This document shows, one piece after another, positions 1 to 63,702 of a DNA stretch of 63,702 nucleotides (positions within the stretch are counted from its first letter, which is position 1; the number at the start of each line of letters is the position of its first letter). The translations under genes were made by a program, and so were the position numbers. The notes beneath the pieces are model-generated. The model was given only the letters and a program-made list of their open reading frames with translations. It was not told where the DNA came from and ran no database searches. Origin of the DNA: a bacterium (GTDB taxonomy: Bacteria; UBA4055); assembly GCA_029559475.1 (NCBI GenBank), contig JAKQBN010000032.1:1-63702 (forward strand), written 5' to 3'.

Positions 1-761
1 CCGGTCAATGTTACAGCTAAAATAATAATACTTAACCAGATTTTTATTTTGTACTTGAACAAAATCCAAATTACTGGTTCAATAACTAAAATAACTAATA
101 TTATAATCCAGAACATCAGCCACTCGGAAAAATAAGCGGAAGCGACTAATGAAGCGAAAAGCGATGAATTACTTAATAATACTTCTTTAAAATTGGGATT
201 TTCCGATTTGATCTTAGCTATAAGAAGTAAAATTAATGTAATTATTGTCAATACCCCCGATAAAGAAATTAAAATTTCGCCGAATTCATCCTTGACAAAT
301 ATTAAGATAAAAAATCCGTTTGCAATTGAAATAATCAAAGTTGTTTTTATAATAAAACGGCTATAGAAATTTGTCGTAATTTTCTGCTCTGAATCTACTT
401 CTCTGACATTATATCTTTCTGGCAAGAACATTTTTATTATTTTTCCGAAACCGAGTAACAACAGTCCTATTCCGGTAATCACCAGAGCTGCCAATATTTC
501 ATTCACATCGCTGCTATGAACAGCAGAACTGACAGCTGCTATGAATATTATAGGTGAGAATAATATTATAAGATATGCCCAGAATGGCCGCTCGCCGCGA
601 ATAAATGCAGCAACCATTAATAAATATGCGCTTCCAAGCAGAACAGGTACCGTAAAAACTACTGCTAAACCGACCGGGCCCTCCGATTTTGTATCCAAAA
701 CAAGTCCACAGAAAATTAGCCAGTTTAAAGCAGACATAATATTTGCCCAAAGAATGAACAT
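1..761 (-). CDS. Partial multi-pass membrane protein, third copy of the locus membrane module
   Basis: An open frame runs off the left edge of the window. It is open back to a TGA at 846-848, but the only in-frame start I find is the ATG at 761; the overlap with the upstream gene has no ATG, GTG or TTG in this frame. The product is very hydrophobic, with about seven or more membrane segments. Its first 80 residues repeat the pattern of the two upstream proteins: a charged K(Y/F)xF entry, an NW pair, VFTVPV, then IRGERPFWAYL. Because the ATG falls inside the conserved module entry, the true N-terminus is probably upstream, either by frameshift from the 118-aa gene or through a lost start. Function unknown. 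Confidence 0.6.
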   Translation of the reverse strand, partial: MFILWANIMSALNWLIFCGLVLDTKSEGPVGLAVVFTVPVLLGSAYLLMVAAFIRGERPFWAYLIILFSPIIFIAAVSSAVHSSDVNEILAALVITGIGLLLLGFGKIIKMFLPERYNVREVDSEQKITTNFYSRFIIKTTLIISIANGFFILIFVKDEFGEILISLSGVLTIITLILLLIAKIKSENPNFKEVLLSNSSLFASLVASAYFSEWLMFWIIILVILVIEPVIWILFKYKIKIWLSIIILAVTLT

Positions 762-817
762 AAATTTGTTCTCTTTCTGAACAAAATCGTTTTTTATCTC
801 TTTCGGCGGTTCATCTT

Positions 818-1174
818 TTAGTTCTCTCTTTTTAAAGTTTTTATTTCACTAAAATGCACAAATGAATATATAGGCAATGAGAGAACTGCTATAATAGCTA
901 TACCCATGAACATTTCCATGGCTCCATAGCTGAAATTGATCATTATTAAAGGAAAAAGATATAGAAGCCACGGTCTTTCCTTCCTTATAACCGCAATCAA
1001 TATAAATATCAATGTTAGATGATAAAAATAAGGCAAACCTATAGTAAACGATTTACTGTTATAATCAGTAAAATAAACTACATCAATCCAGTTTACTGTT
1101 GACACAACGCAGGCAATCATTAGAAATAAATACTTTCTCTCTTTTAATCCTGTATTCTCAGATTCTACATCCAT
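818..1174 (-). CDS. Small membrane protein, KYLFL-NW-IRKERP module
   Basis: This 118-aa protein has three to four hydrophobic segments and an ordered set of landmarks: KYLFLMIA, NW, then IRKERPW. The same pattern recurs in the N-terminus of the 441-aa upstream protein and in the downstream frame, so it is a paralogous module. A strong ribosome binding site (AGGAGAGG) precedes the ATG and lies inside what looks like the last codons of an hsdS remnant. Near its end the zero frame reads T TTA AAA at 830-836, and a -1 slip there enters the downstream frame, so this may be the first half of a larger protein. No family recognised. Confidence 0.6.
   Translation of the reverse strand: MDVESENTGLKERKYLFLMIACVVSTVNWIDVVYFTDYNSKSFTIGLPYFYHLTLIFILIAVIRKERPWLLYLFPLIMINFSYGAMEMFMGIAIIAVLSLPIYSFVHFSEIKTLKREN
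830..836 (-). other. T TTA AAA slippery heptamer in a -1 overlap
   Basis: The heptamer lies in the zero-frame phase (T TTA AAA) of the 118-aa gene, four codons before its TAA. A -1 slip would read AAG AGA GAA and continue into the long downstream open frame, which has no canonical start in the overlap. The phase and motif are visible in the sequence. Programmed frameshifting is inference; a mutational or assembly frameshift gives the same picture. Confidence 0.4.
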
Positions 1175-1223
1175 TTATTTCCTCTCCTTCTTTATCCTAT
1201 CCAGAAACTTTTTTACTTTATCA
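1175..1223 (-). pseudogene. hsdS C-terminal tail remnant
   Basis: Directly after the TGA of the 441-aa gene, the codons before a TAA read DDKVKKFLDRIKKERK. This resembles the last residues of the hsdS fragment at 2575-2994 (DKLLERIKKERK). A 19-nt stretch is identical on the DNA (1179-1197 and 2591-2609). It appears to be the end of a type I specificity gene left behind by deletion or recombination, and its GAG AGG codons now supply the ribosome binding site of the next gene. Confidence 0.5.
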
Positions 1224-2549
1224 TCAATTATCAGCACTGCGTACAACCCTGAATCCGATTGTTCCTCCACCGTCAGAATAAAATCGAATTGTTACTATGC
1301 AATTTTCGTCAGAACAGCCCCAACATCCGCCCCTGAGCACATGAGAGTACCCCATATCGGGTCCGGTTGGATTTTCAGTAATATTGTTTTCAACACAGTA
1401 TTTGTAGTACTCATTGTTAAGATAGTCCCAACACCACTCCCAAACATTGCCTGTCATGTCATATATTCCGAGCTGATTCGGTAACTTAAACCCGATTTGC
1501 TTTGTTCCTACCGGTTTATTATTGTCATAGAACCATGCATATTCATCCAGGTCAGTTACTTTGTGACATCCGCTATACCTGAAATCATCTGTATTATGAA
1601 TACCGCCTCTCGCGGCATATTCCCATTCAGCCTCAGTTGGCAATCTATATCCGTTTGCCTTAAAATCACAAATAATACTATCACCTGTGCCTCTGTAACA
1701 TTTCTGCAATTGTTCAATTTCGCTTAACTTATTACAAAACATTACAGCATTTGACCATGAAACATTTTCAACGGGATTATTTTTCCCTATAAAACGACTT
1801 GGATTCGAACCCGTTATTAACTGATATTGCGATTGTGATACTTCATACTTATTAACATAGAAATCACTAACTAATACTTGATGAACAGGTTTTTCATTAC
1901 CATAACTTTCTGTAAAATGATCTCCCATATCAAAACTGCCGCCTTTAACGAAAATCATATCTTCGGAAATCTTAGAAATTATTGATTCTTCTAATCTATT
2001 ATCGATGTATTTGAATGAATATGTAGTGATCAATACTGCTGATATGAGTACTGTAAGCGAAATAACTATTTCTTTGACATGTTTTTTGATATAAGTGTAT
2101 ATTCTTATCAAAATCAATTTTAACAAATTTCCAAATACAAATATCTCTTTATGACATTTTAGAAAATCAACTACGATAGATATAAAGAAAGCTAGAAAAC
2201 CGGCCACAGAAAAATAATATCCTCCTACAGCGTTGTCATAAATAATTGCTGCAGGAATTGCAAGAAAAGGCATCAAATAAGCCCAAAACGGTTTTTCCCT
2301 TCGTATCACTGAAATTATCAAAAGTATTATTATTACTAAATAAAAAACAGGAACAGTGAAAACCAAAATAAAAGCTCCCATAGCGCCTTCGCCTTTTGCG
2401 TTCGTAAGAGCTGCCATTAAGAACCAATTAAATATAGATAATACATTCGCTATAACAAGAAACAAATATTTCTTTTCGGGTACTCTGATAAAGAATAAAA
2501 AGGCACTAAGAAAGAGTATTGTTATTAATATCATCAAACCTGTTGGCAT
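1224..2549 (-). CDS. Membrane protein with C-terminal FGE/SUMF1-like domain
   Basis: This is a 441-aa protein. Residues 1-130 carry the same membrane module as the two downstream genes (EKKYLFLVIAN, NW, VFTVPV, IRREKPFWAYL), followed by a further membrane segment near 165-185. Residues from about 200 form an SUMF1/FGE-like fold: GGSFDMGD, YEVSQSQY, YRLPTEAEWEYAARGG, GIYDMTGNVWEWCWD and IGFRVVR. The end reads GGCWGCSDENC, placing two cysteines four residues apart as in the copper-binding CxxxxC of true formylglycine-generating enzyme. Whether it is catalytic is unknown; most bacterial members of this fold are not. RBS TAGGAAAAG precedes the ATG. It probably displays a lectin-like domain from the membrane. 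Confidence 0.75.
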   Translation of the reverse strand: MPTGLMILITILFLSAFLFFIRVPEKKYLFLVIANVLSIFNWFLMAALTNAKGEGAMGAFILVFTVPVFYLVIIILLIISVIRREKPFWAYLMPFLAIPAAIIYDNAVGGYYFSVAGFLAFFISIVVDFLKCHKEIFVFGNLLKLILIRIYTYIKKHVKEIVISLTVLISAVLITTYSFKYIDNRLEESIISKISEDMIFVKGGSFDMGDHFTESYGNEKPVHQVLVSDFYVNKYEVSQSQYQLITGSNPSRFIGKNNPVENVSWSNAVMFCNKLSEIEQLQKCYRGTGDSIICDFKANGYRLPTEAEWEYAARGGIHNTDDFRYSGCHKVTDLDEYAWFYDNNKPVGTKQIGFKLPNQLGIYDMTGNVWEWCWDYLNNEYYKYCVENNITENPTGPDMGYSHVLRGGCWGCSDENCIVTIRFYSDGGGTIGFRVVRSADN

Positions 2550-2574
2550 TTAATTACTTTTCCTATTCATAAAG

Positions 2575-2994
2575 TTAATCATTTCCACACTTCCTCTCCT
2601 TCTTTATCCTCTCCAAAAGCTTGTCCGCAGGCTCCCAGTCAACTTCTTTTCTGCAAGCGACTAGTTCAAGTTCGCCTTCGAAAGCCTTCTTTAGAATGCT
2701 CTGTCGAAGTGCTTCCGCTTTTATAAGACTTTCGTCTATAGATTCTGCAAGCTTATCAGCCACGGAAAAACGAGTTTCGATTTCTTTAACTATTTCTTGT
2801 TGCTCTTTTAAATTGCATACTTTAACTTCTAGTATTGAAAATCTGCTTTTATTTAAAATTGGCAATGTTGTAGATGATGCGTTTTCTTTGATTTGTGTTT
2901 GAAAATCGTGCGATATTATTTGATAGTATAAATATTTTGAATCAAAACTTTTTTCTGGAATAACTCCGTTAATATGCTGGTTGAATGCACCCAT
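2575..2994 (-). pseudogene. hsdS: Truncated type I restriction specificity subunit (C-terminal half)
   Basis: These 139 residues match the C-terminal half of HsdS: the end of a target recognition domain (NQHINGVIP, YYQIISHDFQ, TLPILNKSRFSILEV) followed by the conserved spacer helix (LKEQQEIVKEIETRFSVADK) and the AEALRQSILKKAFEGEL motif. Intact HsdS is usually 380-450 aa with two recognition domains, so the N-terminal two thirds are missing. The frame begins 11 bases after the stop of the upstream FGE-domain gene with an in-frame stop just before its ATG. No hsdM or hsdR is in the window. It is most likely a relic, although a short expressed fragment cannot be excluded. Confidence 0.75.
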
Positions 2995-3004
2995 TTTTTT
3001 TTAC

Positions 3005-4426
3005 CTACTTTGTTCCACCCGTTCTTGCCACTCTGAATCCTATAAAATATTCTTTTGCGTAACAATCCGGGTAGATATTTCTGTAAGATACTCTGTTCCA
3101 GTTGAAAGAAGTTCCTGTCGATCCGCCTCTTACAGTTTTGTAAGATCCGGCAGAAGGTCCTAAAGGATTTGTCGAAGCATCTGATGAGTAAATACCGTAC
3201 CAGTCCCAGCACCACTCAAACACATTTCCGCTCATATCGTACAGCCCGAGCTGATTAGGCAGTTTTGTTCCGGTTTCTTTTGCCGTTGTGCTGGAGTTAT
3301 ATGAATACCATGCGTGATCACGCAACTCTAATTCTGTCTGGCAGCCGCTGAACCTAAAATTATCAGATGAATTTATTCCCCCTCTAGCAGCAAACTCCCA
3401 TTCGGCCTCTGTAGGTAGTCTGTAACCGTTCGCGGGCCAGTTACAGGTTAAATTGCTCCATGTGTAGTTATAAGGTGTCGGAATAGGTCCCCAATCTTCA
3501 GGATCTGTCGAACCGCCGACCGAATAGACCGGTGTCAGACCCTCAGCTATACTCCTGATATTGCAGTATTTTATAATTTCATACCATGATATCTTGTAAA
3601 CCGGATATTTTATTCCTTCACCATGGTCATAAACCGGAGATGGCATATACTGATCCCACTCATATTGAGTTATCTCGTATTTTCCAATATGAAAACCGCT
3701 GATCGTTACATTGTGCAAAGGCAGTTCATCTGTCTCTCCTTCATCGTAATGATCCCCCATCTGAAAAGATCCGCCCTGAATATAAACAACTGTCTGATAA
3801 ACATTTACAGATATACTGTCTGTTACGCTCCCTTCGTTGTCGCTTACAGTAACGAATATCTTGTATGTGCCGTGTGTTCCCGGAGCTGTCCATATCATTG
3901 TTGAATCATTTCCGTTAACTGTTCCATATTCGCTTGACCAATTATAGGTCAGGACATCACCTTCGTAATCGAATGCTGTACAAATAAATTCAGCTTCTCC
4001 GCCCTGTGGTATTTCTGAGGGATCTACAATTATTCCAATAATCTGCGGAGCATTATTTACTATATTGATTGCGATCTCATCACTCTGTTCAGCTCCCTCT
4101 TTGTCTTTTGCGACAGCTTTGATGATATATGACCTGAATGAACAGGTATCGGTATTCAGGATAAATTCGTAAGGAAATGTTTCAGCTTCTCCAATACCCT
4201 CTCCGTCAAGGTAAAATAATACTTTTGATATTTCGCCATCAGTATCGTTCGCGTTAACTTTTATGGTGATGTCTGTCCCTTTTTCGAATGAGGAGTTATC
4301 GGCCGGTGAAGTTATTGTGCATACGGGATTTTTGTTTCCGGATTCGGTGCTTCCATCATCTGAACATGAAGTAAAAAACAAACAAGCGAATAACAGCATG
4401 CAGAAAACAAGTGCAGTTCTATTCAT
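3005..4426 (-). CDS. Lipoprotein with Ig-like domains and C-terminal FGE/SUMF1-like domain
   Basis: This 473-aa protein starts with a lipoprotein signal (hydrophobic stretch, FTSC lipobox, Cys21). Residues about 33-120 and 125-210 look like two Ig/PKD-like beta domains. The remainder is an SUMF1/FGE-type domain: GGSFQMGD, YEITQYEW, YRLPTEAEWEFAARGG, GLYDMSGNVFEWCWDW and ending IGFRVAR. The FGE cysteine pair is absent (the RGGS segment reads TGTSFNWNR), so it is not a formylglycine-generating enzyme. The C-terminal RGGS...R...R...PD...IGFR layout is the one seen in variable proteins of diversity-generating retroelements. RBS GGAGG sits just upstream. It is probably a surface ligand-binding lipoprotein. 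Confidence 0.8.
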   Translation of the reverse strand: MNRTALVFCMLLFACLFFTSCSDDGSTESGNKNPVCTITSPADNSSFEKGTDITIKVNANDTDGEISKVLFYLDGEGIGEAETFPYEFILNTDTCSFRSYIIKAVAKDKEGAEQSDEIAINIVNNAPQIIGIIVDPSEIPQGGEAEFICTAFDYEGDVLTYNWSSEYGTVNGNDSTMIWTAPGTHGTYKIFVTVSDNEGSVTDSISVNVYQTVVYIQGGSFQMGDHYDEGETDELPLHNVTISGFHIGKYEITQYEWDQYMPSPVYDHGEGIKYPVYKISWYEIIKYCNIRSIAEGLTPVYSVGGSTDPEDWGPIPTPYNYTWSNLTCNWPANGYRLPTEAEWEFAARGGINSSDNFRFSGCQTELELRDHAWYSYNSSTTAKETGTKLPNQLGLYDMSGNVFEWCWDWYGIYSSDASTNPLGPSAGSYKTVRGGSTGTSFNWNRVSYRNIYPDCYAKEYFIGFRVARTGGTK

Positions 4427-4454
4427 AAAAAACCTCCATTTGTCAATTTAAGCG

Positions 4455-4460
4455 ATTATA
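4455..4460 (-). promoter_or_regulatory. Possible -10 (TATAAT) of the FGE-domain lipoprotein gene
   Basis: A perfect TATAAT hexamer on the minus strand lies about 29 bases upstream of the ATG at 4426. The -35 at 17 bases is weak (CTGCTT). The region is AT-rich, so this is a modest call. Confidence 0.35.
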
Positions 4461-4564
4461 TAAATCAATTGGATAATAAGCAGAATTCATTTTTTATGCA
4501 AACACATTATTTTTGCTTTTTTCTCTAACTTTGCTTACTTTTGTAAAAAAAATTAGGTAATTTT

Positions 4565-7093
4565 ATGAAATACAGTTTTTTTATCTTCATTATATCATTG
4601 GCAGCTTTAAACGCCCAATATACTACTTCCAAGTATGACACACTGTTTATTAAGGCATCCGCTTCATTCCATAATCATCAGAAATATGTGGAACCTGCTA
4701 AAAAGCAGATCATTGATATCGGCGAAGATATTGTTCCTTTTCTTGTCGGTAATTGCGGATCTCAGCAGCCGAGAGAATACCATGCGCTGAGAGATCTTTT
4801 TTCTAAGATTGACCCGAAGCTGTCTTCACGCTATCTGAAAGATGAAATTAGAAGAATGGACAAGAATTCTTTTGCGGCAGCCGTCGAATTTTTAGGACTG
4901 TCGAAGTATGAAAAAGGACTGGAATTTTTAGAACCTTTTATGGAAACTGACTCCGCATGGGTGAAAATTTCGACATTAAAAGGAATAAGCGACCTGAACG
5001 ATCCGCGGTCGATAAACATAGCGAAGAAATACAAGAACGATCCTGATTTTAAACTCAGATGGCAGGCCGCTGCAGTTCTGGGTAAAATGAATACGGTCGA
5101 AGGTGATAGAGAGCTTGTCTCTTTGCTTAACGATTCTATTCAGCTGATTTCGCACACCTCGCTGCATTACCTTAATTCGCATTTGAAGGCTGATTCGCTT
5201 AAACAAAGAGTTAAAGTAATTGACAGGAAGATGGAATCACCTTTGCTTGATCTGTTAAAAAAGAAATACATCGAGAAAAAAGATGCCGCCCTTGTTTCCG
5301 AACTGAAGATCGAAACTGTAGCGCCTGATTCAATAAATGCTTTTACGATAGAAAACCTCGTCTCGGATAATTCGGTGATCTATAACGCTCTTGAACAGAT
5401 GTATATGACCAAACAGAGCTATTTTCTGCCTGTTAAAACAGATAAAGAGCTGTTTCTCTTCCCTTCAATAGCTAAAATGTTCGTTGACCCCTTGACCCAG
5501 GTTTCCCTGCCTCATGAAGTTCAAAACGGTTATTTAAAATTCCCGGAGATCAGTTTTGCTAATCTTATGACTGAATTCGGATCGGAAAATTCAGTTAAGA
5601 ATATGGGAACGTTTGATTTAAATGAATTTATTACAAGGCACAAAGATATATCGGCAATGTTCGATAAAACATGGTCGGGTTACACTGAAAAAGATTCTAT
5701 CCTGACAAAAGTCTTTGAAAGATCGATAAGCGAGGACGATGAAGGATCCGAAGATGAAGAAAATCAGTCCGGTAAAGATGATATCTCAGTTATGATCAAA
5801 AACAGGCTTGATGAAAGAAGATATTACACTGAAAGCGAAAGATACTATAAAGAAACTTTAAGCAAAATAAAACCTCAGAACATTATAAATGCAGGAATGA
5901 TGTCATATCTGGATTTTCTGAAACTGATCGCTTTCGCAAAAGACAATGTGCTTCAGCAGCCATACACAAAAGAAACTCCTTATGGCCGTATAGCTATCGG
6001 AACTGAAGGCGATGATGTTTATAAAGGTAAATACTTTCTGATAATTGATAAAAAAGGGAATGATACTTACCGGCTGAATAATAAAGATCAGAGATTTTCA
6101 TACATCATTGACCTTGAAGGGAACGACAGATACATTTCAGATGAATTCGGTCCAGCTTCGACTTTCAATGGCATATCTTTCCTCTATGACGGAAAAGGTG
6201 ATGACATTTACGACTGCAAAAATTTCTCGCTCGCATCTTCCCTGTTCGGTTTTACCGTGCTCCTTGATGAAGCCGGTAACGACCGGTATTTATCTTTAAA
6301 ACATTCCCAGTCTGCCGCGACTTTCGGATATTCATGCCTGTGGGATAAAAGCGGGAACGATGTTTATATCGGCGAAATGAAGGCTCAGTCTTATGCGGGA
6401 GTTTACGGTTATTCAGTCCTGAATGACGGCAGCGGCAACGATAATTATACGCTTTCGGGGAATGAGGTTGATGTGCTCCGTTATGCCGACCATTTTATGT
6501 CCATGGGTCAGGGTTATTCCTTCGGCGACAGGGATCACGCCTGCGGCGGATATGCCTTTCTTTTCGACAGGCAGGGAAATGATAATTATATATCTGATAT
6601 ATTCGGTCAGGGCGGAGGTTACTGGTTCGCTTTCGGATGCCTGTACGATCTTAAAGGCAACGACAATTACATTTCTTATCAGTATTCACTCGGCTCAGGC
6701 GTTCACCTTGCTTTCGGGACCGTAATTGATGCCGAAGGTGATGACAGCTATAAATCCAAGGGTGTTTCCATCGGTTGCGGCCATGATTACGCCGGCGGGA
6801 TGTTTTTTGACCTTAAAGGTAACGACAGCTACCAGGCTGAATCGCTTTCGATAGGCGCAGGCAATGCGGACGCGATCTCGATCTTCTTCGACGGTCAGGG
6901 AAAAGATCTTTATGCTATGCATCTCGGAAGCTCTATGGGCTGGTCTGACTGGCGAAGGGATGCGGGATATATCGGGATATTTCTCGACATGAACGGCGAT
7001 GACAAGTACGGAACATTATTCGGCGCGAATAATCAGAGATGGTACCAGTCAACCTGGGGCGTAGGCATGGATTTCGATTTTAAGATAAAATAA
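4565..7093 (+). CDS. Secreted HEAT-like plus 27-residue G(N/D)DxY solenoid protein
   Basis: This 842-aa protein has a Sec signal peptide ending near LNAQ. Residues about 40-200 contain alpha-helical HEAT-like repeats (for example FKLRWQAAAVLGKM). From about residue 480 to 815 there are thirteen copies of a motif D..G(N/D)D.Y, at about 482, 498, 519, 545, 571, 597, 624, 671, 698, 725, 752, 779 and 811. The spacing is mostly 26-27 residues, and one repeat near 647 has lost the motif. Between motifs lie Gly/Ser-rich segments and a hydrophobic strand ending in D. The pattern suggests a beta-solenoid with acidic turns, possibly calcium binding, but it is not the nine-residue RTX repeat. Exported envelope or surface protein; function unknown. 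Confidence 0.75.
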   Translation: MKYSFFIFIISLAALNAQYTTSKYDTLFIKASASFHNHQKYVEPAKKQIIDIGEDIVPFLVGNCGSQQPREYHALRDLFSKIDPKLSSRYLKDEIRRMDKNSFAAAVEFLGLSKYEKGLEFLEPFMETDSAWVKISTLKGISDLNDPRSINIAKKYKNDPDFKLRWQAAAVLGKMNTVEGDRELVSLLNDSIQLISHTSLHYLNSHLKADSLKQRVKVIDRKMESPLLDLLKKKYIEKKDAALVSELKIETVAPDSINAFTIENLVSDNSVIYNALEQMYMTKQSYFLPVKTDKELFLFPSIAKMFVDPLTQVSLPHEVQNGYLKFPEISFANLMTEFGSENSVKNMGTFDLNEFITRHKDISAMFDKTWSGYTEKDSILTKVFERSISEDDEGSEDEENQSGKDDISVMIKNRLDERRYYTESERYYKETLSKIKPQNIINAGMMSYLDFLKLIAFAKDNVLQQPYTKETPYGRIAIGTEGDDVYKGKYFLIIDKKGNDTYRLNNKDQRFSYIIDLEGNDRYISDEFGPASTFNGISFLYDGKGDDIYDCKNFSLASSLFGFTVLLDEAGNDRYLSLKHSQSAATFGYSCLWDKSGNDVYIGEMKAQSYAGVYGYSVLNDGSGNDNYTLSGNEVDVLRYADHFMSMGQGYSFGDRDHACGGYAFLFDRQGNDNYISDIFGQGGGYWFAFGCLYDLKGNDNYISYQYSLGSGVHLAFGTVIDAEGDDSYKSKGVSIGCGHDYAGGMFFDLKGNDSYQAESLSIGAGNADAISIFFDGQGKDLYAMHLGSSMGWSDWRRDAGYIGIFLDMNGDDKYGTLFGANNQRWYQSTWGVGMDFDFKIK

Positions 7094-7156
7094 TGCGTTC
7101 CATCGATCTTATTCAGCGTTTCATCGACGTTTTATGTAATTTTATCATTATATTTC

Positions 7157-7184
7157 TTGAATAATAATATTAATAGGTTATATT
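7157..7184 (+). promoter_or_regulatory. Promoter of the coaE-exporter operon
   Basis: TTGAAT (7157-7162) and TATATT (7179-7184) are separated by 16 bases and lie about 32 bases upstream of the TTG start at 7216. The -10 extends to TATATTTA, shared with promoters at 34436, 41867 and 57179. Confidence 0.55.
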
Positions 7185-7215
7185 TAGGCGCATTGAAAAG
7201 AGAGGTTAACTAAAA

Positions 7216-7806
7216 TTGAAGATAGGTATTTTCGGTAAATCGGGAAGCGGAAAAACAACAGTAGCTGGATTTTTTGAAAAGGCCGGTTTTTTCGTTATCG
7301 ATCTTGATGTTATCGGAAAGAAAGTTATAAATAAATATCCAGAGATACTAAAGCATATCTCCGAATCATTCGGGCATGAGTTTGTCGTTGACGGAGTTCT
7401 GGACAGGAAGAAACTCGGGTCTGTTGTTTTCTCGGATGAAAATAAACTTGATCTTCTCAATTCGATATTCTTCGAATACATAAGAAAAGACACTCTGACA
7501 ATAATGAAAGCTCACGATAAATGTGTTATAGAGGGAGCTGTTCTTATTGATATCGGACTTCATAAACATCTTGACTGCGTGATATATGTAAAAACATCCC
7601 GCGATATAGCTATCGAAAGACTGAAAAACAGAGAGCACAGACCGGAAAACGAGCTGAGTTTAAGGCTTGATTCTCAAATCAAGTACGATAAACAGGCGGA
7701 ATTCGCTGATTTTATAATTGAAACGGATAACGATCCCTCAAACCTTAAAAAAAGTATTTCAGATATATTTGCCACGCTTAACATACAACACGGGAAATCA
7801 ATATGA
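7216..7806 (+). CDS. coaE: Dephospho-CoA kinase (CoaE)
   Basis: CoaE phosphorylates the ribose 3'-hydroxyl of dephospho-CoA, the last step of coenzyme A synthesis, in the cytosol. The 196-aa length fits the family. The P-loop GKSGSGKTT is at residues 7-15; the usual TGGIGSGKS is altered. The following DLDVIGK matches the DxD motif that holds the phosphoacceptor. The lid region HRPENELSLRLDSQ and the C-terminal QAEFADFIIETD are also typical. Start is TTG with AGAGAGG upstream. It heads an operon and overlaps the next gene by ATGA, which is an unusual partner set for coaE. Confidence 0.85.
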   Translation: MKIGIFGKSGSGKTTVAGFFEKAGFFVIDLDVIGKKVINKYPEILKHISESFGHEFVVDGVLDRKKLGSVVFSDENKLDLLNSIFFEYIRKDTLTIMKAHDKCVIEGAVLIDIGLHKHLDCVIYVKTSRDIAIERLKNREHRPENELSLRLDSQIKYDKQAEFADFIIETDNDPSNLKKSISDIFATLNIQHGKSI

Positions 7807-8894
7807 GAGTTACAATACGTAAATCAATAATAATGTCGCTGGCCATGATGGTTCTTTTGATCATAGCTGTAGCAATACTGACTTTTATGAGGATCGACAG
7901 AAAAGTCATAGTTCCCGGATCGTTCACTTACAGAAATATCTCCCCGGTCGTTATCGAAGAAAGCGGTTTCGCAGAAAAAATATATAAAAAAGAAAACGAT
8001 ACTGTTGCTCAGGGGGATACCATTATTTCTCTCAGGAACAGTGATCTTGAAGTCTCGATCCTGAATTCTAAACATAAAATCATGATCAATAAAATTAATC
8101 TTGAAGAAATACTTCAGTTAAAAGCTCTCGATGTAAGCCTGAGTTCTTTCGATCTTTCAAAACTGAAAGAGCAGCTTAAAGTAAAAAAAGAGGAAGAAGC
8201 TTATTATAAAAGTCTAGCCGCCGACAAATACGACCTTTACTCAAAGAAAATTATATCTAAAGACGAGTATGAGGAAGTGAATATCCTACTCAATAAGACC
8301 GGACTCGAAGTAAGATCAATTGAGATACAGATAAATGAGCTGGGCAAACAGCTTCAGAAACTTGACGCGTCAACTTATCTGAAATATAAACTTAAGCAGA
8401 AAGAACTTGAGATCGAAGAAGAGAACCTGAAATATCTGCTCGTTAGAGATTCACTGCTTACAGTAAGAGCATCGATCGGAGGAAAGCTGATATCGCGGAA
8501 ACTCGAAAATGAAATTAATTCATATTTTTCAAAAGGCGACAGGATAGGCGAGATAGTATCGTTCGAGCTTATTGATTTTACCGGTTTCGCTTCCGGAACA
8601 GACATTATAAGGGTAAAAGAAGGACAGACCGTTTACTTTGACGTTGATACTTTCAGGGGTAAGGATTTTATTGAAGGCAGGGTAAAAAAGATCGGACTAA
8701 GAACCGAAAGCGCGAACGGAATGTCTGCTTTCCCTGTAGAAATAGAGGTTGCTGATCCGAGATTTTTCGACAGATCTAATAAAAGATTCATTCATGCCGG
8801 AGTAACGGGAGAAGCGATTATAATAACCGAAGAAGAATTGCCGATACTGAGGATTCTCTGGGAACAGATCATAAAATACGCGGATTTCAATTAG
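7803..8894 (+). CDS. HlyD-family periplasmic adaptor (membrane fusion protein)
   Basis: This 363-aa protein has one N-terminal membrane anchor (residues about 10-29) and a lipoyl-like half (FAEKIYKKENDTVAQGDTI). A long charged coiled coil of about 75-215 follows, then a second lipoyl half near 220 and a beta-barrel domain. This is the order of HlyD/EmrA-type adaptors that join an inner-membrane exporter to an outer-membrane channel. It overlaps coaE by four bases and is followed two bases later by two ABC half-transporters, so it most likely serves them. No TolC-like channel gene is in the window, and the substrate is not evident. Confidence 0.85.
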   Translation: MRVTIRKSIIMSLAMMVLLIIAVAILTFMRIDRKVIVPGSFTYRNISPVVIEESGFAEKIYKKENDTVAQGDTIISLRNSDLEVSILNSKHKIMINKINLEEILQLKALDVSLSSFDLSKLKEQLKVKKEEEAYYKSLAADKYDLYSKKIISKDEYEEVNILLNKTGLEVRSIEIQINELGKQLQKLDASTYLKYKLKQKELEIEEENLKYLLVRDSLLTVRASIGGKLISRKLENEINSYFSKGDRIGEIVSFELIDFTGFASGTDIIRVKEGQTVYFDVDTFRGKDFIEGRVKKIGLRTESANGMSAFPVEIEVADPRFFDRSNKRFIHAGVTGEAIIITEEELPILRILWEQIIKYADFN

Positions 8895-8895
8895 A

Positions 8896-10650
8896 TTGAA
8901 GAATGTGCTTTACATATTCAAATTTATAAAACCATATAAGTCATCGCTCATAAGCCTTGTAATTTTTCTTCTTTTCTATAATATTCTGAGCACGGTTCTC
9001 CCCTATCTGACATTTACGGTTATATTAGACGATTTCCTTCCTAAGCATGATTTTAAGTCAATAAATTTTATTGTGATGGTCATTGTCTTCATAGTGATGA
9101 TAATGGCTGTGATCGATTATATTGTCGGTTACATTATGTCTTATATGGGTTCGATGATAACTTTCGACATCAGGAATCATCTTCTCAGGCATCTCCAGAA
9201 ACTCTCTTTAAAATTTTATTCGGATAGACATTCCGGCGAGATCCTTGAAAGGCTTAATATTGATGTCGCAGCTATACAGAATATCCTTACGATCGAAGTA
9301 ATTTCGCTTGTTACCAACCTTTCTAAATTCGTTTTTATTACAGTAGCGATATTCTACTTAAATCCCGTACTTGCCACGCCGATGTTCATAATGATAATAA
9401 TTCAGTCCGTTTTCGTATTCTTCGCAGTACGCAGAATGCATAAGGACATTCAGGAAACCCGAGAGAAGGAATCGAAGCTGATCGGATATCTTCAGGAAAG
9501 GATAACGCTTATCAAGGTTATTCAGGTTTTCGTTCAGAAAAAATACGAGGAAATGATACATTCGCATAAATCCGACAGGATCATCGACCAGGCGCTGAAC
9601 ATTGCTTCCATAAGAAGCCAGCTGAGATCTGTCACCATGTTCTTAAGAAATTTCACACCGCTAGTCGTTCTCTGGATCGGAAGCTATATGATCATCATAG
9701 ACAAGATGAGCATCGGCGAGCTTGTAACGATGTGGATGTATTCAGTTCAGTACATCTGGCCTGTGTTCAGCATCGTTATGGCGATAAATAGATTCCAGGA
9801 AAGCATAGTTGGAGTTCAGAGGGTAAAAGCGTACCTTGACGAACAGCCGGAGATCGTCGAATCGCCCAATGCAGTTAAATCCGCTGTCATAAAAGGCGAA
9901 ATAGTATTCGAAAATATTAATTTTTCCTACGAAAAGAACAAACAGGTGCTTTTCGATATGTCGTTTAAAATTAACGCGGGGGAAACGGTAGCTTTCGTCG
10001 GCGAATCCGGAAGCGGTAAATCAACTATTACTAATCTTATCTTCAGGTTCTATGATCCTGACAGCGGTACGGTTTATCTTGACGGCAGACCGTTAAAAGA
10101 CTACAGCTTAAGACTTTTAAGGCGTAATATCGGGGTCGTATTTCAGGAAACCGATATGTTCGTAGCTACACTGCGTGAGAACCTAGCTTACGGCGCTAAT
10201 AAAAAAGTTTCTGACGCTGAAATCATGCAAGCTGTCAGAATGTCGCTTCTCGAGGATCTAGTCAGCAAACTGCCGAACGGCCTTGACACGATGGTAGAAG
10301 AAAAAGGCAAGAATTTTTCAGGCGGCGAAAAGCAGAGAATTTCCATCTGCAGGCTTATATTAAGAAATCCGAACATCGTCATTTTCGATGAGGCGACTTC
10401 AGCTCTCGATACTCAATCCGAGAGCAGAATATCCGAGACTATGAAGCTGTTGATGTCAAAGCCAACTTCAATTATCATAGCGCACAGGCTTTCGACAGTA
10501 GTTGATGCTGACAGGATATTCGTCTTCAAAGCCGGACGTATTATAGAATCCGGCGACCACGAAACATTATTCTCGAAAGAAACCAGCGAATATAGAAGGC
10601 TATGGAACGAACAGCTAAAGAAAAACAACCATTCGAACGGACATGACTGA
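8896..10650 (+). CDS. ABC exporter half-transporter A (membrane domain plus ATPase)
   Basis: This 584-aa protein has six predicted membrane helices in residues 1-300 (type IV exporter fold), then a nucleotide-binding domain. The Walker A GESGSGKS is near 368, the Q-loop in VVFQE, the signature degenerates to FSGGEKQR near 474, Walker B is IVIFDEATSALD near 493, and the H-loop is IIAHRLS. Start is TTG, two bases after the adaptor stop. Its end overlaps the next gene by eight bases. The pair should form a heterodimer, with this subunit carrying the non-consensus SGGE signature. The substrate is unknown; peptide or lipid export is plausible given the adaptor. Confidence 0.88.
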   Translation: MKNVLYIFKFIKPYKSSLISLVIFLLFYNILSTVLPYLTFTVILDDFLPKHDFKSINFIVMVIVFIVMIMAVIDYIVGYIMSYMGSMITFDIRNHLLRHLQKLSLKFYSDRHSGEILERLNIDVAAIQNILTIEVISLVTNLSKFVFITVAIFYLNPVLATPMFIMIIIQSVFVFFAVRRMHKDIQETREKESKLIGYLQERITLIKVIQVFVQKKYEEMIHSHKSDRIIDQALNIASIRSQLRSVTMFLRNFTPLVVLWIGSYMIIIDKMSIGELVTMWMYSVQYIWPVFSIVMAINRFQESIVGVQRVKAYLDEQPEIVESPNAVKSAVIKGEIVFENINFSYEKNKQVLFDMSFKINAGETVAFVGESGSGKSTITNLIFRFYDPDSGTVYLDGRPLKDYSLRLLRRNIGVVFQETDMFVATLRENLAYGANKKVSDAEIMQAVRMSLLEDLVSKLPNGLDTMVEEKGKNFSGGEKQRISICRLILRNPNIVIFDEATSALDTQSESRISETMKLLMSKPTSIIIAHRLSTVVDADRIFVFKAGRIIESGDHETLFSKETSEYRRLWNEQLKKNNHSNGHD

Positions 10651-12439
10651 AAAAGAGCACAATAAATACGATATAACCTACAGGCAGATGCTCACAAGGC
10701 TTCCGAAGCTTTATAAGTTCATGGCCAAATACAAATGGCTGATACTCGGTCTCGCCTTTTTTGACATCATAAGCAACCTTATAATTACAGTTCCGCCTCT
10801 GATAATCCAATATTCGGTCGACGAACTTATACCCTTAAAGGATATTTTCTCATTAAACGTATTCTTTATAGCCGTTTCTGTGCTTTTCGTCGTTTTCAGC
10901 GGGCTTTTCCTCGGACATATCTACATCAGATGGTACCTTCAGTACAATATCAGAAAGGATATAAGGGAAAAGCTGTTCAACGCACTTCTGTTAAAATCAC
11001 CGATATTCTATTCTAAAAGAGTATCGGGCGAGATCACATCCAGAATGAACAACGATGTAGGATCGGTATCATATCTTGCATCCGACGCTTTCTTCGACTT
11101 CTTCAACGCGTTCTTGAAAATATTCTTCTCGCTCTCTATGCTGTTCTATCTGAGCTGGAAGATCACTCTGGCCATTCTTTTGCTGATAGGTCTTCAATAT
11201 GTGTGCGTTACGATCATAATGAACTTTTTTAAGAAATACCGTAAGCTTACCTCCGAAAAATGGGGACGCATGCTCGGATATCTGCAGGAGATACTTTCAA
11301 ATATCAAGATAGTAATGGCGTTCGGCAACGAGAACTATGAGTCTTCCAGGCACTTGAGAAAAAGCCGCGATTATATAAAGGACAGTATCAAACTCGGGAT
11401 TACCAACAGGATGTTCGAAGTCGTAGGAACTCTCTTCTGGCATGCTTTTTACGTCACGATTATCGTTTACGGTCTTAATCTGCTGACAGACGGCGAAATA
11501 TCGCTGGGTATTTTATTAGCGTTCGTGATGCTTGTCAGAAATCTTTTCGAACCTATTTTCGAGCTTTCAGGCACAATGATCTTCGTGATCTCCGCTTTCG
11601 TTTCGATAGACAGGATCTATGAGTATATCGAATATCCTGACGAACTTCATACTTCTGAAAATCCTGAAAAAATAGACACTACAAAAGGCGAACTGGAATT
11701 TAAGAACGTAAAATTCAGATACGAAAAAGAAAAAGATAAGATAGCTCTCAATGGAGTCGACCTTAAGATCGAAGACGGCCAGTCCGTAGCTCTTGTCGGA
11801 CCCAGCGGTGCAGGTAAATCGACTGTCATTAATCTCATCCTGCGTTTTTATGATCCGGAATCAGGTACGCTTTTATTCAACGGAAAAGACGTAAAGAATC
11901 TGAATGTTGACGAATACAGGAACCTAATATCGATAGTATTCCAGGATGCGCTTCTGTTCAACGACACGATAATGAACAACCTTAAATACGCAGATCTTAA
12001 CGCTACGAAAGAGCAGGTCGAAAAAGCCTGCCGCGACGCTGACATCTATGAATTTATTAACGAGCTTCCTTTAAAATTCGACACGGTTATCGGCGAAAGA
12101 GGACTAAAACTTTCGGGTGGACAAAGACAGAGGCTTTCTATAGCGAGAGCTCTTTTGAAGGATCCCAAAATACTTATCCTCGATGAAGCTACCGCTTCTA
12201 TCGATTCGATCTCAGAGAACGTGATTCAGGCAGCGATAGAAAAGATCATGAAAGACAGAACTACAATAATAATCGCCCACAGACTGACTACGATCGCGAA
12301 AGTCGACAAGATCATCGTTTTCGAGAACGGAAAAGTGGTCGAAACAGGCTCGCATTCTGAACTTTTATCTAAACAGGGTCTTTATCATAGACTCTGGACA
12401 ACTCAGATGAAAGACAACAACGACGAAATAGTTTTCTGA
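10643..12439 (+). CDS. ABC exporter half-transporter B (membrane domain plus ATPase)
   Basis: This 598-aa protein has the same architecture as its upstream partner: a six-helix membrane domain, then an ATPase domain with GPSGAGKS near 385, a consensus LSGGQRQRLSIARALL signature near 489, Walker B ILILDEATASID and H-loop IIAHRLT. The Walker B glutamate is present in both partners, so the asymmetry lies in the signature loop rather than in the catalytic base. It is the last gene of the coaE operon. A separate promoter follows before the next gene. Confidence 0.88.
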   Translation: MTEKEHNKYDITYRQMLTRLPKLYKFMAKYKWLILGLAFFDIISNLIITVPPLIIQYSVDELIPLKDIFSLNVFFIAVSVLFVVFSGLFLGHIYIRWYLQYNIRKDIREKLFNALLLKSPIFYSKRVSGEITSRMNNDVGSVSYLASDAFFDFFNAFLKIFFSLSMLFYLSWKITLAILLLIGLQYVCVTIIMNFFKKYRKLTSEKWGRMLGYLQEILSNIKIVMAFGNENYESSRHLRKSRDYIKDSIKLGITNRMFEVVGTLFWHAFYVTIIVYGLNLLTDGEISLGILLAFVMLVRNLFEPIFELSGTMIFVISAFVSIDRIYEYIEYPDELHTSENPEKIDTTKGELEFKNVKFRYEKEKDKIALNGVDLKIEDGQSVALVGPSGAGKSTVINLILRFYDPESGTLLFNGKDVKNLNVDEYRNLISIVFQDALLFNDTIMNNLKYADLNATKEQVEKACRDADIYEFINELPLKFDTVIGERGLKLSGGQRQRLSIARALLKDPKILILDEATASIDSISENVIQAAIEKIMKDRTTIIIAHRLTTIAKVDKIIVFENGKVVETGSHSELLSKQGLYHRLWTTQMKDNNDEIVF

Positions 12440-12472
12440 TCATTTATTAGCAACATTACAATATTATAATCC

Positions 12473-12501
12473 TTGCAATCCGACTTTTTGTGTATTATTT
12501 T
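12473..12501 (+). promoter_or_regulatory. Promoter of the secreted repeat protein gene
   Basis: TTGCAA (12473-12478), a 17-base spacer and TATTTT (12496-12501) lie about 29 bases upstream of the ATG at 12530, with GGGGAGG as ribosome binding site at 12518-12524. This supports the ATG rather than an upstream in-frame TTG. Confidence 0.5.
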
Positions 12502-12529
12502 ATACATCAACAAAAACGGGGAGGCAAAA

Positions 12530-14932
12530 ATGTGCAGAAAAACAGCTTTTATTATCATAGCGCTGTTCACGTTATCAGCATGGGCTTACGATGTAACCGG
12601 ATTGTGGGAAATAACTACAACTCCTGTTGTTCTAAACGAAGATCTGCATGTTTACCCGGGCGGTACAATTCAGCCTTACAATACGCATGTAGATCTTATT
12701 ATTAACGGCAACATCATCAACGAAGGAACTATTCAGGATCATACGATAGGTTACCTGCTGACAGTGAACTGCTCTGGAAATATCACGAACAACGGCGTTC
12801 TTACGAACTATACTACAAATCTGACAGGTTCTGTTGAACAGAGACTTTCCGTCGGTTCTTCTTCAACTCCGATAAGTTCACAGTATTTCAATGTGAATAA
12901 CGCGAATCCGATCCTTGCGTTAACAAATCTTTATTTCAAAGATTCAACCATAGATTTTATCTCCGGCGGATTCGATCTTAGAGGCGGGTACGGGCTAAAG
13001 CTTGACAATTGTTACCTGACGGACGGAAATGTTACCGGCAAAACCGGCATCATTCCTGTATCTTATCTGGAAATGATAAACGATTCGAAGATAAATAATT
13101 CTAACTGTTCAGATCTTTATCTAAACGGTTATTTTCAGGTTGAAACCGATGTAATAATAAGCGGAACTTCGATCAGCACAGGCGATGTTATGCCTGCCGT
13201 AAATTCACATAGGATACTGACGATAAACGGTACCTTTTACAATAACGGCACTTTCAAGAATAACGATCCATACCTGCTTCATGTCAATTCGAACGGTACT
13301 TTCAACAACGAAAATACACTTGACCACTATGTATTTAATGCTTACGGAGATTTCTTTTGCAATGGAATTATTAGTAACGATTACCTCTACTTCCTAGGCA
13401 CTTCAGCTCAGAATATTACATGCTCCGCGACGAACGGGATCAATGTTTTTTATGTGAGCTCTACGAATGCTGCCGGAGTTATAGCACAATCAGATCTGAA
13501 ATTCACAAATTCATATCTTAATTTCGGCGATTATGCACTTGACCTTACTGACGGGTATGATCTGACACTCAGCGGAGGCTACCTGAACAGAATAAAGATC
13601 TTCGGAGACACATCAGGTAAAGCAGTTTCATATTTAAACATGTCGAACGGCTGCTATATGCAGAATACCGAGCTGAATCAGCTTACTCTCACAGGTGAGA
13701 TCGAGATAGTTGATAATGCGAATATTTTCAACGGGCCGATTGTCAATAATGGAATTGTAGAGAACCATTCATGGTACTGGTACACTTTGAATGTGAACGG
13801 CGATTTTATCAACAATTCTGTCGTCAGGGATAATCCTTCGGGATATAATCTTACTTTCAATACAACCGGGAATCTGATCAACAACGGAACTTGGAATAAC
13901 GAGTATCTGTATTTTAACGGAACTTCGTCTCAGCAGAATCTGACCTGCCTGAACGGAAACCTTCTTGAAGCTTATTACCTTAACTGCAGCAACCCGAACG
14001 GCGTAAAATTGTTCTCCGATGTCGTTCTTAGAAACTCCTGGGTAAATTTTACTGATTATACGCTGGACCTTTCATTAGGCTTTGATCTGACACTAAACGG
14101 CGGATACCTTAACAGAATAAATATTCTCGGTTCCGAGGCGAAATCAACATCCTCTCTAAGTATGAAGAACGGATGCTATATGCAGAATACAGTCATTGAT
14201 AAAGTCGATCTTAGAGACACGATACTTGTAGTAGATAACGCGAACATCCTTAAAGGTCCTCTAACGAACTACGGATTGATACAGAACCATCCCTGGTACT
14301 GGTACACCCTCAATATTGAAGGAGATTTCAGCAATGAGGGATTAATAACTGATAATGCCGGAGGATACAACCTTTATCTGAATGTCAAAGGAAATGTTGA
14401 GAATAACGGCACATGGTCAAACTACAAAACCGATTTCAACAGTGATTCACACCAGCATATAGCTTTACTAAACAGCAGCACAATAGCATCCGCTGAAACA
14501 TATTTCACAACAAATATCGTCAACGGGCCTTACGAGTGGCGTTATAATAAAACTCCTATTCCCGAGTCTAATCCGGATTTCGAGAATGAAACTATACAGA
14601 ATCTAAAATGGATGGTTCCTGTTACACTGACCTACACCGGCACATTCTACTGCGAAACTGGCGACGGAGCTTCAAAGTGCGTTTACATCAACAACGGAAC
14701 CTTCGAAGCGCCGGCCATTACAAGCATAACGAACGACGGAACTGATGTTTCAATAACCTGGGATGCGATTCCTTCTGCAGCGTATTACAGGGTATTTTCA
14801 TCAGACGATCCGTATAAAGACCACAATGATTCCTCATGGTTCTGCGAAGCTGAAAGTGTTCTTACGAATTCATGGACGGCACCTGTACCGGCAGGCAACA
14901 AGAAGTTCTATTTCGTAACGGCAGTATATTAG
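12530..14932 (+). CDS. Secreted protein with three ~150-residue Asn-rich repeats and Fn3-like tail
   Basis: I place the start at the ATG at 12530: it has a strong RBS and gives a clean signal peptide (CRKTAFIIIALFTLSAWAY). The 800-residue product is rich in Asn, Gly and Thr, with short strand-turn units such as NNGTF and INNGTW that suggest a beta-helix or solenoid. Three imperfect repeats of about 150 residues can be followed by the recurring landmarks GYDLTL, NGCYMQN and WYWYTLNV. The last 75 residues look like a fibronectin type III domain (SITWDAIPSAAYYRVF). It is likely secreted or displayed. No enzyme motif seen; function unknown. Confidence 0.75.
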   Translation: MCRKTAFIIIALFTLSAWAYDVTGLWEITTTPVVLNEDLHVYPGGTIQPYNTHVDLIINGNIINEGTIQDHTIGYLLTVNCSGNITNNGVLTNYTTNLTGSVEQRLSVGSSSTPISSQYFNVNNANPILALTNLYFKDSTIDFISGGFDLRGGYGLKLDNCYLTDGNVTGKTGIIPVSYLEMINDSKINNSNCSDLYLNGYFQVETDVIISGTSISTGDVMPAVNSHRILTINGTFYNNGTFKNNDPYLLHVNSNGTFNNENTLDHYVFNAYGDFFCNGIISNDYLYFLGTSAQNITCSATNGINVFYVSSTNAAGVIAQSDLKFTNSYLNFGDYALDLTDGYDLTLSGGYLNRIKIFGDTSGKAVSYLNMSNGCYMQNTELNQLTLTGEIEIVDNANIFNGPIVNNGIVENHSWYWYTLNVNGDFINNSVVRDNPSGYNLTFNTTGNLINNGTWNNEYLYFNGTSSQQNLTCLNGNLLEAYYLNCSNPNGVKLFSDVVLRNSWVNFTDYTLDLSLGFDLTLNGGYLNRINILGSEAKSTSSLSMKNGCYMQNTVIDKVDLRDTILVVDNANILKGPLTNYGLIQNHPWYWYTLNIEGDFSNEGLITDNAGGYNLYLNVKGNVENNGTWSNYKTDFNSDSHQHIALLNSSTIASAETYFTTNIVNGPYEWRYNKTPIPESNPDFENETIQNLKWMVPVTLTYTGTFYCETGDGASKCVYINNGTFEAPAITSITNDGTDVSITWDAIPSAAYYRVFSSDDPYKDHNDSSWFCEAESVLTNSWTAPVPAGNKKFYFVTAVY

Positions 14933-14955
14933 CAGTTCATAAATGAATTCATTTC

Positions 14956-14980
14956 GGGCGGAAAATTTTCCGCCCTTTTT
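14956..14980 (+). terminator. Intrinsic terminator after the secreted repeat protein gene
   Basis: A perfect 20-nt palindrome GGGCGGAAAATTTTCCGCCC (14956-14975) is followed by T5. It lies 24 bases after the upstream stop and would fall inside any longer version of the next gene, which argues for the later start at 15039. Confidence 0.9.
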
Positions 14981-15038
14981 ATTTGCTTTCGAACGGTTTC
15001 AGTGGTATTATATCTATATAATATTCGGGGGTGATATC

Positions 15039-15884
15039 ATGAAATACTGTATAATAATTTTTATTCTTATTATTTCGCTATGTTCTTATTCAAAAAAGAT
15101 AATTGAACTAAAAAACGGCGAATCAATTAAATGCGAGATCATCAGCGAAGAGAACGACATACTGACTGTCGTATCAGATACATTTGGTGAAATGAAGATC
15201 AACAGATCGGACATAAAACTTATTAAAGACCTTGATGAAAGAACTGGTTACAGGTATGACGATCCGAACCACTGCTCTCTTCTTTTTATGCCTTCAGCTG
15301 AAACGAATCCTAAAGGTACATGGTATGTTTCTGATTATGAACTTCTTTTTATGAATGTGGGTTATTCCCCCATCGATGATCTGCATATTTCAACAGGATT
15401 CATTTTCCCGATCGTTCCGGAAATGATTACCGAGGGACCATTCTCTCTGGGTTTTAAATACAGGACAATGAGTGAACCATATAAAATGAACATGAGCGTA
15501 ATGGGATCATATACAGCTATTCTTGAAGAAGCAGATTTCGGTTTAATAACATACGGTACAGCTTTTAATTACTATTTAAGTCCGAGATCTACAGCAAATC
15601 TTTATTTCGGCGGAATAACAACATCCAAGACCGGTGGCAAAGAATCTATCTTCAGCTTCGGACTGGCACTTACTTTCAGGACCTCTGAAAGCTCTAAATT
15701 CATAGTCGAATACCTAAATGGAGGAATGTTCGATGAAATTGAAACTAACGGTATATTTATTTTCGGCGTCAGATTCTTCGGAGAAAGAATTTCAGCTGAC
15801 ATTGCTGGTGTTAAATTTCTGGACATAAGCGGATCGGAACCTTGGTTCTTCATACCGCTACTCAGCCTGACATATCATTTTTAG
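15039..15884 (+). CDS. Exported probable outer-membrane barrel protein
   Basis: The start is set at the ATG at 15039, with GGGGGTGA upstream; the in-frame ATG at 14943 precedes the terminator hairpin. The 281-residue product has a signal peptide (KYCIIIFILIISLCSYS), then a short beta domain with the wording IIELKNGESIKCEIISEENDIL. From about residue 80 there are alternating strands (ISTGFIFPIVPEM, YLSPRSTANLYFGG, LALTFRTSESSKFIVEYL) ending in an aromatic YHF, as in outer-membrane barrels. Family not recognised. It sits between a terminator and a convergent gene and is probably monocistronic. Confidence 0.65.
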   Translation: MKYCIIIFILIISLCSYSKKIIELKNGESIKCEIISEENDILTVVSDTFGEMKINRSDIKLIKDLDERTGYRYDDPNHCSLLFMPSAETNPKGTWYVSDYELLFMNVGYSPIDDLHISTGFIFPIVPEMITEGPFSLGFKYRTMSEPYKMNMSVMGSYTAILEEADFGLITYGTAFNYYLSPRSTANLYFGGITTSKTGGKESIFSFGLALTFRTSESSKFIVEYLNGGMFDEIETNGIFIFGVRFFGERISADIAGVKFLDISGSEPWFFIPLLSLTYHF

Positions 15885-15953
15885 AATGAGCAGAACTTAA
15901 TAATTTAGAAGTATCTCTAATTGGCAGAATAATTTCTTTGTTCTATATTATCC

Positions 15954-18653
15954 TTATTTTGTCAGGATCATTTTTCTTGCAGCTGCAAAATTTCCGTTAG
16001 CTTCAAGTTTATAGAAATATATTCCGCTTGTCAGTCCTTCTGCATTAAAGCTGACTTTATGGATGCCTGCTTTCTGCTTTGAATTGACGAGTTCTGAGAC
16101 CCTCTCCCCTTTCATATTATAAACTGAAAGTTTAACGGCGGCTTCATTTAAGAGAGCGTAGGAAATAATTGTTTCAGGATTGAACGGATTCGGGTAATTC
16201 TGATACAGTTCTGCTGTATTAATTATATTGTCAGTTTCAGCTATTACCGATGTCTGGCTGCAAAGAGCTTTTATGCAGAAATTCGTTGATCCGGGATAAG
16301 CGTCTCCTGTGTAGTTCTGCATATCTACCCAGCCTTTACCGTCAAAATAGTAACTCTCCCCTGCTGATGCTGTCGATCTGACAATGGTTTTTCCTTTCGC
16401 GCCTAAAAGAACCGGGATGTCGGAAGTTCTGTCATAAGGTTGTCCGCCCTTTGATAAATTCAGGTATACATAGAAATCGTTGCCATTTTCAAGATATACT
16501 GAATAAGGCAGATCGACCGTATGAAACCCTCTGTATTGGAACGATCCCGACGCCGTTCCCAGCTCATCCGAAAGAATATCGCCTGAAAACGTATCGTATA
16601 TCTTAGCTGTGAAATCAACATTATCCTGTGCGGTATAGAAACTGACGGAATTTATATATTCATTCCTGTCTGCAGTATAAGCGTTTACAGCTTCGTTGCA
16701 GTCTTCCATAGTATCGCGCCAACCGTGATAATCGTGGTAATATATATGATCATAAGCTAGTGGCTCTACATCTCTAAAAGAGATCGTTCCCATTTCCCAG
16801 TTCCTGCATGAATGCTTGTCGTAATAGGAGATCCAGAAATATCCGCCGAATCCCCAGTATTTATCCCAGCTGTTCTTAACGATCCATGCTCCGGGGCCTT
16901 CGGGAGCCTGAGTAACTTTGCTGTCGTCCCAGCCTACAATCGTTACCGCATGATTGGGTTCGAGCGGGTCAGTCGGCGGCTGATAATGCCTGTACTCGTC
17001 GTCTATGAACGCATCATCATACATCATACAGGTACCGACTGCGCCTACTGTCATGATCTTTTCTTTGATCAGACCGATATTATCTAAAGTTTCATTCATC
17101 GTGAACCACTCTATATGTCTTGGATAAAATTTATGATAAGATGAATTATACCTAACAGGCGGCGTATCGAACGACTGACCGTCAATATCTCTGACCATAC
17201 CTTCACCCCTTGCCGTATATGCAGCAGTCACTAGATAATCACCACCCATATGAACTTCCAGACCTTCTCCCGTATCGGGAAGGATATCGTCATTATTGTG
17301 CTGATTGAATCCGTTCCACCAGTCAAGATGATATTCTGCGAGATTCGGTTCACCTGTTTCACCGTTATCCGCCCATGCTCCTGTTATAAGAAGATTGCTT
17401 TCCATGCTTGCTGCAGCGCCGTGTGTCCAGCATGTACCGCCGTCCTGTGATTTTACCGATGTAACATAGTTGTTGCCATTGTAGTCCCGAAGATCGAAAA
17501 CAGGAGGGCTGCTCAGCCATTGAACTTTATATTTGGAGGTTGTGATTTCGTTTCCTGCAGTATCGTGAATGTTAAAATAAACTTCACCGTTTAGAACTTC
17601 CTCTGTTTCAGCTGCAATTATGCCCGTTAAAATAAAATCGTTGATCTTCTGCTTCTGCATTAGAAAAGAAACTGATGTTTCATAGCCGTCCTTACTATAA
17701 TAACCTGTACAATTTTCTATAAATGACTCATCCTCGACAGTTAAATTCAGATGCAAATCCTGACCTATCTGCGTGAAAGTTCCACTCAGCCTTACAGCAA
17801 GGGGTGATTCTGTATCTTCTGCAAACGATATAGAATAACAGCCGGTCGTAGAAATATTTCCGAGCCTGTCTGTCATTTCAAAATAGATAGATCCTGTGCA
17901 GACAGAATCAGCTGACGGAATTATCCCACCCCAGTTTTCATTGTACTTCAGCTGTCCGAAAAATATTTCTGCCTGTGGATTTTCACCGATCGTATAATAA
18001 CCTTTTACTGAACTGACGCCGGAACTGTCCTGAATAACCAGATTCAGTTTCATGTCGTTACCCGCATAAGCTCCGATAACAGGCAAAAGTGCTTCATTAC
18101 CAGCTACACTCACTATTGAAGGTGCATCGTTATCAATAATTAACGAAACATCATCAATATACCACTGATCGCTGTAATCACCTGTGTAATGGAATCCGAC
18201 ATTGATGCTTTTTCCAGCATAATCGTTCAGGGATAATACCATATTGTCCCAAACGCCTATATCCGGATCTTCAGGATCGCTTTCAGGTAATCCCGTATAG
18301 ATCTGAGTCCAGTTAGCTCCTCCGTCTGTCGATACGCATACTTCGTGGAAAGTCGCGAATGTGATCCATAGTCCGTTCTGCCAAAACGAAAGTGAAGCCT
18401 TATCTACTGATCCGATCGTTACGGATGGAGTTATAAGCCAGTCGTCCTGCGCGCCTTCATTATCTAAATGCGCGGCGCAGAAATTTCCGCTGTGATATGT
18501 ATTAGAACTGCTCACAAAACCTGCGCCGGTCGTCTCAACCGTCCAGTTCAATGGCGGGAACGTTCCGCTTTCAAAATCCTCGAATAGCAAAGTCTGAGTA
18601 TAAACTCGCGTTAAACAGATTAGAATTAATAAAAATATCAAGTAGCTGCGCAT
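15954..18653 (-). CDS. Secreted papain-like (C1A) protease with type A C-terminal sorting domain
   Basis: This 899-aa protein has a signal peptide at 1-19, a jelly-roll/MAM-like domain at about 22-175 ending WYIDDVSLI, and two Ig-like stretches. The C1A peptidase domain runs from about 385. The catalytic Cys is in GGTCWTHGA near 408, His in NHAVTIVGW near 567 and Asn in [10 protein letters not shown] near 596; the Gln of SVKSQ fits the oxyanion hole. A lectin-like domain seen in other bacterial C1 proteases follows at about 650-790. The last 80 residues ([18 protein letters not shown] ... SGIYFYKLE) are a Por/T9SS type A sorting domain, so the protein is probably exported to the surface by such a system. 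Confidence 0.9.
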
Positions 18654-18735
18654 TTTTCCTCCAGAAATTTTACTTTTGAAAAATAATGAATTATTTAAAA
18701 ATTCATAGAAGAAAAATAAAAAAAATAATTTTTAA

Positions 18736-18764
18736 TTTTGTTTTTATTATGATTATGATATATT
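18736..18764 (+). promoter_or_regulatory. Possible promoter of the C39-like protein gene
   Basis: TTTTGT (18736-18741), 17 bases, then TATATT (18759-18764), running on as TATATTTTA. The ATG at 18793 has GGACGGAGG upstream. The -35 is weak. Confidence 0.35.
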
Positions 18765-18792
18765 TTACCTTATTAAGAGGACGGAGGTTTTT

Positions 18793-21657
18793 ATGAGATA
18801 CTTTTTATTTATTTACTTATTTTCAGCATTATATCTATCCGCGACTTTAAATCAGGAGGCACTGGTTAAACTTGAAAACAACGGATATTTTAAAGACATA
18901 CAAGTAACAGAATACGGCATAATTGCGTCAAATAATCTTGATAACGCTTTATATCTTATCAGAGACGGGAAACAAACTACGCTGTTTGAAAATCCGGGAT
19001 GCGGAAGATATTATTCATTAAATAAAGATAAGATAGGTTTCAAATACATTGATCCGGAAACAGGATATCAATCCCCCGCATTGCTGAATATTGCATCCGG
19101 GAAAATCACGGAGCTTTTTGACAGAACGTCAAGATGCGGTCAGGTTTCATTCTCTGATAACGGGAAAACAGCTTTTACCGTTGAAAATATACTTTATATT
19201 ATTGATATTGACGGAAGCAGGATATCCTACGATCTGGGATCATACTCTAATCTCTCCCCTGTTTCGCTGGATGGAAATTATGTATGCTTTCACGATAAAA
19301 ACCAGAACCTTTTTATTATTGATCTGAATTCAGGCGGAATTAAAAGGATCACTTCAGAAGGTGGATTTATAAATCAGAAATGGTCACCAGATTCGAAGAA
19401 AATAGCTTTTCAATCCCTCTCCGGAAAATTGTCAGTTTATGACACTGAGTACGGCTCTATTGAAAAATTCGGTCATATAAGAGATTTCTCATGGGCTTCA
19501 GGATCGAAAATCTATATATCTAAAGTAGTTCACGATGAACAGTCGCTTTTATCTTCAGATATATTTTTGCTGGATTTGAATTTCAGATCCGAAATAATGA
19601 TCTCCGGTACACCTGATATTTTTGAGGCATCGCCCTTTGTGTATAAAGACAGGCTCTATTTTCAGAATTTCGGAACTAATCAGTTAAGCTCGGTTTCAGT
19701 TACGGACAAAAATGTGAGAAATTCCAGAATAGAATATTCCGGAGATAACGGTCTTCGAATGAAGCATATTGAAATAAACGGAAATTATACAAAGGATATG
19801 CTAGTTGTGCCATATATAAATCAGGTTTATTCAACGGATTACTACGGTCACAGATACGGCTGCTGCGCAGCTACGACATGCGCAATGGTGCTCGCATATT
19901 ATCAGATCATCCCGCACTGGAAGTCATCGAATAACAACTGGGCGCACGTGATCTATGACTGGTATTACTATAATAATCTTGCTTTCAGTACACCCTATGA
20001 TACGGGTGTTGGAACGGGCGGAGGCGACGGATATATGTGGAATGATCAGGGCAACGGCGGTTCGTCCCCTTCATGGAATCAGAAATATTACCTGCAAAAA
20101 CACAGGCTTACTTCTGTCCAGTACTGGTCGAACTGGTGGGAAGTGATCTCAAATGATATTGCCAATGGTCATCCGCATCCGATGTGCGTTACGATCACAG
20201 CCAGCGGTCACCTTATACTTCCCATAGGTATCGCTGATGCATCTCATCAGCTTCTATATTACAATGATCCTTATGGTGACAAAAACTATGCGAACGATGC
20301 CGAATATCCCAGCGATGTATATGGCGCAGGTGTTCTTTATGACTGGCCCGGATTCAATACCGGTCACGCTTCGCTCGTTACAGTCGCATGGACTACTTCA
20401 GCGATTGGAACTAAACCTTCAGCACCGGATGAGAATGTAAATGATCTGCAGCTTGCATACGGTACGGATTATGCTGATTTTGACAGTCAGAATAATGGTT
20501 TCTGGATGTCCGCAGACGGAACGACAGGAATGAAATACTGGAGAAACATTTATGACGGATCGAATTCATACTGGTGGACGGGAGCTATGACCGCTACGAC
20601 AATCGACGATTACAACGCTTCCTGGAATCCTTCAATTTCGACAGCCTGCAATTATAAAGTAGAAGCTTATTTACCCGCCGATACTGATGTTTGTACAAAC
20701 GCAAAATATCAGATCAGACACAATGGAGTAACAAATATTGTCAGATTGGATCAGGCTGCGAACGGTAACAGATGGGTCGATCTCGGAACATATTATTTTA
20801 CAGGTTCCGATGATGAATATGTTTATCTCGGAGATGCGACCGGATCGAAAGATTCAGTACCGGTTAAAAAAGAAGATGAAAAAGTAACTTATAAGATTCT
20901 TTATGATAAGATCAGGCTGACGCCTCAAGTACCCGGTTTCGCTTTTGGCGGAGACTGGGAATACGGCACAGACAGTACTGTCGGGTCTGTTTCAGACGGC
21001 AACATCTGGGGTACTGTTTTGAACGCTAATCATACTGACAATACTAATTCTAGCCTGATTTATGACATTCCCGGTTCTTCATTAGAAGCTAATTCCGTTC
21101 TTTCGTTCGACCACTGGTACGAAGCCGAGGACGGATCGGGTACTACAGCTTACGACGGAGGAAATGTCAAGATCTCGACCGACGGCGGCAGCTCATGGTC
21201 AGTTCTTTATCCTCTCGGAGGTTATCCGTACGTAATATCATCCGGTTACACTAATCCCATGCCCGGCGAACCTGCCTACTCGGGAGATTCTGAAGGATGG
21301 ACCCACGCAGTTTTCGATCTTAGCGATTATTACGGACTGGATGTTAAAATAAAATGGCAGTTCGGAAGCGACACTTATTATAATTTCAGAGGCTGGTATT
21401 TAGATAATGTAAACGTCTCGGTATTGTCTGCACCTCAGAATGTTACAACGTCAGCATCGGGAGAGAACATCACTATTACATGGGACGCTGTCGGGAATGC
21501 GAATTCGTATATTATTTATGGATCAGAAACGCCTGAAGGCGAGTTTATATACGTTGATTCCACGTCCGTTCTTTCATGGAGCTGCCCTGCGGATACTGCG
21601 AAAAAATTTTATAAAGTATCTGCGGTACTTGATTATTCGAAATCTGCCAAAAACTGA
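18793..21657 (+). CDS. Secreted protein: beta-propeller, C39-like peptidase, CBM-like and Fn3 domains
   Basis: This 954-aa protein starts with a signal peptide. Residues about 25-320 show TolB/WD-like blades (INQKWSPDSKKIAF). A C39-like cysteine peptidase domain follows: YGCCAATTCAMVLAYY near 355, a candidate His in ASGHLILP near 473, and NDPYGD near 490. Downstream are a golvesin/xanthan-lyase-like beta domain (VEAYLPADTDV, KYQIRHNG), an immune-inhibitor-like jelly roll ending GWYLDNVNV, and a C-terminal Fn3-like domain. There is no clear type A sorting motif. It is divergent from the C1A protease gene next door, so the two may form a secreted proteolysis locus. Protease activity is inferred from motifs. 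Confidence 0.78.
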   Translation: MRYFLFIYLFSALYLSATLNQEALVKLENNGYFKDIQVTEYGIIASNNLDNALYLIRDGKQTTLFENPGCGRYYSLNKDKIGFKYIDPETGYQSPALLNIASGKITELFDRTSRCGQVSFSDNGKTAFTVENILYIIDIDGSRISYDLGSYSNLSPVSLDGNYVCFHDKNQNLFIIDLNSGGIKRITSEGGFINQKWSPDSKKIAFQSLSGKLSVYDTEYGSIEKFGHIRDFSWASGSKIYISKVVHDEQSLLSSDIFLLDLNFRSEIMISGTPDIFEASPFVYKDRLYFQNFGTNQLSSVSVTDKNVRNSRIEYSGDNGLRMKHIEINGNYTKDMLVVPYINQVYSTDYYGHRYGCCAATTCAMVLAYYQIIPHWKSSNNNWAHVIYDWYYYNNLAFSTPYDTGVGTGGGDGYMWNDQGNGGSSPSWNQKYYLQKHRLTSVQYWSNWWEVISNDIANGHPHPMCVTITASGHLILPIGIADASHQLLYYNDPYGDKNYANDAEYPSDVYGAGVLYDWPGFNTGHASLVTVAWTTSAIGTKPSAPDENVNDLQLAYGTDYADFDSQNNGFWMSADGTTGMKYWRNIYDGSNSYWWTGAMTATTIDDYNASWNPSISTACNYKVEAYLPADTDVCTNAKYQIRHNGVTNIVRLDQAANGNRWVDLGTYYFTGSDDEYVYLGDATGSKDSVPVKKEDEKVTYKILYDKIRLTPQVPGFAFGGDWEYGTDSTVGSVSDGNIWGTVLNANHTDNTNSSLIYDIPGSSLEANSVLSFDHWYEAEDGSGTTAYDGGNVKISTDGGSSWSVLYPLGGYPYVISSGYTNPMPGEPAYSGDSEGWTHAVFDLSDYYGLDVKIKWQFGSDTYYNFRGWYLDNVNVSVLSAPQNVTTSASGENITITWDAVGNANSYIIYGSETPEGEFIYVDSTSVLSWSCPADTAKKFYKVSAVLDYSKSAKN

Positions 21658-21775
21658 CATAGTTTTAAAAAAATACAATAAAGATACTCGGATTTCGTGC
21701 CTGTTTTTATATTGGCTTTATTTTTGCATATTAGATTAAGTTATGAATTTAAAAAATTAAAATAGGGAGTTCAAC

Positions 21776-23716
21776 ATGGCAAAAAGCACGATGAAATTCA
21801 AGACGGAAGTGAGTCAGCTTCTTGAACTTGTCACACATTCACTTTATTCCAACAAGGAGATTTTTATCAGGGAGCTTGTTTCGAACGCATCGGACGCGCT
21901 TGACAAACTTAGACTTGAAGGCTTGAGGGACAAAAAGATACTTGAGAACAATACTGACTTCAGAATAAAGATCGATTTCAACAAAGATGCAAAGACCATT
22001 ACGATTACTGACAACGGTATAGGAATGACAAAGGACGAGGTCGTTGACAATATAGGTACGATAGCTAAGTCAGGTACTAAGGAATTTCTCGCCAGGCTTA
22101 AAGATCTGAAATCAGCTGATAAAGACGCGAACACAGACCAGTTGATAGGTCAGTTCGGTGTAGGATTCTATTCTGCGTTCATAGTTTCAGACAGAATAGT
22201 TATAAATTCGAAAAGGGCAGGTTCATATGAAACCGCGGTAAGATGGGAATCCGATGGAAAGGAGAAATTCACGCTTGATGAATCCGACAGAACCGAGAGA
22301 GGAACTGAGATAATTCTTTATCTAAACAAGGAGAACGAGGATTTTGCTTCAGAGTGGAGGATAAAGGATATCGTAAAAAAATATTCCGATTATATTTCCT
22401 ATCCGATAATTATGACAATAGCGCGTGAGGAAAAACCGAAAGACAAGGACGGCAATGAAATTAAAGACGCTGAACCTGTCACAAAATACGAAGATGAGAC
22501 AATAAATTCCATGAAGGCGATCTGGCATAAGGATAAGAAAGATATCAAAGATGAAGATTATAATGAGTTCTACAAGCACATTTCCCACGACTGGGAAGAA
22601 CCGCTCGAAAGGATCCATCTGAGCGCTGAAGGCGTTCTTTCATATAAAGCTCTTCTCTTTATTCCGAAAAAAGCGCCTTTCGACATGTTCTGGCGAGAAG
22701 CTAAAATAGGCGTAAGTCTTTATGTAAAGAACGTATTCATTATGGATGACAACAAAAACCTTCTGCCTGAATATTTCAGATTCATAAAGGGCGTCGTTGA
22801 TTCTGCCGATCTTCCTCTGAACGTTTCGAGAGAGATCCTTCAGGAAGATAAGATCCTTGAGAAGATCAAAACGAACCTTGTAAAGAAGATAATCGATACT
22901 CTGAAGAAAATGAAAGACAAAGAACCTGAAAAATATCTGGAATTCTATAATTCTTTCGGAAAAGTGCTTAAAGAAGGCCTTTATACTGACTGGGAAAATA
23001 AGGACAAACTTGCAGATGTTGTGATGTTTGAATCCACAAAGACTGAAAAAGGAAAGCTTACAAGCCTCAAAGATTACGTTTCAAGAATGCCTGAAGGCCA
23101 GAAAGATATTTATTACATAGCCGGCGAAAAAAGAGATATTCTTGAAAATTCACCGCACATCGAAAAATTCAAAGCTAAGGATTATGAAGTTCTTTTCTTC
23201 ACTGACCCGATAGATGAATTTGTTACCAACAATCTGACCGAATATGAAAAGAAAGAGATTAAATCTATCGGAAAAGGCGAAATAGACCTCGGTGAAGATG
23301 AAGCGGTCAAGAAGGAAAAAGAAGAGGAAGCTAAGAAATTCAAATCCCTGCTTGATACGATCAAAGACCATTTGAAAGAAGATATTAAAGAAGTCAGAGT
23401 ATCGTCAAGGCTGACTTCAAGCGCGGTCTGCCTCGTATCCGATGAGCACGGAATGACGCCGAACATGGAGAAAATGTTCAGATCAATGAATCAGGAAGTT
23501 CCGAAAACCCAGAGAATATTGGAGATCAATCCGAAGCACCCGCTTTATGAATCGCTTAATACAATGTTTGAAAAGAACAAAGATGACGCAAGGCTGAAAG
23601 ATTATTCAGAGCTGCTCTATGATCAGGCTCTTATAGCTGAAGGAGCTATGCCGAAAGATCCTGTCAAATTCGCGAGAAAGATGGCCGACCTTATGGCAAT
23701 GGAAGCGAAAGCGTAA
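21776..23716 (+). CDS. htpG: Chaperone HtpG (Hsp90)
   Basis: A cytosolic ATP-dependent dimeric chaperone of 646 aa, full length for the family. The N-terminal GHKL ATPase motifs are [14 protein letters not shown] (about 35-48), DNGIGMT (about 80) and [11 protein letters not shown] (about 124). The middle domain contains [13 protein letters not shown], and the C-terminal dimerisation domain is intact ([14 protein letters not shown]). The start has AGGGAG upstream. It stands alone and is closed by a strong terminator. Confidence 0.97.
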
Positions 23717-23724
23717 AAATCAAA

Positions 23725-23749
23725 GGGGTTCAATTCGAACCCCTTTTTT
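23725..23749 (+). terminator. Intrinsic terminator after htpG
   Basis: Arms GGGGTTC (23725-23731) and GAACCCC (23737-23743), loop AATTC, followed by T6. On the minus strand the arms are followed by TTTGATTTTT, so it may also stop the convergent gene. Confidence 0.9.
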
Positions 23750-24696
23750 CATGCGTGATTCCTCAGTTTTAATTCAAGCGGATGAGGGTTCAGATAAACC
23801 TGGTCGAGAAGATATTCAGGCTTGAATTTTCTGATATAATGATTTAATAGAGTGACTGGAACGATCTGAGGAACAAGCCCGTCGTGATACTTTGTTATAA
23901 CTTCATTAAGCTCGGCTTTTTCGTCCGTACTCAGATATTTTTTGAAATATCCCATAATATGCTGAAGCGTGTTGGTATTTTTCTTTCTTGTGGCAGTAAG
24001 TTTAAGGTATTTTGAAAGTAAGGTAAGATAGGAATCGTAAACTTTGTCTATGGGATATTTCTTCGCATCGGCAACAAGTTTGCCGAGCTCTCTGAGACCG
24101 GCGTCTGAATGCGACATTATCAGATATTTGTGGACTGTGTGGAACCTGACAAGCTCTCCGACTGTCTTTTTGCGTTCAAGAAGCTCATTCCATCTCTGGA
24201 ACACAAATATCCTTTCGATGAAATTCTCTCTCAGAATGTCGTCATTCAGTCTGCCTTCCTCTTCGACGGGAAGGCAGGGGAATTTTTGCATGAACGCGTT
24301 CGCAAAAATGCCCGCGCCGGTCTTCTCGGCGTAGCCGTTCTCGTTATAAACTTTTACTCGTTCCATTCCCGATGACGGCGATTTTGCTTTGAAAATGAAT
24401 CCGCAGAGTTTTCTACCGGCAAGCTGTTCCAGAACAGGCTCCATCCACTTTTTCATCTGAGGCGTTATATCTTTGCCTGTTCTCTGCGTAAGAAGCTTTA
24501 TTTCGCCGTCAACTCTAACAAGCCTCATAGCCTCACGCGGAATGGAAAGGCCGCATTCGACTTCCGGACAGACAGGAACGTATTCAACGAACTGTCCAAG
24601 CACATCTTTTAAAAATCTGTCGAGTTTATGCCCGCCGTCGTATCTGACATTATTTCCCAGAAGACAGGAGCTGATACCCACTATAGGTTTTTCCAT
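23749..24696 (-). CDS. DUF523-DUF1722 fusion protein (TudS/YbgA type)
   Basis: The 315-aa product has an N-terminal DUF523 domain (residues 1-155) with SSCLLG (Cys11), PVCPEVECGL (Cys43, Cys48) and LCGFIFKAKSPSSG (Cys98). These positions match the iron-sulfur cysteines of the thiouracil desulfurase TudS family. The C-terminal half is DUF1722/YbgA (RFHTVHKYLIMSHS, NTLQHIMGYFKK, LNHYIRKF). The same fusion occurs in many bacteria; the role is inferred to be desulfuration of a thiolated base or a related repair reaction. Its start lies near the end of the PorV-like gene upstream (stop at 24708), and it may be the last gene of that operon. Confidence 0.88.
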   Translation of the reverse strand: MEKPIVGISSCLLGNNVRYDGGHKLDRFLKDVLGQFVEYVPVCPEVECGLSIPREAMRLVRVDGEIKLLTQRTGKDITPQMKKWMEPVLEQLAGRKLCGFIFKAKSPSSGMERVKVYNENGYAEKTGAGIFANAFMQKFPCLPVEEEGRLNDDILRENFIERIFVFQRWNELLERKKTVGELVRFHTVHKYLIMSHSDAGLRELGKLVADAKKYPIDKVYDSYLTLLSKYLKLTATRKKNTNTLQHIMGYFKKYLSTDEKAELNEVITKYHDGLVPQIVPVTLLNHYIRKFKPEYLLDQVYLNPHPLELKLRNHA

Positions 24697-24707
24697 ATTG
24701 ATCTGCC

Positions 24708-25607
24708 CTATTTTAAACAGTATTTTAATGAGATGCAGTGGCTGTCATCCCCTTCAACATCAGAGAAAGGAGTATAGGCGTAATCGAAAGTGAATTTATC
24801 TACAACAAGACCGATACCTGCAGAAAAAGGCATTCCCTCGTTCATAGCTCTCAAACCGGATCTGAAAAAGAACCTGTCAAGATACGCGATTTCCAGGCCG
24901 ATATAGTTTTCCATGTCGAGATCTTCGAAAAGGAACCTCACGCTGTTTCCGGCTTTAAGATCGATATTGAAAGTTGTTCTATAAATATACCCTATACCGA
25001 AAACTGCATCGGACGGAAGTTTTGAGCTCTCTGTATTTAGTTCGTTCATCTTTCCGATATTATTTACAGCTAAGCCCAGATTCAAACCTTCTATAAAATT
25101 ATTTTCCCTGAATACGCCGGCCGAAAAAGCGTATCCGTACGAATCTTCATATTCGATCTTTTCAAAAAGATACTTTGCCGATATTCCCAGCTTAAAACCG
25201 TATCCTGATTCAAAGGCGAAATTTCCGTTTACGATAATATTATTCGAACCGAATTCGTAAAGCGGTGATTCTGACGGGATATCTCTGCCCTCGAGTCCTG
25301 AAATATTCAGCGATGAAACAATAAGACCGTACTGGCGGTTTCCGTCGCGGTATGAAACCGAGAATATTCCTGCTTCCGCGTCATCGAACAGAGTCCTGTA
25401 AGACACTCCGGCAGTAAAGATCTCATTTCCGTAAGCCGAGCCCGGGTTGATCTGTGAATTTTCCGCCGACTGCGAAAACAGATATGAAGTCTGGGCGGAC
25501 GCTATCTCTTTGGCCGGCATTTCGGTCCTCAAAAAATAAAATCCGCTTCCGGCATTTAGAAAATTAATTAGAATTATAAAACCGACAAACCAGTATTTTC
25601 TGTTCAT
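24708..25607 (-). CDS. PorV/PorQ-like outer-membrane beta-barrel protein (second copy)
   Basis: The start is set at the ATG at 25607 (AAAAGGAT upstream), giving a signal peptide ending at LNAGS; a longer version from 25646 would start inside the upstream gene. The 299-aa product has repeated amphipathic strands (YGLIVSSLNI, GFKLGISAKYLF, LNLGLAVNNIG, FSAGIGLVVDKFTFDYAYTPF) and a terminal ISLKYCL. FTFDYAYTPF closely matches the end of the neighbouring barrel. PorV-like barrels shuttle cargo in type IX secretion; here the assignment is to the broad family only. Confidence 0.75.
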   Translation of the reverse strand: MNRKYWFVGFIILINFLNAGSGFYFLRTEMPAKEIASAQTSYLFSQSAENSQINPGSAYGNEIFTAGVSYRTLFDDAEAGIFSVSYRDGNRQYGLIVSSLNISGLEGRDIPSESPLYEFGSNNIIVNGNFAFESGYGFKLGISAKYLFEKIEYEDSYGYAFSAGVFRENNFIEGLNLGLAVNNIGKMNELNTESSKLPSDAVFGIGYIYRTTFNIDLKAGNSVRFLFEDLDMENYIGLEIAYLDRFFFRSGLRAMNEGMPFSAGIGLVVDKFTFDYAYTPFSDVEGDDSHCISLKYCLK

Positions 25608-25627
25608 TTTTATCCTTTTATCAACAT

Positions 25628-26584
25628 TTAAAAAAAGACCCTCCATGATAGAGAATGAGGATTAAATTCGCTTATATCCTCATGCGTGTAAGCGTAATCA
25701 ATTATCATTTTTTTATCCATGACACTGAATTCGTATCCGAATCCGGCGGTGATGGAACCGGATACCGTTCCCGTTCTGAAAGCTACGGCGCTCTTTTTTT
25801 CATCAAAACGTTTCTGCCATTCAATGCCCAGCCCGTAGCCGTAATCTTCGAGATCGGACGAATTTATATCTCCGTATATCCCTATTTCTTTATTAAATTC
25901 AGGTATCCACGATACTCCCATAGAATAAGATGCAGGATAATAGTCGGTAGATGCGGATCCGTCCGTCCATACTTTATCGCTGTTCCATGAATTCTTACCT
26001 TTAACGTTCCTTACAGATATACCCGCAGTCAGACCTTCCGTCCCCGGAATAAAAATGTCGCATCCCAGATCATAAGCGAAAGTCAATGAAGAGACCGTTT
26101 CGCCGTCAGTATCGAACTCCGGCAACCTCACCCATATCAGTTTTGTAGTCACGCCGATCGACAGAAATTCTTTCGGTTTGATCCCGAAATTCAAATAGAA
26201 CATATTTTCGTTGTACGAATAAGTATCGAACTGGTCCCCGTATTTGTCCCTGGCTTCAATGTCGGCTGTTCCGGAATAGAGCAGACCGGCGCTGATCACA
26301 GCCCTGTTTTTAACCGGATGAAGATACGACAGATAAGCGAATCTTCTGTCCATTGAAAGTATTTTCATCCCGGTAAGAACCTGCTTCTCCAAGATTGATG
26401 AAGCGGCGGCAGGGTTAAAAAATATCGAGAATCCCGAATTTGTATCTGCTGTAACAGCTCTTCCAAGGCTTTCCGATCTTGCGTCAAGCCCGTAGCGTAA
26501 AAAAGCTCCGGCCATACCTGCTGTTTCTGACGATATAAGAACCGAAACAGCAGCAAGTAATATTATAGTATAAAATTTATGCAT
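25628..26584 (-). CDS. PorV/PorQ-like outer-membrane beta-barrel protein (first copy)
   Basis: This 318-aa protein has a signal peptide (residues about 1-20) followed by the PorV-family opening AGMAGAFLRYGLDARSESLG and FFNPAAAS, where family members read MGGAFT...NPAG. Barrel strands follow and it ends KKMIIDYAYTHEDI and HSLSWRVFF. The gene sits 15 bases after the BNR/FlgD-tail protein gene and before a second barrel, in one minus-strand unit. A type A sorting tail on a protease elsewhere in the window makes a T9SS-like role plausible, but this is context, not proof. Confidence 0.85.
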   Translation of the reverse strand: MHKFYTIILLAAVSVLISSETAGMAGAFLRYGLDARSESLGRAVTADTNSGFSIFFNPAAASSILEKQVLTGMKILSMDRRFAYLSYLHPVKNRAVISAGLLYSGTADIEARDKYGDQFDTYSYNENMFYLNFGIKPKEFLSIGVTTKLIWVRLPEFDTDGETVSSLTFAYDLGCDIFIPGTEGLTAGISVRNVKGKNSWNSDKVWTDGSASTDYYPASYSMGVSWIPEFNKEIGIYGDINSSDLEDYGYGLGIEWQKRFDEKKSAVAFRTGTVSGSITAGFGYEFSVMDKKMIIDYAYTHEDISEFNPHSLSWRVFF

Positions 26585-26599
26585 AATTATCTCATGTTC

Positions 26600-28063
26600 C
26601 TATTCAAATATTATTATCTTGTTCCACAAATCGCTGCCGTCTGCAGAGATAATATAGTAATATACACCGTTCGCAGCCGTTTTCCCGTTGTCGTCCTTCC
26701 CGTCCCAGGTAAGATAATGCTCGCCAGATTCAAAATTTTCAGACGATCTCAAGAGTCTCACTCTTTCCATAGCGAAATTAAAGATCTTACATGTTACCTG
26801 CGATTCTTTCTTCAGCCTGAACTGAAGTTTTACCTCACCGAATTTCGCCGGCGAGAACGGATTCGGGTATGCGTAAGTGTCATTCTGTGAATCGGAAGAA
26901 GGTTCATAGGCTTCTGCCATCCGCCATGAATTTCCGTCATCCCCGCTGATCGCGATCCCTTCGCCTGTACCTGCGAACATAATGGTGTTATGGTACAGGA
27001 ATGAATATACTTTTTTTATTCGAATGTAATCTTTTTTTATTCCCGACCATGCGTTAATTGAATAATTCTCCCAGTATTTCCCATTGTCGGATGATTTCCA
27101 CAATCCGTTGTCCCCGCAGGCGAAAATGTCGTTTCCCCGATAACTGATGCTGTATATTTTTTCTCCAAGCAGGCATTTATTCCACGAATTGCCGTTATCG
27201 TTCGTATAAGAAATTCCGTTAACTTCCGCAGCGTTCTCGGCCAGCCATGAGGCTGCGAAAACGTATTCTTTATTATCATCCGTATTGAAATATGACGAAA
27301 TCGCAGTCACAAAATTTCCGGATAATCCGTTCGAAAATGTGAACTGCTTCCATTCTCTAAGGCTGTCCGGGACATTATAGTTTTCGCACAAGTTGATGCC
27401 CTCTGCTGATCCGGCCCATAATTTTCCCGAAGCTGTAATATGTACAGAGAACAGCCTCTGGTTCATATTATTAAAGGGATCCCATTCTTTCTGATCGCAG
27501 GTAAGGGTTCTCCAGCTCTGGCCCGAATCGTCAGACTTCTGAAGGGACTGCCCGAAACATGCCATCCATATCCCGCCGAGCGAATCGCAGGCTATGTCGT
27601 ACGCCAGACCCTGAATGGGAGTTATACCGGGTTGAGGAAAATGCGTCCATGTTCTTCCCGAATCAGCAGACATATGCACGCCTGATCCTGTAGGTAAAAA
27701 AGCGTTTACGTCGGAAACGAAGGAATCCGCCGCAGTAGTCATCCAGATATTGTTGAATCTATCCACAGAGATCGCGCTTGACCCGCCGTAACCGGGAACC
27801 GAACTTCTCCATCTTAGCTCATCAACAGGTCTGAGAGTGCTGTATCCCATAGTAAATCCTGAACCTGTCGCAAAGAAAGCGACAGAATCAGTTTCAGAAA
27901 AAGAATAAGGATTTCTTATAATATCAAGAATAAAATTACTTTCGGGCCTGTCCTGCTCCTCCCATTCTTTTGACGGTTTCAGGCCGAGATCAAAGTAATA
28001 AGGTATTTTCGCGGCAGCTGAAAGGCTAATTAAAAGGATTAGCATGATACGTGGCGGCAGCAT
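26600..28063 (-). CDS. Exported BNR/sialidase-like propeller with FlgD/Ig-type C-terminal tail
   Basis: The 487-aa product has a signal peptide ending SAAAK. A central beta-propeller shows Asp-box-like repeats of the form S.D.G..W (SADSGRTWTHFP, SDDSGQSWRTL, TNDNGNSWNKC, SSDNGKYWENY, SGDDGNSWRMA). The last 90 residues carry YAYPNPFSP and the FlgD-like YLTWDGKDDNGKTAANGVYYYII, a C-terminal domain common on exported proteins of FCB bacteria. It overlaps the upstream lipoprotein gene by 38 bases, so translation may be coupled. Binding partner unknown; the Asp boxes are structural and do not imply sialidase activity. Confidence 0.82.
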   Translation of the reverse strand: MLPPRIMLILLISLSAAAKIPYYFDLGLKPSKEWEEQDRPESNFILDIIRNPYSFSETDSVAFFATGSGFTMGYSTLRPVDELRWRSSVPGYGGSSAISVDRFNNIWMTTAADSFVSDVNAFLPTGSGVHMSADSGRTWTHFPQPGITPIQGLAYDIACDSLGGIWMACFGQSLQKSDDSGQSWRTLTCDQKEWDPFNNMNQRLFSVHITASGKLWAGSAEGINLCENYNVPDSLREWKQFTFSNGLSGNFVTAISSYFNTDDNKEYVFAASWLAENAAEVNGISYTNDNGNSWNKCLLGEKIYSISYRGNDIFACGDNGLWKSSDNGKYWENYSINAWSGIKKDYIRIKKVYSFLYHNTIMFAGTGEGIAISGDDGNSWRMAEAYEPSSDSQNDTYAYPNPFSPAKFGEVKLQFRLKKESQVTCKIFNFAMERVRLLRSSENFESGEHYLTWDGKDDNGKTAANGVYYYIISADGSDLWNKIIIFE

Positions 28064-29228
28064 CTTCTCTCCATTTAGATTTTTTTACATCGTATTTCTT
28101 GAATATAAGCTGACCAGATAAAATGTTGCTTGTGTTCTCAGCTTTGTCAACCGCCTGAATGCTATAGGGCAGTACTGCTGTCTCGCCGGTAAAAAAAGAA
28201 CTGCTGACAGAATAAGCTATCGTATAAACAGCATCGTTCGCGGTCTGGTCAAGATCCTCGCCGTTGTCCCGCATATATCTCGGCGATCCTGTTGTGATAG
28301 CAACATTATCAATGTCCTGAAATTCGTAAGATCCCTGTGGGTCATTGACCTTTACGGTAACGCCGAAGTCAACAAAAAGCGTGCTGTCCGAGGGTACGAA
28401 GACCGTATCGGGATGCTGAACGCTGCTTATAACGGGAGAAGAATTTTCGATAGTAATACCGTTCACAATGAGTGTATCCTTCTCTCCATATAGATCTTCG
28501 GCTGTAAAAGCGAACGAATATCTTCCCGTGCTTAAGCCTGACGCGTAAACCGAATCCGTATTTATTACAATATCGCCGAGAGGGTCTTTTCTATCGTAAT
28601 AATAATATTTTACGTCCGGTCTTCCGGTTATCTTAAGTTCCAGCTTCTGATTGTCGTTGAATCCTGTAATGTCGTTGTCGGGATCATTTATCGAAACAGT
28701 TACGGGAAAAGTTTTAAATCCGGATTTAAGGCTGTCACCTTCAGTTACGCCGCTGATCGCAGTTATTACGGGTGCGGTATTTCTTGCGACTTTTATACCG
28801 GTAAATGAATCCGATCCGATTACAGTTGAATCGTTTAGAACAAAATCTATTTTGAGTTCCCAGACTCCTTCTACGGGAAAATCAGCAGAATTTATCCCTC
28901 CCGACCAGATGTTGTTGGATGCCGCAAGGTCGTTCTGTAATGAATCGTCGCTGATACCGTCATCATAAAGCTGCATTTCTATATCATGATCTCCTAAAGT
29001 AAAAAAAGCTTTCGTAGAAAATCCGTCTTCAACCATGTAATCAGTATCTGCAGCGATCTTAAAATGATATACTTTGTTCTTTGAGAACTGTATCCTGCCG
29101 GGTATCACCGAAAGTTTTTTATCGAGCACTACAGAATGATCATCTTTGTAGGGGCTGACATTTTCTTCATCGCAGGATGAAATGATAAAAACAGTTAAGA
29201 TTATCGCCAATATATTTTTATAATTCAT
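28026..29228 (-). CDS. Lipoprotein with Ig-like repeats
   Basis: This 400-aa protein has a lipoprotein signal: hydrophobic core followed by ISSC with Cys19. The rest is beta-rich with three or more Ig/cadherin-like segments (VITAISGVTEGDSL, VTVSINDPDN, ISSVQHPDTVFV, VKVNDPQGSYEF) and no enzyme motif. It heads the minus-strand unit of lipoprotein, propeller and two PorV-like barrels behind a strong promoter. The co-transcription suggests an envelope assembly or secretion module. The last 12 codons overlap the next gene. Confidence 0.75.
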   Translation of the reverse strand: MNYKNILAIILTVFIISSCDEENVSPYKDDHSVVLDKKLSVIPGRIQFSKNKVYHFKIAADTDYMVEDGFSTKAFFTLGDHDIEMQLYDDGISDDSLQNDLAASNNIWSGGINSADFPVEGVWELKIDFVLNDSTVIGSDSFTGIKVARNTAPVITAISGVTEGDSLKSGFKTFPVTVSINDPDNDITGFNDNQKLELKITGRPDVKYYYYDRKDPLGDIVINTDSVYASGLSTGRYSFAFTAEDLYGEKDTLIVNGITIENSSPVISSVQHPDTVFVPSDSTLFVDFGVTVKVNDPQGSYEFQDIDNVAITTGSPRYMRDNGEDLDQTANDAVYTIAYSVSSSFFTGETAVLPYSIQAVDKAENTSNILSGQLIFKKYDVKKSKWREDAAATYHANPFN

Positions 29229-29262
29229 AAACAGCCTGTTTATTTACTATTAAACTGAATGA

Positions 29263-29291
29263 AAAATAAAACTTTTGTTCTACTTTGTCAA
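29263..29291 (-). promoter_or_regulatory. Promoter of the lipoprotein-PorV operon
   Basis: On the minus strand a perfect TTGACA (29286-29291), 17-base spacer and TATTTT (29263-29268) lie about 35 bases upstream of the ATG at 29228. Confidence 0.65.
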
Positions 29292-29351
29292 ACTAATTGC
29301 TTTAAACATTAACACAGCCTGTTTTGTTCACGCTCTATATAAAAAATGTTT

Positions 29352-29380
29352 TTTTTGTAGCTTTTAAAAGATAATATACT
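29352..29380 (+). promoter_or_regulatory. Possible promoter of the Mla-type operon
   Basis: TTTTTG (29352-29357), 17 bases, TATACT (29375-29380). This would start transcription close to the GTG at 29391, supporting initiation at the ATG at 29418. Confidence 0.4.
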
Positions 29381-29417
29381 TATTTTTCTCGTGAGAAAAT
29401 ATTTAAGGGATGCAAAG

Positions 29418-30401
29418 ATGGTAACAAAAGCCCAGAAAACCAGAGTGATAACACTTTTAGTGATAGTGGGAATTATCGCCCTTTACATACTTTTCCTGCT
29501 TGTCGGTAAAAAGCTGATGTCGAAAACAGACACATACTATATTAAACTGCAGAAGCAGTCCGTATCGGGACTGAACGTGGGAACTGATGTCAAATATTAC
29601 GGGATCGCGATCGGAAAAGTCATAGATATTTCTGTGAACAGTGAGGACATTGCAGAAATAATCGTTACTATAACCGTAAAGGAAAAAACTCCGATAAAGA
29701 ATACAGCAGAAGCTAATCTTTCTTATCAGAGCATAGCCACAGGACTAAAACAGATCGAAATAACAGGCGGTGACAACAGCGATAAGAACCTTAATCCCGG
29801 TGATTTCATAAAATCCGGCAAAGACATTTTCAACGATATAAGCGGAAAAGCCGAGGTTATAGCTCAGAAAGTCGAAACACTTCTTAATAATCTTATCGAA
29901 CTTACAGCAAGAGACAATTCACAAAAGTTCATGGCTCTCGTCGATCAGCTTAAAGATGATTCGAAAAAGCTCGACACGCTTCTAACCCAGACTAATAAAT
30001 TCATGAAGAAGAACAATAAAGAACTTGAAGATATTGTTCAGAATGCTTCTGTGATGATTATAGACATTTCCGAAGCTTCACGATCCGCAAAAACAGCCCT
30101 CAATTCTTTGAACGGCAAGATCGATTCAAAAGAAGCTGAAAAAGTCATGAAGAACCTTGCTGAAATTATGCAGAAGATCAACGATAAGGAACTGGCAGAG
30201 CTCGTATCTTCGATAAACAGCCTTGTAAAGAAAAGCGAAGATACCGTTGTGCTGATGGATAAAACTTTCGTTCAGGGGCGCGGCAACCTGTTAAGATCTC
30301 TTGAACTTTTTAAAGAAACGCTTGAGAACATTAATGAATTCGCGATTTTAATAAAAGACAATCCGGATATATTAATAAGAGGTAAAGAAGGTGAAAAATA
30401 A
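29418..30401 (+). CDS. MlaD-family (MCE domain) lipid transport protein
   Basis: The start is placed at the ATG at 29418 (AAGGGA eight bases upstream) rather than an in-frame GTG at 29391. The 327-aa protein has one N-terminal membrane anchor (VITLLVIVGIIALYILFLLVG) and then an MCE domain: the family wording SVSGLNVGTDVKYYGIAIGKV, ILSYQ-like and GLKQIEITGG. A long helical, coiled-coil C-terminus follows (about 150-310). MCE proteins form hexameric rings or tubes that carry lipids between the membranes. First gene of a five-gene operon with its permease and ATPase. Confidence 0.9.
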   Translation: MVTKAQKTRVITLLVIVGIIALYILFLLVGKKLMSKTDTYYIKLQKQSVSGLNVGTDVKYYGIAIGKVIDISVNSEDIAEIIVTITVKEKTPIKNTAEANLSYQSIATGLKQIEITGGDNSDKNLNPGDFIKSGKDIFNDISGKAEVIAQKVETLLNNLIELTARDNSQKFMALVDQLKDDSKKLDTLLTQTNKFMKKNNKELEDIVQNASVMIIDISEASRSAKTALNSLNGKIDSKEAEKVMKNLAEIMQKINDKELAELVSSINSLVKKSEDTVVLMDKTFVQGRGNLLRSLELFKETLENINEFAILIKDNPDILIRGKEGEK

Positions 30402-31002
30402 GACATTATTTATATTATTCGTATCACTGCTGATCCTGTCGTGCAGCGTGAAGACAGTAAAAAATTATTACGTACTTTCTTACCTGCCCGGTCCGGAAAG
30501 CCTTGACAGATTTAAAGTCACAGGTCTTCCGATTGATGCCAAGGTCGAAGTCCAGAATTTTGAAATGAACAGGATCTACGACAGAAATTCCATCGTAGTG
30601 CGCGAGTCGCTGCATAAGCTGTCATTTGATGAGAAGAACATCTGGGCGCTCCGTCCCGATAGAGCTCTGCCCGAACTTTTGATCTATCATATCAATTCCG
30701 CTTATATTTTTAAAGAATGTAAAAGCGATTTTATAACGACTGTGCCGGACTACTATATTTCCGGAACAATAAATAACATCGAGATATACAACAGCGAGAA
30801 AACGGTTATGGCTCATGTAAATATTGTCATGGAGCTCAGAGATAAAGACAGGAACGTTCTCGTTTCGCATCAGATTAATGAAAAGAGAGATATTAAAAAC
30901 TATGATATAGCGTATTTTGTAAAAACCGTCGGAGAGATCGTAAAGGCCGGTTCACATGAATTTCTGGTTAAAATGGTAGATCATTTTAAAGGAATAAAAT
31001 AA
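30391..31002 (+). CDS. PqiC/ABC-auxiliary-type lipoprotein
   Basis: This 203-aa protein starts at GTG inside the end of mlaD (11-base overlap). It has a lipobox ILSC with Cys18, followed by KNYYVLSY, the characteristic opening of the ABC-type transport auxiliary lipoprotein family (PqiC-like). WALRPDRALPELLIYHINSAYIF and YYISGTINNIEIY match the conserved body. In PqiABC such a lipoprotein anchors the MCE tube at the outer membrane. The operon position between mlaD and the permease supports the assignment. Confidence 0.82.
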   Translation: MKNKTLFILFVSLLILSCSVKTVKNYYVLSYLPGPESLDRFKVTGLPIDAKVEVQNFEMNRIYDRNSIVVRESLHKLSFDEKNIWALRPDRALPELLIYHINSAYIFKECKSDFITTVPDYYISGTINNIEIYNSEKTVMAHVNIVMELRDKDRNVLVSHQINEKRDIKNYDIAYFVKTVGEIVKAGSHEFLVKMVDHFKGIK

Positions 31003-31012
31003 AGAGTTCCCT

Positions 31013-32557
31013 ATGAGATCTTATATAATAATTATATCTATGATCATATTCTCAGCACTTTCAGCTAAATATTCTTCCTGGCTGGCCATACCGCCCCAGG
31101 ATCAGCTTACATCCGAATCCTCGGACGATCAGCTCGGTTTCGGAAGGCTTTTCGTTCCTGTTATGACCGAATCGGAATGGGAGCCTTTCATAAAGATCTA
31201 CAATTCCTCGGATATGACCGTTTCGGATGAATACAGACCCGGAAAAAGCATTTTTTTGAAACCGGGAAAATACACTATGGTTTTCGGATCATCTTCTGAT
31301 CCTGTCGATATGGTCCAGAAGCATTTTAATATTTTCGAACATCAGACCACCGTCGTAGAACCGGACTGGTCTGCTCTAATAGTCAGCGTGATCAATGAGG
31401 ATATGGAACAGGTAAGGTACGGCTATGAAATAATGCATATGGAGTCAGGTATATCTGTAGGGACAAAGTACAGTAAAGACGAGAGCAGCTTCAACGACAT
31501 CAACTCAACATGGATCCTGCCTCCTGGTAAATATAAGATAGTCAGGCTAGGCGAAAATTTTAACACTATCACGAATTTTTCAACATTCGAGCTCAACAGA
31601 GGTGAACTTACCGAAATGACCGTCGTTATCAATGACGTTCAGAATTTTATCGGCGCGGGCGAGATCGGCCTTTTAGATAATTTCGATAAAAGAAGAAAAG
31701 CCTGGAGAAATATATTAAATCTGAAAGGATCGGTAACTTTGAGAAGTTATAACGACGAAAATAATGAAGAGAACAGAACGGATATTACGACCGTAGGGAA
31801 AGTCGACAATAAATTTATATACGACTTGAAGCCATATTACTTTAATTTCAGACAGCTTCTGAACGAAGAGTTCGAAAGAAAAGAGGATATCGGCGAATTC
31901 AGGATCAGCAGAGATGAACTGCGCTTTACAAGCACCGGCATTTATTATTTTACGGACGTCTTCGGCCTTTACGGCGAGATCAATCTGGATACGAAGATAT
32001 TTTCCGACAATTATTACGATATTGACGGTAGTATTCTTAAATTAGATAAATCCGGGGACAGTCTGCTGATATCTGGGGACGACAAATTCAGACTTTCTCA
32101 ATCATTCAGCCCTCTGAATCTAGATGAAAGCGTCGGTCTTAATTTTACATTTATAAAATCATCAGAATCCGAACTTTTTCTAAGGGCTGGTTTCGGATTT
32201 AAGCAGAATTTCAACAATGATGTTTACAGGTACAGTTCAGAACTCTCAAATGATTCTTTATTCGCTTTCATTGAACAGGAAAACCTTTATTCGAACGGTC
32301 TTGTTTTTACTGCCGGAGCTGATTTTAATTTCACGAACAATGTCACATACATTTCGACCGCATCTCTTTTCTATAATCTCGAAGAAGATCAGAATTACAA
32401 TTTAAGATGGGAAAATGACCTGTTATTCAAAATATTCAAATACGTATCGCTGGATTATAATTTTATACTTCAGTATGATCATGAAGCCGATCAGTCAAAT
32501 TACATGATCTACGACAACAGGATAGCTCTGGAGTTTTCTTACTATATTAACAGGTAA
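31013..32557 (+). CDS. Probable outer-membrane barrel protein within the Mla operon
   Basis: The 514-aa product has a signal peptide (residues 1-18, ending LSA). Residues about 40-215 look like two PEGA-like beta domains (GKSIFLKPGKYTMVF and STWILPPGKYKIVRL). From about 230 to the end there are alternating amphipathic strands (LRFTSTGIYYFTDVFGLYGEINL, ELFLRAGFGFKQNF, VSLDYNFILQYDHEA, IALEFSYYINR) with a terminal aromatic pattern, as in outer-membrane barrels. It is spaced 10 bases after the PqiC-like gene and 9 before the permease. I do not recognise the family. Its position suggests an outer-membrane partner of the lipid transport system. Confidence 0.7.
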   Translation: MRSYIIIISMIIFSALSAKYSSWLAIPPQDQLTSESSDDQLGFGRLFVPVMTESEWEPFIKIYNSSDMTVSDEYRPGKSIFLKPGKYTMVFGSSSDPVDMVQKHFNIFEHQTTVVEPDWSALIVSVINEDMEQVRYGYEIMHMESGISVGTKYSKDESSFNDINSTWILPPGKYKIVRLGENFNTITNFSTFELNRGELTEMTVVINDVQNFIGAGEIGLLDNFDKRRKAWRNILNLKGSVTLRSYNDENNEENRTDITTVGKVDNKFIYDLKPYYFNFRQLLNEEFERKEDIGEFRISRDELRFTSTGIYYFTDVFGLYGEINLDTKIFSDNYYDIDGSILKLDKSGDSLLISGDDKFRLSQSFSPLNLDESVGLNFTFIKSSESELFLRAGFGFKQNFNNDVYRYSSELSNDSLFAFIEQENLYSNGLVFTAGADFNFTNNVTYISTASLFYNLEEDQNYNLRWENDLLFKIFKYVSLDYNFILQYDHEADQSNYMIYDNRIALEFSYYINR

Positions 32558-32566
32558 AACATTGCG

Positions 32567-33637
32567 ATGAATGTCACTGACGGAAATACTGTTACTTTCG
32601 GGGATGAATTCTACAGCTCTCAGATCGAACTTCTGTTAAAAAAGATCGAAGAGATTAAGCTCGCCACGAAAGATAAAATCGTACTCGATTTTAAAAAAAC
32701 AAAACATTTCGACACTCTCGCACTGGCTACATTTATAAATTTTGAAAAGGATCCGAGGATAAATTCCATATTCTCTGAAGAGATATTAAAAGATATTGAT
32801 GAATTTAAAAAGAATATCGATTATGATGAAAAAGCCGGCGGCGAAATTTCGGGATTCGAATCTTTTGTTCTCAAAGTCGAGGATTTCTTTTCGCAGATGA
32901 AATCTGTTATAATTCTTTCCGCCGATATTTTTTATTATTCATATAAAGCCGTTTTTAATAAAGAAGGCAGAAAAAAAGGCTCTGTCTATCAGCAGATGCT
33001 TCTTATCGGCAACAACGCAGTCCCGATAATATTTCTTCTATCTTTCCTTATCGGACTGATCCTGTCCATTCAGTCCGCAGCCCAGCTCAGACAGTTCGGG
33101 GCAAGTATATTTCTTGTCGATCTGATCGTAATAGGAATGATACTTGAAATGGGTCCGATAATTGCTGCTGTAATAGTCGCCGGCAGATCAGGATCCGCTA
33201 TTGCGGCGGAGATCTCGACGATGAAGATCACTGAAGAACTTGATGCTTTGAAAGTTATGGCTCTGAATCCTCTTAAATACGTCGTCGCTCCAAAGATGCT
33301 GGCCATGACAGTATGTCTGCCCGTTCTTACGATCATCGCGAACATGGTCGGAATATCCGGCGGATTCATCATAGGCGTTCTTTATCTTGATCTCAGCCCG
33401 GATATTTTTATCAACAGAGCGGTCTCCGTCATGACGCTTTACTACTGGTATCAGAGCATGCTTAAAAGCGTGCTTTTCAGCTGGCTGATCGTAATTATCG
33501 GAGTTCATTTCGGTTTCAATGTTAAAGGCGGTGCTGAAGGCGTGGGCAAAGCCGCTACAGCTTCCGTAGTCGCAGCCATTTTCTCAGTCATAATTACTGA
33601 TGCGCTGCTTAGTTTAATTTTCTATTTTGAGTGGTAA
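32567..33637 (+). CDS. mlaE: MlaE-family permease with N-terminal STAS domain
   Basis: Of the 356 residues, 1-100 form a STAS-like domain (IVLDFKKTKHFDTLALATFINF), the part usually supplied separately as MlaB. Residues 110-356 are MlaE: GNNAVPIIFLLSFLIGLILSIQSAAQLRQFGA, LVDLIVIGMILEMGPIIAAVIVAGRSGSAIAAEISTMKITEELDALK, which is the family signature. It is the inner-membrane subunit of the lipid ABC transporter driven by the next gene, three bases away. Fusion of STAS and permease is a known variant. Confidence 0.93.
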   Translation: MNVTDGNTVTFGDEFYSSQIELLLKKIEEIKLATKDKIVLDFKKTKHFDTLALATFINFEKDPRINSIFSEEILKDIDEFKKNIDYDEKAGGEISGFESFVLKVEDFFSQMKSVIILSADIFYYSYKAVFNKEGRKKGSVYQQMLLIGNNAVPIIFLLSFLIGLILSIQSAAQLRQFGASIFLVDLIVIGMILEMGPIIAAVIVAGRSGSAIAAEISTMKITEELDALKVMALNPLKYVVAPKMLAMTVCLPVLTIIANMVGISGGFIIGVLYLDLSPDIFINRAVSVMTLYYWYQSMLKSVLFSWLIVIIGVHFGFNVKGGAEGVGKAATASVVAAIFSVIITDALLSLIFYFEW

Positions 33638-33640
33638 CCG

Positions 33641-34396
33641 ATGAATACCCGGAATGTTATTGAAATAAAAGATCTTACTGCAAAATATGACGACCGTGTT
33701 ATATTGAACAAGATTTCTCTCGATATAAAGAAAGGCGAGATCTTCGTTATTCTCGGAAGCAGCGGGGGAGGAAAAACCACCCTCTTAAAGCATATTATCG
33801 GCCTTCTGAGACCTGTTTCAGGAGAGATCACGGTACTTGGTAAGGATATACTTAAAATGGAGCTTGAAGAATTCGAAGATGTTTTAAAAAAGATCGGCGT
33901 ACTTTTTCAGGGAGGAGCTCTTCTGAATTCAATGGAAGTATGGGAAAATGTCGCTATGCCGTTGGAGCAGCATACAAAGCTTCCTGAATCGACGATCAGG
34001 AATATTGTTAAACAAAAACTTTCGCTCGTTAATCTCAGACATGCCTACAGGCTTTTTCCTTCAGAATTATCCGGAGGAATGAAAAAAAGGGTCGCTCTTG
34101 CTCGGGCTATAGTGATGGACCCTGAGATCTTATTTTTTGATGAACCTTCAGCGGGACTCGATCCTATCACCGCGGCGGAACTGGATGATCTTATCCTGGA
34201 TCTTCAGAAAAAGCTTGGAATAACTTTGGTTGTAGTCACTCACGAACTTGAATCTATAAAAAGGATCGCCGACAGGATTCTTTACCTGCAAAAGGGACAA
34301 AACATATTTTGCGGAACGATCGAACAGGCTAAAGCGTTAGGCAATGAAGAGATCGACAGGTTTTTCGGATGGAAAGAAAAAACAAAAAACATCTGA
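33641..34396 (+). CDS. mlaF: MlaF-family ABC ATPase
   Basis: The 251-aa ATPase has Walker A LGSSGGGKTTLLK near 37-48, Q-loop VLFQGG, signature LSGGMKKRVALARAIV near 145, Walker B ILFFDEPSAGLDPIT and switch His in VVVTHEL. The sequence pattern (LFQGGALLNSMEVWENV) is typical of MlaF/Ttg2A. It powers the MlaE-like permease encoded just upstream. Last gene of the operon; no terminator hairpin was seen before the grpE promoter. Confidence 0.95.
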   Translation: MNTRNVIEIKDLTAKYDDRVILNKISLDIKKGEIFVILGSSGGGKTTLLKHIIGLLRPVSGEITVLGKDILKMELEEFEDVLKKIGVLFQGGALLNSMEVWENVAMPLEQHTKLPESTIRNIVKQKLSLVNLRHAYRLFPSELSGGMKKRVALARAIVMDPEILFFDEPSAGLDPITAAELDDLILDLQKKLGITLVVVTHELESIKRIADRILYLQKGQNIFCGTIEQAKALGNEEIDRFFGWKEKTKNI

Positions 34397-34435
34397 TACT
34401 AAATAATTTTCAATGTTTTTAAATCTTTTCCCGCC

Positions 34436-34464
34436 TTGACTTTCGGTGGTTTTTTTATTATATT
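34436..34464 (+). promoter_or_regulatory. Promoter of grpE-dnaJ
   Basis: TTGACT (34436-34441), 17-base spacer, TATATT (34459-34464) extending to TATATTTA. It is 64 bases upstream of the grpE ATG. No CIRCE inverted repeat was found around it. The CTTGACTT box could also be read as heat-shock-sigma-like. Confidence 0.6.
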
Positions 34465-34527
34465 TACAACCCTTAAATTATAGCTATGGAAGTATAATTA
34501 ATTCATGTAAATCTGGAGAGGAACGCA

Positions 34528-35118
34528 ATGACGGGAAGGTCGAAGAAATACGAAAACGATAAAATGGAAGATATCCCTGATGAGCTCAATAACGGTATGA
34601 CCGATGATAATTCCGAAGCTGCAGATGCTGAAGAAGATAAAGAAAAGGCTGAAGTTAAATGTCCTGATAACGATAAGACAGCGCTTTTGGAAAAAGAGAT
34701 CATGGACTACAGGGATAAGCTGATGAGAAAAGCGGCGGAATTCGAGAATTATAAAAAAAGAACTTCCGATGAATTCGTCCGTCTTATCGACACCGCCAAT
34801 GAAGATTTGATGCTCTCACTTCTGCCCGTTATTGACGATCTTGACAGGTTCATGAAGAATTATAATCCCGAACTGAAAGCAGAAGGCCTAAAAAAAGGTA
34901 TTGACCTTATCTATGATAAATTCTGTTCGAATCTGAATAATTTCGGGTTGAACGAGATTGACTGCGTCGGGAAGGATTTCGATCCGGCCTTACACGATGC
35001 TCTTCTGATGGTCGAAAAAGATGGAGTTCAGCCTAACATAGTAATAGATCAGCACGAAAAAGGCTACATGCTGAAAAATAAAGTTATCCGTCACTCCAAA
35101 GTAATCGTATCAAAATAA
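34528..35118 (+). CDS. grpE: GrpE, nucleotide exchange factor of DnaK
   Basis: The 196-aa protein has an acidic, disordered N-terminus (about 1-55), a long helix LLEKEIMDYRDKLMRKAAEFENYKKR and the C-terminal beta-wing PALHDALLMVEK...IVIDQHEKGYMLKNKVIRHSKVIVSK that defines GrpE. It releases ADP from DnaK in the cytosol. It is 12 bases upstream of dnaJ. dnaK is not in the window. Confidence 0.96.
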   Translation: MTGRSKKYENDKMEDIPDELNNGMTDDNSEAADAEEDKEKAEVKCPDNDKTALLEKEIMDYRDKLMRKAAEFENYKKRTSDEFVRLIDTANEDLMLSLLPVIDDLDRFMKNYNPELKAEGLKKGIDLIYDKFCSNLNNFGLNEIDCVGKDFDPALHDALLMVEKDGVQPNIVIDQHEKGYMLKNKVIRHSKVIVSK

Positions 35119-35130
35119 AAAGATCGGACT

Positions 35131-36273
35131 ATGAGTAAAAAAGATTATTACGAAATTCTCGGCGTAGATAAAAATGCAAGTAAAGATGATATAAAGAAAG
35201 CCTATAAGAAGCTGGCTCTGCAGTATCATCCCGACAGAAATCAGGGAAATAAAGAATCTGAAGAAAAATTCAAGGAAGTCGGTGAAGCATACTCTGTTCT
35301 TTCTGAAGATAACAAAAGAGCCAAATACGACAGGTTCGGACACGAAGGGCTTAGAGGCGGACCTCAGGGCGGAGGATTCGATTTCAGCGGATTCGATTTT
35401 GGTGATGCGGAATCAATATTCGAACAGTTCTTCGGAGGAGGTTTTGGAGGTTCTTCAAGAGGCAGACGTTCAGCAGGCGCATCGAGAAGAGGAAGCGACC
35501 TTCAGATTTCTATTAAGCTCACGCTTGAAGAGATCTCTAAGGAAACCGTAAAAAAGATCAAACTAAATAAATACGTTAAATGCAAAAACTGCAATGGATC
35601 AGGCGCAAAAAGCATTTCTTCTATCAGCAAATGTTCATCGTGCGGAGGAACAGGAGAGATAAGAACTGTCCAGAGATCGATCCTTGGTCAGTTCGTAAAT
35701 GTTTCTCCATGCAGCACATGCGACGGAACAGGTGAGATGATTCTTGATAAATGCCCTTTATGCAGTGGAGAAGGCAGGGTCAGAGAAGAACATACTGTAA
35801 GCGTGACTATTCCTGCCGGAGTAAGCGAAGGACAGTATCTGACACTTTCAGGAGAAGGAAATTCAGGCAAAAGAGGCGGTCAGCCGGGTGATCTGATCGT
35901 GATCATTCAGGAGAAAGAACATAAATATTTTACAAGAGACAGAGAGAATCTTTATTATGATCTTCAGCTTAGCGTATCTGAAGCAGCCCTCGGAGCCGAG
36001 ATCGAAGTTCCGATAATCGAAGGCAAAGTAAAACTTAAGGTCCCCGCAGGTACACAACCCGGTAAAAAACTGATGCTTAAAGATAAAGGCCTTCCGGTTC
36101 TCAACGGCTACGGAAAAGGCGACCTGATAGTTAGGATCAGCGTCTGGATACCGACTAAATTGTCAAAAAGATCAAAAGAACTTTTCGAATCTCTGGAAAC
36201 TCTCGAAGATATAAAACCCAAGAGTACTGAAAAAGGTTTTTTTGAGAGAATGAAAAACAGGTTCTTTGAATGA
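35131..36273 (+). CDS. dnaJ: Chaperone DnaJ
   Basis: This is a full-length type I DnaJ of 380 aa: J domain with HPD (YHPDRN near 33), Gly/Phe-rich region about 75-120 and a zinc-binding domain with four CxxCxGxG repeats ([32 protein letters not shown]) at about 150-215. The C-terminal substrate-binding domains include GDLIV and [20 protein letters not shown]. It stimulates DnaK ATPase. It overlaps the next gene by ATGA, tying a ComEA-like protein to the chaperone operon. Confidence 0.97.
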
Positions 36274-36749
36274 GTGAAATAAAGGAAAAGAAGAGAAAAA
36301 AAGACGACATTTACAAAAGATCATATCTGGGATCCCTTTATATTCTTTTTACGCTCTTCATTCTATTCATCTGCAGATCATCACTTACTTCAAAACCGGT
36401 TTCAGATTTTTCGTCATCAGGCATTGAATTCGAAAAACATATTTCTGCAGATACACTATCTGTCCGTCCGGATTCTTTTTCTGTAAAAACCACAGAAACA
36501 AAACCGGAAAAACGCTCTCAAAAAAATAAAATAAAAGAATTGACTGTAAGCAAAAAACTTGTTAATATAAACACTGCTTCGGCGGAAGAACTCGCCGGGC
36601 TTAAAGGCATCGGAAAAAAGATAGCCGGAGAGATCGTAAAGTTCAGAAATGAGAACGGACCGTTCAATACGGCCGAGGATATTATGAAAGTCAAAGGCAT
36701 TGGAGATTCAAAATATTCAAAAATCAGGGATTTTATAATTTTAAAATAA
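36270..36749 (+). CDS. ComEA-like helix-hairpin-helix protein
   Basis: This 159-aa protein has one membrane anchor ([16 protein letters not shown]) after a Lys-rich start, a disordered linker, and a C-terminal double helix-hairpin-helix domain: [35 protein letters not shown]...[15 protein letters not shown]. This is the ComEA DNA-binding module used in DNA uptake; some family members have other roles. Translation is probably coupled to dnaJ (ATGA). The following gene starts 15 bases later. Confidence 0.85.
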
Positions 36750-36764
36750 TTAATGGAGTGGATC

Positions 36765-38261
36765 ATGAGTTTTAAATCTCAGAAAGGCGGAATAATTTTA
36801 ATCATTGTTGCCGTGTTGATTCTGATTCTTCTTGTTATGTCAGTTCAGGTTCCGAAAAAACAGTGGGAAGAACAGGCTAAAAGAACTGAAATAGCCCGCA
36901 GCAGAATGCTTGCGATGTCAGACTGCGAGATCCTTTACAAGCAGGAAACCGGAAACTTCGATAAAGATCTGAATAAGGTTTACGAATTCGCAACTAACTA
37001 TAACGATCTTAAGATGGGTGCTCCTGATATAGATATCGAAGTACTTGACATGGATTCTACCAGCATCAGGCTGTCATTTACAGATATTACTCATTTTAAG
37101 GATTTCAACGCTGTTCCAGAAGGACAGACGCTAGACAATATCGAAACAAAAGACAAATACACTGCATATCTTTCAGGTATAGGTTGTCCGGATGCCGAGG
37201 TCGTTATGGAATCTGATGCAGCTCAGATCGATGAACTTTTAAAAGAAAACCCTCACAAGATTTTCTACAGATCTCTCAAGGAAAAATTCTATAAATCTTC
37301 GGAAAACACTACTGAAGTACTATATAATGCCGGCAAAAACGTTTCGGTCGATATTCAGACAAGAAATCCTAACCTGACTCTCAAATCGCAAACAATAAAG
37401 TTGACAAGCACTTCGGACATACTAGCCATAGCCAACTACAAAAGCAAAAAGGACGTTTTCTGGGATTTCGTTTCAAAAGACAAGATATCCGTTAGTTTAA
37501 ATAAAAACGAAGCACTTGAAGAACAGTCAGTTAATATGGCGCAATACGTTTTTTCGAATATTTATGAGGATACTACACCCTACTTATGTCCGAGCACTCT
37601 TGAACAGTTCAATGTAAGCTATAACCTTATGGCTACTGTATCAATGAACGTAACTTTCTTTAAGAACGATACGAAAGATCTTGCGAACATCACTAAGGGA
37701 AAAAATGTACACAAAGTTACCGATAATCCTTTTGTTCAGAACTACTTTCTGAATATAGTTAAAGCTAAAGCTGAAAGAAAAGTTACAGAGCTTGTCAGAG
37801 AATATGAAATGGACGGCGATTCGACTTATTCGTCCGAAAAAGCTAAGAGCGAACTGTTCAGTAAATTCTTTGCGGAACAGCTTACAGAAGTTGTAAAAGA
37901 ACCGCTTGTTGATGAAGTTAAAGATAAGACCATCGAATCTCCTGACACCGAATCCGACGTGAGATTCTCTGAAGAAGAAAGATTCAAGATCCTTTTTGAC
38001 GCTAATCCCGGAGAACAGGTAGCCGAAGAGATAAAAAAAGAAATTAACGCAATATCTCTTTCTCAGATATCATGTTTTTACTCCACGAACATAGTTAAAA
38101 CTGAAACCTCCAGCGTAAAGATCGAATCTCCGATTAACGAAAACAGCGTCTTCAAAGGTTATACCAGAGGTCTCTTCCAGAATAAAATGCTTTTTGGTAT
38201 AGACGATGATGAAAACGCGGGATATGTTGATGACGGCGAACCAAGCTGGAAAAAAGATTAA
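36765..38261 (+). CDS. Single-pass membrane protein of unknown function
   Basis: The start is placed at the ATG at 36765, with GGAGTG eight bases upstream; an in-frame ATG at 36753 overlaps that RBS. The 498-aa product has an N-terminal anchor (GGIILIIVAVLILILLVMSV) preceded by a short Lys segment. An exported region of mixed helix and strand follows, and it ends in an acidic, hydrophilic tail (DDDENAGYVDDGEPSWKKD). The N-terminal layout recalls pseudopilins, but no prepilin cleavage motif with Glu5 is clear. Family not recognised. It lies between a ComEA-like gene and a strong terminator, with a PilM/GspL-like gene after the terminator. Confidence 0.65.
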   Translation: MSFKSQKGGIILIIVAVLILILLVMSVQVPKKQWEEQAKRTEIARSRMLAMSDCEILYKQETGNFDKDLNKVYEFATNYNDLKMGAPDIDIEVLDMDSTSIRLSFTDITHFKDFNAVPEGQTLDNIETKDKYTAYLSGIGCPDAEVVMESDAAQIDELLKENPHKIFYRSLKEKFYKSSENTTEVLYNAGKNVSVDIQTRNPNLTLKSQTIKLTSTSDILAIANYKSKKDVFWDFVSKDKISVSLNKNEALEEQSVNMAQYVFSNIYEDTTPYLCPSTLEQFNVSYNLMATVSMNVTFFKNDTKDLANITKGKNVHKVTDNPFVQNYFLNIVKAKAERKVTELVREYEMDGDSTYSSEKAKSELFSKFFAEQLTEVVKEPLVDEVKDKTIESPDTESDVRFSEEERFKILFDANPGEQVAEEIKKEINAISLSQISCFYSTNIVKTETSSVKIESPINENSVFKGYTRGLFQNKMLFGIDDDENAGYVDDGEPSWKKD

Positions 38262-38291
38262 AGTCTTTTCTATAGCCTGATCATGTTCATC

Positions 38292-38331
38292 AAGGGGTTG
38301 TCCCGGTTTTTTTACTGAGCAACCCCTTTTT
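38292..38331 (+). terminator. Intrinsic terminator
   Basis: Arms AAGGGGTTG (38292-38300) and CAACCCCTT (38320-38328), a 19-base loop, then a T run. It closes the grpE-dnaJ-comEA-like operon. Confidence 0.85.
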
Positions 38332-38355
38332 GTTATTTAATATGAGGTAATAAAA

Positions 38356-39798
38356 ATGTTCTATGATCTTTTAATTCATCCATCAAGAATCGAGTTCTTT
38401 CACAGGGTATTTTCTCCGGACAGAAATGAATTTGTGGAAAAGAAGTTAGGTTCGTCAGAACTTGGTTTCAAATTCGATCCTTCTATGATAGGAAACGGCG
38501 AGAATTACGAACTGTTGAAAAAAAATGTCCATGAACTTATCGACCCTTACAGAAAGGATTTTAACAGCATCAATATAGTCGTTGGACCTGCTTTCTTCCA
38601 GATGAAAACCATAATCTGCGATAAATTCAAGGCTGATTATCAGGAATACATTAACTGGGAAGCTACATTTATGGCGAACGGACAGCCTGAGCAGTTCAGA
38701 TACGGGTATGTGTTCATGGAGCATGACAACAGGCTTCTCATAGGAGTAGTCAGAAAGCAGGTATATGATTATTTCAGCGGTATGCTGCATGAAATTTACT
38801 CTTCGAACATCGATTGTAAACTGGGATGCGCTTATCCTCTACCTAACTTTAAAGAAATAGTAGTATACGCCGACAAACTGATGGCTAAACCATTTACAAT
38901 TAATTCGCAGGCAAATAAGGCTGTAGACGATTTATCTGAACCCGCATCCGTTGCGGCGAAAGCTCTGCGCAGTCCTGTTTTTCTTTTGATCCTTCTTTTC
39001 CTGTTTATAGCCGCATCAGCAGTTGCGCTGATTTATTTCGCGCCGGATTTTACACGAAGCAAGATCGAGCAGATCGCTTCTTTAATTCCGTCTGGCGAAG
39101 ATAAGCAGACCGCGCCTGTTACTACTGTGAACGCGCAAGCTCCTTTAACACCAACTTCAGCAGATACAGTGCTTTCGGATTCTGCCAACACAGTAGAAGC
39201 AGCTGCGCCGTCTGATTCTTCAGCTTCAAAAAATCCCACACAAGCTGAAGTGCCTGCACCTGCTGACAGTAAAAACGATCAAAAAACGGCAATCAAATCT
39301 TCTGCTCCCGGTGTAACAGAAAAGGAAACACCGCCGTCAGTTCCTGTTGACCCGTCTTTAGATCCCCATCATGAGTTCTGGAACTATGTTATATCGGCTG
39401 TTGAGATCAAAACAGATTCTATTATATTTGTAAACGGCACAGAGAACGGAGTATTGAACTTTTATACAAATGATCAGACAATCATAAAGAAAATCAACCA
39501 GATAACTTTGAAAAATTCGTATAAGGGTTCAACCGATCCGTCAGGATATATCGCTTCCGACAGCTCGTTCCGATTCTTTAATTCGAGAAAAAGATCTAAT
39601 TACAACCGTTTCCTCGAAGTTAAAACCAGAATGAATCTTAATCCTCCCGATCCTGACATTCCTTATGTTTTTTCATTAAACTCATTGAAGCAGCTTCAGG
39701 ATGTTCTATCAGCTTTTAATTCTGATAACGTCGGATTCAGAAAATTCATAATAATAAGAAACGGCGAATCGGTAAGTATCGCGGTGTATTTTGGTTAG
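38356..39798 (+). CDS. Bitopic membrane protein, possibly PilM/GspL-like
   Basis: This 480-aa protein has a cytoplasmic N-terminal region (1-200) with an actin-like feel (INIVVGPAFFQMKTIICDK and RLLIGVVRKQVYDYFSGMLHEIYSSNIDCKLG, the latter resembling the PilM/GspL strand-helix before the membrane). One membrane helix follows (about 207-228), then a Pro/Ala/Ser/Thr-rich linker (about 245-335) and a small folded C-terminal domain. The assignment to a pilus or type II secretion platform is inference from layout. It is followed by rsmD, whose TTG start overlaps its stop by eight bases. Confidence 0.6.
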   Translation: MFYDLLIHPSRIEFFHRVFSPDRNEFVEKKLGSSELGFKFDPSMIGNGENYELLKKNVHELIDPYRKDFNSINIVVGPAFFQMKTIICDKFKADYQEYINWEATFMANGQPEQFRYGYVFMEHDNRLLIGVVRKQVYDYFSGMLHEIYSSNIDCKLGCAYPLPNFKEIVVYADKLMAKPFTINSQANKAVDDLSEPASVAAKALRSPVFLLILLFLFIAASAVALIYFAPDFTRSKIEQIASLIPSGEDKQTAPVTTVNAQAPLTPTSADTVLSDSANTVEAAAPSDSSASKNPTQAEVPAPADSKNDQKTAIKSSAPGVTEKETPPSVPVDPSLDPHHEFWNYVISAVEIKTDSIIFVNGTENGVLNFYTNDQTIIKKINQITLKNSYKGSTDPSGYIASDSSFRFFNSRKRSNYNRFLEVKTRMNLNPPDPDIPYVFSLNSLKQLQDVLSAFNSDNVGFRKFIIIRNGESVSIAVYFG

Positions 39799-40357
39799 AA
39801 TAACCGGAGGCAGACTTAAGGGAAGGAATATTAATTCATCCGACACCGTTGAATTAAGGCCTACCACTTCATTCTTCAGAGAATGGATATTCAACGTACT
39901 TAATAATATCACTTCAATTGACAGTTTAAATATTCTCGACCTTTACTCAGGAACCGGCATCATATCGTTCGAATTTATTTCGAGAGGAGCTATTTCTTCT
40001 CTAGCTGTTGAAAAGAACAGCAGTCTCGCGGCATTGATAAGAACAGGCGCAGTTAAATTAAAGTTAGATAACCTTGACGTGATCAATTCCGATTGTAAAT
40101 TATTCATAAAACGCGAAGCAGAAAGTAACGGATTGAAAAAATATAATGTCATTTTCATGGACCCTCCATATTCAAAGGATATCGCAGATGATATTCTAGA
40201 ACTTCTTTTTTCTTATAAAAACGGTTTGTCCGAAGATATTATTCTGATAATAGAAACAGAAAAAGATAAAGTATTGAAAACTGACAGCGATTTTGTTATT
40301 TTAAAAGAAAAAAGTTCCGGTACTACAAAAATGACCGTAATAGGAAGAAAAGAATGA
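39791..40357 (+). CDS. rsmD: 16S rRNA guanine(966)-N2 methyltransferase RsmD
   Basis: The 188-aa protein opens VRITGGRLKGRNI with RPTTSFFREWIFNVL, the RsmD signature. It has the SAM-binding motif LDLYSGTGIISFEFISRGA (about 53-71) and the catalytic VIFMDPPYSKD (about 117). It methylates G966 (E. coli numbering) of 16S rRNA in the 30S subunit. The start is TTG. Its end overlaps the HDOD-GGDEF gene by ATGA. Confidence 0.92.
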   Translation: MVRITGGRLKGRNINSSDTVELRPTTSFFREWIFNVLNNITSIDSLNILDLYSGTGIISFEFISRGAISSLAVEKNSSLAALIRTGAVKLKLDNLDVINSDCKLFIKREAESNGLKKYNVIFMDPPYSKDIADDILELLFSYKNGLSEDIILIIETEKDKVLKTDSDFVILKEKSSGTTKMTVIGRKE

Positions 40358-41838
40358 TAGAAATAAGGGAGAATATAGAAAAAGACTCCGGACATTTTTT
40401 ACCCGGACTGCTTGTAAAAACACTAAACAGCATTGCTCAAAACAGCATGAGCGAAGAAACTTTTCTAGAAACGGTGATAGATTCAAATTTCTTCGACCTG
40501 AGAATTCTGGAATATATCAACAGCTCGCGTATTTCAAAATTTGCATCATTAAAAGAAGCTGTAAACGAACTTGGGGCGGTATACTGCTCATTTGTTCTTA
40601 TGAACATCATTATCTATGATATTTCGGGAACACATGGTAATGAAGAATCCGGCAAACTTTTTGAGATGCAGCTTTTCTCTGCTTCGGCGTCTTATATTAT
40701 AGCTAAACACGCCGGGATAGATTGCCCCCAGTTAGCTTACGCAGGCGGACTTTTATCTAATATCAGCTACTTCTATCTATCAACCCGTTTCGAATCAGAA
40801 TTTAAAGATCTTGTGAATAAAGACAGGAACCTCATAAAGAGAATGAATTACGAATGGGAGACCTTCGGAATAGATCACGCTGAGATCTCTTCTCTGATAC
40901 TTACAGCGGCGGGATTTCCGCAGGAAATCGTTGCTCCCGTTACTCATCATCATCAGAAGAATTTTCAGGAGCATATAGGTTCCGGGCGCATAACCGACTT
41001 GTCGCTGGCTGTATATTTCGGTTCGATGATGACAGTCATGTTTTACGAGGATTTCAACTCCGCATCCGATCTGAGAAGAGAGATTAAGAATTTTATGAAC
41101 TTGTCTTCATTTCAGCTTGAAGCCGCGTTTGAAGAAATTATTGAATTATTCAAAAATGCTTCATTTTCGCTGGGCCTGAACGCCCTCACTTTTCCGGGTC
41201 ATTTTAAACTGATAAGCTGGTTCGATACTCAGCTTTCAGTTCTCCGTTCAGAGCTCGAAATGTGCGAAAAAAAGATCTCTGAACTGAATTTTCAGAACGT
41301 AAAATTCCAGAAAGCATTCGAAGAAAATAATAAAAAACTTGTGGGACTCGCGCTGAAAGACCCGCTCACAGGCGCGTATAACAGGCGTTATCTTGACGAG
41401 AAAATCCATGATGAATTTTTGAAGGCTAAAAGATACGGGCAGAGTTTTACCGTCATTTCCGCGGACATCGACCATTTTAAAAAAATAAATGACTCTTACG
41501 GACATGCTTTTGGCGACGTGGTTCTTATTAAACTTGTTCAGATCATAAAATCGTCTATCCGTAAAACTGATTTTATAGCAAGAACGGGCGGAGAAGAATT
41601 CATTATCGTCTGCCACTCATCGAACGAGCTGGGCGGTATAATCATAGCTGAGAAAATGAGAAAGATCATCGAAAGCTCTTCTTTCCGCTTCGAAGGAAAG
41701 GACGTTCCGGTAACAATGAGTTTCGGCGTAGCTAATTTTTTCCCCGAGGTAAAATCCGCTGAAGAACTGATACGCATCTCTGATGAAAGACTTTACGCGG
41801 CAAAAAATGCCGGCAGAAATAAAGTGATATATAAATGA
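40354..41838 (+). CDS. HDOD-GGDEF protein, predicted active diguanylate cyclase
   Basis: The 494-aa protein has an N-terminal HDOD domain (about 15-225) with degenerate HD-type histidines (FGIDHAEISSLIL, VTHHHQKN), a short coiled coil near 285-320, and a GGDEF domain from 330. This contains DPLTGAYNRRYLDE, DIDHFKKINDSYGHAFGD and the active GGEEF. The inhibitory site RxxD lies exactly five residues before it (RKTDFIARTGGEEF), so product inhibition by c-di-GMP is expected. It makes c-di-GMP in response to an unknown input. It is co-transcribed with rsmD. Confidence 0.92.
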   Translation: MIEIRENIEKDSGHFLPGLLVKTLNSIAQNSMSEETFLETVIDSNFFDLRILEYINSSRISKFASLKEAVNELGAVYCSFVLMNIIIYDISGTHGNEESGKLFEMQLFSASASYIIAKHAGIDCPQLAYAGGLLSNISYFYLSTRFESEFKDLVNKDRNLIKRMNYEWETFGIDHAEISSLILTAAGFPQEIVAPVTHHHQKNFQEHIGSGRITDLSLAVYFGSMMTVMFYEDFNSASDLRREIKNFMNLSSFQLEAAFEEIIELFKNASFSLGLNALTFPGHFKLISWFDTQLSVLRSELEMCEKKISELNFQNVKFQKAFEENNKKLVGLALKDPLTGAYNRRYLDEKIHDEFLKAKRYGQSFTVISADIDHFKKINDSYGHAFGDVVLIKLVQIIKSSIRKTDFIARTGGEEFIIVCHSSNELGGIIIAEKMRKIIESSSFRFEGKDVPVTMSFGVANFFPEVKSAEELIRISDERLYAAKNAGRNKVIYK

Positions 41839-41866
41839 TCAGAATTATTCAGGCACAGTTATAATC

Positions 41867-41895
41867 TTGATTAATTTTTTTTATTTAATTATATT
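41867..41895 (+). promoter_or_regulatory. Promoter of trkA-trkH
   Basis: TTGATT (41867-41872), 17 bases, TATATT (41890-41895) extending to TATATTTA, 37 bases upstream of the trkA ATG. Confidence 0.6.
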
Positions 41896-41932
41896 TATCT
41901 GCTTGTACTAGATAACTGATGCTGGTTTTTTT

Positions 41933-43300
41933 ATGAACATTCTTATTATAGGCGGCGGCGAGCTTGGATCATCGATTGCGATGCAGCTTATCAACGAAGG
42001 TCACGATATAACTCTGATAGAAAAATCAGATGAGAAAGCAAAGAAACTTAATGACGACCTTGACGCCTACGTTCTCGCGGGAAGCGGAACTGATGTTAAC
42101 GTATTAACTAAAGCGAACCTGGAGAAAGTTGAACTCTTTCTGGCACTGACAAATGATGATAACGTAAATATCATTTCCTGCGACCTTGTAAAAAGGCTCA
42201 GCCATTATAAAGCTTTCACGATCGCTAAAGTCGAGAACTCGCAGAGCTATTTTTCGAATCCTTTAATTTCACATCCGGATTTTGGAATTGATAATCTTAT
42301 TGCCACCAAACAGCTATCTATAAATAAAATACTCGATTTTATTGCAGATCCCGAAACGGTCGAAAATATAAATTTTCATGATAACGACATTAAGATCGTT
42401 GGCCTTCAGATCACAGAGGATTTCAAAGGTGCAGGTAAAACATTAAAAGATATTGCCGCTATGAACAAAATATGGAAAAAGATCAGGATAGTGGCAGTAA
42501 GCAAGAACAACAATACCATAATTCCTTCCGGTGATGATAATGTCAACGCAGGTGATAAGATCTTTCTTATTGGAAAAACTGAAACGCTAAAAGAGCTCAT
42601 TGAATTGTATTTCGCATCAACAATAAAAATCAAGAAGATCATCATTTTCGGCGGCAACAAAATAGGAAAAGAAGTCGCCAAATATGAAGCATCCAAAGGG
42701 AAAAAAGTCACTATAGTTGAAGAAAACCCACAGATCTGCGAACAGCTGTCGGAAGAATTGGGAAACGTCCTTATAATCAACGGTTCCGGTTCAAACCAGA
42801 ACGTTCTTAACGAGCTCGACATGAAAGACTCATTCGTGGTTTGCGTAACAGCAAGGGACGAACAGAACATTATTACTGCAGTGCTTGCAAAAAGATTTGG
42901 GGCTGCAAAAGCTATCTGCAACATTACTAACATCGCCGTCAGCTCGATAATCAATGAGCTACAGGATATTGACTCCGCTTTCTCTACAGAATCGCTTGCT
43001 TTATCCGAGATCTTAACATACTGCAGGAAGGGTGAGATAATATCGATTTATCCTCTCCCCAACCTTAAAGCTGAAACTATGAAAGTCAAAATAACGGGTC
43101 CTCTTGATTTTCTGGATAAACCGCTAAAAGACGTATCATTTCCAAAAGGAATGATAATAGGAGTTATTATAAGAAACAAGAAGATGATAATTCCGCACGG
43201 GAACGACGACATCAGAATGGACGATTTCGTGATATCATTTATACTTCCATCTGCAAAAGCAGAAGTAAAAAAAATGTTCTCTAATCTGTCAGACAGGTAA
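41933..43300 (+). CDS. trkA: Trk potassium uptake regulator TrkA
   Basis: The 455-aa protein contains two RCK units. Each has a Rossmann GxGxxG-type start (IIGGGELGSSIA at 5-16; IFGGNKIGKEVA near 239) and a TrkA-C domain. It binds NAD(H)/nucleotides on the cytosolic face and gates TrkH. It is six bases upstream of the channel gene. Length and domain order match TrkA of proteobacterial type. Confidence 0.95.
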   Translation: MNILIIGGGELGSSIAMQLINEGHDITLIEKSDEKAKKLNDDLDAYVLAGSGTDVNVLTKANLEKVELFLALTNDDNVNIISCDLVKRLSHYKAFTIAKVENSQSYFSNPLISHPDFGIDNLIATKQLSINKILDFIADPETVENINFHDNDIKIVGLQITEDFKGAGKTLKDIAAMNKIWKKIRIVAVSKNNNTIIPSGDDNVNAGDKIFLIGKTETLKELIELYFASTIKIKKIIIFGGNKIGKEVAKYEASKGKKVTIVEENPQICEQLSEELGNVLIINGSGSNQNVLNELDMKDSFVVCVTARDEQNIITAVLAKRFGAAKAICNITNIAVSSIINELQDIDSAFSTESLALSEILTYCRKGEIISIYPLPNLKAETMKVKITGPLDFLDKPLKDVSFPKGMIIGVIIRNKKMIIPHGNDDIRMDDFVISFILPSAKAEVKKMFSNLSDR

Positions 43301-43305
43301 ACAGC

Positions 43306-44805
43306 ATGAACTGGAAAGCAATATTCAAGATCCAGGGTCTGCTTCTGCTCCTTCTATCCGTTTCGATGATAATTCCTCTAATCTTTTCACTTTTCTACGG
43401 TTCAGATGATATTGATGAATTGTTTTATTCAATTTTAATTACTTCGTTTTCCGGTCTGATCTTGTTTTTATTATTGAAATCTGATGAAACATTAAGACCT
43501 AGAGAAGGATTTGTGGCAGTTGCAATGGGATGGATCTCCGCAGCGGCTTTCGGCGCTCTGCCGTTCTGGTTATGGGGAATGTCGGGAGGTAATTATATCG
43601 ATTGTTTGTTCGAATCAATGTCGGGTTTCACGACCACAGGATCATCGATACTGACAGATATTGAAGCTCTTCCAAAAGGTATTTTATTTTGGAGAAGTTT
43701 TACTCACTGGCTCGGTGGAATGGGTATTATAGTTCTGATCGTTGCTATCCTTCCCATGCTAGGATTTAATTCGACTCAGCTTTATAAAGCGGAAGCAGCC
43801 GGTCCTACTAAAGATAAACTTAGCCCGAAAATAAAAGATACAGCAAAGATTTTATGGTTTATTTACGCAGGTATGACTGTAATTATGACAATACTTCTTC
43901 TGACAGCGGGAATGGATCTTTTCGATGCTTTATGCCATACTTTCGCAGCTCTCGGTACCGGAGGATTTTCTACTTATAATAAGTCCGTCGGTAATTTTGA
44001 CAGCCTGTATGTTGAGATACTTATAACAGCTTTTATGTATGTCTCCGCTATAAACTTTTTTCTGCATTATAATCTTATCAGAGGGAACGTAAAAGGTTTC
44101 TTTAGGGATAAAGAATGGCAGTTCTATACCACTCTGCTTTTATTAACAGGATTCGCAATAGCGATGAACATGCATTTCCACAATTATTCACAGGAAGACA
44201 TAAGCAAATACCCGGAAGTCCTCAAATACAACAGCAGTTTCTTTCTATGCCTGAGACATTCTTTCTTTACTACGGTTTCGCTGGCTAGTTCTACAGGCTA
44301 TGTTACTGCGAACTACGAAATGTGGCCCTATTTTTCAAAACTTATGCTGATCCTGCTCATGTTCGGAGGCGGATGCGCGGGTTCTACATCCGGAGGAATT
44401 AAACAAATTCGACTGATGATGGTTATTAAAATTGTTTATAATGAGATTAAAAAACTCACTTATCCCAGAGCTTTTTTCTCCGTTAAAATTGCCAATGATG
44501 TTTATAGTGATCCGATAATCAAAAGCACAATAGCTTTTGTAATACTTTATATTTCTACTTTTGCGGTCGTTTCCCTTATACTTACATTTCAGGGATATGA
44601 CATTATCACTTCTTTTTCAGCCTCAGCCGGAACTCTCGGAGGCGTAGGTCCGGGACTTGCAAGGGTGGGAGCTATCGAGAATTTTGCCTTTTTTGATGAT
44701 TTCTCAACATTCTTACTGGTTGTCAATATGCTTCTCGGCAGGCTTGAGATTTATCCCGTGCTCATTCTGATCTACGCTGTATTTAATCCTAGAAAATTAC
44801 ATTGA
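43306..44805 (+). CDS. trkH: Trk/Ktr-type potassium channel subunit TrkH
   Basis: The 499-aa integral membrane protein has four M1-P-M2-like repeats with selectivity-filter loops: MSGFTTTGSSIL, LGTGGFSTYN, SLASSTGYVT and SAGTLGGVGPGL. SLASSTGYVT and GGCAGSTSGGIKQIR are typical of TrkH. It imports K+ at the inner membrane under TrkA control. Its TGA overlaps the next ATG. Confidence 0.95.
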   Translation: MNWKAIFKIQGLLLLLLSVSMIIPLIFSLFYGSDDIDELFYSILITSFSGLILFLLLKSDETLRPREGFVAVAMGWISAAAFGALPFWLWGMSGGNYIDCLFESMSGFTTTGSSILTDIEALPKGILFWRSFTHWLGGMGIIVLIVAILPMLGFNSTQLYKAEAAGPTKDKLSPKIKDTAKILWFIYAGMTVIMTILLLTAGMDLFDALCHTFAALGTGGFSTYNKSVGNFDSLYVEILITAFMYVSAINFFLHYNLIRGNVKGFFRDKEWQFYTTLLLLTGFAIAMNMHFHNYSQEDISKYPEVLKYNSSFFLCLRHSFFTTVSLASSTGYVTANYEMWPYFSKLMLILLMFGGGCAGSTSGGIKQIRLMMVIKIVYNEIKKLTYPRAFFSVKIANDVYSDPIIKSTIAFVILYISTFAVVSLILTFQGYDIITSFSASAGTLGGVGPGLARVGAIENFAFFDDFSTFLLVVNMLLGRLEIYPVLILIYAVFNPRKLH

Positions 44806-45125
44806 TGTACCTTAATTTTTTATTTCACAATTCTCTGCATCTTCTGCTGCCTCTTGTTTGTGCATTCTATTGTTTTAAACCAGGATGGAAGAAAAATTAT
44901 CTGCTGATGGTTTCCGCCTATCTGATCGACCTTGACCATTTATTGGCAGATCCCGCCTTCGATCCGAACAGATGCTCCATAGGATTTCATCCTCTGCACT
45001 CTTACTATGCTGTCGGGTTGTATGCGCTTATGGTCTATTTCCCAAAAACAAGGATCATCGGCATCGGTTTGCTTATTCACATTTTAGTAGATTTGAGCGA
45101 TTGTGTAAGAATATATTTTATTTGA
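44805..45125 (+). CDS. DUF6122-type small membrane protein
   Basis: A 106-aa product beginning at the ATG in TGATG, overlapping the trkH stop. It has three to four hydrophobic segments with conserved polar residues FHNSLHLLLPL, DLDHLLADP, CSIGFHPLH and HILVDLSDC. The DLDH/HPLH/H..VD layout recalls small membrane-bound metal-dependent hydrolases (YdjM-like), and I assign it to the DUF6122 type. Biochemical function unknown; its coupling to trkH may be incidental. Confidence 0.7.
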   Translation: MYLNFLFHNSLHLLLPLVCAFYCFKPGWKKNYLLMVSAYLIDLDHLLADPAFDPNRCSIGFHPLHSYYAVGLYALMVYFPKTRIIGIGLLIHILVDLSDCVRIYFI

Positions 45126-45129
45126 AGGC

Positions 45130-45173
45130 TTGAAAAAAACTATTAAAGAACTTATCTTATGATATGTAAGTTC
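45130..45173 (+). promoter_or_regulatory. Promoter with overlapping inverted repeat
   Basis: TTGAAA (45130-45135), 17 bases, TATCTT (45153-45158). A perfect 7-bp inverted repeat GAACTTA (45148-45154) / TAAGTTC (45167-45173) straddles the -10 and the probable start site, as an operator would. It is upstream of the acyltransferase gene at 45197. Confidence 0.45.
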
Positions 45174-45196
45174 AAACAACAATTTCAGGATCAAAT

Positions 45197-46150
45197 TTGA
45201 GCGATAAAAAGGCAATATACCGGGAATTCTGCAGGACAAAAGGAAATCTGCCGGTTTTTCTGTATGACTGGTGGCTGGATTCGGTCTGCGGCAAAAACTG
45301 GAACGTCGCCCTTGTGAAACCGGATAATGAAGTTCTCGCTTTCATGCCTTATTACATCAAAACAGTATTCGGTTATAATATCTCAGTAATGCCTCAGCTT
45401 ACGCAGTTTTTAGGCCCTTGGATAAATTATCCTGCAGATCTAAAAGAAACGAACAAGGCCGAATATGAAAAAAAGATGATGAGCGAACTTATAGCTCAGC
45501 TTCCGGGAACAGCCTGTTTCGATCAGAATTTCCATTATTCAGTCTCGAACTGGCTTCCGTTCTACTGGAAAGGTTATTCCCAGACAACAAGATATACTTA
45601 TGTTATAGAAGATATCGAGCACACTGAAAGGGTGTTCAATAATTTTACTCCATCTAAAAGAAAGAACATCAACAAAGCCTCTGAGATCGTCGAAGTAAAA
45701 TTCGATCTCGGCGCTGAAGAATTCTATGAAAACCATAAACACACCCTCGAGAAACAGGGACAGAAGATATCGTACTCGAAAGAACTTTTTTTGAAGATCC
45801 ACGAACAGGTATATGCGCACAGATCAGGCAGAACGATCTATGCTGTCGATAAGAACGGGATAATACACTCAGCTCTTTTCGTGGTCTGGTCGAAATACAG
45901 CGCTTATGATCTTATAAGCTCGATCGATGCTGATCATAAAAACAGCGAATCAGCTTCTCTGCTTATATGGGAAATTATAAAGAACCTTTCGGGAAAAATA
46001 AACAGATTCGATTTCGAAGGCAGCATGATCGAATCGGTGGAAAGGTCATTCAGACAGTTCGGCACGGTGCAGAAAGCCTATTTCAGCATTACCAGATGCG
46101 ATTCGGCAAGTTATAAGATATTCAGATCAATAAGAGAAAAATTCAGATAA
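45197..46150 (+). CDS. GNAT/FemAB-like acyltransferase
   Basis: The 317-aa protein has the two-lobed layout of FemAB/BioF2-type acyltransferases: an N-terminal half with FLYDWWLDSVCG and MPYYIKTVFGYNISVMPQLTQFLGPW, and a C-terminal GNAT half (SKRKNINKASE, HRSGRTIYAVDKNGIIHSALFVVW, SESASLLIWEIIKN, FDFEGSMIESVERSFRQFG). FDFEGSM is a hallmark of this family. Start is TTG. It lies beside two glycosyltransferase genes, so a cell-envelope glycan or lipid substrate is likely but not shown. Confidence 0.82.
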   Translation: MSDKKAIYREFCRTKGNLPVFLYDWWLDSVCGKNWNVALVKPDNEVLAFMPYYIKTVFGYNISVMPQLTQFLGPWINYPADLKETNKAEYEKKMMSELIAQLPGTACFDQNFHYSVSNWLPFYWKGYSQTTRYTYVIEDIEHTERVFNNFTPSKRKNINKASEIVEVKFDLGAEEFYENHKHTLEKQGQKISYSKELFLKIHEQVYAHRSGRTIYAVDKNGIIHSALFVVWSKYSAYDLISSIDADHKNSESASLLIWEIIKNLSGKINRFDFEGSMIESVERSFRQFGTVQKAYFSITRCDSASYKIFRSIREKFR

Positions 46151-46155
46151 AGAGT

Positions 46156-47571
46156 TTATTTCTTTTCGTATATCACAAAAGAACCGAACCTGTTGATCTC
46201 TTCAAAACCGTTATTTATAAAATATTCTTCATCAGGATAGTCAAATCCCTGCTTGTTCAGTTCGCTTGTATGGCCTGAATGATATACTGCGAGCGAATTT
46301 GCCGAAATAGATCTTTTCATTTCATGATTCAGCCTGACAGTCCTCGATGGTTTTTTATATCCGTCAATCAGATCGATGCTGTACTTTGTAAAATGGTCGG
46401 TATAAATGATCATGTCCGGTTCTGCTTTGACCGCATGCCTGAACAACTCTGCGTTTTCCAAATCAAAATATGTCCTGAAATGCTGTGTCATATAAAGTGA
46501 AAATACAATATAACCTGCCAGCGATAGCACCATCCATCCTTTTTTCAACGAAGAAATTAGTTTAGATGCAACCATCATAGAAGGCAGGAACAATGGGAAA
46601 AGATACCATGTGAATCTGAGCGGTATCAGCTTGTATTCAGAGAGTGACATAGTAAAGAACAAATAAAGAATCAACAGACCTGAGAACCAGTAAACGACAA
46701 GCCTGTTCTTTCTTTCTTTGCGGTTGATGACAAGCTGAAGAACGGCGATAAGCGGGATAAATATCATGGTTCTTCGCAAAAACACAGCGGTAAAGTTTTC
46801 AAGCATAAGCGTCATCCCGGAACTTTGAGCAAAATCGTGTTTACTGAAATCTGAATATGAGCTCATAACAGTCAGCCTGTAGAAAAAATCCCCGTTTGAA
46901 AGATAATATGCATATCCCTCCAGCATTATTCCTAATACCAGAACAGATAGTGAAATGAAAATATACAAATTCAATGACCTTTTTTTTATAAGCACGAAAA
47001 TAAAAAGCGCTGATAAAAGTATTGATGTATAAAAAACGTTGATCTTAAACAGTACCGAAATGAAGAACAATAAGCCTGATAAAACAGAATAAGAATACTT
47101 TTTATCTCTGTCCGCCATGAACAGAAGAAGAATTCCTGAATTTATAAAAAAAGCCGAGAACATATCCGTAAAAGCAATCGAAGCAAATAATACTTCAGTT
47201 GGATAAAATGCCGTAAGCAGAAGAACGATCACCGAACTGATCTCGGATCTCGTGATCACTTTTGTTGCTGTATAGGCAAGGATCATATTAAGGAACGAAA
47301 ATATCATAGGAAAGACCGTTGCAGAAGCCTCATTCGTACCGAAAAGAAAGAATGAGATAGCTGTCAGCGCTGAAATCCCTTTTCTTACAAGGCAGACCGG
47401 ATAACCAAGATAATCAGCACCGAATTCACCGCTGTATAATGTATGGGCCAGATAGCTGTAATACGCATCGTCTGAAAACACATGTCCGAAATAAAAATAA
47501 AAACGGACGATTAGTCCTGCCGCAAGCAGCGCGATAATTGTCATCTTTGTTCTTTTGTCTTCCCAGACCAT
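46156..47571 (-). CDS. Multi-pass GT-C glycosyltransferase (PMT/ArnT-like)
   Basis: This 471-aa integral membrane protein has about ten helices. The first periplasmic loop holds FSDDAYYSYLA, placing the catalytic-type Asp pair just after helix 1 as in GT39/GT83 enzymes. YLGYPVCLVRKG and FYPTEVLFASIAFTDMFSAFF follow, and there is a soluble C-terminal domain (about 385-471). Such enzymes use polyprenyl-phosphate sugars. Stop is six bases from the convergent acyltransferase stop. Donor and acceptor unknown. Confidence 0.8.
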   Translation of the reverse strand: MVWEDKRTKMTIIALLAAGLIVRFYFYFGHVFSDDAYYSYLAHTLYSGEFGADYLGYPVCLVRKGISALTAISFFLFGTNEASATVFPMIFSFLNMILAYTATKVITRSEISSVIVLLLTAFYPTEVLFASIAFTDMFSAFFINSGILLLFMADRDKKYSYSVLSGLLFFISVLFKINVFYTSILLSALFIFVLIKKRSLNLYIFISLSVLVLGIMLEGYAYYLSNGDFFYRLTVMSSYSDFSKHDFAQSSGMTLMLENFTAVFLRRTMIFIPLIAVLQLVINRKERKNRLVVYWFSGLLILYLFFTMSLSEYKLIPLRFTWYLFPLFLPSMMVASKLISSLKKGWMVLSLAGYIVFSLYMTQHFRTYFDLENAELFRHAVKAEPDMIIYTDHFTKYSIDLIDGYKKPSRTVRLNHEMKRSISANSLAVYHSGHTSELNKQGFDYPDEEYFINNGFEEINRFGSFVIYEKK

Positions 47572-47635
47572 TCCTGATTATCCCTTTTCGTTAATATGTA
47601 AAATACGCAAATCCTGTGGTTTTTACAATAGCCCG

Positions 47636-48826
47636 TTATAGTGATCGTGTTTTTTTTCTCAGTTCAGATTCGATCCTGAAATATTCATTCCTTACAGCAT
47701 CTATTTCGACAACTGAAGTTTTATCGAATAAAAAATCTTTTTTAATTGGCATTTCAAGCTCATTCACGCTGAAGTTTATAAAATTCTTCAGGCTATCTCC
47801 TATCTGATAGTATCTCAGTATCTGGAGTATCCTGAGCCCGTCGATCTTCTCATGACAGGCACGGACAAAAAGCTTCTCAGTCTTGAAATTCTTACGCAAT
47901 GGTTCCCATATATTCTCACCGAATGATCTCTGAATGAATTCATCAATCGGTGTTTCACAGTCTGCTTTAAACAGCTTGGGAAAAAGTTTGCAGGTCTCCC
48001 CTATTCTTTCAAATCCTTCCTTATCGTAGAAAGGATAGCTGTCCCAATCCCCGCTTTTGCCTTTTATAACCGCCGGCCCGGTTCCGAAAGGCACTCTGTC
48101 CGATTCTCTTGCTGAAGGATAAACAGCTTCGTCATTCCATATCAGTATTTCGCCTGCTTTTTTCATCCTGTTCACGAAATAAAAATCCTCGCCGGCTTCT
48201 TTTGGCGTAATTCCGCTTATTTTGCGATAACCTTTTACGCTGAAAGAAATTGCGGAACCCAATGCGGAAAATGCGTAAGGAGAATCAATGAGAAGCAGAT
48301 TGATAAGATAGTATCTCATGTATAGTTCATACCTGAGAATCGCCCTGTCGTGAGCATCATTTCCTGTCAGGTTGTGATAATACGGATTCGTTAGAAGCAT
48401 AGCTTTTTTATGGCTTATGAACTGTTTCCTGCCTGATGAAATAAAACCGGGTCTTATCCTTGTGTCTGCATCCAGGCTGATAACGATATCTTCATCGTCC
48501 GCAATCCGGTCGATAGCTTCAAATAACTCTTTTCGGGCATACCCGACACCTCTCTGTCTGCCTTTCCAGCCTTTACCTGGAGAAAATCTGTCTATGATTG
48601 TTAAATCGAGCCTTTGTTCCAAATTCAGCATCTGCATCGTTTTGACATTATTCTCGCACTTTATCCTTTTAACCGGATCGTTCCACCATTCATCCGGATT
48701 GTTGATGCAAACAAATACTTTAAAGTCAGTAACTGTCTGAGCTTTCAGGTCTTTAAGCAGTTCAGGTATGTTTTCAAACTCATTGAGAGCGGGTATCGCG
48801 ATGAAGATTTTCATAACTTTTATCAT
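47636..48826 (-). CDS. Family 2 glycosyltransferase
   Basis: The 396-aa product has a GT-A fold opening: MKIFIAIPALNEFENIPELLKDL, then SLDADTRIRPGF with the DxD metal-binding motif near 122, and EDFYFVNRMKKAGEI near 218 where ED serves as catalytic-type acid. A 150-residue helical C-terminus follows. No membrane segment, so it is cytosolic or peripheral. Two ATGs four codons apart (48826, 48814) are possible; neither has a strong RBS. It is 64 bases upstream of the GT-C gene and divergent from tpx. Confidence 0.82.
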   Translation of the reverse strand: MIKVMKIFIAIPALNEFENIPELLKDLKAQTVTDFKVFVCINNPDEWWNDPVKRIKCENNVKTMQMLNLEQRLDLTIIDRFSPGKGWKGRQRGVGYARKELFEAIDRIADDEDIVISLDADTRIRPGFISSGRKQFISHKKAMLLTNPYYHNLTGNDAHDRAILRYELYMRYYLINLLLIDSPYAFSALGSAISFSVKGYRKISGITPKEAGEDFYFVNRMKKAGEILIWNDEAVYPSARESDRVPFGTGPAVIKGKSGDWDSYPFYDKEGFERIGETCKLFPKLFKADCETPIDEFIQRSFGENIWEPLRKNFKTEKLFVRACHEKIDGLRILQILRYYQIGDSLKNFINFSVNELEMPIKKDFLFDKTSVVEIDAVRNEYFRIESELRKKTRSL

Positions 48827-48894
48827 TGTTTTTATACCATGATAAATGTACTATTATATGTTGGAATAAAAAACAAAAAAAATGGAGAATAATA

Positions 48895-49395
48895 ATGGCA
48901 AAGATCACATTAAAAGGAAAACCGATCAACACGAACGGTAGCCTACCGAGAAAGAACTGTAAAGCAAAGGATTTTACTCTCGTAAATAACAAACTTGCGA
49001 GATTAACTCTTACCGATTTTAAAGGATCTAAACTCGTTCTTAATATTTTTCCCAGCCTCGACACGCCTACCTGCGCGATGTCTGTAAGGCAGTTCAACAA
49101 ACTTGCAGGCGAAATGAAAAACACAAAAGTGCTTTGCATTTCAAAAGACCTCCCGTTTGCACAAAGCAGGTTCTGCGGAGCTGAAGGGCTGAATAATGTT
49201 ATTACGCTTTCAGATTTCGCAACAGGCGCGTTCGGGTACGATTACGGCCTTGAGATAATTGACGGTCCGCTTGCAAATCTTCACGCCAGAGCTGTTATTG
49301 TGCTTGATGAGGATCAAAAAGTGATCTATACGGAACTTGTACCCGATATAGCTCAGGAACCTGATTATGAGGCTGCTCTGAAAGCGCTTAAATAA
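48895..49395 (+). CDS. tpx: Thiol peroxidase (atypical 2-Cys peroxiredoxin)
   Basis: The start is set at the ATG at 48895 (GGAG upstream), giving 166 aa, the normal Tpx length. The peroxidatic Cys60 is in SLDTPTC and the resolving Cys94 in FAQSRFC, the Tpx spacing. NIFPSLDTPTCAMSVRQF is a near-consensus motif. It reduces peroxides with thioredoxin in the cytosol or periplasm; no signal peptide is present here. The stop is one base before the next ATG. Confidence 0.95.
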   Translation: MAKITLKGKPINTNGSLPRKNCKAKDFTLVNNKLARLTLTDFKGSKLVLNIFPSLDTPTCAMSVRQFNKLAGEMKNTKVLCISKDLPFAQSRFCGAEGLNNVITLSDFATGAFGYDYGLEIIDGPLANLHARAVIVLDEDQKVIYTELVPDIAQEPDYEAALKALK

Positions 49396-49396
49396 T

Positions 49397-50032
49397 ATGA
49401 AAATTACAATTCTGTATGACAACACTGTCACGGTTCCCGCTCTTACACCGGATTGGGGATTTTCATGCCTTATCGAAACCGGCACCCGCAATATTTTGTT
49501 CGACACTGGCGGTAACGGCAGAATCTTATTGGAAAACATGGCGATACTCGGAATAGATCCCGCCTCGATAGACGATATTTTCATCTCGCACCAGCACTTC
49601 GATCATATTGGCGGTTTATCTGCTATGCTCAATGAGAACCAGAATGCGGTCGTTCATATACCGCCCTCGGTAAGAGGCATAAAATATAAAAACCAAGTGA
49701 TCAGCTACAGCACCCCTTCAGAAATTTACCCGGGAATATATACTACAGGTGAGCTTAACGATATTGAGCAATCGATGTTTCTTGACACTCAAAAAGGAGC
49801 TGTTGTTATCATTGGCTGCTGCCATCCGGGACTGGGGAATATCCTAGGGACATTCCCTGACAAAAAGATAAGCCTTATCGTAGGCGGGCTTCACGGTTCG
49901 GAAGAGTACGAAGTCATGGAAAGATCGGAAAAGATCTGCCCCTCCCACTGCACAAGACATATCGAAGATATAAAATCACGATTCTATGATAAATACATTC
50001 CGGGCGGAGCAGGTACCGTAATTGAATTATAA
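49397..50032 (+). CDS. MBL-fold metallo-hydrolase
   Basis: The 211-aa protein has the metallo-beta-lactamase fold signature SHQHFDHIGG (HxHxDH near 65-70), the preceding FDTGGNG, a later metal ligand in GCCHPGLGN, and LIVGGLHG near the end. It resembles the short MBL proteins described as 7,8-dihydropterin-6-methyl-4-(beta-D-ribofuranosyl)-aminobenzene-5'-phosphate synthase-like. Substrate not determinable. One base after tpx, 13 before the dehydrogenase; likely one transcript. Confidence 0.85.
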   Translation: MKITILYDNTVTVPALTPDWGFSCLIETGTRNILFDTGGNGRILLENMAILGIDPASIDDIFISHQHFDHIGGLSAMLNENQNAVVHIPPSVRGIKYKNQVISYSTPSEIYPGIYTTGELNDIEQSMFLDTQKGAVVIIGCCHPGLGNILGTFPDKKISLIVGGLHGSEEYEVMERSEKICPSHCTRHIEDIKSRFYDKYIPGGAGTVIEL

Positions 50033-50045
50033 ATGAGGCATAGTA

Positions 50046-50954
50046 ATGAAAATACTTATTCTTGAGGAAATTGGAGTTGAACGGGAATCTTTCGATCTAC
50101 CGGGTAATGACATAGCCTGGTTCGACGGAGATTTTGATAAAGATATTGTCGAAGTTTTTGTAACTGTGAAGAAAAAACTCGGATCTGCTGAACTGGCGGA
50201 ATTTCCGAACCTGAAGCTGATCGCGGTCGCTTTTACAGGCTATGACAGTGTAGACTTGAATTATTGCAGAGAGAATAATATCGCAGTTTGCAATGTGCCT
50301 GCATATTCAACGAACTCGGTGGCTGAACTCGCAGTAGGTCTGGCGATATCGCTGCTCAGGGAAATACCGAAAGGTAATAAACTCATCCGCGAAGGCGGTT
50401 GGGATCTCGGTAAACCCGGTATTGAACTTTTTGGAAAAACCGTAGGAATTTGCGGTACAGGCGCGATAGGCATAAGAACAGCTGAAATTTTCAAGATTTT
50501 CGGATGCGAAATAAAAGGATGGTCTCGCACTCAGAGAAAAGAATTCATTGATCTCGGCGGTAAATATGTTGATACGCTTGAAGAGCTATGCTCCATTTCC
50601 GATATACTGAGCATACATGTACCTTCAAATTCAGACACTAAAGCTCTGATCGGGAAAAAGCAGCTCGCAATGATGAAAAAGTCTGCATATTTGATCAATA
50701 CATCGAGAGGTCCGGTCGTAGATGAACAGGATCTTTATGAAGCTCTTTCGTCAAGAAAGATAGCCGGTTCCGGAATTGATGTTTTTTCCATCGAACCTGT
50801 AAAACCCGCCAATCCATTCCTGAAGCTTGACAATGTTATTTTGACTCCCCATATCGCTTTTAAGACTTGTGAGGCTCTCAAAAGACGCGCGGAAATAACT
50901 AAAAACAACATCATCAACTTTGAATCGGGTTTAAAAGAGAATAGAGTTATATAG
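50046..50954 (+). CDS. D-isomer-specific 2-hydroxyacid dehydrogenase
   Basis: The 302-aa protein carries the NAD-binding motif GKTVGICGTGAIGIRTAEIF near 130-149 and the conserved LINTSRGPVVDEQDL. The catalytic set is Arg in SRG... and IHVPSN, Glu in FSIEPV and His in LTPHIAFKT. It interconverts a 2-keto acid and its D-hydroxy acid with NAD(P)H; the substrate (glycerate, lactate or similar) cannot be told. Its stop abuts the stop of the convergent Omp85 gene. Confidence 0.9.
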   Translation: MKILILEEIGVERESFDLPGNDIAWFDGDFDKDIVEVFVTVKKKLGSAELAEFPNLKLIAVAFTGYDSVDLNYCRENNIAVCNVPAYSTNSVAELAVGLAISLLREIPKGNKLIREGGWDLGKPGIELFGKTVGICGTGAIGIRTAEIFKIFGCEIKGWSRTQRKEFIDLGGKYVDTLEELCSISDILSIHVPSNSDTKALIGKKQLAMMKKSAYLINTSRGPVVDEQDLYEALSSRKIAGSGIDVFSIEPVKPANPFLKLDNVILTPHIAFKTCEALKRRAEITKNNIINFESGLKENRVI

Positions 50955-53480
50955 TTAAAAAGTATAGCCTACCGAAAAGTGAAATACACCTTCCTGCCAG
51001 CCGTCTTTGATGTCTAAGGGAAATCCCCAGAGAACCCCCATCGCGCCTATCGGCGTGATGTAGCGCAAACCTGTACCCGCGGTAGAGCGTAACGTCTCCC
51101 CCCCGCCTTCAGTTGTTTCCGACATTAAACCTGTATCCAGAAAAAACGGGATCTCCCAGTTCTTTCTGAACTCATAGCGCGGCTCGAAAATGAACAGCGC
51201 TGTCAGTTTCGCTCCTGCGGGCTCACCTGCCGCGTCTACCGCGAAATAATTTTCGTTAATACCTCTGACCGTTGAAGTTCCGCCCAGATAGAAAAGCTGG
51301 TCAACTGCAGGATCGGCATCAGGATCGGTCATCTGGAGAAAGTTAAGCCTGGCCGCGAACGCGAAGGTCACCGGACCGAAAGGCGTGAAAAAATATTTAA
51401 GATCGAACTTGTATTTTATAAAATCGTCTTCGTTATTATCTATGCCTGTTGAAAACTCGGTATCCAGGTTAGCGTACACGCCTTTTCTGGGAACCATGAA
51501 AGAATCGCGCCTGTCCCATAGCTGAATGAATTTAAGACTGCCGGTGTTCATTACGGTATTCGAATCCGCGCCGGAAATGTTTTCTTCATTTAGCTTTCTG
51601 TGCTCGATCTGCGCCTGTATTATTGACTGAAGGCTGCTCTTCCACCTGTAGTTCACACCTGCGCCGATCCCTATCGTTTCAGTCTGATACTCAGGCTCTG
51701 ATATATCCTCCCTTTCCCAGAAAATGGAAAGCGTTCCGGAAAGTTCCGGTATGATCAATACAGGTTCTGTAAAAGCTGTTGTAACTGTCTGTTTGACGAA
51801 AGACAGATCGGTTTTTATGCTCAATTCCTTGTTCCTTCCGAAAAGGTTCTTATTGCCCGCATGCAGACTTGCATAGGCCCCGCTATAACTCTCGTAGCCG
51901 CCTGAGGCCTGGAAATAATAAGGCGGATATTCTTCAACGCTAACCAGAATGTCCAGCGTGTCTGATCCTGTTTCTGAAGTGTATGAAGAGACCGACCTGA
52001 ATATCTTCTGGTTCCTTAGGTTTTTGAGCCCGTCCGACAGCTCTGCTACGGAAAATGGTTCACCCTCTTTTATCTTAAGAAGTTTTCTTATGGACCGCTC
52101 CTTAGTTTTAAGATTGCCCGCTACGAAGATCGATCCTGTCGAAGCTTTATTTTTAATGTCGGCGCAGAAACAGATGTCTGCTTTCAAGCTGTCTTTTGAA
52201 AATTCAGTTCTTTCATTGACTTCGGCGAAAATGTAGCCTTTGGCCGCGAGATGACCTTTGATCCTCGGCGCTGTTCCTGTTATCATACCTTTATTGTAAG
52301 GTTTGCCTTCTAGCTCGGAAGATATTTTACCTACTTCGACTTCTAGATCTTGCGGAATTCCCTCGAACGACACCCTGCCTATCAGCGTTCTTGTTCCTTC
52401 TTTGATCTCGGCCAGGATCCTTACGCTATCCCTTTTCCTGCTGTATTTTACTTCTAAAGCTGCATCAGCCGATATGAATCCGTTCTGTCCGTAAAAAGCT
52501 TTTATGTTCCTTTCATCATCCTCGAAAATGTCCTTTCTGAAATATTCACTTCTTCTCCACCATCTTCTTACCACGCTGTTGAGATACTTCCCGAGTTCGC
52601 TGCCGGAAAAAACTGAATTCCCTTCGAATGTTATATCTGTAACAAGCGGTCTTACACCCTCTTTGATCTCTACGGTAACACTTTTTACCTGCCTGTCTTC
52701 TTCGATGACCAGTGTATCTTTCATATTGACTTTCGCATCAGAGAATCCTTCCTCGCGGTACATATTCCTGATAGTTCTTAACGACTTTCTGAGCGCGACA
52801 GAGCCGTTTTTACCCTCATTGATCTTGTCAGTCTGTTCCTTAAGTTTTCTGTCAGAGAAAAATTCATTTCCCGAAAAATCAATATTATATTCGGGGCCTT
52901 CATTTATAATGACTTTTATTTCAGAAGTCCGTTCGATGCTGTCCTTTATCAATTCGTAACTGACCGAGCAGTCGACATAACCTTTATATTTATAAAGCGC
53001 GGTTATTTTTTCCAGATCTATTTCAAGCTCATCCGGGATCAGCCTGCCGGGAGCGCCGAACATAAAACTTCTCCACCAGGTCTTCATCTCTTTTTTGAGT
53101 CTCAGGCCCGACATATTATTGTTGCCTGAAATGCTTATCTTTTCTATCGTAAAATATCCGCCCTTTTCCACTTTTATCTTTATAAGCCTGAGTTTTTCCG
53201 ATATTTCTTCAGTCTCCGTCCGCACTACTACAGAATCGTAACCTTTGGAGTTAAGATACGCTGAGAGATATTTCTTCTGAAGTTCAATTTTTTCTTCGTC
53301 ATAGACCGATCCGGGATAAACAGACATCCTGTTCAGAAGCTCATTTGAAAAGAAAGGGTAGATGCCGTAGAATTCGATATCCGATATTCTTGGAGCTTCG
53401 GCAAAACCTTTCATACTTTTCGATGCGGACAAATATAACGCAGAGATGAAAAGAAGTATGAAAACGAGCTTCAGTTTCAT
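50955..53480 (-). CDS. Omp85-family outer-membrane protein with about six POTRA-like repeats
   Basis: The 841-aa product has a signal peptide (ending YLSAS). Six POTRA-like starts can be seen: ISDIEFYG, IEKISISGNN, NIDFSGNEFF, VTDITFEGNSVF, IGRVSFEG and GSIFVAGNLKTKE. The C-terminal barrel from about 545 has the loop motif VRGI (VRGF/Y in relatives) in GGTSTVRGINENYF and ends FHFSVGYTF. BamA usually has five POTRAs and TamA three. Because its ATG overlaps the tamB stop, it most likely works with TamB in outer-membrane protein or lipid handling (TamA-like role). Confidence 0.88.
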   Translation of the reverse strand: MKLKLVFILLFISALYLSASKSMKGFAEAPRISDIEFYGIYPFFSNELLNRMSVYPGSVYDEEKIELQKKYLSAYLNSKGYDSVVVRTETEEISEKLRLIKIKVEKGGYFTIEKISISGNNNMSGLRLKKEMKTWWRSFMFGAPGRLIPDELEIDLEKITALYKYKGYVDCSVSYELIKDSIERTSEIKVIINEGPEYNIDFSGNEFFSDRKLKEQTDKINEGKNGSVALRKSLRTIRNMYREEGFSDAKVNMKDTLVIEEDRQVKSVTVEIKEGVRPLVTDITFEGNSVFSGSELGKYLNSVVRRWWRRSEYFRKDIFEDDERNIKAFYGQNGFISADAALEVKYSRKRDSVRILAEIKEGTRTLIGRVSFEGIPQDLEVEVGKISSELEGKPYNKGMITGTAPRIKGHLAAKGYIFAEVNERTEFSKDSLKADICFCADIKNKASTGSIFVAGNLKTKERSIRKLLKIKEGEPFSVAELSDGLKNLRNQKIFRSVSSYTSETGSDTLDILVSVEEYPPYYFQASGGYESYSGAYASLHAGNKNLFGRNKELSIKTDLSFVKQTVTTAFTEPVLIIPELSGTLSIFWEREDISEPEYQTETIGIGAGVNYRWKSSLQSIIQAQIEHRKLNEENISGADSNTVMNTGSLKFIQLWDRRDSFMVPRKGVYANLDTEFSTGIDNNEDDFIKYKFDLKYFFTPFGPVTFAFAARLNFLQMTDPDADPAVDQLFYLGGTSTVRGINENYFAVDAAGEPAGAKLTALFIFEPRYEFRKNWEIPFFLDTGLMSETTEGGGETLRSTAGTGLRYITPIGAMGVLWGFPLDIKDGWQEGVFHFSVGYTF

Positions 53481-56400
53481 CGGAATTCCTTCCTGAACTG
53501 TGTTTCCGCTCCAAAACTGCCGTCGGTGGATCTGAAGCCTGAAAATATAATGTTCTCGAACATCTGATAGTCAGCAGAACCTTTCTGTATCATTTCAGAA
53601 CCGTTATTTACAAGCGAATATTTAAGTATGAGCCTGTCCGATATCTTTTTCCCGACAGTAAGTCCGTAACCCGAAGGAGCGGATGCTGAAAAATCGTCCG
53701 GTACGTTTACTTCTATATAATCCAGCCCTGTTTTATCCGCGACTTTTTCCGAATAAGAACCGGAAAGCCAGTCCGCTATCAGTTTCTCCTTTGAGACAGG
53801 CTGCCCGTCACCCTGCCCCGCGAGTTCTGAAGCTTTTCTGCCGAAGATGAGTATCGAAAGAATATCGGCATCGCTTTCTGCTGGAAAAGATGTTAGTGTG
53901 AATTTCGGATTCGAGAGATTTTCTGTCACCGAAAGAAATATTTTATATATACCGACTTCAGTCTCGCTCTGAATGTCCGCCGTGGGGAGCATTCCGTAAA
54001 CAGGCTCAAAATCAAGAACTCCTTTCTTTATCGTAAAAGTCTTCTTTTGGAACATCAGAAAACCGTTTTCTCGTATCAGCGCTCTTCCGGATATCAAAGG
54101 CGCTGAGATATCTCCTTTTACCTGAATATCAGGCTTGAGTTCTATAAATCCCAGATTGTTGTCCATAACGATGTCCCGTCTGCTCTTGAGCTTTAGATCA
54201 AGAGAGATATCAGGCAGTTTTTTACCTTCTGAAAAGCTCTTTACGATCCTCGGAGCGGAACTTTCGAATACATTTCCGAATAGATCGATATCCTTATAAT
54301 ATAATGCATCAACGACTTCGATCTCGCCTGCAAGCCTACCCTTTTCAAAGTCGCCGTTAAAATCCATCTCGATATTCAGAAGACCTTCCAGCTGATCAGG
54401 GATGTTCATAGGGATCGCAGTAGCAGACATTTTAAAATCAATATTTTCAGGTCTGAACTTATTCAGCGATATTCCGCCTTTGAGTCCGAAGATCCCTTTA
54501 TCGAGCATCCCTTTTATCTCTTTAATTTCTATTTTTTCTTGAGAAATGCCTATGCTTCCGATTACATCATGGATCATCTGTCCGGTCTCTTCGATGTAAA
54601 ATCCCAGACCGTCGAAATCTATGTTACCTTTAACAACCGGCTCGGAAATACTGCCTCCGATGTCCAGATCACCTTTAACGAAACCTTCCGAATTTAAAAG
54701 CATTTCATTTACGAAAGACAGCGACTTCACAGGGAACAGTATTGAAGTTTTTATATCTATATTGCTCTTTAGATCTGCATAACCGTTAATATCAATAAAA
54801 CCGCTGTCAAGATAGTTCAGTTTGAAATTTTCAAATAGGAGTTTTTCTTTTCTAACCTTAGCTTCGATCCCGGATCCGGAAACATATCTTGTTTCGTCCA
54901 TATCGAACGTGAGGGAATCGATCTGGAAATCTAATTCAGTTTCTGCTATGTTGTCAATATTTCCGTTCCCTTTGATTCTGCCCGCCAAAAAGCCTTTCAA
55001 ATGACCGTCGGAATTTTCCGGCAGATACGGAGAGAAATCCCATCTGTCAAAATCGATATCGAACCCGTAATCTTTTGTTTTAATATTTGAATGAGCTTTT
55101 ATGATAAAGCCGGGATCTGCCGTCAGTTCTGCGTATCTGTTTTTATAGCTGATATCTATTTTAGTGTCCGGTAACTTTGTTTCCGTTACGTACAAATTCC
55201 TGAGTGTTATATTTCCTGAAGCTGAAGGATCTTTAAAAGTACCTTCAGCTTTAATTTCCCCATCGATAACTGCAGAGGCGGTTCCGGTGATCTTCGAATA
55301 TATAGAATCAGACTTTATACTTGTAATCCTTACATCGGCAGCAAAAATCTTATAGTCCTTCATAGTTCCTGAAACCGACAGCTTTCCCCCGCCTCCTGAA
55401 ACCGACAGCTCATCAAGGTTTAAAACATTTTTATCTATTCCCGCTTTCAGTCCGATGCTGTCTATCTCTATCCCCTGATAGCTGATCCTGTCCGTATTCA
55501 GTAAAAATTCTCCGGTCGGAGCTTTTAAAGATCCTTTTATCCATCCGTTAAAATCGATCTCCGTAGAAATGTCAGGATAGAATTTGTCCGATCTTATGCG
55601 GCTTCCCGAAAATATAAAATCTATTTCGGGATTTTTTAATATCTTCATATCTTTGCTGAAAACTTTAGCTTTTCCATTGAGACTGATATTTGAACTGTCC
55701 ATTCGGAAATCAAGCCGCTTTATTTCGGCGGATCCATTTTCGCTCGCAACACCGGAAAGTGAACAAGAAGTTATTTCGTAAACATCCCATGCGAGTTTGC
55801 CTGTTTTCAGTTCGGTTGCAGCACGTAATTTTCCTTTATTCCAACTTAAATCCGCTACGATCGAAGCTTTCTCTTTCAAGTGGAATTTATCGTAACTGAA
55901 GGGGCTGATCTGCGTATTTACCAGCGCGTTAGCCGTTATCTCTTCAGGCTTTACACCTCTACCTTTCAGCTCCAGCCCGAAATCGAAGACCGCATCAGGC
56001 ATTCCCGGTATATTGCTCAGGCTGAAATTTTCGGTATTCGCGCTAATATCGTACTCGGCTTTTTTGAGATCCGGCTCTGACGAGATCAGTCCTGCGGTAA
56101 AAGCTTTAGCCATATCCAGAGAACCATCCATCGAGAAACTTTCCGAAGCGGATTTTTTTATTTCCGCAGTAACGTTGAGCATTTTTTCCTTAAATGATGC
56201 GGTGATTTCAAGACCGTTTATCTTCTGAGATAAAAGGACTCCTGTTCCGTGCCCGAATGTAAGATCGGCTTCAGGATCCTCAGCTTCGCCCGATACAGAT
56301 CCGGCGACAGATAAAATTCCGCTGTCTTTGGAGAATATTTCCATCCTGTCGAAAAGCTTTTCCGTCTCTATATCGGCCTTGAATTTCATATCGAAGAACG

Positions 56401-57133
56401 GAATTTTATAGATATTCTCTACGGCGCCGCCTATGGTAAAATCGAGTCCCCGGGTCAGAAACCTCGTTTCTTCCAGCTGCACTGCAGCGCCTATCATCTT
56501 AATTGCCAAAATATCGTTCCGGACATTCTTATTGAACTGAGGTGTTTGTAATTCGGCCTCTATTTTTTCCATTCTGACAGAATAGTCCGTATTCTTTACT
56601 TCCGCCCGGGCTTGAATCAGACTGCTTTTAATTTTATACTCCGATCCCGCGTTTTTATCCGAATACGCCGAAGATAAATTCTTTATTGTGAAATTTTTCA
56701 CTACAATATCAGGCAATACTGCGGCCGGATCCGGTTCAGTTTTTTTCTCTTCCTGTTTACTGTGTTTAAATACATCAAGCTGCTCTTTGTTAACATCAAG
56801 ATCGATATCTGAAACGATGAGCGAATCTACTATATACCTGCCTGATAATATCGGGCTGTACTGAACCCCAAGACCGAGATATCCTATACTTCCCACTCTC
56901 GTTTTCTGAGTGTCCAGGATCTTAAGACCCGTTAGTTCAACTCTTCCTCTAAAAACATTCAGACTTAAATTTTCAAGTTCGATCTGAAACGGAGAGTGTT
57001 CGTTAGCAATCCCCACGATTTTGGCTTTTCCCCATTCAGTATTGACAAGAAGCAGCGTTAACGCCATTGAAATAAGTATTAGCCCTAAAAGACCTGCGAT
57101 CGAATATGCTGTAAATTTTATAAATCTCTTAAT
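53477..57133 (-). CDS. tamB: TamB-family (DUF490) envelope protein, probable ATT start
   Basis: This very long beta-rich protein has the TamB/DUF490 C-terminal domain: SDADILSILIFGRKASELAG, KTGLDYIEVN, GLTVGKKISDRLILKYS and the final GSADYQMFENIIFSGFRSTDGSFGAETQFRKEF. The body (about 50-1000) is repetitive, AsmA/YdbH-like strands that form a lipid-conducting groove. The first ATG in frame (57067) would begin inside the N-terminal membrane anchor. Translating 22 codons further gives KRFIKFTAYSIAGLLGLI, a full anchor, starting at ATT (57133) with AAGG eight bases upstream. Gene stop overlaps the Omp85 start. Confidence 0.85.
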   Translation of the reverse strand: MKRFIKFTAYSIAGLLGLILISMALTLLLVNTEWGKAKIVGIANEHSPFQIELENLSLNVFRGRVELTGLKILDTQKTRVGSIGYLGLGVQYSPILSGRYIVDSLIVSDIDLDVNKEQLDVFKHSKQEEKKTEPDPAAVLPDIVVKNFTIKNLSSAYSDKNAGSEYKIKSSLIQARAEVKNTDYSVRMEKIEAELQTPQFNKNVRNDILAIKMIGAAVQLEETRFLTRGLDFTIGGAVENIYKIPFFDMKFKADIETEKLFDRMEIFSKDSGILSVAGSVSGEAEDPEADLTFGHGTGVLLSQKINGLEITASFKEKMLNVTAEIKKSASESFSMDGSLDMAKAFTAGLISSEPDLKKAEYDISANTENFSLSNIPGMPDAVFDFGLELKGRGVKPEEITANALVNTQISPFSYDKFHLKEKASIVADLSWNKGKLRAATELKTGKLAWDVYEITSCSLSGVASENGSAEIKRLDFRMDSSNISLNGKAKVFSKDMKILKNPEIDFIFSGSRIRSDKFYPDISTEIDFNGWIKGSLKAPTGEFLLNTDRISYQGIEIDSIGLKAGIDKNVLNLDELSVSGGGGKLSVSGTMKDYKIFAADVRITSIKSDSIYSKITGTASAVIDGEIKAEGTFKDPSASGNITLRNLYVTETKLPDTKIDISYKNRYAELTADPGFIIKAHSNIKTKDYGFDIDFDRWDFSPYLPENSDGHLKGFLAGRIKGNGNIDNIAETELDFQIDSLTFDMDETRYVSGSGIEAKVRKEKLLFENFKLNYLDSGFIDINGYADLKSNIDIKTSILFPVKSLSFVNEMLLNSEGFVKGDLDIGGSISEPVVKGNIDFDGLGFYIEETGQMIHDVIGSIGISQEKIEIKEIKGMLDKGIFGLKGGISLNKFRPENIDFKMSATAIPMNIPDQLEGLLNIEMDFNGDFEKGRLAGEIEVVDALYYKDIDLFGNVFESSAPRIVKSFSEGKKLPDISLDLKLKSRRDIVMDNNLGFIELKPDIQVKGDISAPLISGRALIRENGFLMFQKKTFTIKKGVLDFEPVYGMLPTADIQSETEVGIYKIFLSVTENLSNPKFTLTSFPAESDADILSILIFGRKASELAGQGDGQPVSKEKLIADWLSGSYSEKVADKTGLDYIEVNVPDDFSASAPSGYGLTVGKKISDRLILKYSLVNNGSEMIQKGSADYQMFENIIFSGFRSTDGSFGAETQFRKEFR

Positions 57134-57178
57134 ACCGTATACCTTAATTTATTAGTGTCATTGATTTAGTTAAACATA

Positions 57179-57207
57179 AATATAATCAAGAAAATTATTC
57201 TTTTCAA
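57179..57207 (-). promoter_or_regulatory. Promoter of the tamB-Omp85 operon
   Basis: On the minus strand TTGAAA (57202-57207), 17 bases, TATATT (57179-57184) extending to TATATTTA. It lies 46 bases upstream of the proposed ATT start. Confidence 0.65.
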
Positions 57208-57278
57208 ATATAAAAGCTCTAATTGACTACTTCCATACATTTTCTTAAATTTAGTTCAAGATTTATACGGGACATATT

Positions 57279-58457
57279 ATGACTAATCAACTTTCCGCCA
57301 TATTAATTTCATCTCTGCACAATAATTCATTTATCAGGCTCATCCTTTCCTCGCCGGATGATAAAAAAGGCGAACTTAACAAAGTTACGGTAAGGATTGT
57401 CGAACTGAAAGCAAAGCATACTTTATCATTTCTTTATACTTACAAGACAAAAACGGTCACAAAGAACTTCGGGATCGAAGAAGGAGTTGTACATTCTGAG
57501 AAGCTATTCGGCGACACCTTTACTATGTGCGTAATATTCACGACAGAGGCTGATCATTCATTCAGGCGGACTAAAAAGGGTAATTTACTCTATTATAGCT
57601 CAAAAGCTAAACACACCGCCGGCGAATTCTCTCTTGAACATAATCTGAAAAAGAAAAGAATGATCTCCGCTGAAAACAGCGCCTGGCTCGAAATGCTCGG
57701 AGTTACTGTCAGAGGTAAAGTAACGGAAGGCATGAGCGGCAAATTCAGACAGATAAACAGGTTCATTGAAACTATAGATGATCTTATAAACTCATCATCT
57801 CTAAAGGATAAGAAAGAAATTGCCGTTTACGATATGGGTTCAGGCAAAGGGTATCTGACTTTCGCGGTCTATGATTTTCTGACGAACGGGATGAAGATCA
57901 AATCGGACGTCACCGGGATCGAGCAGAGAGACGATCTTATAGCTAAGTGTAATAATACTGCAAAAGAGTGCGGTTTTACCGGTCTGAAATTCTCGCAGGG
58001 CCAAATAGCTGACAGTAATTTTACTCACTGCGACATTCTAATCGCCCTTCATGCCTGCGATACTGCTACAGACGACGCGATTTTTAAAGGCATAACTTCA
58101 CAGGCTGATATCATCATAGTATCTCCGTGCTGTCATAAACAGATAAGAAAACAGCTTGATATAAATAACGCGCTCAAAGAAATAACTAGACACGGAATAC
58201 TTGAAGAAAGACTGGCTGAAATGACGACTGATGCTCTGCGCGCATTGATACTTGAAGAGCACGGTTATGATACAAAAGTGTTCGAGTTCATAACGGACGA
58301 ACACACTCATAAGAATATAATGATCACGGCTGTAAAAAGTAAAGAAATACCTGATGCTGCACGTATAAATGAAAGAATACACAATCTGAAAGGTATTCTG
58401 GGCATAAAAAAAATCTATCTCGAAGAGCTTTCTAAGAAGAATCCGAAACTGTTATAA
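57279..58457 (+). CDS. SAM-dependent methyltransferase (Methyltransf_32/RRNAD1-like)
   Basis: The 392-aa protein has a N-terminal domain of about 180 residues and a class I methyltransferase domain with motif I YDMGSGKGYLTFAVYDFL (about 187-204), an acidic motif in TGIEQRDDL, LIALHACDTATDDAI near 255 and VSPCCHKQ near 280. The combination of HACD and PCCH is typical of the family that includes eukaryotic METTL25 and RRNAD1. The substrate is unknown; RNA or a cofactor is plausible. It is divergent from tamB and convergent with the SUMF1-domain gene. Confidence 0.82.
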   Translation: MTNQLSAILISSLHNNSFIRLILSSPDDKKGELNKVTVRIVELKAKHTLSFLYTYKTKTVTKNFGIEEGVVHSEKLFGDTFTMCVIFTTEADHSFRRTKKGNLLYYSSKAKHTAGEFSLEHNLKKKRMISAENSAWLEMLGVTVRGKVTEGMSGKFRQINRFIETIDDLINSSSLKDKKEIAVYDMGSGKGYLTFAVYDFLTNGMKIKSDVTGIEQRDDLIAKCNNTAKECGFTGLKFSQGQIADSNFTHCDILIALHACDTATDDAIFKGITSQADIIIVSPCCHKQIRKQLDINNALKEITRHGILEERLAEMTTDALRALILEEHGYDTKVFEFITDEHTHKNIMITAVKSKEIPDAARINERIHNLKGILGIKKIYLEELSKKNPKLL

Positions 58458-58458
58458 A

Positions 58459-58482
58459 AAAAATGCCGGCTTGTAGCCGGCA
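58459..58482 (-). terminator. Intrinsic terminator between convergent genes
   Basis: Arms TGCCGGC (58464-58470) and GCCGGCA (58476-58482), loop TTGTA. On the minus strand the stem is followed by a run of T's (58463 down to 58456), so it ends the SUMF1-domain gene; the plus strand lacks a T tract. Confidence 0.85.
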
Positions 58483-58494
58483 CCTGTAATTCAT

Positions 58495-59415
58495 TTATTT
58501 ATTCGCTTTGTCTTTTTCCATCCTTCTCTTAGCTATATCGTAATCAATGACGCACCGGAATCCGACTCCGCCTGATGAATTTGAAATATCTATCGCGCTC
58601 CGGCTGAATGTCCTGCACTGTTCCTGTTTTGAAAACCACGATCCGCCTCTGGGTATCCTTAATTTTCCATATCCAGCATTCGGCTTTTTGTTTCCCGGAT
58701 AGGCATCTAGAATACCGTAAACCCATTCCGCGGCATTTCCTGACAGATCATAAATACCTCTGCTGTTCGGCCTGAAGCTTTTAACAGGCGCGGGATTTCC
58801 CTGAGACATCCTTTCGCCGTATTTAGCTTTCTCAGGACTAATAGCATTTCCGGTAGCATATTCGTAATTATTACTGTCTTTCGCCGCGCATTCCCATTCC
58901 GCTTCGGTAGGAAGCCTTTTACCTGCCCATTTGGCGTATTCGAGCGCATCGTAGTAATCTACGTCTACAACAGGCTGGCTGGGATCATTGAACTTTCTGT
59001 CTTTCGAATGTGCCATACTTCCCATCGGTTTGTAGCCTGTAGCTTTTAGAAATTTCTGAAACTGAGCATTAGTAACTTCAGTTTCATCCATATAGAACGC
59101 CTGAACCCTTACTTTATGCGCAGGCTTTTCCAGATCCGACCCGCTATCGCTGCCCATTATGAATGCCTGGGCAGGAACAAGCACCATTTTTTTATTGTCT
59201 TTTGAATAATAGTATCTTTCGTCCAAAGCTCTTATCTTTTTCAGCTTCTGGGCTTTTTCGGCATCCGAACTTGTCTTATATAATGTCGTGTCCTGAGGAA
59301 CAAAATTTTTCTTCGTTGCGTCAGGGGAAATGTCATAAAGCGATTCCTCGTCTTTTGCATGCACCACGGTAGTAAATACAAGCGCGCATACAACTGCACA
59401 TATTATTCTTTTCAT
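58495..59415 (-). CDS. Exported SUMF1/FGE-like domain protein
   Basis: This 306-aa protein has a signal peptide (residues 1-20, ending VHAK), a charged linker with an LKKIRALDERYYY segment, and an SUMF1-type domain from about 75. Landmarks are MVLVPAQAFIMGSDS, YMDETEVTNAQFQKFL, KRLPTEAEWECAA, GIYDLSGNAAEWVYG, RGGSWFSKQEQCR and GVGFRC. Only the second of the two FGE cysteines is present (Cys in KQEQC), so formylglycine generation is unlikely. It sits 12 bases after a lipoprotein gene and probably acts with it in the envelope. Confidence 0.85.
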   Translation of the reverse strand: MKRIICAVVCALVFTTVVHAKDEESLYDISPDATKKNFVPQDTTLYKTSSDAEKAQKLKKIRALDERYYYSKDNKKMVLVPAQAFIMGSDSGSDLEKPAHKVRVQAFYMDETEVTNAQFQKFLKATGYKPMGSMAHSKDRKFNDPSQPVVDVDYYDALEYAKWAGKRLPTEAEWECAAKDSNNYEYATGNAISPEKAKYGERMSQGNPAPVKSFRPNSRGIYDLSGNAAEWVYGILDAYPGNKKPNAGYGKLRIPRGGSWFSKQEQCRTFSRSAIDISNSSGGVGFRCVIDYDIAKRRMEKDKANK

Positions 59416-59427
59416 CTTTTTACCTGC

Positions 59428-60006
59428 TTATCTTACTATCACTCTGAGGTTGTCAGTATTGACTTTGTATCCGCCTGATACCATAACATAATTCTGATAT
59501 AGCGTGGAAACATCAGTTATTTTTGCCATGAACCAGTTGTCAGTCCTTGCTTTTTCCTGATCTTCAGGTCTGATATACCTGTCTCCTCTGGAATAATCGA
59601 AAATGACCATAATTGCGCCCATTTTGATCTCTGAAGGCTGAGCTATTCTCGTTTTCCAGTAGTGCTGAGACCATACTTCTTTGCCATCTTTAACATCCAT
59701 GAATTTCGCTTCGTTCTTAGTTTCCGGTGTAGCCGCCTGCAGCATCTTTGCAAGTTCAACCCTGATCCATCCTGTTTCAAATTCCCTGTCAGAATAAAAC
59801 CAGTCGTCATCCTGAATGTAATGCATATCTCCCGCTCCGCCCTGATAGACTCCAGTTCCTGTCGAATTATTCGTAGCGCCGGTATTGGCGCCAATCCTGC
59901 TCATGCTGTCTGACATGTCCGCTACGTTCCTTAGAGCCTGAGTAGGTGCGCAGCCGATTAAAAAAAGCGCTATTCCCGCTATGGCTGTCATTGTGAATCT
60001 TTTCAT
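59428..60006 (-). CDS. Lipoprotein of unknown function
   Basis: The 192-aa product has a lipobox LIGC with Cys19, then a Ser/Asn/Gly-rich linker (about 35-58) and a small folded domain (WFYSDREFETGWIRVELAKML, EVWSQHYWKTRIA, GAIMVIFDYSRGDRYI, NYVMVSGGYKVNTDNLRVIV). No known family is recognised. It is the first gene of a two-gene unit with the SUMF1-domain protein. Confidence 0.65.
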   Translation of the reverse strand: MKRFTMTAIAGIALFLIGCAPTQALRNVADMSDSMSRIGANTGATNNSTGTGVYQGGAGDMHYIQDDDWFYSDREFETGWIRVELAKMLQAATPETKNEAKFMDVKDGKEVWSQHYWKTRIAQPSEIKMGAIMVIFDYSRGDRYIRPEDQEKARTDNWFMAKITDVSTLYQNYVMVSGGYKVNTDNLRVIVR

Positions 60007-60076
60007 TTTCCAACCTCATAATAATTATTTCATCGTAATGTAATTTAACTTTTTTATTCATAAAGTCAACATTGAA

Positions 60077-60105
60077 TTGCTTTTAGTTTCGTTAAATCTT
60101 ATTAT
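60077..60105 (+). promoter_or_regulatory. Promoter of the ProRS-like gene
   Basis: TTGCTT (60077-60082), 17 bases, TATTAT (60100-60105), 35 bases upstream of the ATG at 60141, which has CGGAG as RBS. Confidence 0.5.
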
Positions 60106-60140
60106 ATGCAGTATAAATAACTTTGGAACGGAGCTGTATT

Positions 60141-61730
60141 ATGCGAATGTCAAATTTGTTCTTCTTCAGTGATAAAAATTCACCTTCGGGAACTGATCTT
60201 AAAAGCGATATGCTTTTTAAAAAGGCTAATCTGACCGTAAAAGATCCTTCTAACGGTATTATTCTTATGCCGGTTCTGATAAAAAGTATTGAGAAGTTGT
60301 CAAATCATTTAAGTTCATCACTTGAGAAAACCGGATTTCAGCAGGTCGGTATACCGCCTGAAGTTATAGCTGAAGACGGCTTTTTTGCTCTCGGAAGAAA
60401 ATTCATCAGCTCCTATAAACAGCTTCCTTTAAAACTTTATCAGATCAGTTCCGGAGCGACGGATAAAGTGAGGTCAAAATTCAGCATTATACTGAGCGGA
60501 TCATTTTTGAAACTGGATGCTTGCGTATTTGATCGGGATTCTGAATCCGCCGATATTTCAATTTCAGCGCTGACAAAAAATATTTCGGACAATTTTAGCA
60601 GACTAAATCTGCCCTTCTTCACGGCTGATAATCACGAGAATAATCTTATAGTTGTCCCTTCAGAAAAAGCCGAAGACAGGTTCTTCAAATGCCCGGAATG
60701 CGGATGCTGCGCATCAGAAAACTCCGTTCTGTCAGTACCGGAACCTATACCTGTTTCAAATGTTGAAGCCGGCCTGACTGAGCTGTACACACCGGAGATA
60801 AAAACGGTAAAACAGCTCGTTGAATTCACAGGCATCCCTGAGCATCAGATGGTAAAAACCATAATCTATAAAATGATTTACGCCGAAGAAGAAAAGTTCG
60901 CCGCGGTTCTGATTCGTGGCGATCTCGACATTAACGAGATCAAGCTAAAAAAATTCATTAACTGCGAAAGTCTTGAACTTGCATCGGAGAACGATATCAG
61001 AAAACTGACAGGCGCAGAAGTGGGTTTCGCCGGACCTTTTAACCTTAACAAGAAATTTGAGATCATCGGCGATAATTCTATCCTGAAAACCGATCATTTC
61101 CTGTGCGGTCTGAATAAAACCGATTATCATAATATCAATGTCCGGTTCGGCCGCGACATTCCACTGCCGGACAAGATCGCTGATCTTCACAGAACGAAAC
61201 AAGGCGATGTCTGCGCGTCCTGCGGCATCGGCAAGCTTGATGAAATTAAAGGATTTATTACCGCAAAGATATCAAAATGCGGGCCGGATGGATCAAAATC
61301 CAGAAATATCACTTTTGACAACAGGGGCAGTCAGGATGTTGCACATACATCATTTTTAAACCTGAACATAACCTCCGTTCTGGGACTTGCCGCCGAATCC
61401 AATAATGACGCATACGGATTAACCTGGCCGGCTTTCATAGCGCCATACGATGCAGTAATAATCGCCGCGGATCAGGAATTTACAGATCAGGCTGAAAAGT
61501 GCTACACAGAGCTGTTAAATTCAGGATACGATGTATTAATAGATGACAGGGATTTTTCGCCGGGATTCAAGTTCAAAGATGCTGACCTGATCGGAATACC
61601 TTACAAGATCATTTTCGGCAAAAAAGCCGGCGCCGGTTCCGCGGAGATCAAATCGCGCATAAATTCGGACAGAAATATAATTCAATATGAAAACATCGTT
61701 GAGTTCTGTAAAAAAATACAGTTGAATTAG
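60141..61730 (+). CDS. Degenerate prolyl-tRNA synthetase homologue with YbaK-like editing domain
   Basis: The start is placed at the ATG at 60141 (CGGAG upstream; an in-frame TTG at 60123 precedes the RBS). The 529-aa protein aligns by eye with bacterial ProRS throughout: ISSYKQLPLKLYQI, a YbaK-type insertion (MVKTIIYKM, FAAVLIRGDLDINEIKLKKF, VGFAGPFNL), YGLTWPAFIAPYDAVII, and an anticodon-binding end (DVLIDDRDFSPGFKFKDADLIGIPYKIIFG). The catalytic core is damaged. Motif 2 FRDE.RPR is ATDKVRSKF, the THEE loop and about 30 residues before SSYKQLP are missing, and motif 3 GIG.R is ITSVLGL. It cannot easily be a normal synthetase; an editing or regulatory role is inferred. Confidence 0.8.
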   Translation: MRMSNLFFFSDKNSPSGTDLKSDMLFKKANLTVKDPSNGIILMPVLIKSIEKLSNHLSSSLEKTGFQQVGIPPEVIAEDGFFALGRKFISSYKQLPLKLYQISSGATDKVRSKFSIILSGSFLKLDACVFDRDSESADISISALTKNISDNFSRLNLPFFTADNHENNLIVVPSEKAEDRFFKCPECGCCASENSVLSVPEPIPVSNVEAGLTELYTPEIKTVKQLVEFTGIPEHQMVKTIIYKMIYAEEEKFAAVLIRGDLDINEIKLKKFINCESLELASENDIRKLTGAEVGFAGPFNLNKKFEIIGDNSILKTDHFLCGLNKTDYHNINVRFGRDIPLPDKIADLHRTKQGDVCASCGIGKLDEIKGFITAKISKCGPDGSKSRNITFDNRGSQDVAHTSFLNLNITSVLGLAAESNNDAYGLTWPAFIAPYDAVIIAADQEFTDQAEKCYTELLNSGYDVLIDDRDFSPGFKFKDADLIGIPYKIIFGKKAGAGSAEIKSRINSDRNIIQYENIVEFCKKIQLN

Positions 61731-61790
61731 CGCCGGTATTTATATATATTTAAAAATACAGCAAATATCAATTTAAAATAGGAGTCGAAA

Positions 61791-62771
61791 ATGACAAAAG
61801 CAGTAAGCTACAAAGAACTCGGTCTTTCCAACACAAGAGAAATGTTCGAAAGAGCAATGAAAAATCAGTATGCGGTACCGGCATACAATTTCAACAATCT
61901 CGAACAGCTCCAGGCTATCATTTACGGCTGCATAGAATCGAAATCGCCGGTAATTGTCCAAGTTTCCAAAGGAGCAAGAAGCTACGCGAACTCAACGCTT
62001 CTCAGATACATGGCTATGGGCGCTGCCGAAATGGCTAGAGAAATGGGATCGAACATACCGATCTGCCTCCACCTTGACCACGGCGATTCATTCGAACTCT
62101 GCAAATCCTGTATTGACAACGGCTTCTCCTCGGTAATGATCGACGGTTCTCATCTCCCTTATGATGAAAACGTAGCGCTGACAAAACAGGTAGTCGAATA
62201 TGCACACGCGAGAGACGTATCGGTTGAAGGCGAGCTCGGAGTACTTGCCGGAATAGAAGATGAAGTGTCATCTGCGGTCTCGCACTACACTCATCCCGAG
62301 CAGGTGGAGGATTTCGTTAAAAAAACAGGCGTTGACAGCCTTGCTATTTCAATAGGCACATCTCACGGAGCTTATAAATTCAAAGTAAAACCCGGCGAAT
62401 CCGTACCTCCGCTCCGCTTTGATATCCTTGAAGAATGCGAAAAAAGAATACCCGGCTTCCCCATCGTACTTCACGGTTCATCATCCGTACTTCCAAAGTA
62501 CGTCGACATGATAAATCAGTACGGCGGAAAAATGGAAAGCGCCGTAGGTGTTCCCGAAGAACAGCTAAGAAAAGCGGCGAGATCGGCGGTATGCAAGATC
62601 AACATCGACACTGACGGCAGAATGGTCGTAACAGCTATCGTAAGAAAAGTCTTCACTGAAAATCCTTCAGAGTTTGACCCCAGAAAATATCTCGGACCAG
62701 CCAGAGACGAACTCAAGAAAATGATCATGGACAAGAACCGCAACGTACTCGGGTCGGCTGACAGATACTAG
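61791..62771 (+). CDS. fba: Class II fructose-bisphosphate aldolase
   Basis: The 326-aa zinc enzyme of glycolysis/gluconeogenesis cleaves fructose-1,6-bisphosphate. Metal and phosphate sites are visible: PAYNFNNLEQ, HLDHGDSFE (catalytic Asp and zinc His), EGELGVLAG (zinc Glu), ISIGTSHGAYKF and VLHGSSSV, plus KINIDTD. RBS AGGAG lies seven bases upstream. The recombinase gene begins 12 bases after the stop. Confidence 0.95.
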   Translation: MTKAVSYKELGLSNTREMFERAMKNQYAVPAYNFNNLEQLQAIIYGCIESKSPVIVQVSKGARSYANSTLLRYMAMGAAEMAREMGSNIPICLHLDHGDSFELCKSCIDNGFSSVMIDGSHLPYDENVALTKQVVEYAHARDVSVEGELGVLAGIEDEVSSAVSHYTHPEQVEDFVKKTGVDSLAISIGTSHGAYKFKVKPGESVPPLRFDILEECEKRIPGFPIVLHGSSSVLPKYVDMINQYGGKMESAVGVPEEQLRKAARSAVCKINIDTDGRMVVTAIVRKVFTENPSEFDPRKYLGPARDELKKMIMDKNRNVLGSADRY

Positions 62772-62783
62772 GGAATCATTATC

Positions 62784-63617
62784 TTGAAAGAATTATCAGA
62801 ATACAACCGCTTATTGAGGCTCAAGAACTACAGCCTTAATACTATAAATTCATACAACCACTTCTTCGAGAAATTCCTCGCTCATTTTCATGGAAAAGAT
62901 GTTGATTCTCTGACAAAAGAGCAGATCACGGACTTTTTGTATCAGGAATGTCTGAAAGGTATGTCCTACGGATATCAGAACCAGTTGATCAATGCCATCA
63001 AATTCTATTATGAAAAAGTTCTGGGAAGAAAAAGGGATTTCTACAATATACCGAGAGCTAAAAAACCTCAAAAGCTCCCCGTGGTTTTCAGTGAAGAGGA
63101 AATAACAATTTTATTGAATCAGGTTAAAAATCTCAAGCATAAATGCATACTGTTCCTTATCTATTCGGCAGGTTTAAGAATAAGCGAATCAGTAAATATG
63201 AAGGTCGCGGACATCGACTCAACGCGAAACCTTGTCATAATCAGGGGTGGAAAAGGTAAAAAGGACAGAACCTCTCTATTATCCCATAAATTGCTGATCA
63301 TGCTCAGAGAATACTATAAAGAGTACAGACCGAAAGAATTTCTCTTTGAAGGCGAAACCGGCGGACAATATTCAGTCAAAAGTATTCAGAATATATTCAA
63401 TAAGGCACTCGCTTCATCAGGGATCAAAAAAGAGGCGACGGTACACTCTCTACGGCACAGTTTCGCGACACATCTTCTTGAGAGAGGAACGGATTTAAGA
63501 TATATCCAGGAACTTTTAGGGCACAACAGCTCCAAAACGACCGAGATATATACTCACATAACAAAAAAGGGAATGGATAAAATTGCCAGTCCGCTCGACA
63601 ACCTCGATATACAGTAA
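62784..63617 (+). CDS. Tyrosine recombinase (XerC/D-like, integron-integrase-related)
   Basis: The 277-aa protein starts at TTG (AGGGAA upstream). It has an N-terminal SAM-like core-binding domain (1-85) and a catalytic domain with Arg132 (AGLRISE), Lys about 157 (GGKGKKDR), His221 and Arg224 (HSLRHSFATH), His247 (LLGHNSS) and Tyr256 (TTEIYTH). The ending KKGMDKIASPLD resembles IntI and Bacteroidota Xer-like enzymes. The extra insertion typical of integron IntI (before the HxxR box) is absent. It is followed immediately by two related palindromes at the window edge. Confidence 0.9.
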   Translation: MKELSEYNRLLRLKNYSLNTINSYNHFFEKFLAHFHGKDVDSLTKEQITDFLYQECLKGMSYGYQNQLINAIKFYYEKVLGRKRDFYNIPRAKKPQKLPVVFSEEEITILLNQVKNLKHKCILFLIYSAGLRISESVNMKVADIDSTRNLVIIRGGKGKKDRTSLLSHKLLIMLREYYKEYRPKEFLFEGETGGQYSVKSIQNIFNKALASSGIKKEATVHSLRHSFATHLLERGTDLRYIQELLGHNSSKTTEIYTHITKKGMDKIASPLDNLDIQ

Positions 63618-63622
63618 AAAAA

Positions 63623-63642
63623 TACGCCACAGAGGCGTTTAT
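63623..63642 (+). terminator. Hairpin after the recombinase gene
   Basis: ACGCC (63624-63628), loop ACAGA, GGCGT (63634-63638), then TTTATT. It can act as a weak terminator, but it shares TACGCCAC and GGCGT with the larger palindrome 49 bases downstream, so it may be part of a repeat. Confidence 0.45.
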
Positions 63643-63656
63643 TCTCCAAATCCGTG

Positions 63657-63702
63657 CTACAACGTTGCGGATATACGCCACTATGGCGTATTTCCGCACG
63701 TT
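63657..63702 (+). repeat. attC-like palindrome, cut by window edge
   Basis: Nested arms: AACG (63661-63664)/CGTT (63699-63702); TGCGGA (63666-63671)/TCCGCA (63693-63698); ATACGCCA (63673-63680)/TGGCGTAT (63684-63691), loop CTA. There is one T-T mismatch and one unpaired T at 63665. AAC at the left and GTT at the right, with an extrahelical base, resemble the R boxes of an integron attC or a recombinase site. The palindrome runs into the edge, so its outer part is unseen. Confidence 0.45.

Follow-up and report, generated by a model that had tools for sequence, protein, structure and literature searches.

Archaeal ThrRS-ed is a truncated threonyl-tRNA synthetase (ThrRS) without a catalytic site (PMC9976931; PMC7373986). 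One synthetase charges the tRNA, and a catalytically dead paralogue that has editing and anticodon domains does the proofreading in trans (PMC9976931, PMC7373986, PMC11295145). The trans-editors described in the INS superfamily each consist of a single domain, and trans-editing domains as a rule have no RNA-binding domain (PMC11295145). INS of Escherichia coli prolyl-tRNA synthetase (ProRS) confers no tRNA specificity by itself and relies on the anticodon domain, which reads G35/G36; it tolerates acceptor-stem changes, and Ala-tRNA(Pro) of the human type is also deacylated (PMC3973320). By what means binding at the anticodon directs the CCA end into an editing site some 70 Å distant is an open question (PMC3973320). 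Streptomyces ProRSx is a duplicate of a bacterial ProRS that took on a new role (PMC9437257).

Here, we describe P0001, a 529-amino-acid relative of bacterial family II ProRS (TIGR00409 / NF006625) encoded in a draft genome (G000) of Candidatus Delongbacteria. Full-length colinearity, INS, and the anticodon domain are shared with that family, but the catalytic motifs are lost and a second ProRS would do the charging. By analogy, archaeal ThrRS-ed is its closest functional parallel, as an inactive synthetase that retains its editing and anticodon domains again stands beside a synthetase without an editing domain. ThrRS-ed, however, is a threonine enzyme of Archaea with a DTD-like editing fold (PMC7373986), whereas editing in P0001 belongs to a PF04073 domain of the ProRS type; P0001, moreover, retains most of its catalytic domain in degenerate form, and the charging enzyme belongs to another family. 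ProXp-ala, YbaK, ProXp-x, and ProXp-ST1/ST2 have a homologous PF04073 domain, and the expected substrate of P0001 is that of ProXp-ala. Their specificity comes from the acceptor stem (ProXp-ala) or a ProRS complex (YbaK), whereas P0001 brings its own anticodon domain; with its degenerate core and PF03129, it is not a single-domain ProXp-ala or YbaK. ProRSx remains able to charge proline, which it attaches to a special tRNA (PMC9437257), whereas P0001 has lost the charging motifs. In the limited set of literature searched, no paper described a dead ProRS retained for editing.

Reading frame, lost charging site, and kept domains

The window (the whole stretch of DNA analyzed, 63,702 nucleotides) contains an open frame at 60141-61730 (ATG at 60141, TAG ending at 61730, no internal stops), identified by ORF reading, Pfam, and NCBIfam as the coding sequence of a catalytically degenerate family II ProRS paralogue; this and all features below lie on the forward strand unless stated otherwise. 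The same frame offers a TTG at 60123 as an alternative start, which is less probable than the ATG; directly 5′ of the ATG, a Shine-Dalgarno-like GGAG was read from the sequence (60126-60140).

The protein is colinear with bacterial ProRS over its full length, and the closest solved structures, which align with most of it, are bacterial ProRSs (5znj, E value 5.5e-61; 2j3l, 3e-55). Profile scores differ by domain. The editing domain PF04073 scores 87.8 bits (gathering score, 25.5), which places it in that superfamily, and the anticodon domain PF03129 scores 60.4 bits; the synthetase core reaches 15.3 bits, below the Pfam cut-off of 29.3. An intact relative scores 80.9 (editing), 67.7 (anticodon), and 96.7 bits (core) for the same domains. 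TIGR00409 gives about 240 bits (240.3; 227 in the genome search) versus a cut-off of 306.7, and NF006625 gives 294.3 bits versus 558.

Residues were compared across 38 aligned family II proteins (E. coli numbering), and near-invariant positions were counted. In the catalytic part, 21/62 and 8/23 such positions are kept, the former in the degenerate N-terminal half (residues 1-183; 60141-60689; 40 gap columns). At a deletion point between residues 82 and 83 (60384-60389), the stretch with the THEE loop (E. coli 109-112) is absent, with P108-E112 deleted. Motif 2 is reduced to ATDK in place of FRDE (residues 106-109; 60456-60467), with R140T and E142K, and further catalytic losses are R146K and the deletion of GG203-204. 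Motif 3 is left as TSFLNLNITSV for GCYGIGxxR (residues 403-413; 61347-61379), in which GCYGIG (442-447) is replaced and the ATP-binding arginine R450 is a serine. The motif 1 proline (P72) is kept in the N-terminal remainder. P0001 thus departs from functional family II ProRS (TIGR00409) in motifs 2 and 3, in the TxE loop, and in score.

The INS (YbaK-like) editing domain (residues 184-358; 60690-61214; PF04073 match at 60789-61130) keeps 14 of 16 near-invariant positions, including the equivalents of T257, K279, G336, P340, D350, G362, N364, and H369. K239 (60855-60857) corresponds to E. coli K279, the K279A mutant of which is editing-defective (PMC3973320), and H330 (61128-61130) corresponds to H369. 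In the anticodon-binding domain (PF03129; residues 438-525; 61452-61715), all 12 near-invariant positions are kept. A sequence-only reading of this DNA had described an open frame nearly colinear with ProRS, without the motif 2 arginine, THEE loop, and motif 3 arginine and with a well-kept YbaK-like insertion (with its lysine) and anticodon domain; each of these points is confirmed by the alignments and profiles.

Domain-wise constraint and the charging enzyme of the cell

Per-domain trees give P0001 an end branch of 9.82 in the catalytic part, versus a median of 0.47 and a maximum of 2.31 in other intact ProRSs; for INS it is 0.62 (median, 1.07), and for the anticodon domain it is 0.60 (median, 0.75). 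Across 630 pairs of intact ProRSs, INS identity lies a mean of 20.9 points below that of the N-terminal catalytic half (maximum, +0.9); in P0001, it lies a mean of 7.0 points above. In comparison with the intact enzyme of the relative G001, INS has pN 0.30 and pS 0.87; for the catalytic part, the values are 0.49 and 0.71. No stop is seen in P0001, while neutral drift to 41% identity gave a mean of 16.9 and a minimum of 6 (200 runs). P0001 has lost one function and retained two, which is not whole-gene decay; the earlier judgment that the gene does not look like decay agrees with a strong constraint on the editing and anticodon domains alone and with the absence of stops. Its split cannot be dated by synonymous distance, because dS between G000 and G001 for the family I ProRS and its neighbors is already 1.5 to saturated.

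A genuine proS elsewhere in the genome, which the sequence-only reading suggested looking for, is present on another contig (G000:C7:51762-53249; P0007): a family I ProRS with 510 bits (cut-off, 437) and intact motifs (TSE, RWEMR, TSWGVSTR), without PF04073. P0001 is therefore not the sole proS. Within the G000 draft (2.28 Mb, 92% complete), a PF04073 search found no domain besides that of P0001; a YbaK/ProXp-ala gene, or another family II ProRS, may have been missed in this draft assembly. PF04073 is also absent from 8 of 13 Delongbacteria genomes, so editing of Ala-tRNA(Pro) is not required by all members of the phylum.

Relatives and a second degenerate ProRS

G000 and its nearest relatives belong to Candidatus Delongbacteria, of which 13 genomes were compared. 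All but two have a family I ProRS match, and four (G001, G002, G003, G011) encode a family II ProRS that is above the family cut-off and motif-intact in the alignment. The G002 draft has no family I match beside its family II enzyme. Both families were seen in G001, G003, and G011 (L069/L058, L070/L055, and L071/L062, respectively; the family I match in G011 is a fragment only), and G011 has two family II copies, 97% identical, on separate short contigs (L071:1984-3696, L072:4484-6160), likely a strain mixture. The drafts carrying the intact family II copies have 4-5% contamination; as a source of these copies, contamination is unlikely, since their mutual tree follows kinship and their GC content fits. 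Their neighborhoods share no synteny with the P0001 window.

The tree places P0001 as sister to the intact Delongbacteria family II enzymes (support, 100/99), and an approximately unbiased (AU) test did not reject its grouping with G001/G002 (p 0.153); given long-branch effects, P0001 may or may not be the orthologue of the G001/G002 gene. We infer, as the simplest history, that a redundant second ProRS gave up charging and retained proofreading. Within the phylum, no further protein with the losses of P0001 turned up, so that selection on the dead form is gauged only indirectly. A scan of genome contigs with P0001 alone found no relative, and one with the Delongbacteria alignment returned the intact enzymes and two distant ones only.

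Dead forms were sought with TIGR00409 in about 790 genomes (a set of 386 and 395 more of another phylum, that of G345). This yielded one further full-length, sub-cut-off protein, P0006 (G116:C173:254-1903; locus L079), from a different phylum. In P0006, THEE is SHLV, FRDE is FIDW, and GCYGIG is replaced, while INS keeps 16/16 and the anticodon domain 11/12 near-invariant positions. End branches are 8.43 (catalytic), 0.69 (anticodon), and 2.15 (INS, above the median), and G116 also encodes a family I ProRS (546 bits). The domain-wise loss and the family I partner are those of P0001; unlike P0001, P0006 keeps the motif 3 arginine position and has another place in the tree, and overall identity between the two is 27%. 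Their union as one clade was not rejected (AU test; p 0.154 for full length, 0.114 for INS plus the anticodon domain), and a single origin would mean that the 100/99 grouping of P0001 with Delongbacteria is wrong; from the trees, an independent origin is favored but not proven. We lean toward a recurrent, unnamed class ("ProRS-ed") of dead family II ProRSs that would have arisen more than once beside a family I ProRS as anticodon-reading trans-editors.

Two genomes of the G116 phylum held no further dead ProRS, a second survey, centered on G116, covered mostly the same genomes as the first, and no full-length dead form was found among the 395 genomes of the G345 phylum. The sole low scorer in that phylum, G671, is present as two pieces at the ends of contigs, and a candidate in G129 (217 bits) is a fragment with motif 3 intact. 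In G315 (L077:1501-3165), a family I-like match occurs with a divergent family II ProRS (449 bits; branch, 2.21), which keeps THEE and most motif residues and may represent an earlier stage of the same process. A CxxC...CxxC arrangement (C184, C187, C358, C361; 60690-61226) frames INS in P0001, is present in P0006 as well, and may bind metal.

Candidate function and gene neighborhood

P0001 is probably a free-standing trans-editing deacylase of Ala-tRNA(Pro), the ProRS counterpart of archaeal ThrRS-ed, judging from its sequence; of the roles proposed earlier (trans-editing, regulation, or another role), the first has the best support. Family I-type ProRSs without INS misactivate alanine. In the proposed mechanism, tRNA(Pro) would be charged by the family I ProRS, which lacks INS, and P0001, no longer able to bind ATP or activate proline, would bind the anticodon arm of tRNA(Pro) via its own anticodon domain; the CCA end would swing into its INS site, where mis-attached alanine would be hydrolyzed in trans from Ala-tRNA(Pro). 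Retention of exactly INS and the anticodon domain would be expected, because E. coli INS depends on the anticodon domain for tRNA specificity, whereas the binding of ATP and proline would be dispensable; P0001 conforms to this. We infer that the gene is expressed and that its product binds tRNA(Pro) and removes alanine from it, and relatives indicate that the mis-attached residue is most likely alanine rather than cysteine or another amino acid.

The fully kept anticodon domain would also suit a regulator or sensor that binds tRNA(Pro) and controls translation or the metabolism of proline, in which INS would be a structural part or would bind the acceptor end; regulators that evolved from inactive synthetases are known, such as the HisRS-like part of GCN2. 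We regard such a role as unlikely, as the INS hydrolytic residues (equivalents of K279, H369, T257, and D350) and the ordinary INS rate point to kept catalysis, P0001 has no effector domain, and its neighbors suggest no proline regulon. Somewhat less probable still is that P0001 is a subunit or accessory factor that acts in complex with the family I ProRS or EF-Tu, comparable to YbaK or HisZ, and is hardly active by itself. The tRNA specificity of YbaK does arise from a complex with ProRS (PMC3973320), and the kept N-terminal parts, including P72, could hold a dimer, but with an anticodon domain of its own P0001 needs no partner for tRNA specificity.

Decay of a redundant family II ProRS after a family I takeover, with the frame open by chance, would fit the unconstrained catalytic domain and the co-occurrence of both families in G001, G003, and G011, which shows that redundancy existed. 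This is very improbable given zero stops against about 17 expected, INS and anticodon rates not above those of working ProRSs, and a loss that is domain-specific rather than even and that has the same pattern in G116. That P0001 is a ProRS active by unusual means, or a synthetase for another amino acid, is scarcely credible: every one of its best family matches carries the name proline--tRNA ligase, yet it falls below every curated NCBIfam ProRS cut-off, its core is below that of Pfam, and the motif 2 arginine and glutamate, TxE loop, and motif 3 arginine, which class II enzymes need to bind ATP and the amino acid, are missing. For annotation, the name proline--tRNA ligase, given by homology, would be wrong for P0001.

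As a trans-editor, P0001 would illustrate a route from a redundant synthetase to a proofreader. A natural enzyme with INS and an anticodon domain but no charging site would make the question of CCA-end guidance testable free of interference from aminoacylation.

A promoter of its own, proposed in the sequence-only reading, was not recovered by the scan, in which no sigma-70-like site lay upstream of P0001 on the forward strand at the threshold used; the divergent orientation of the upstream neighbor gene suggests that there may be one. P0001 is flanked by this divergent, lipoprotein-like gene upstream and an aldolase gene downstream. By eye, the upstream region encodes a secreted protein similar to the formylglycine-generating/sulfatase-modifying family (58495-59415, reverse strand), and a class II aldolase-like gene (61791-62771) lies 3′ of P0001, followed directly, near the contig end, by a tyrosine recombinase (XerC/D-like) ORF with a TTG start (62784-63617).
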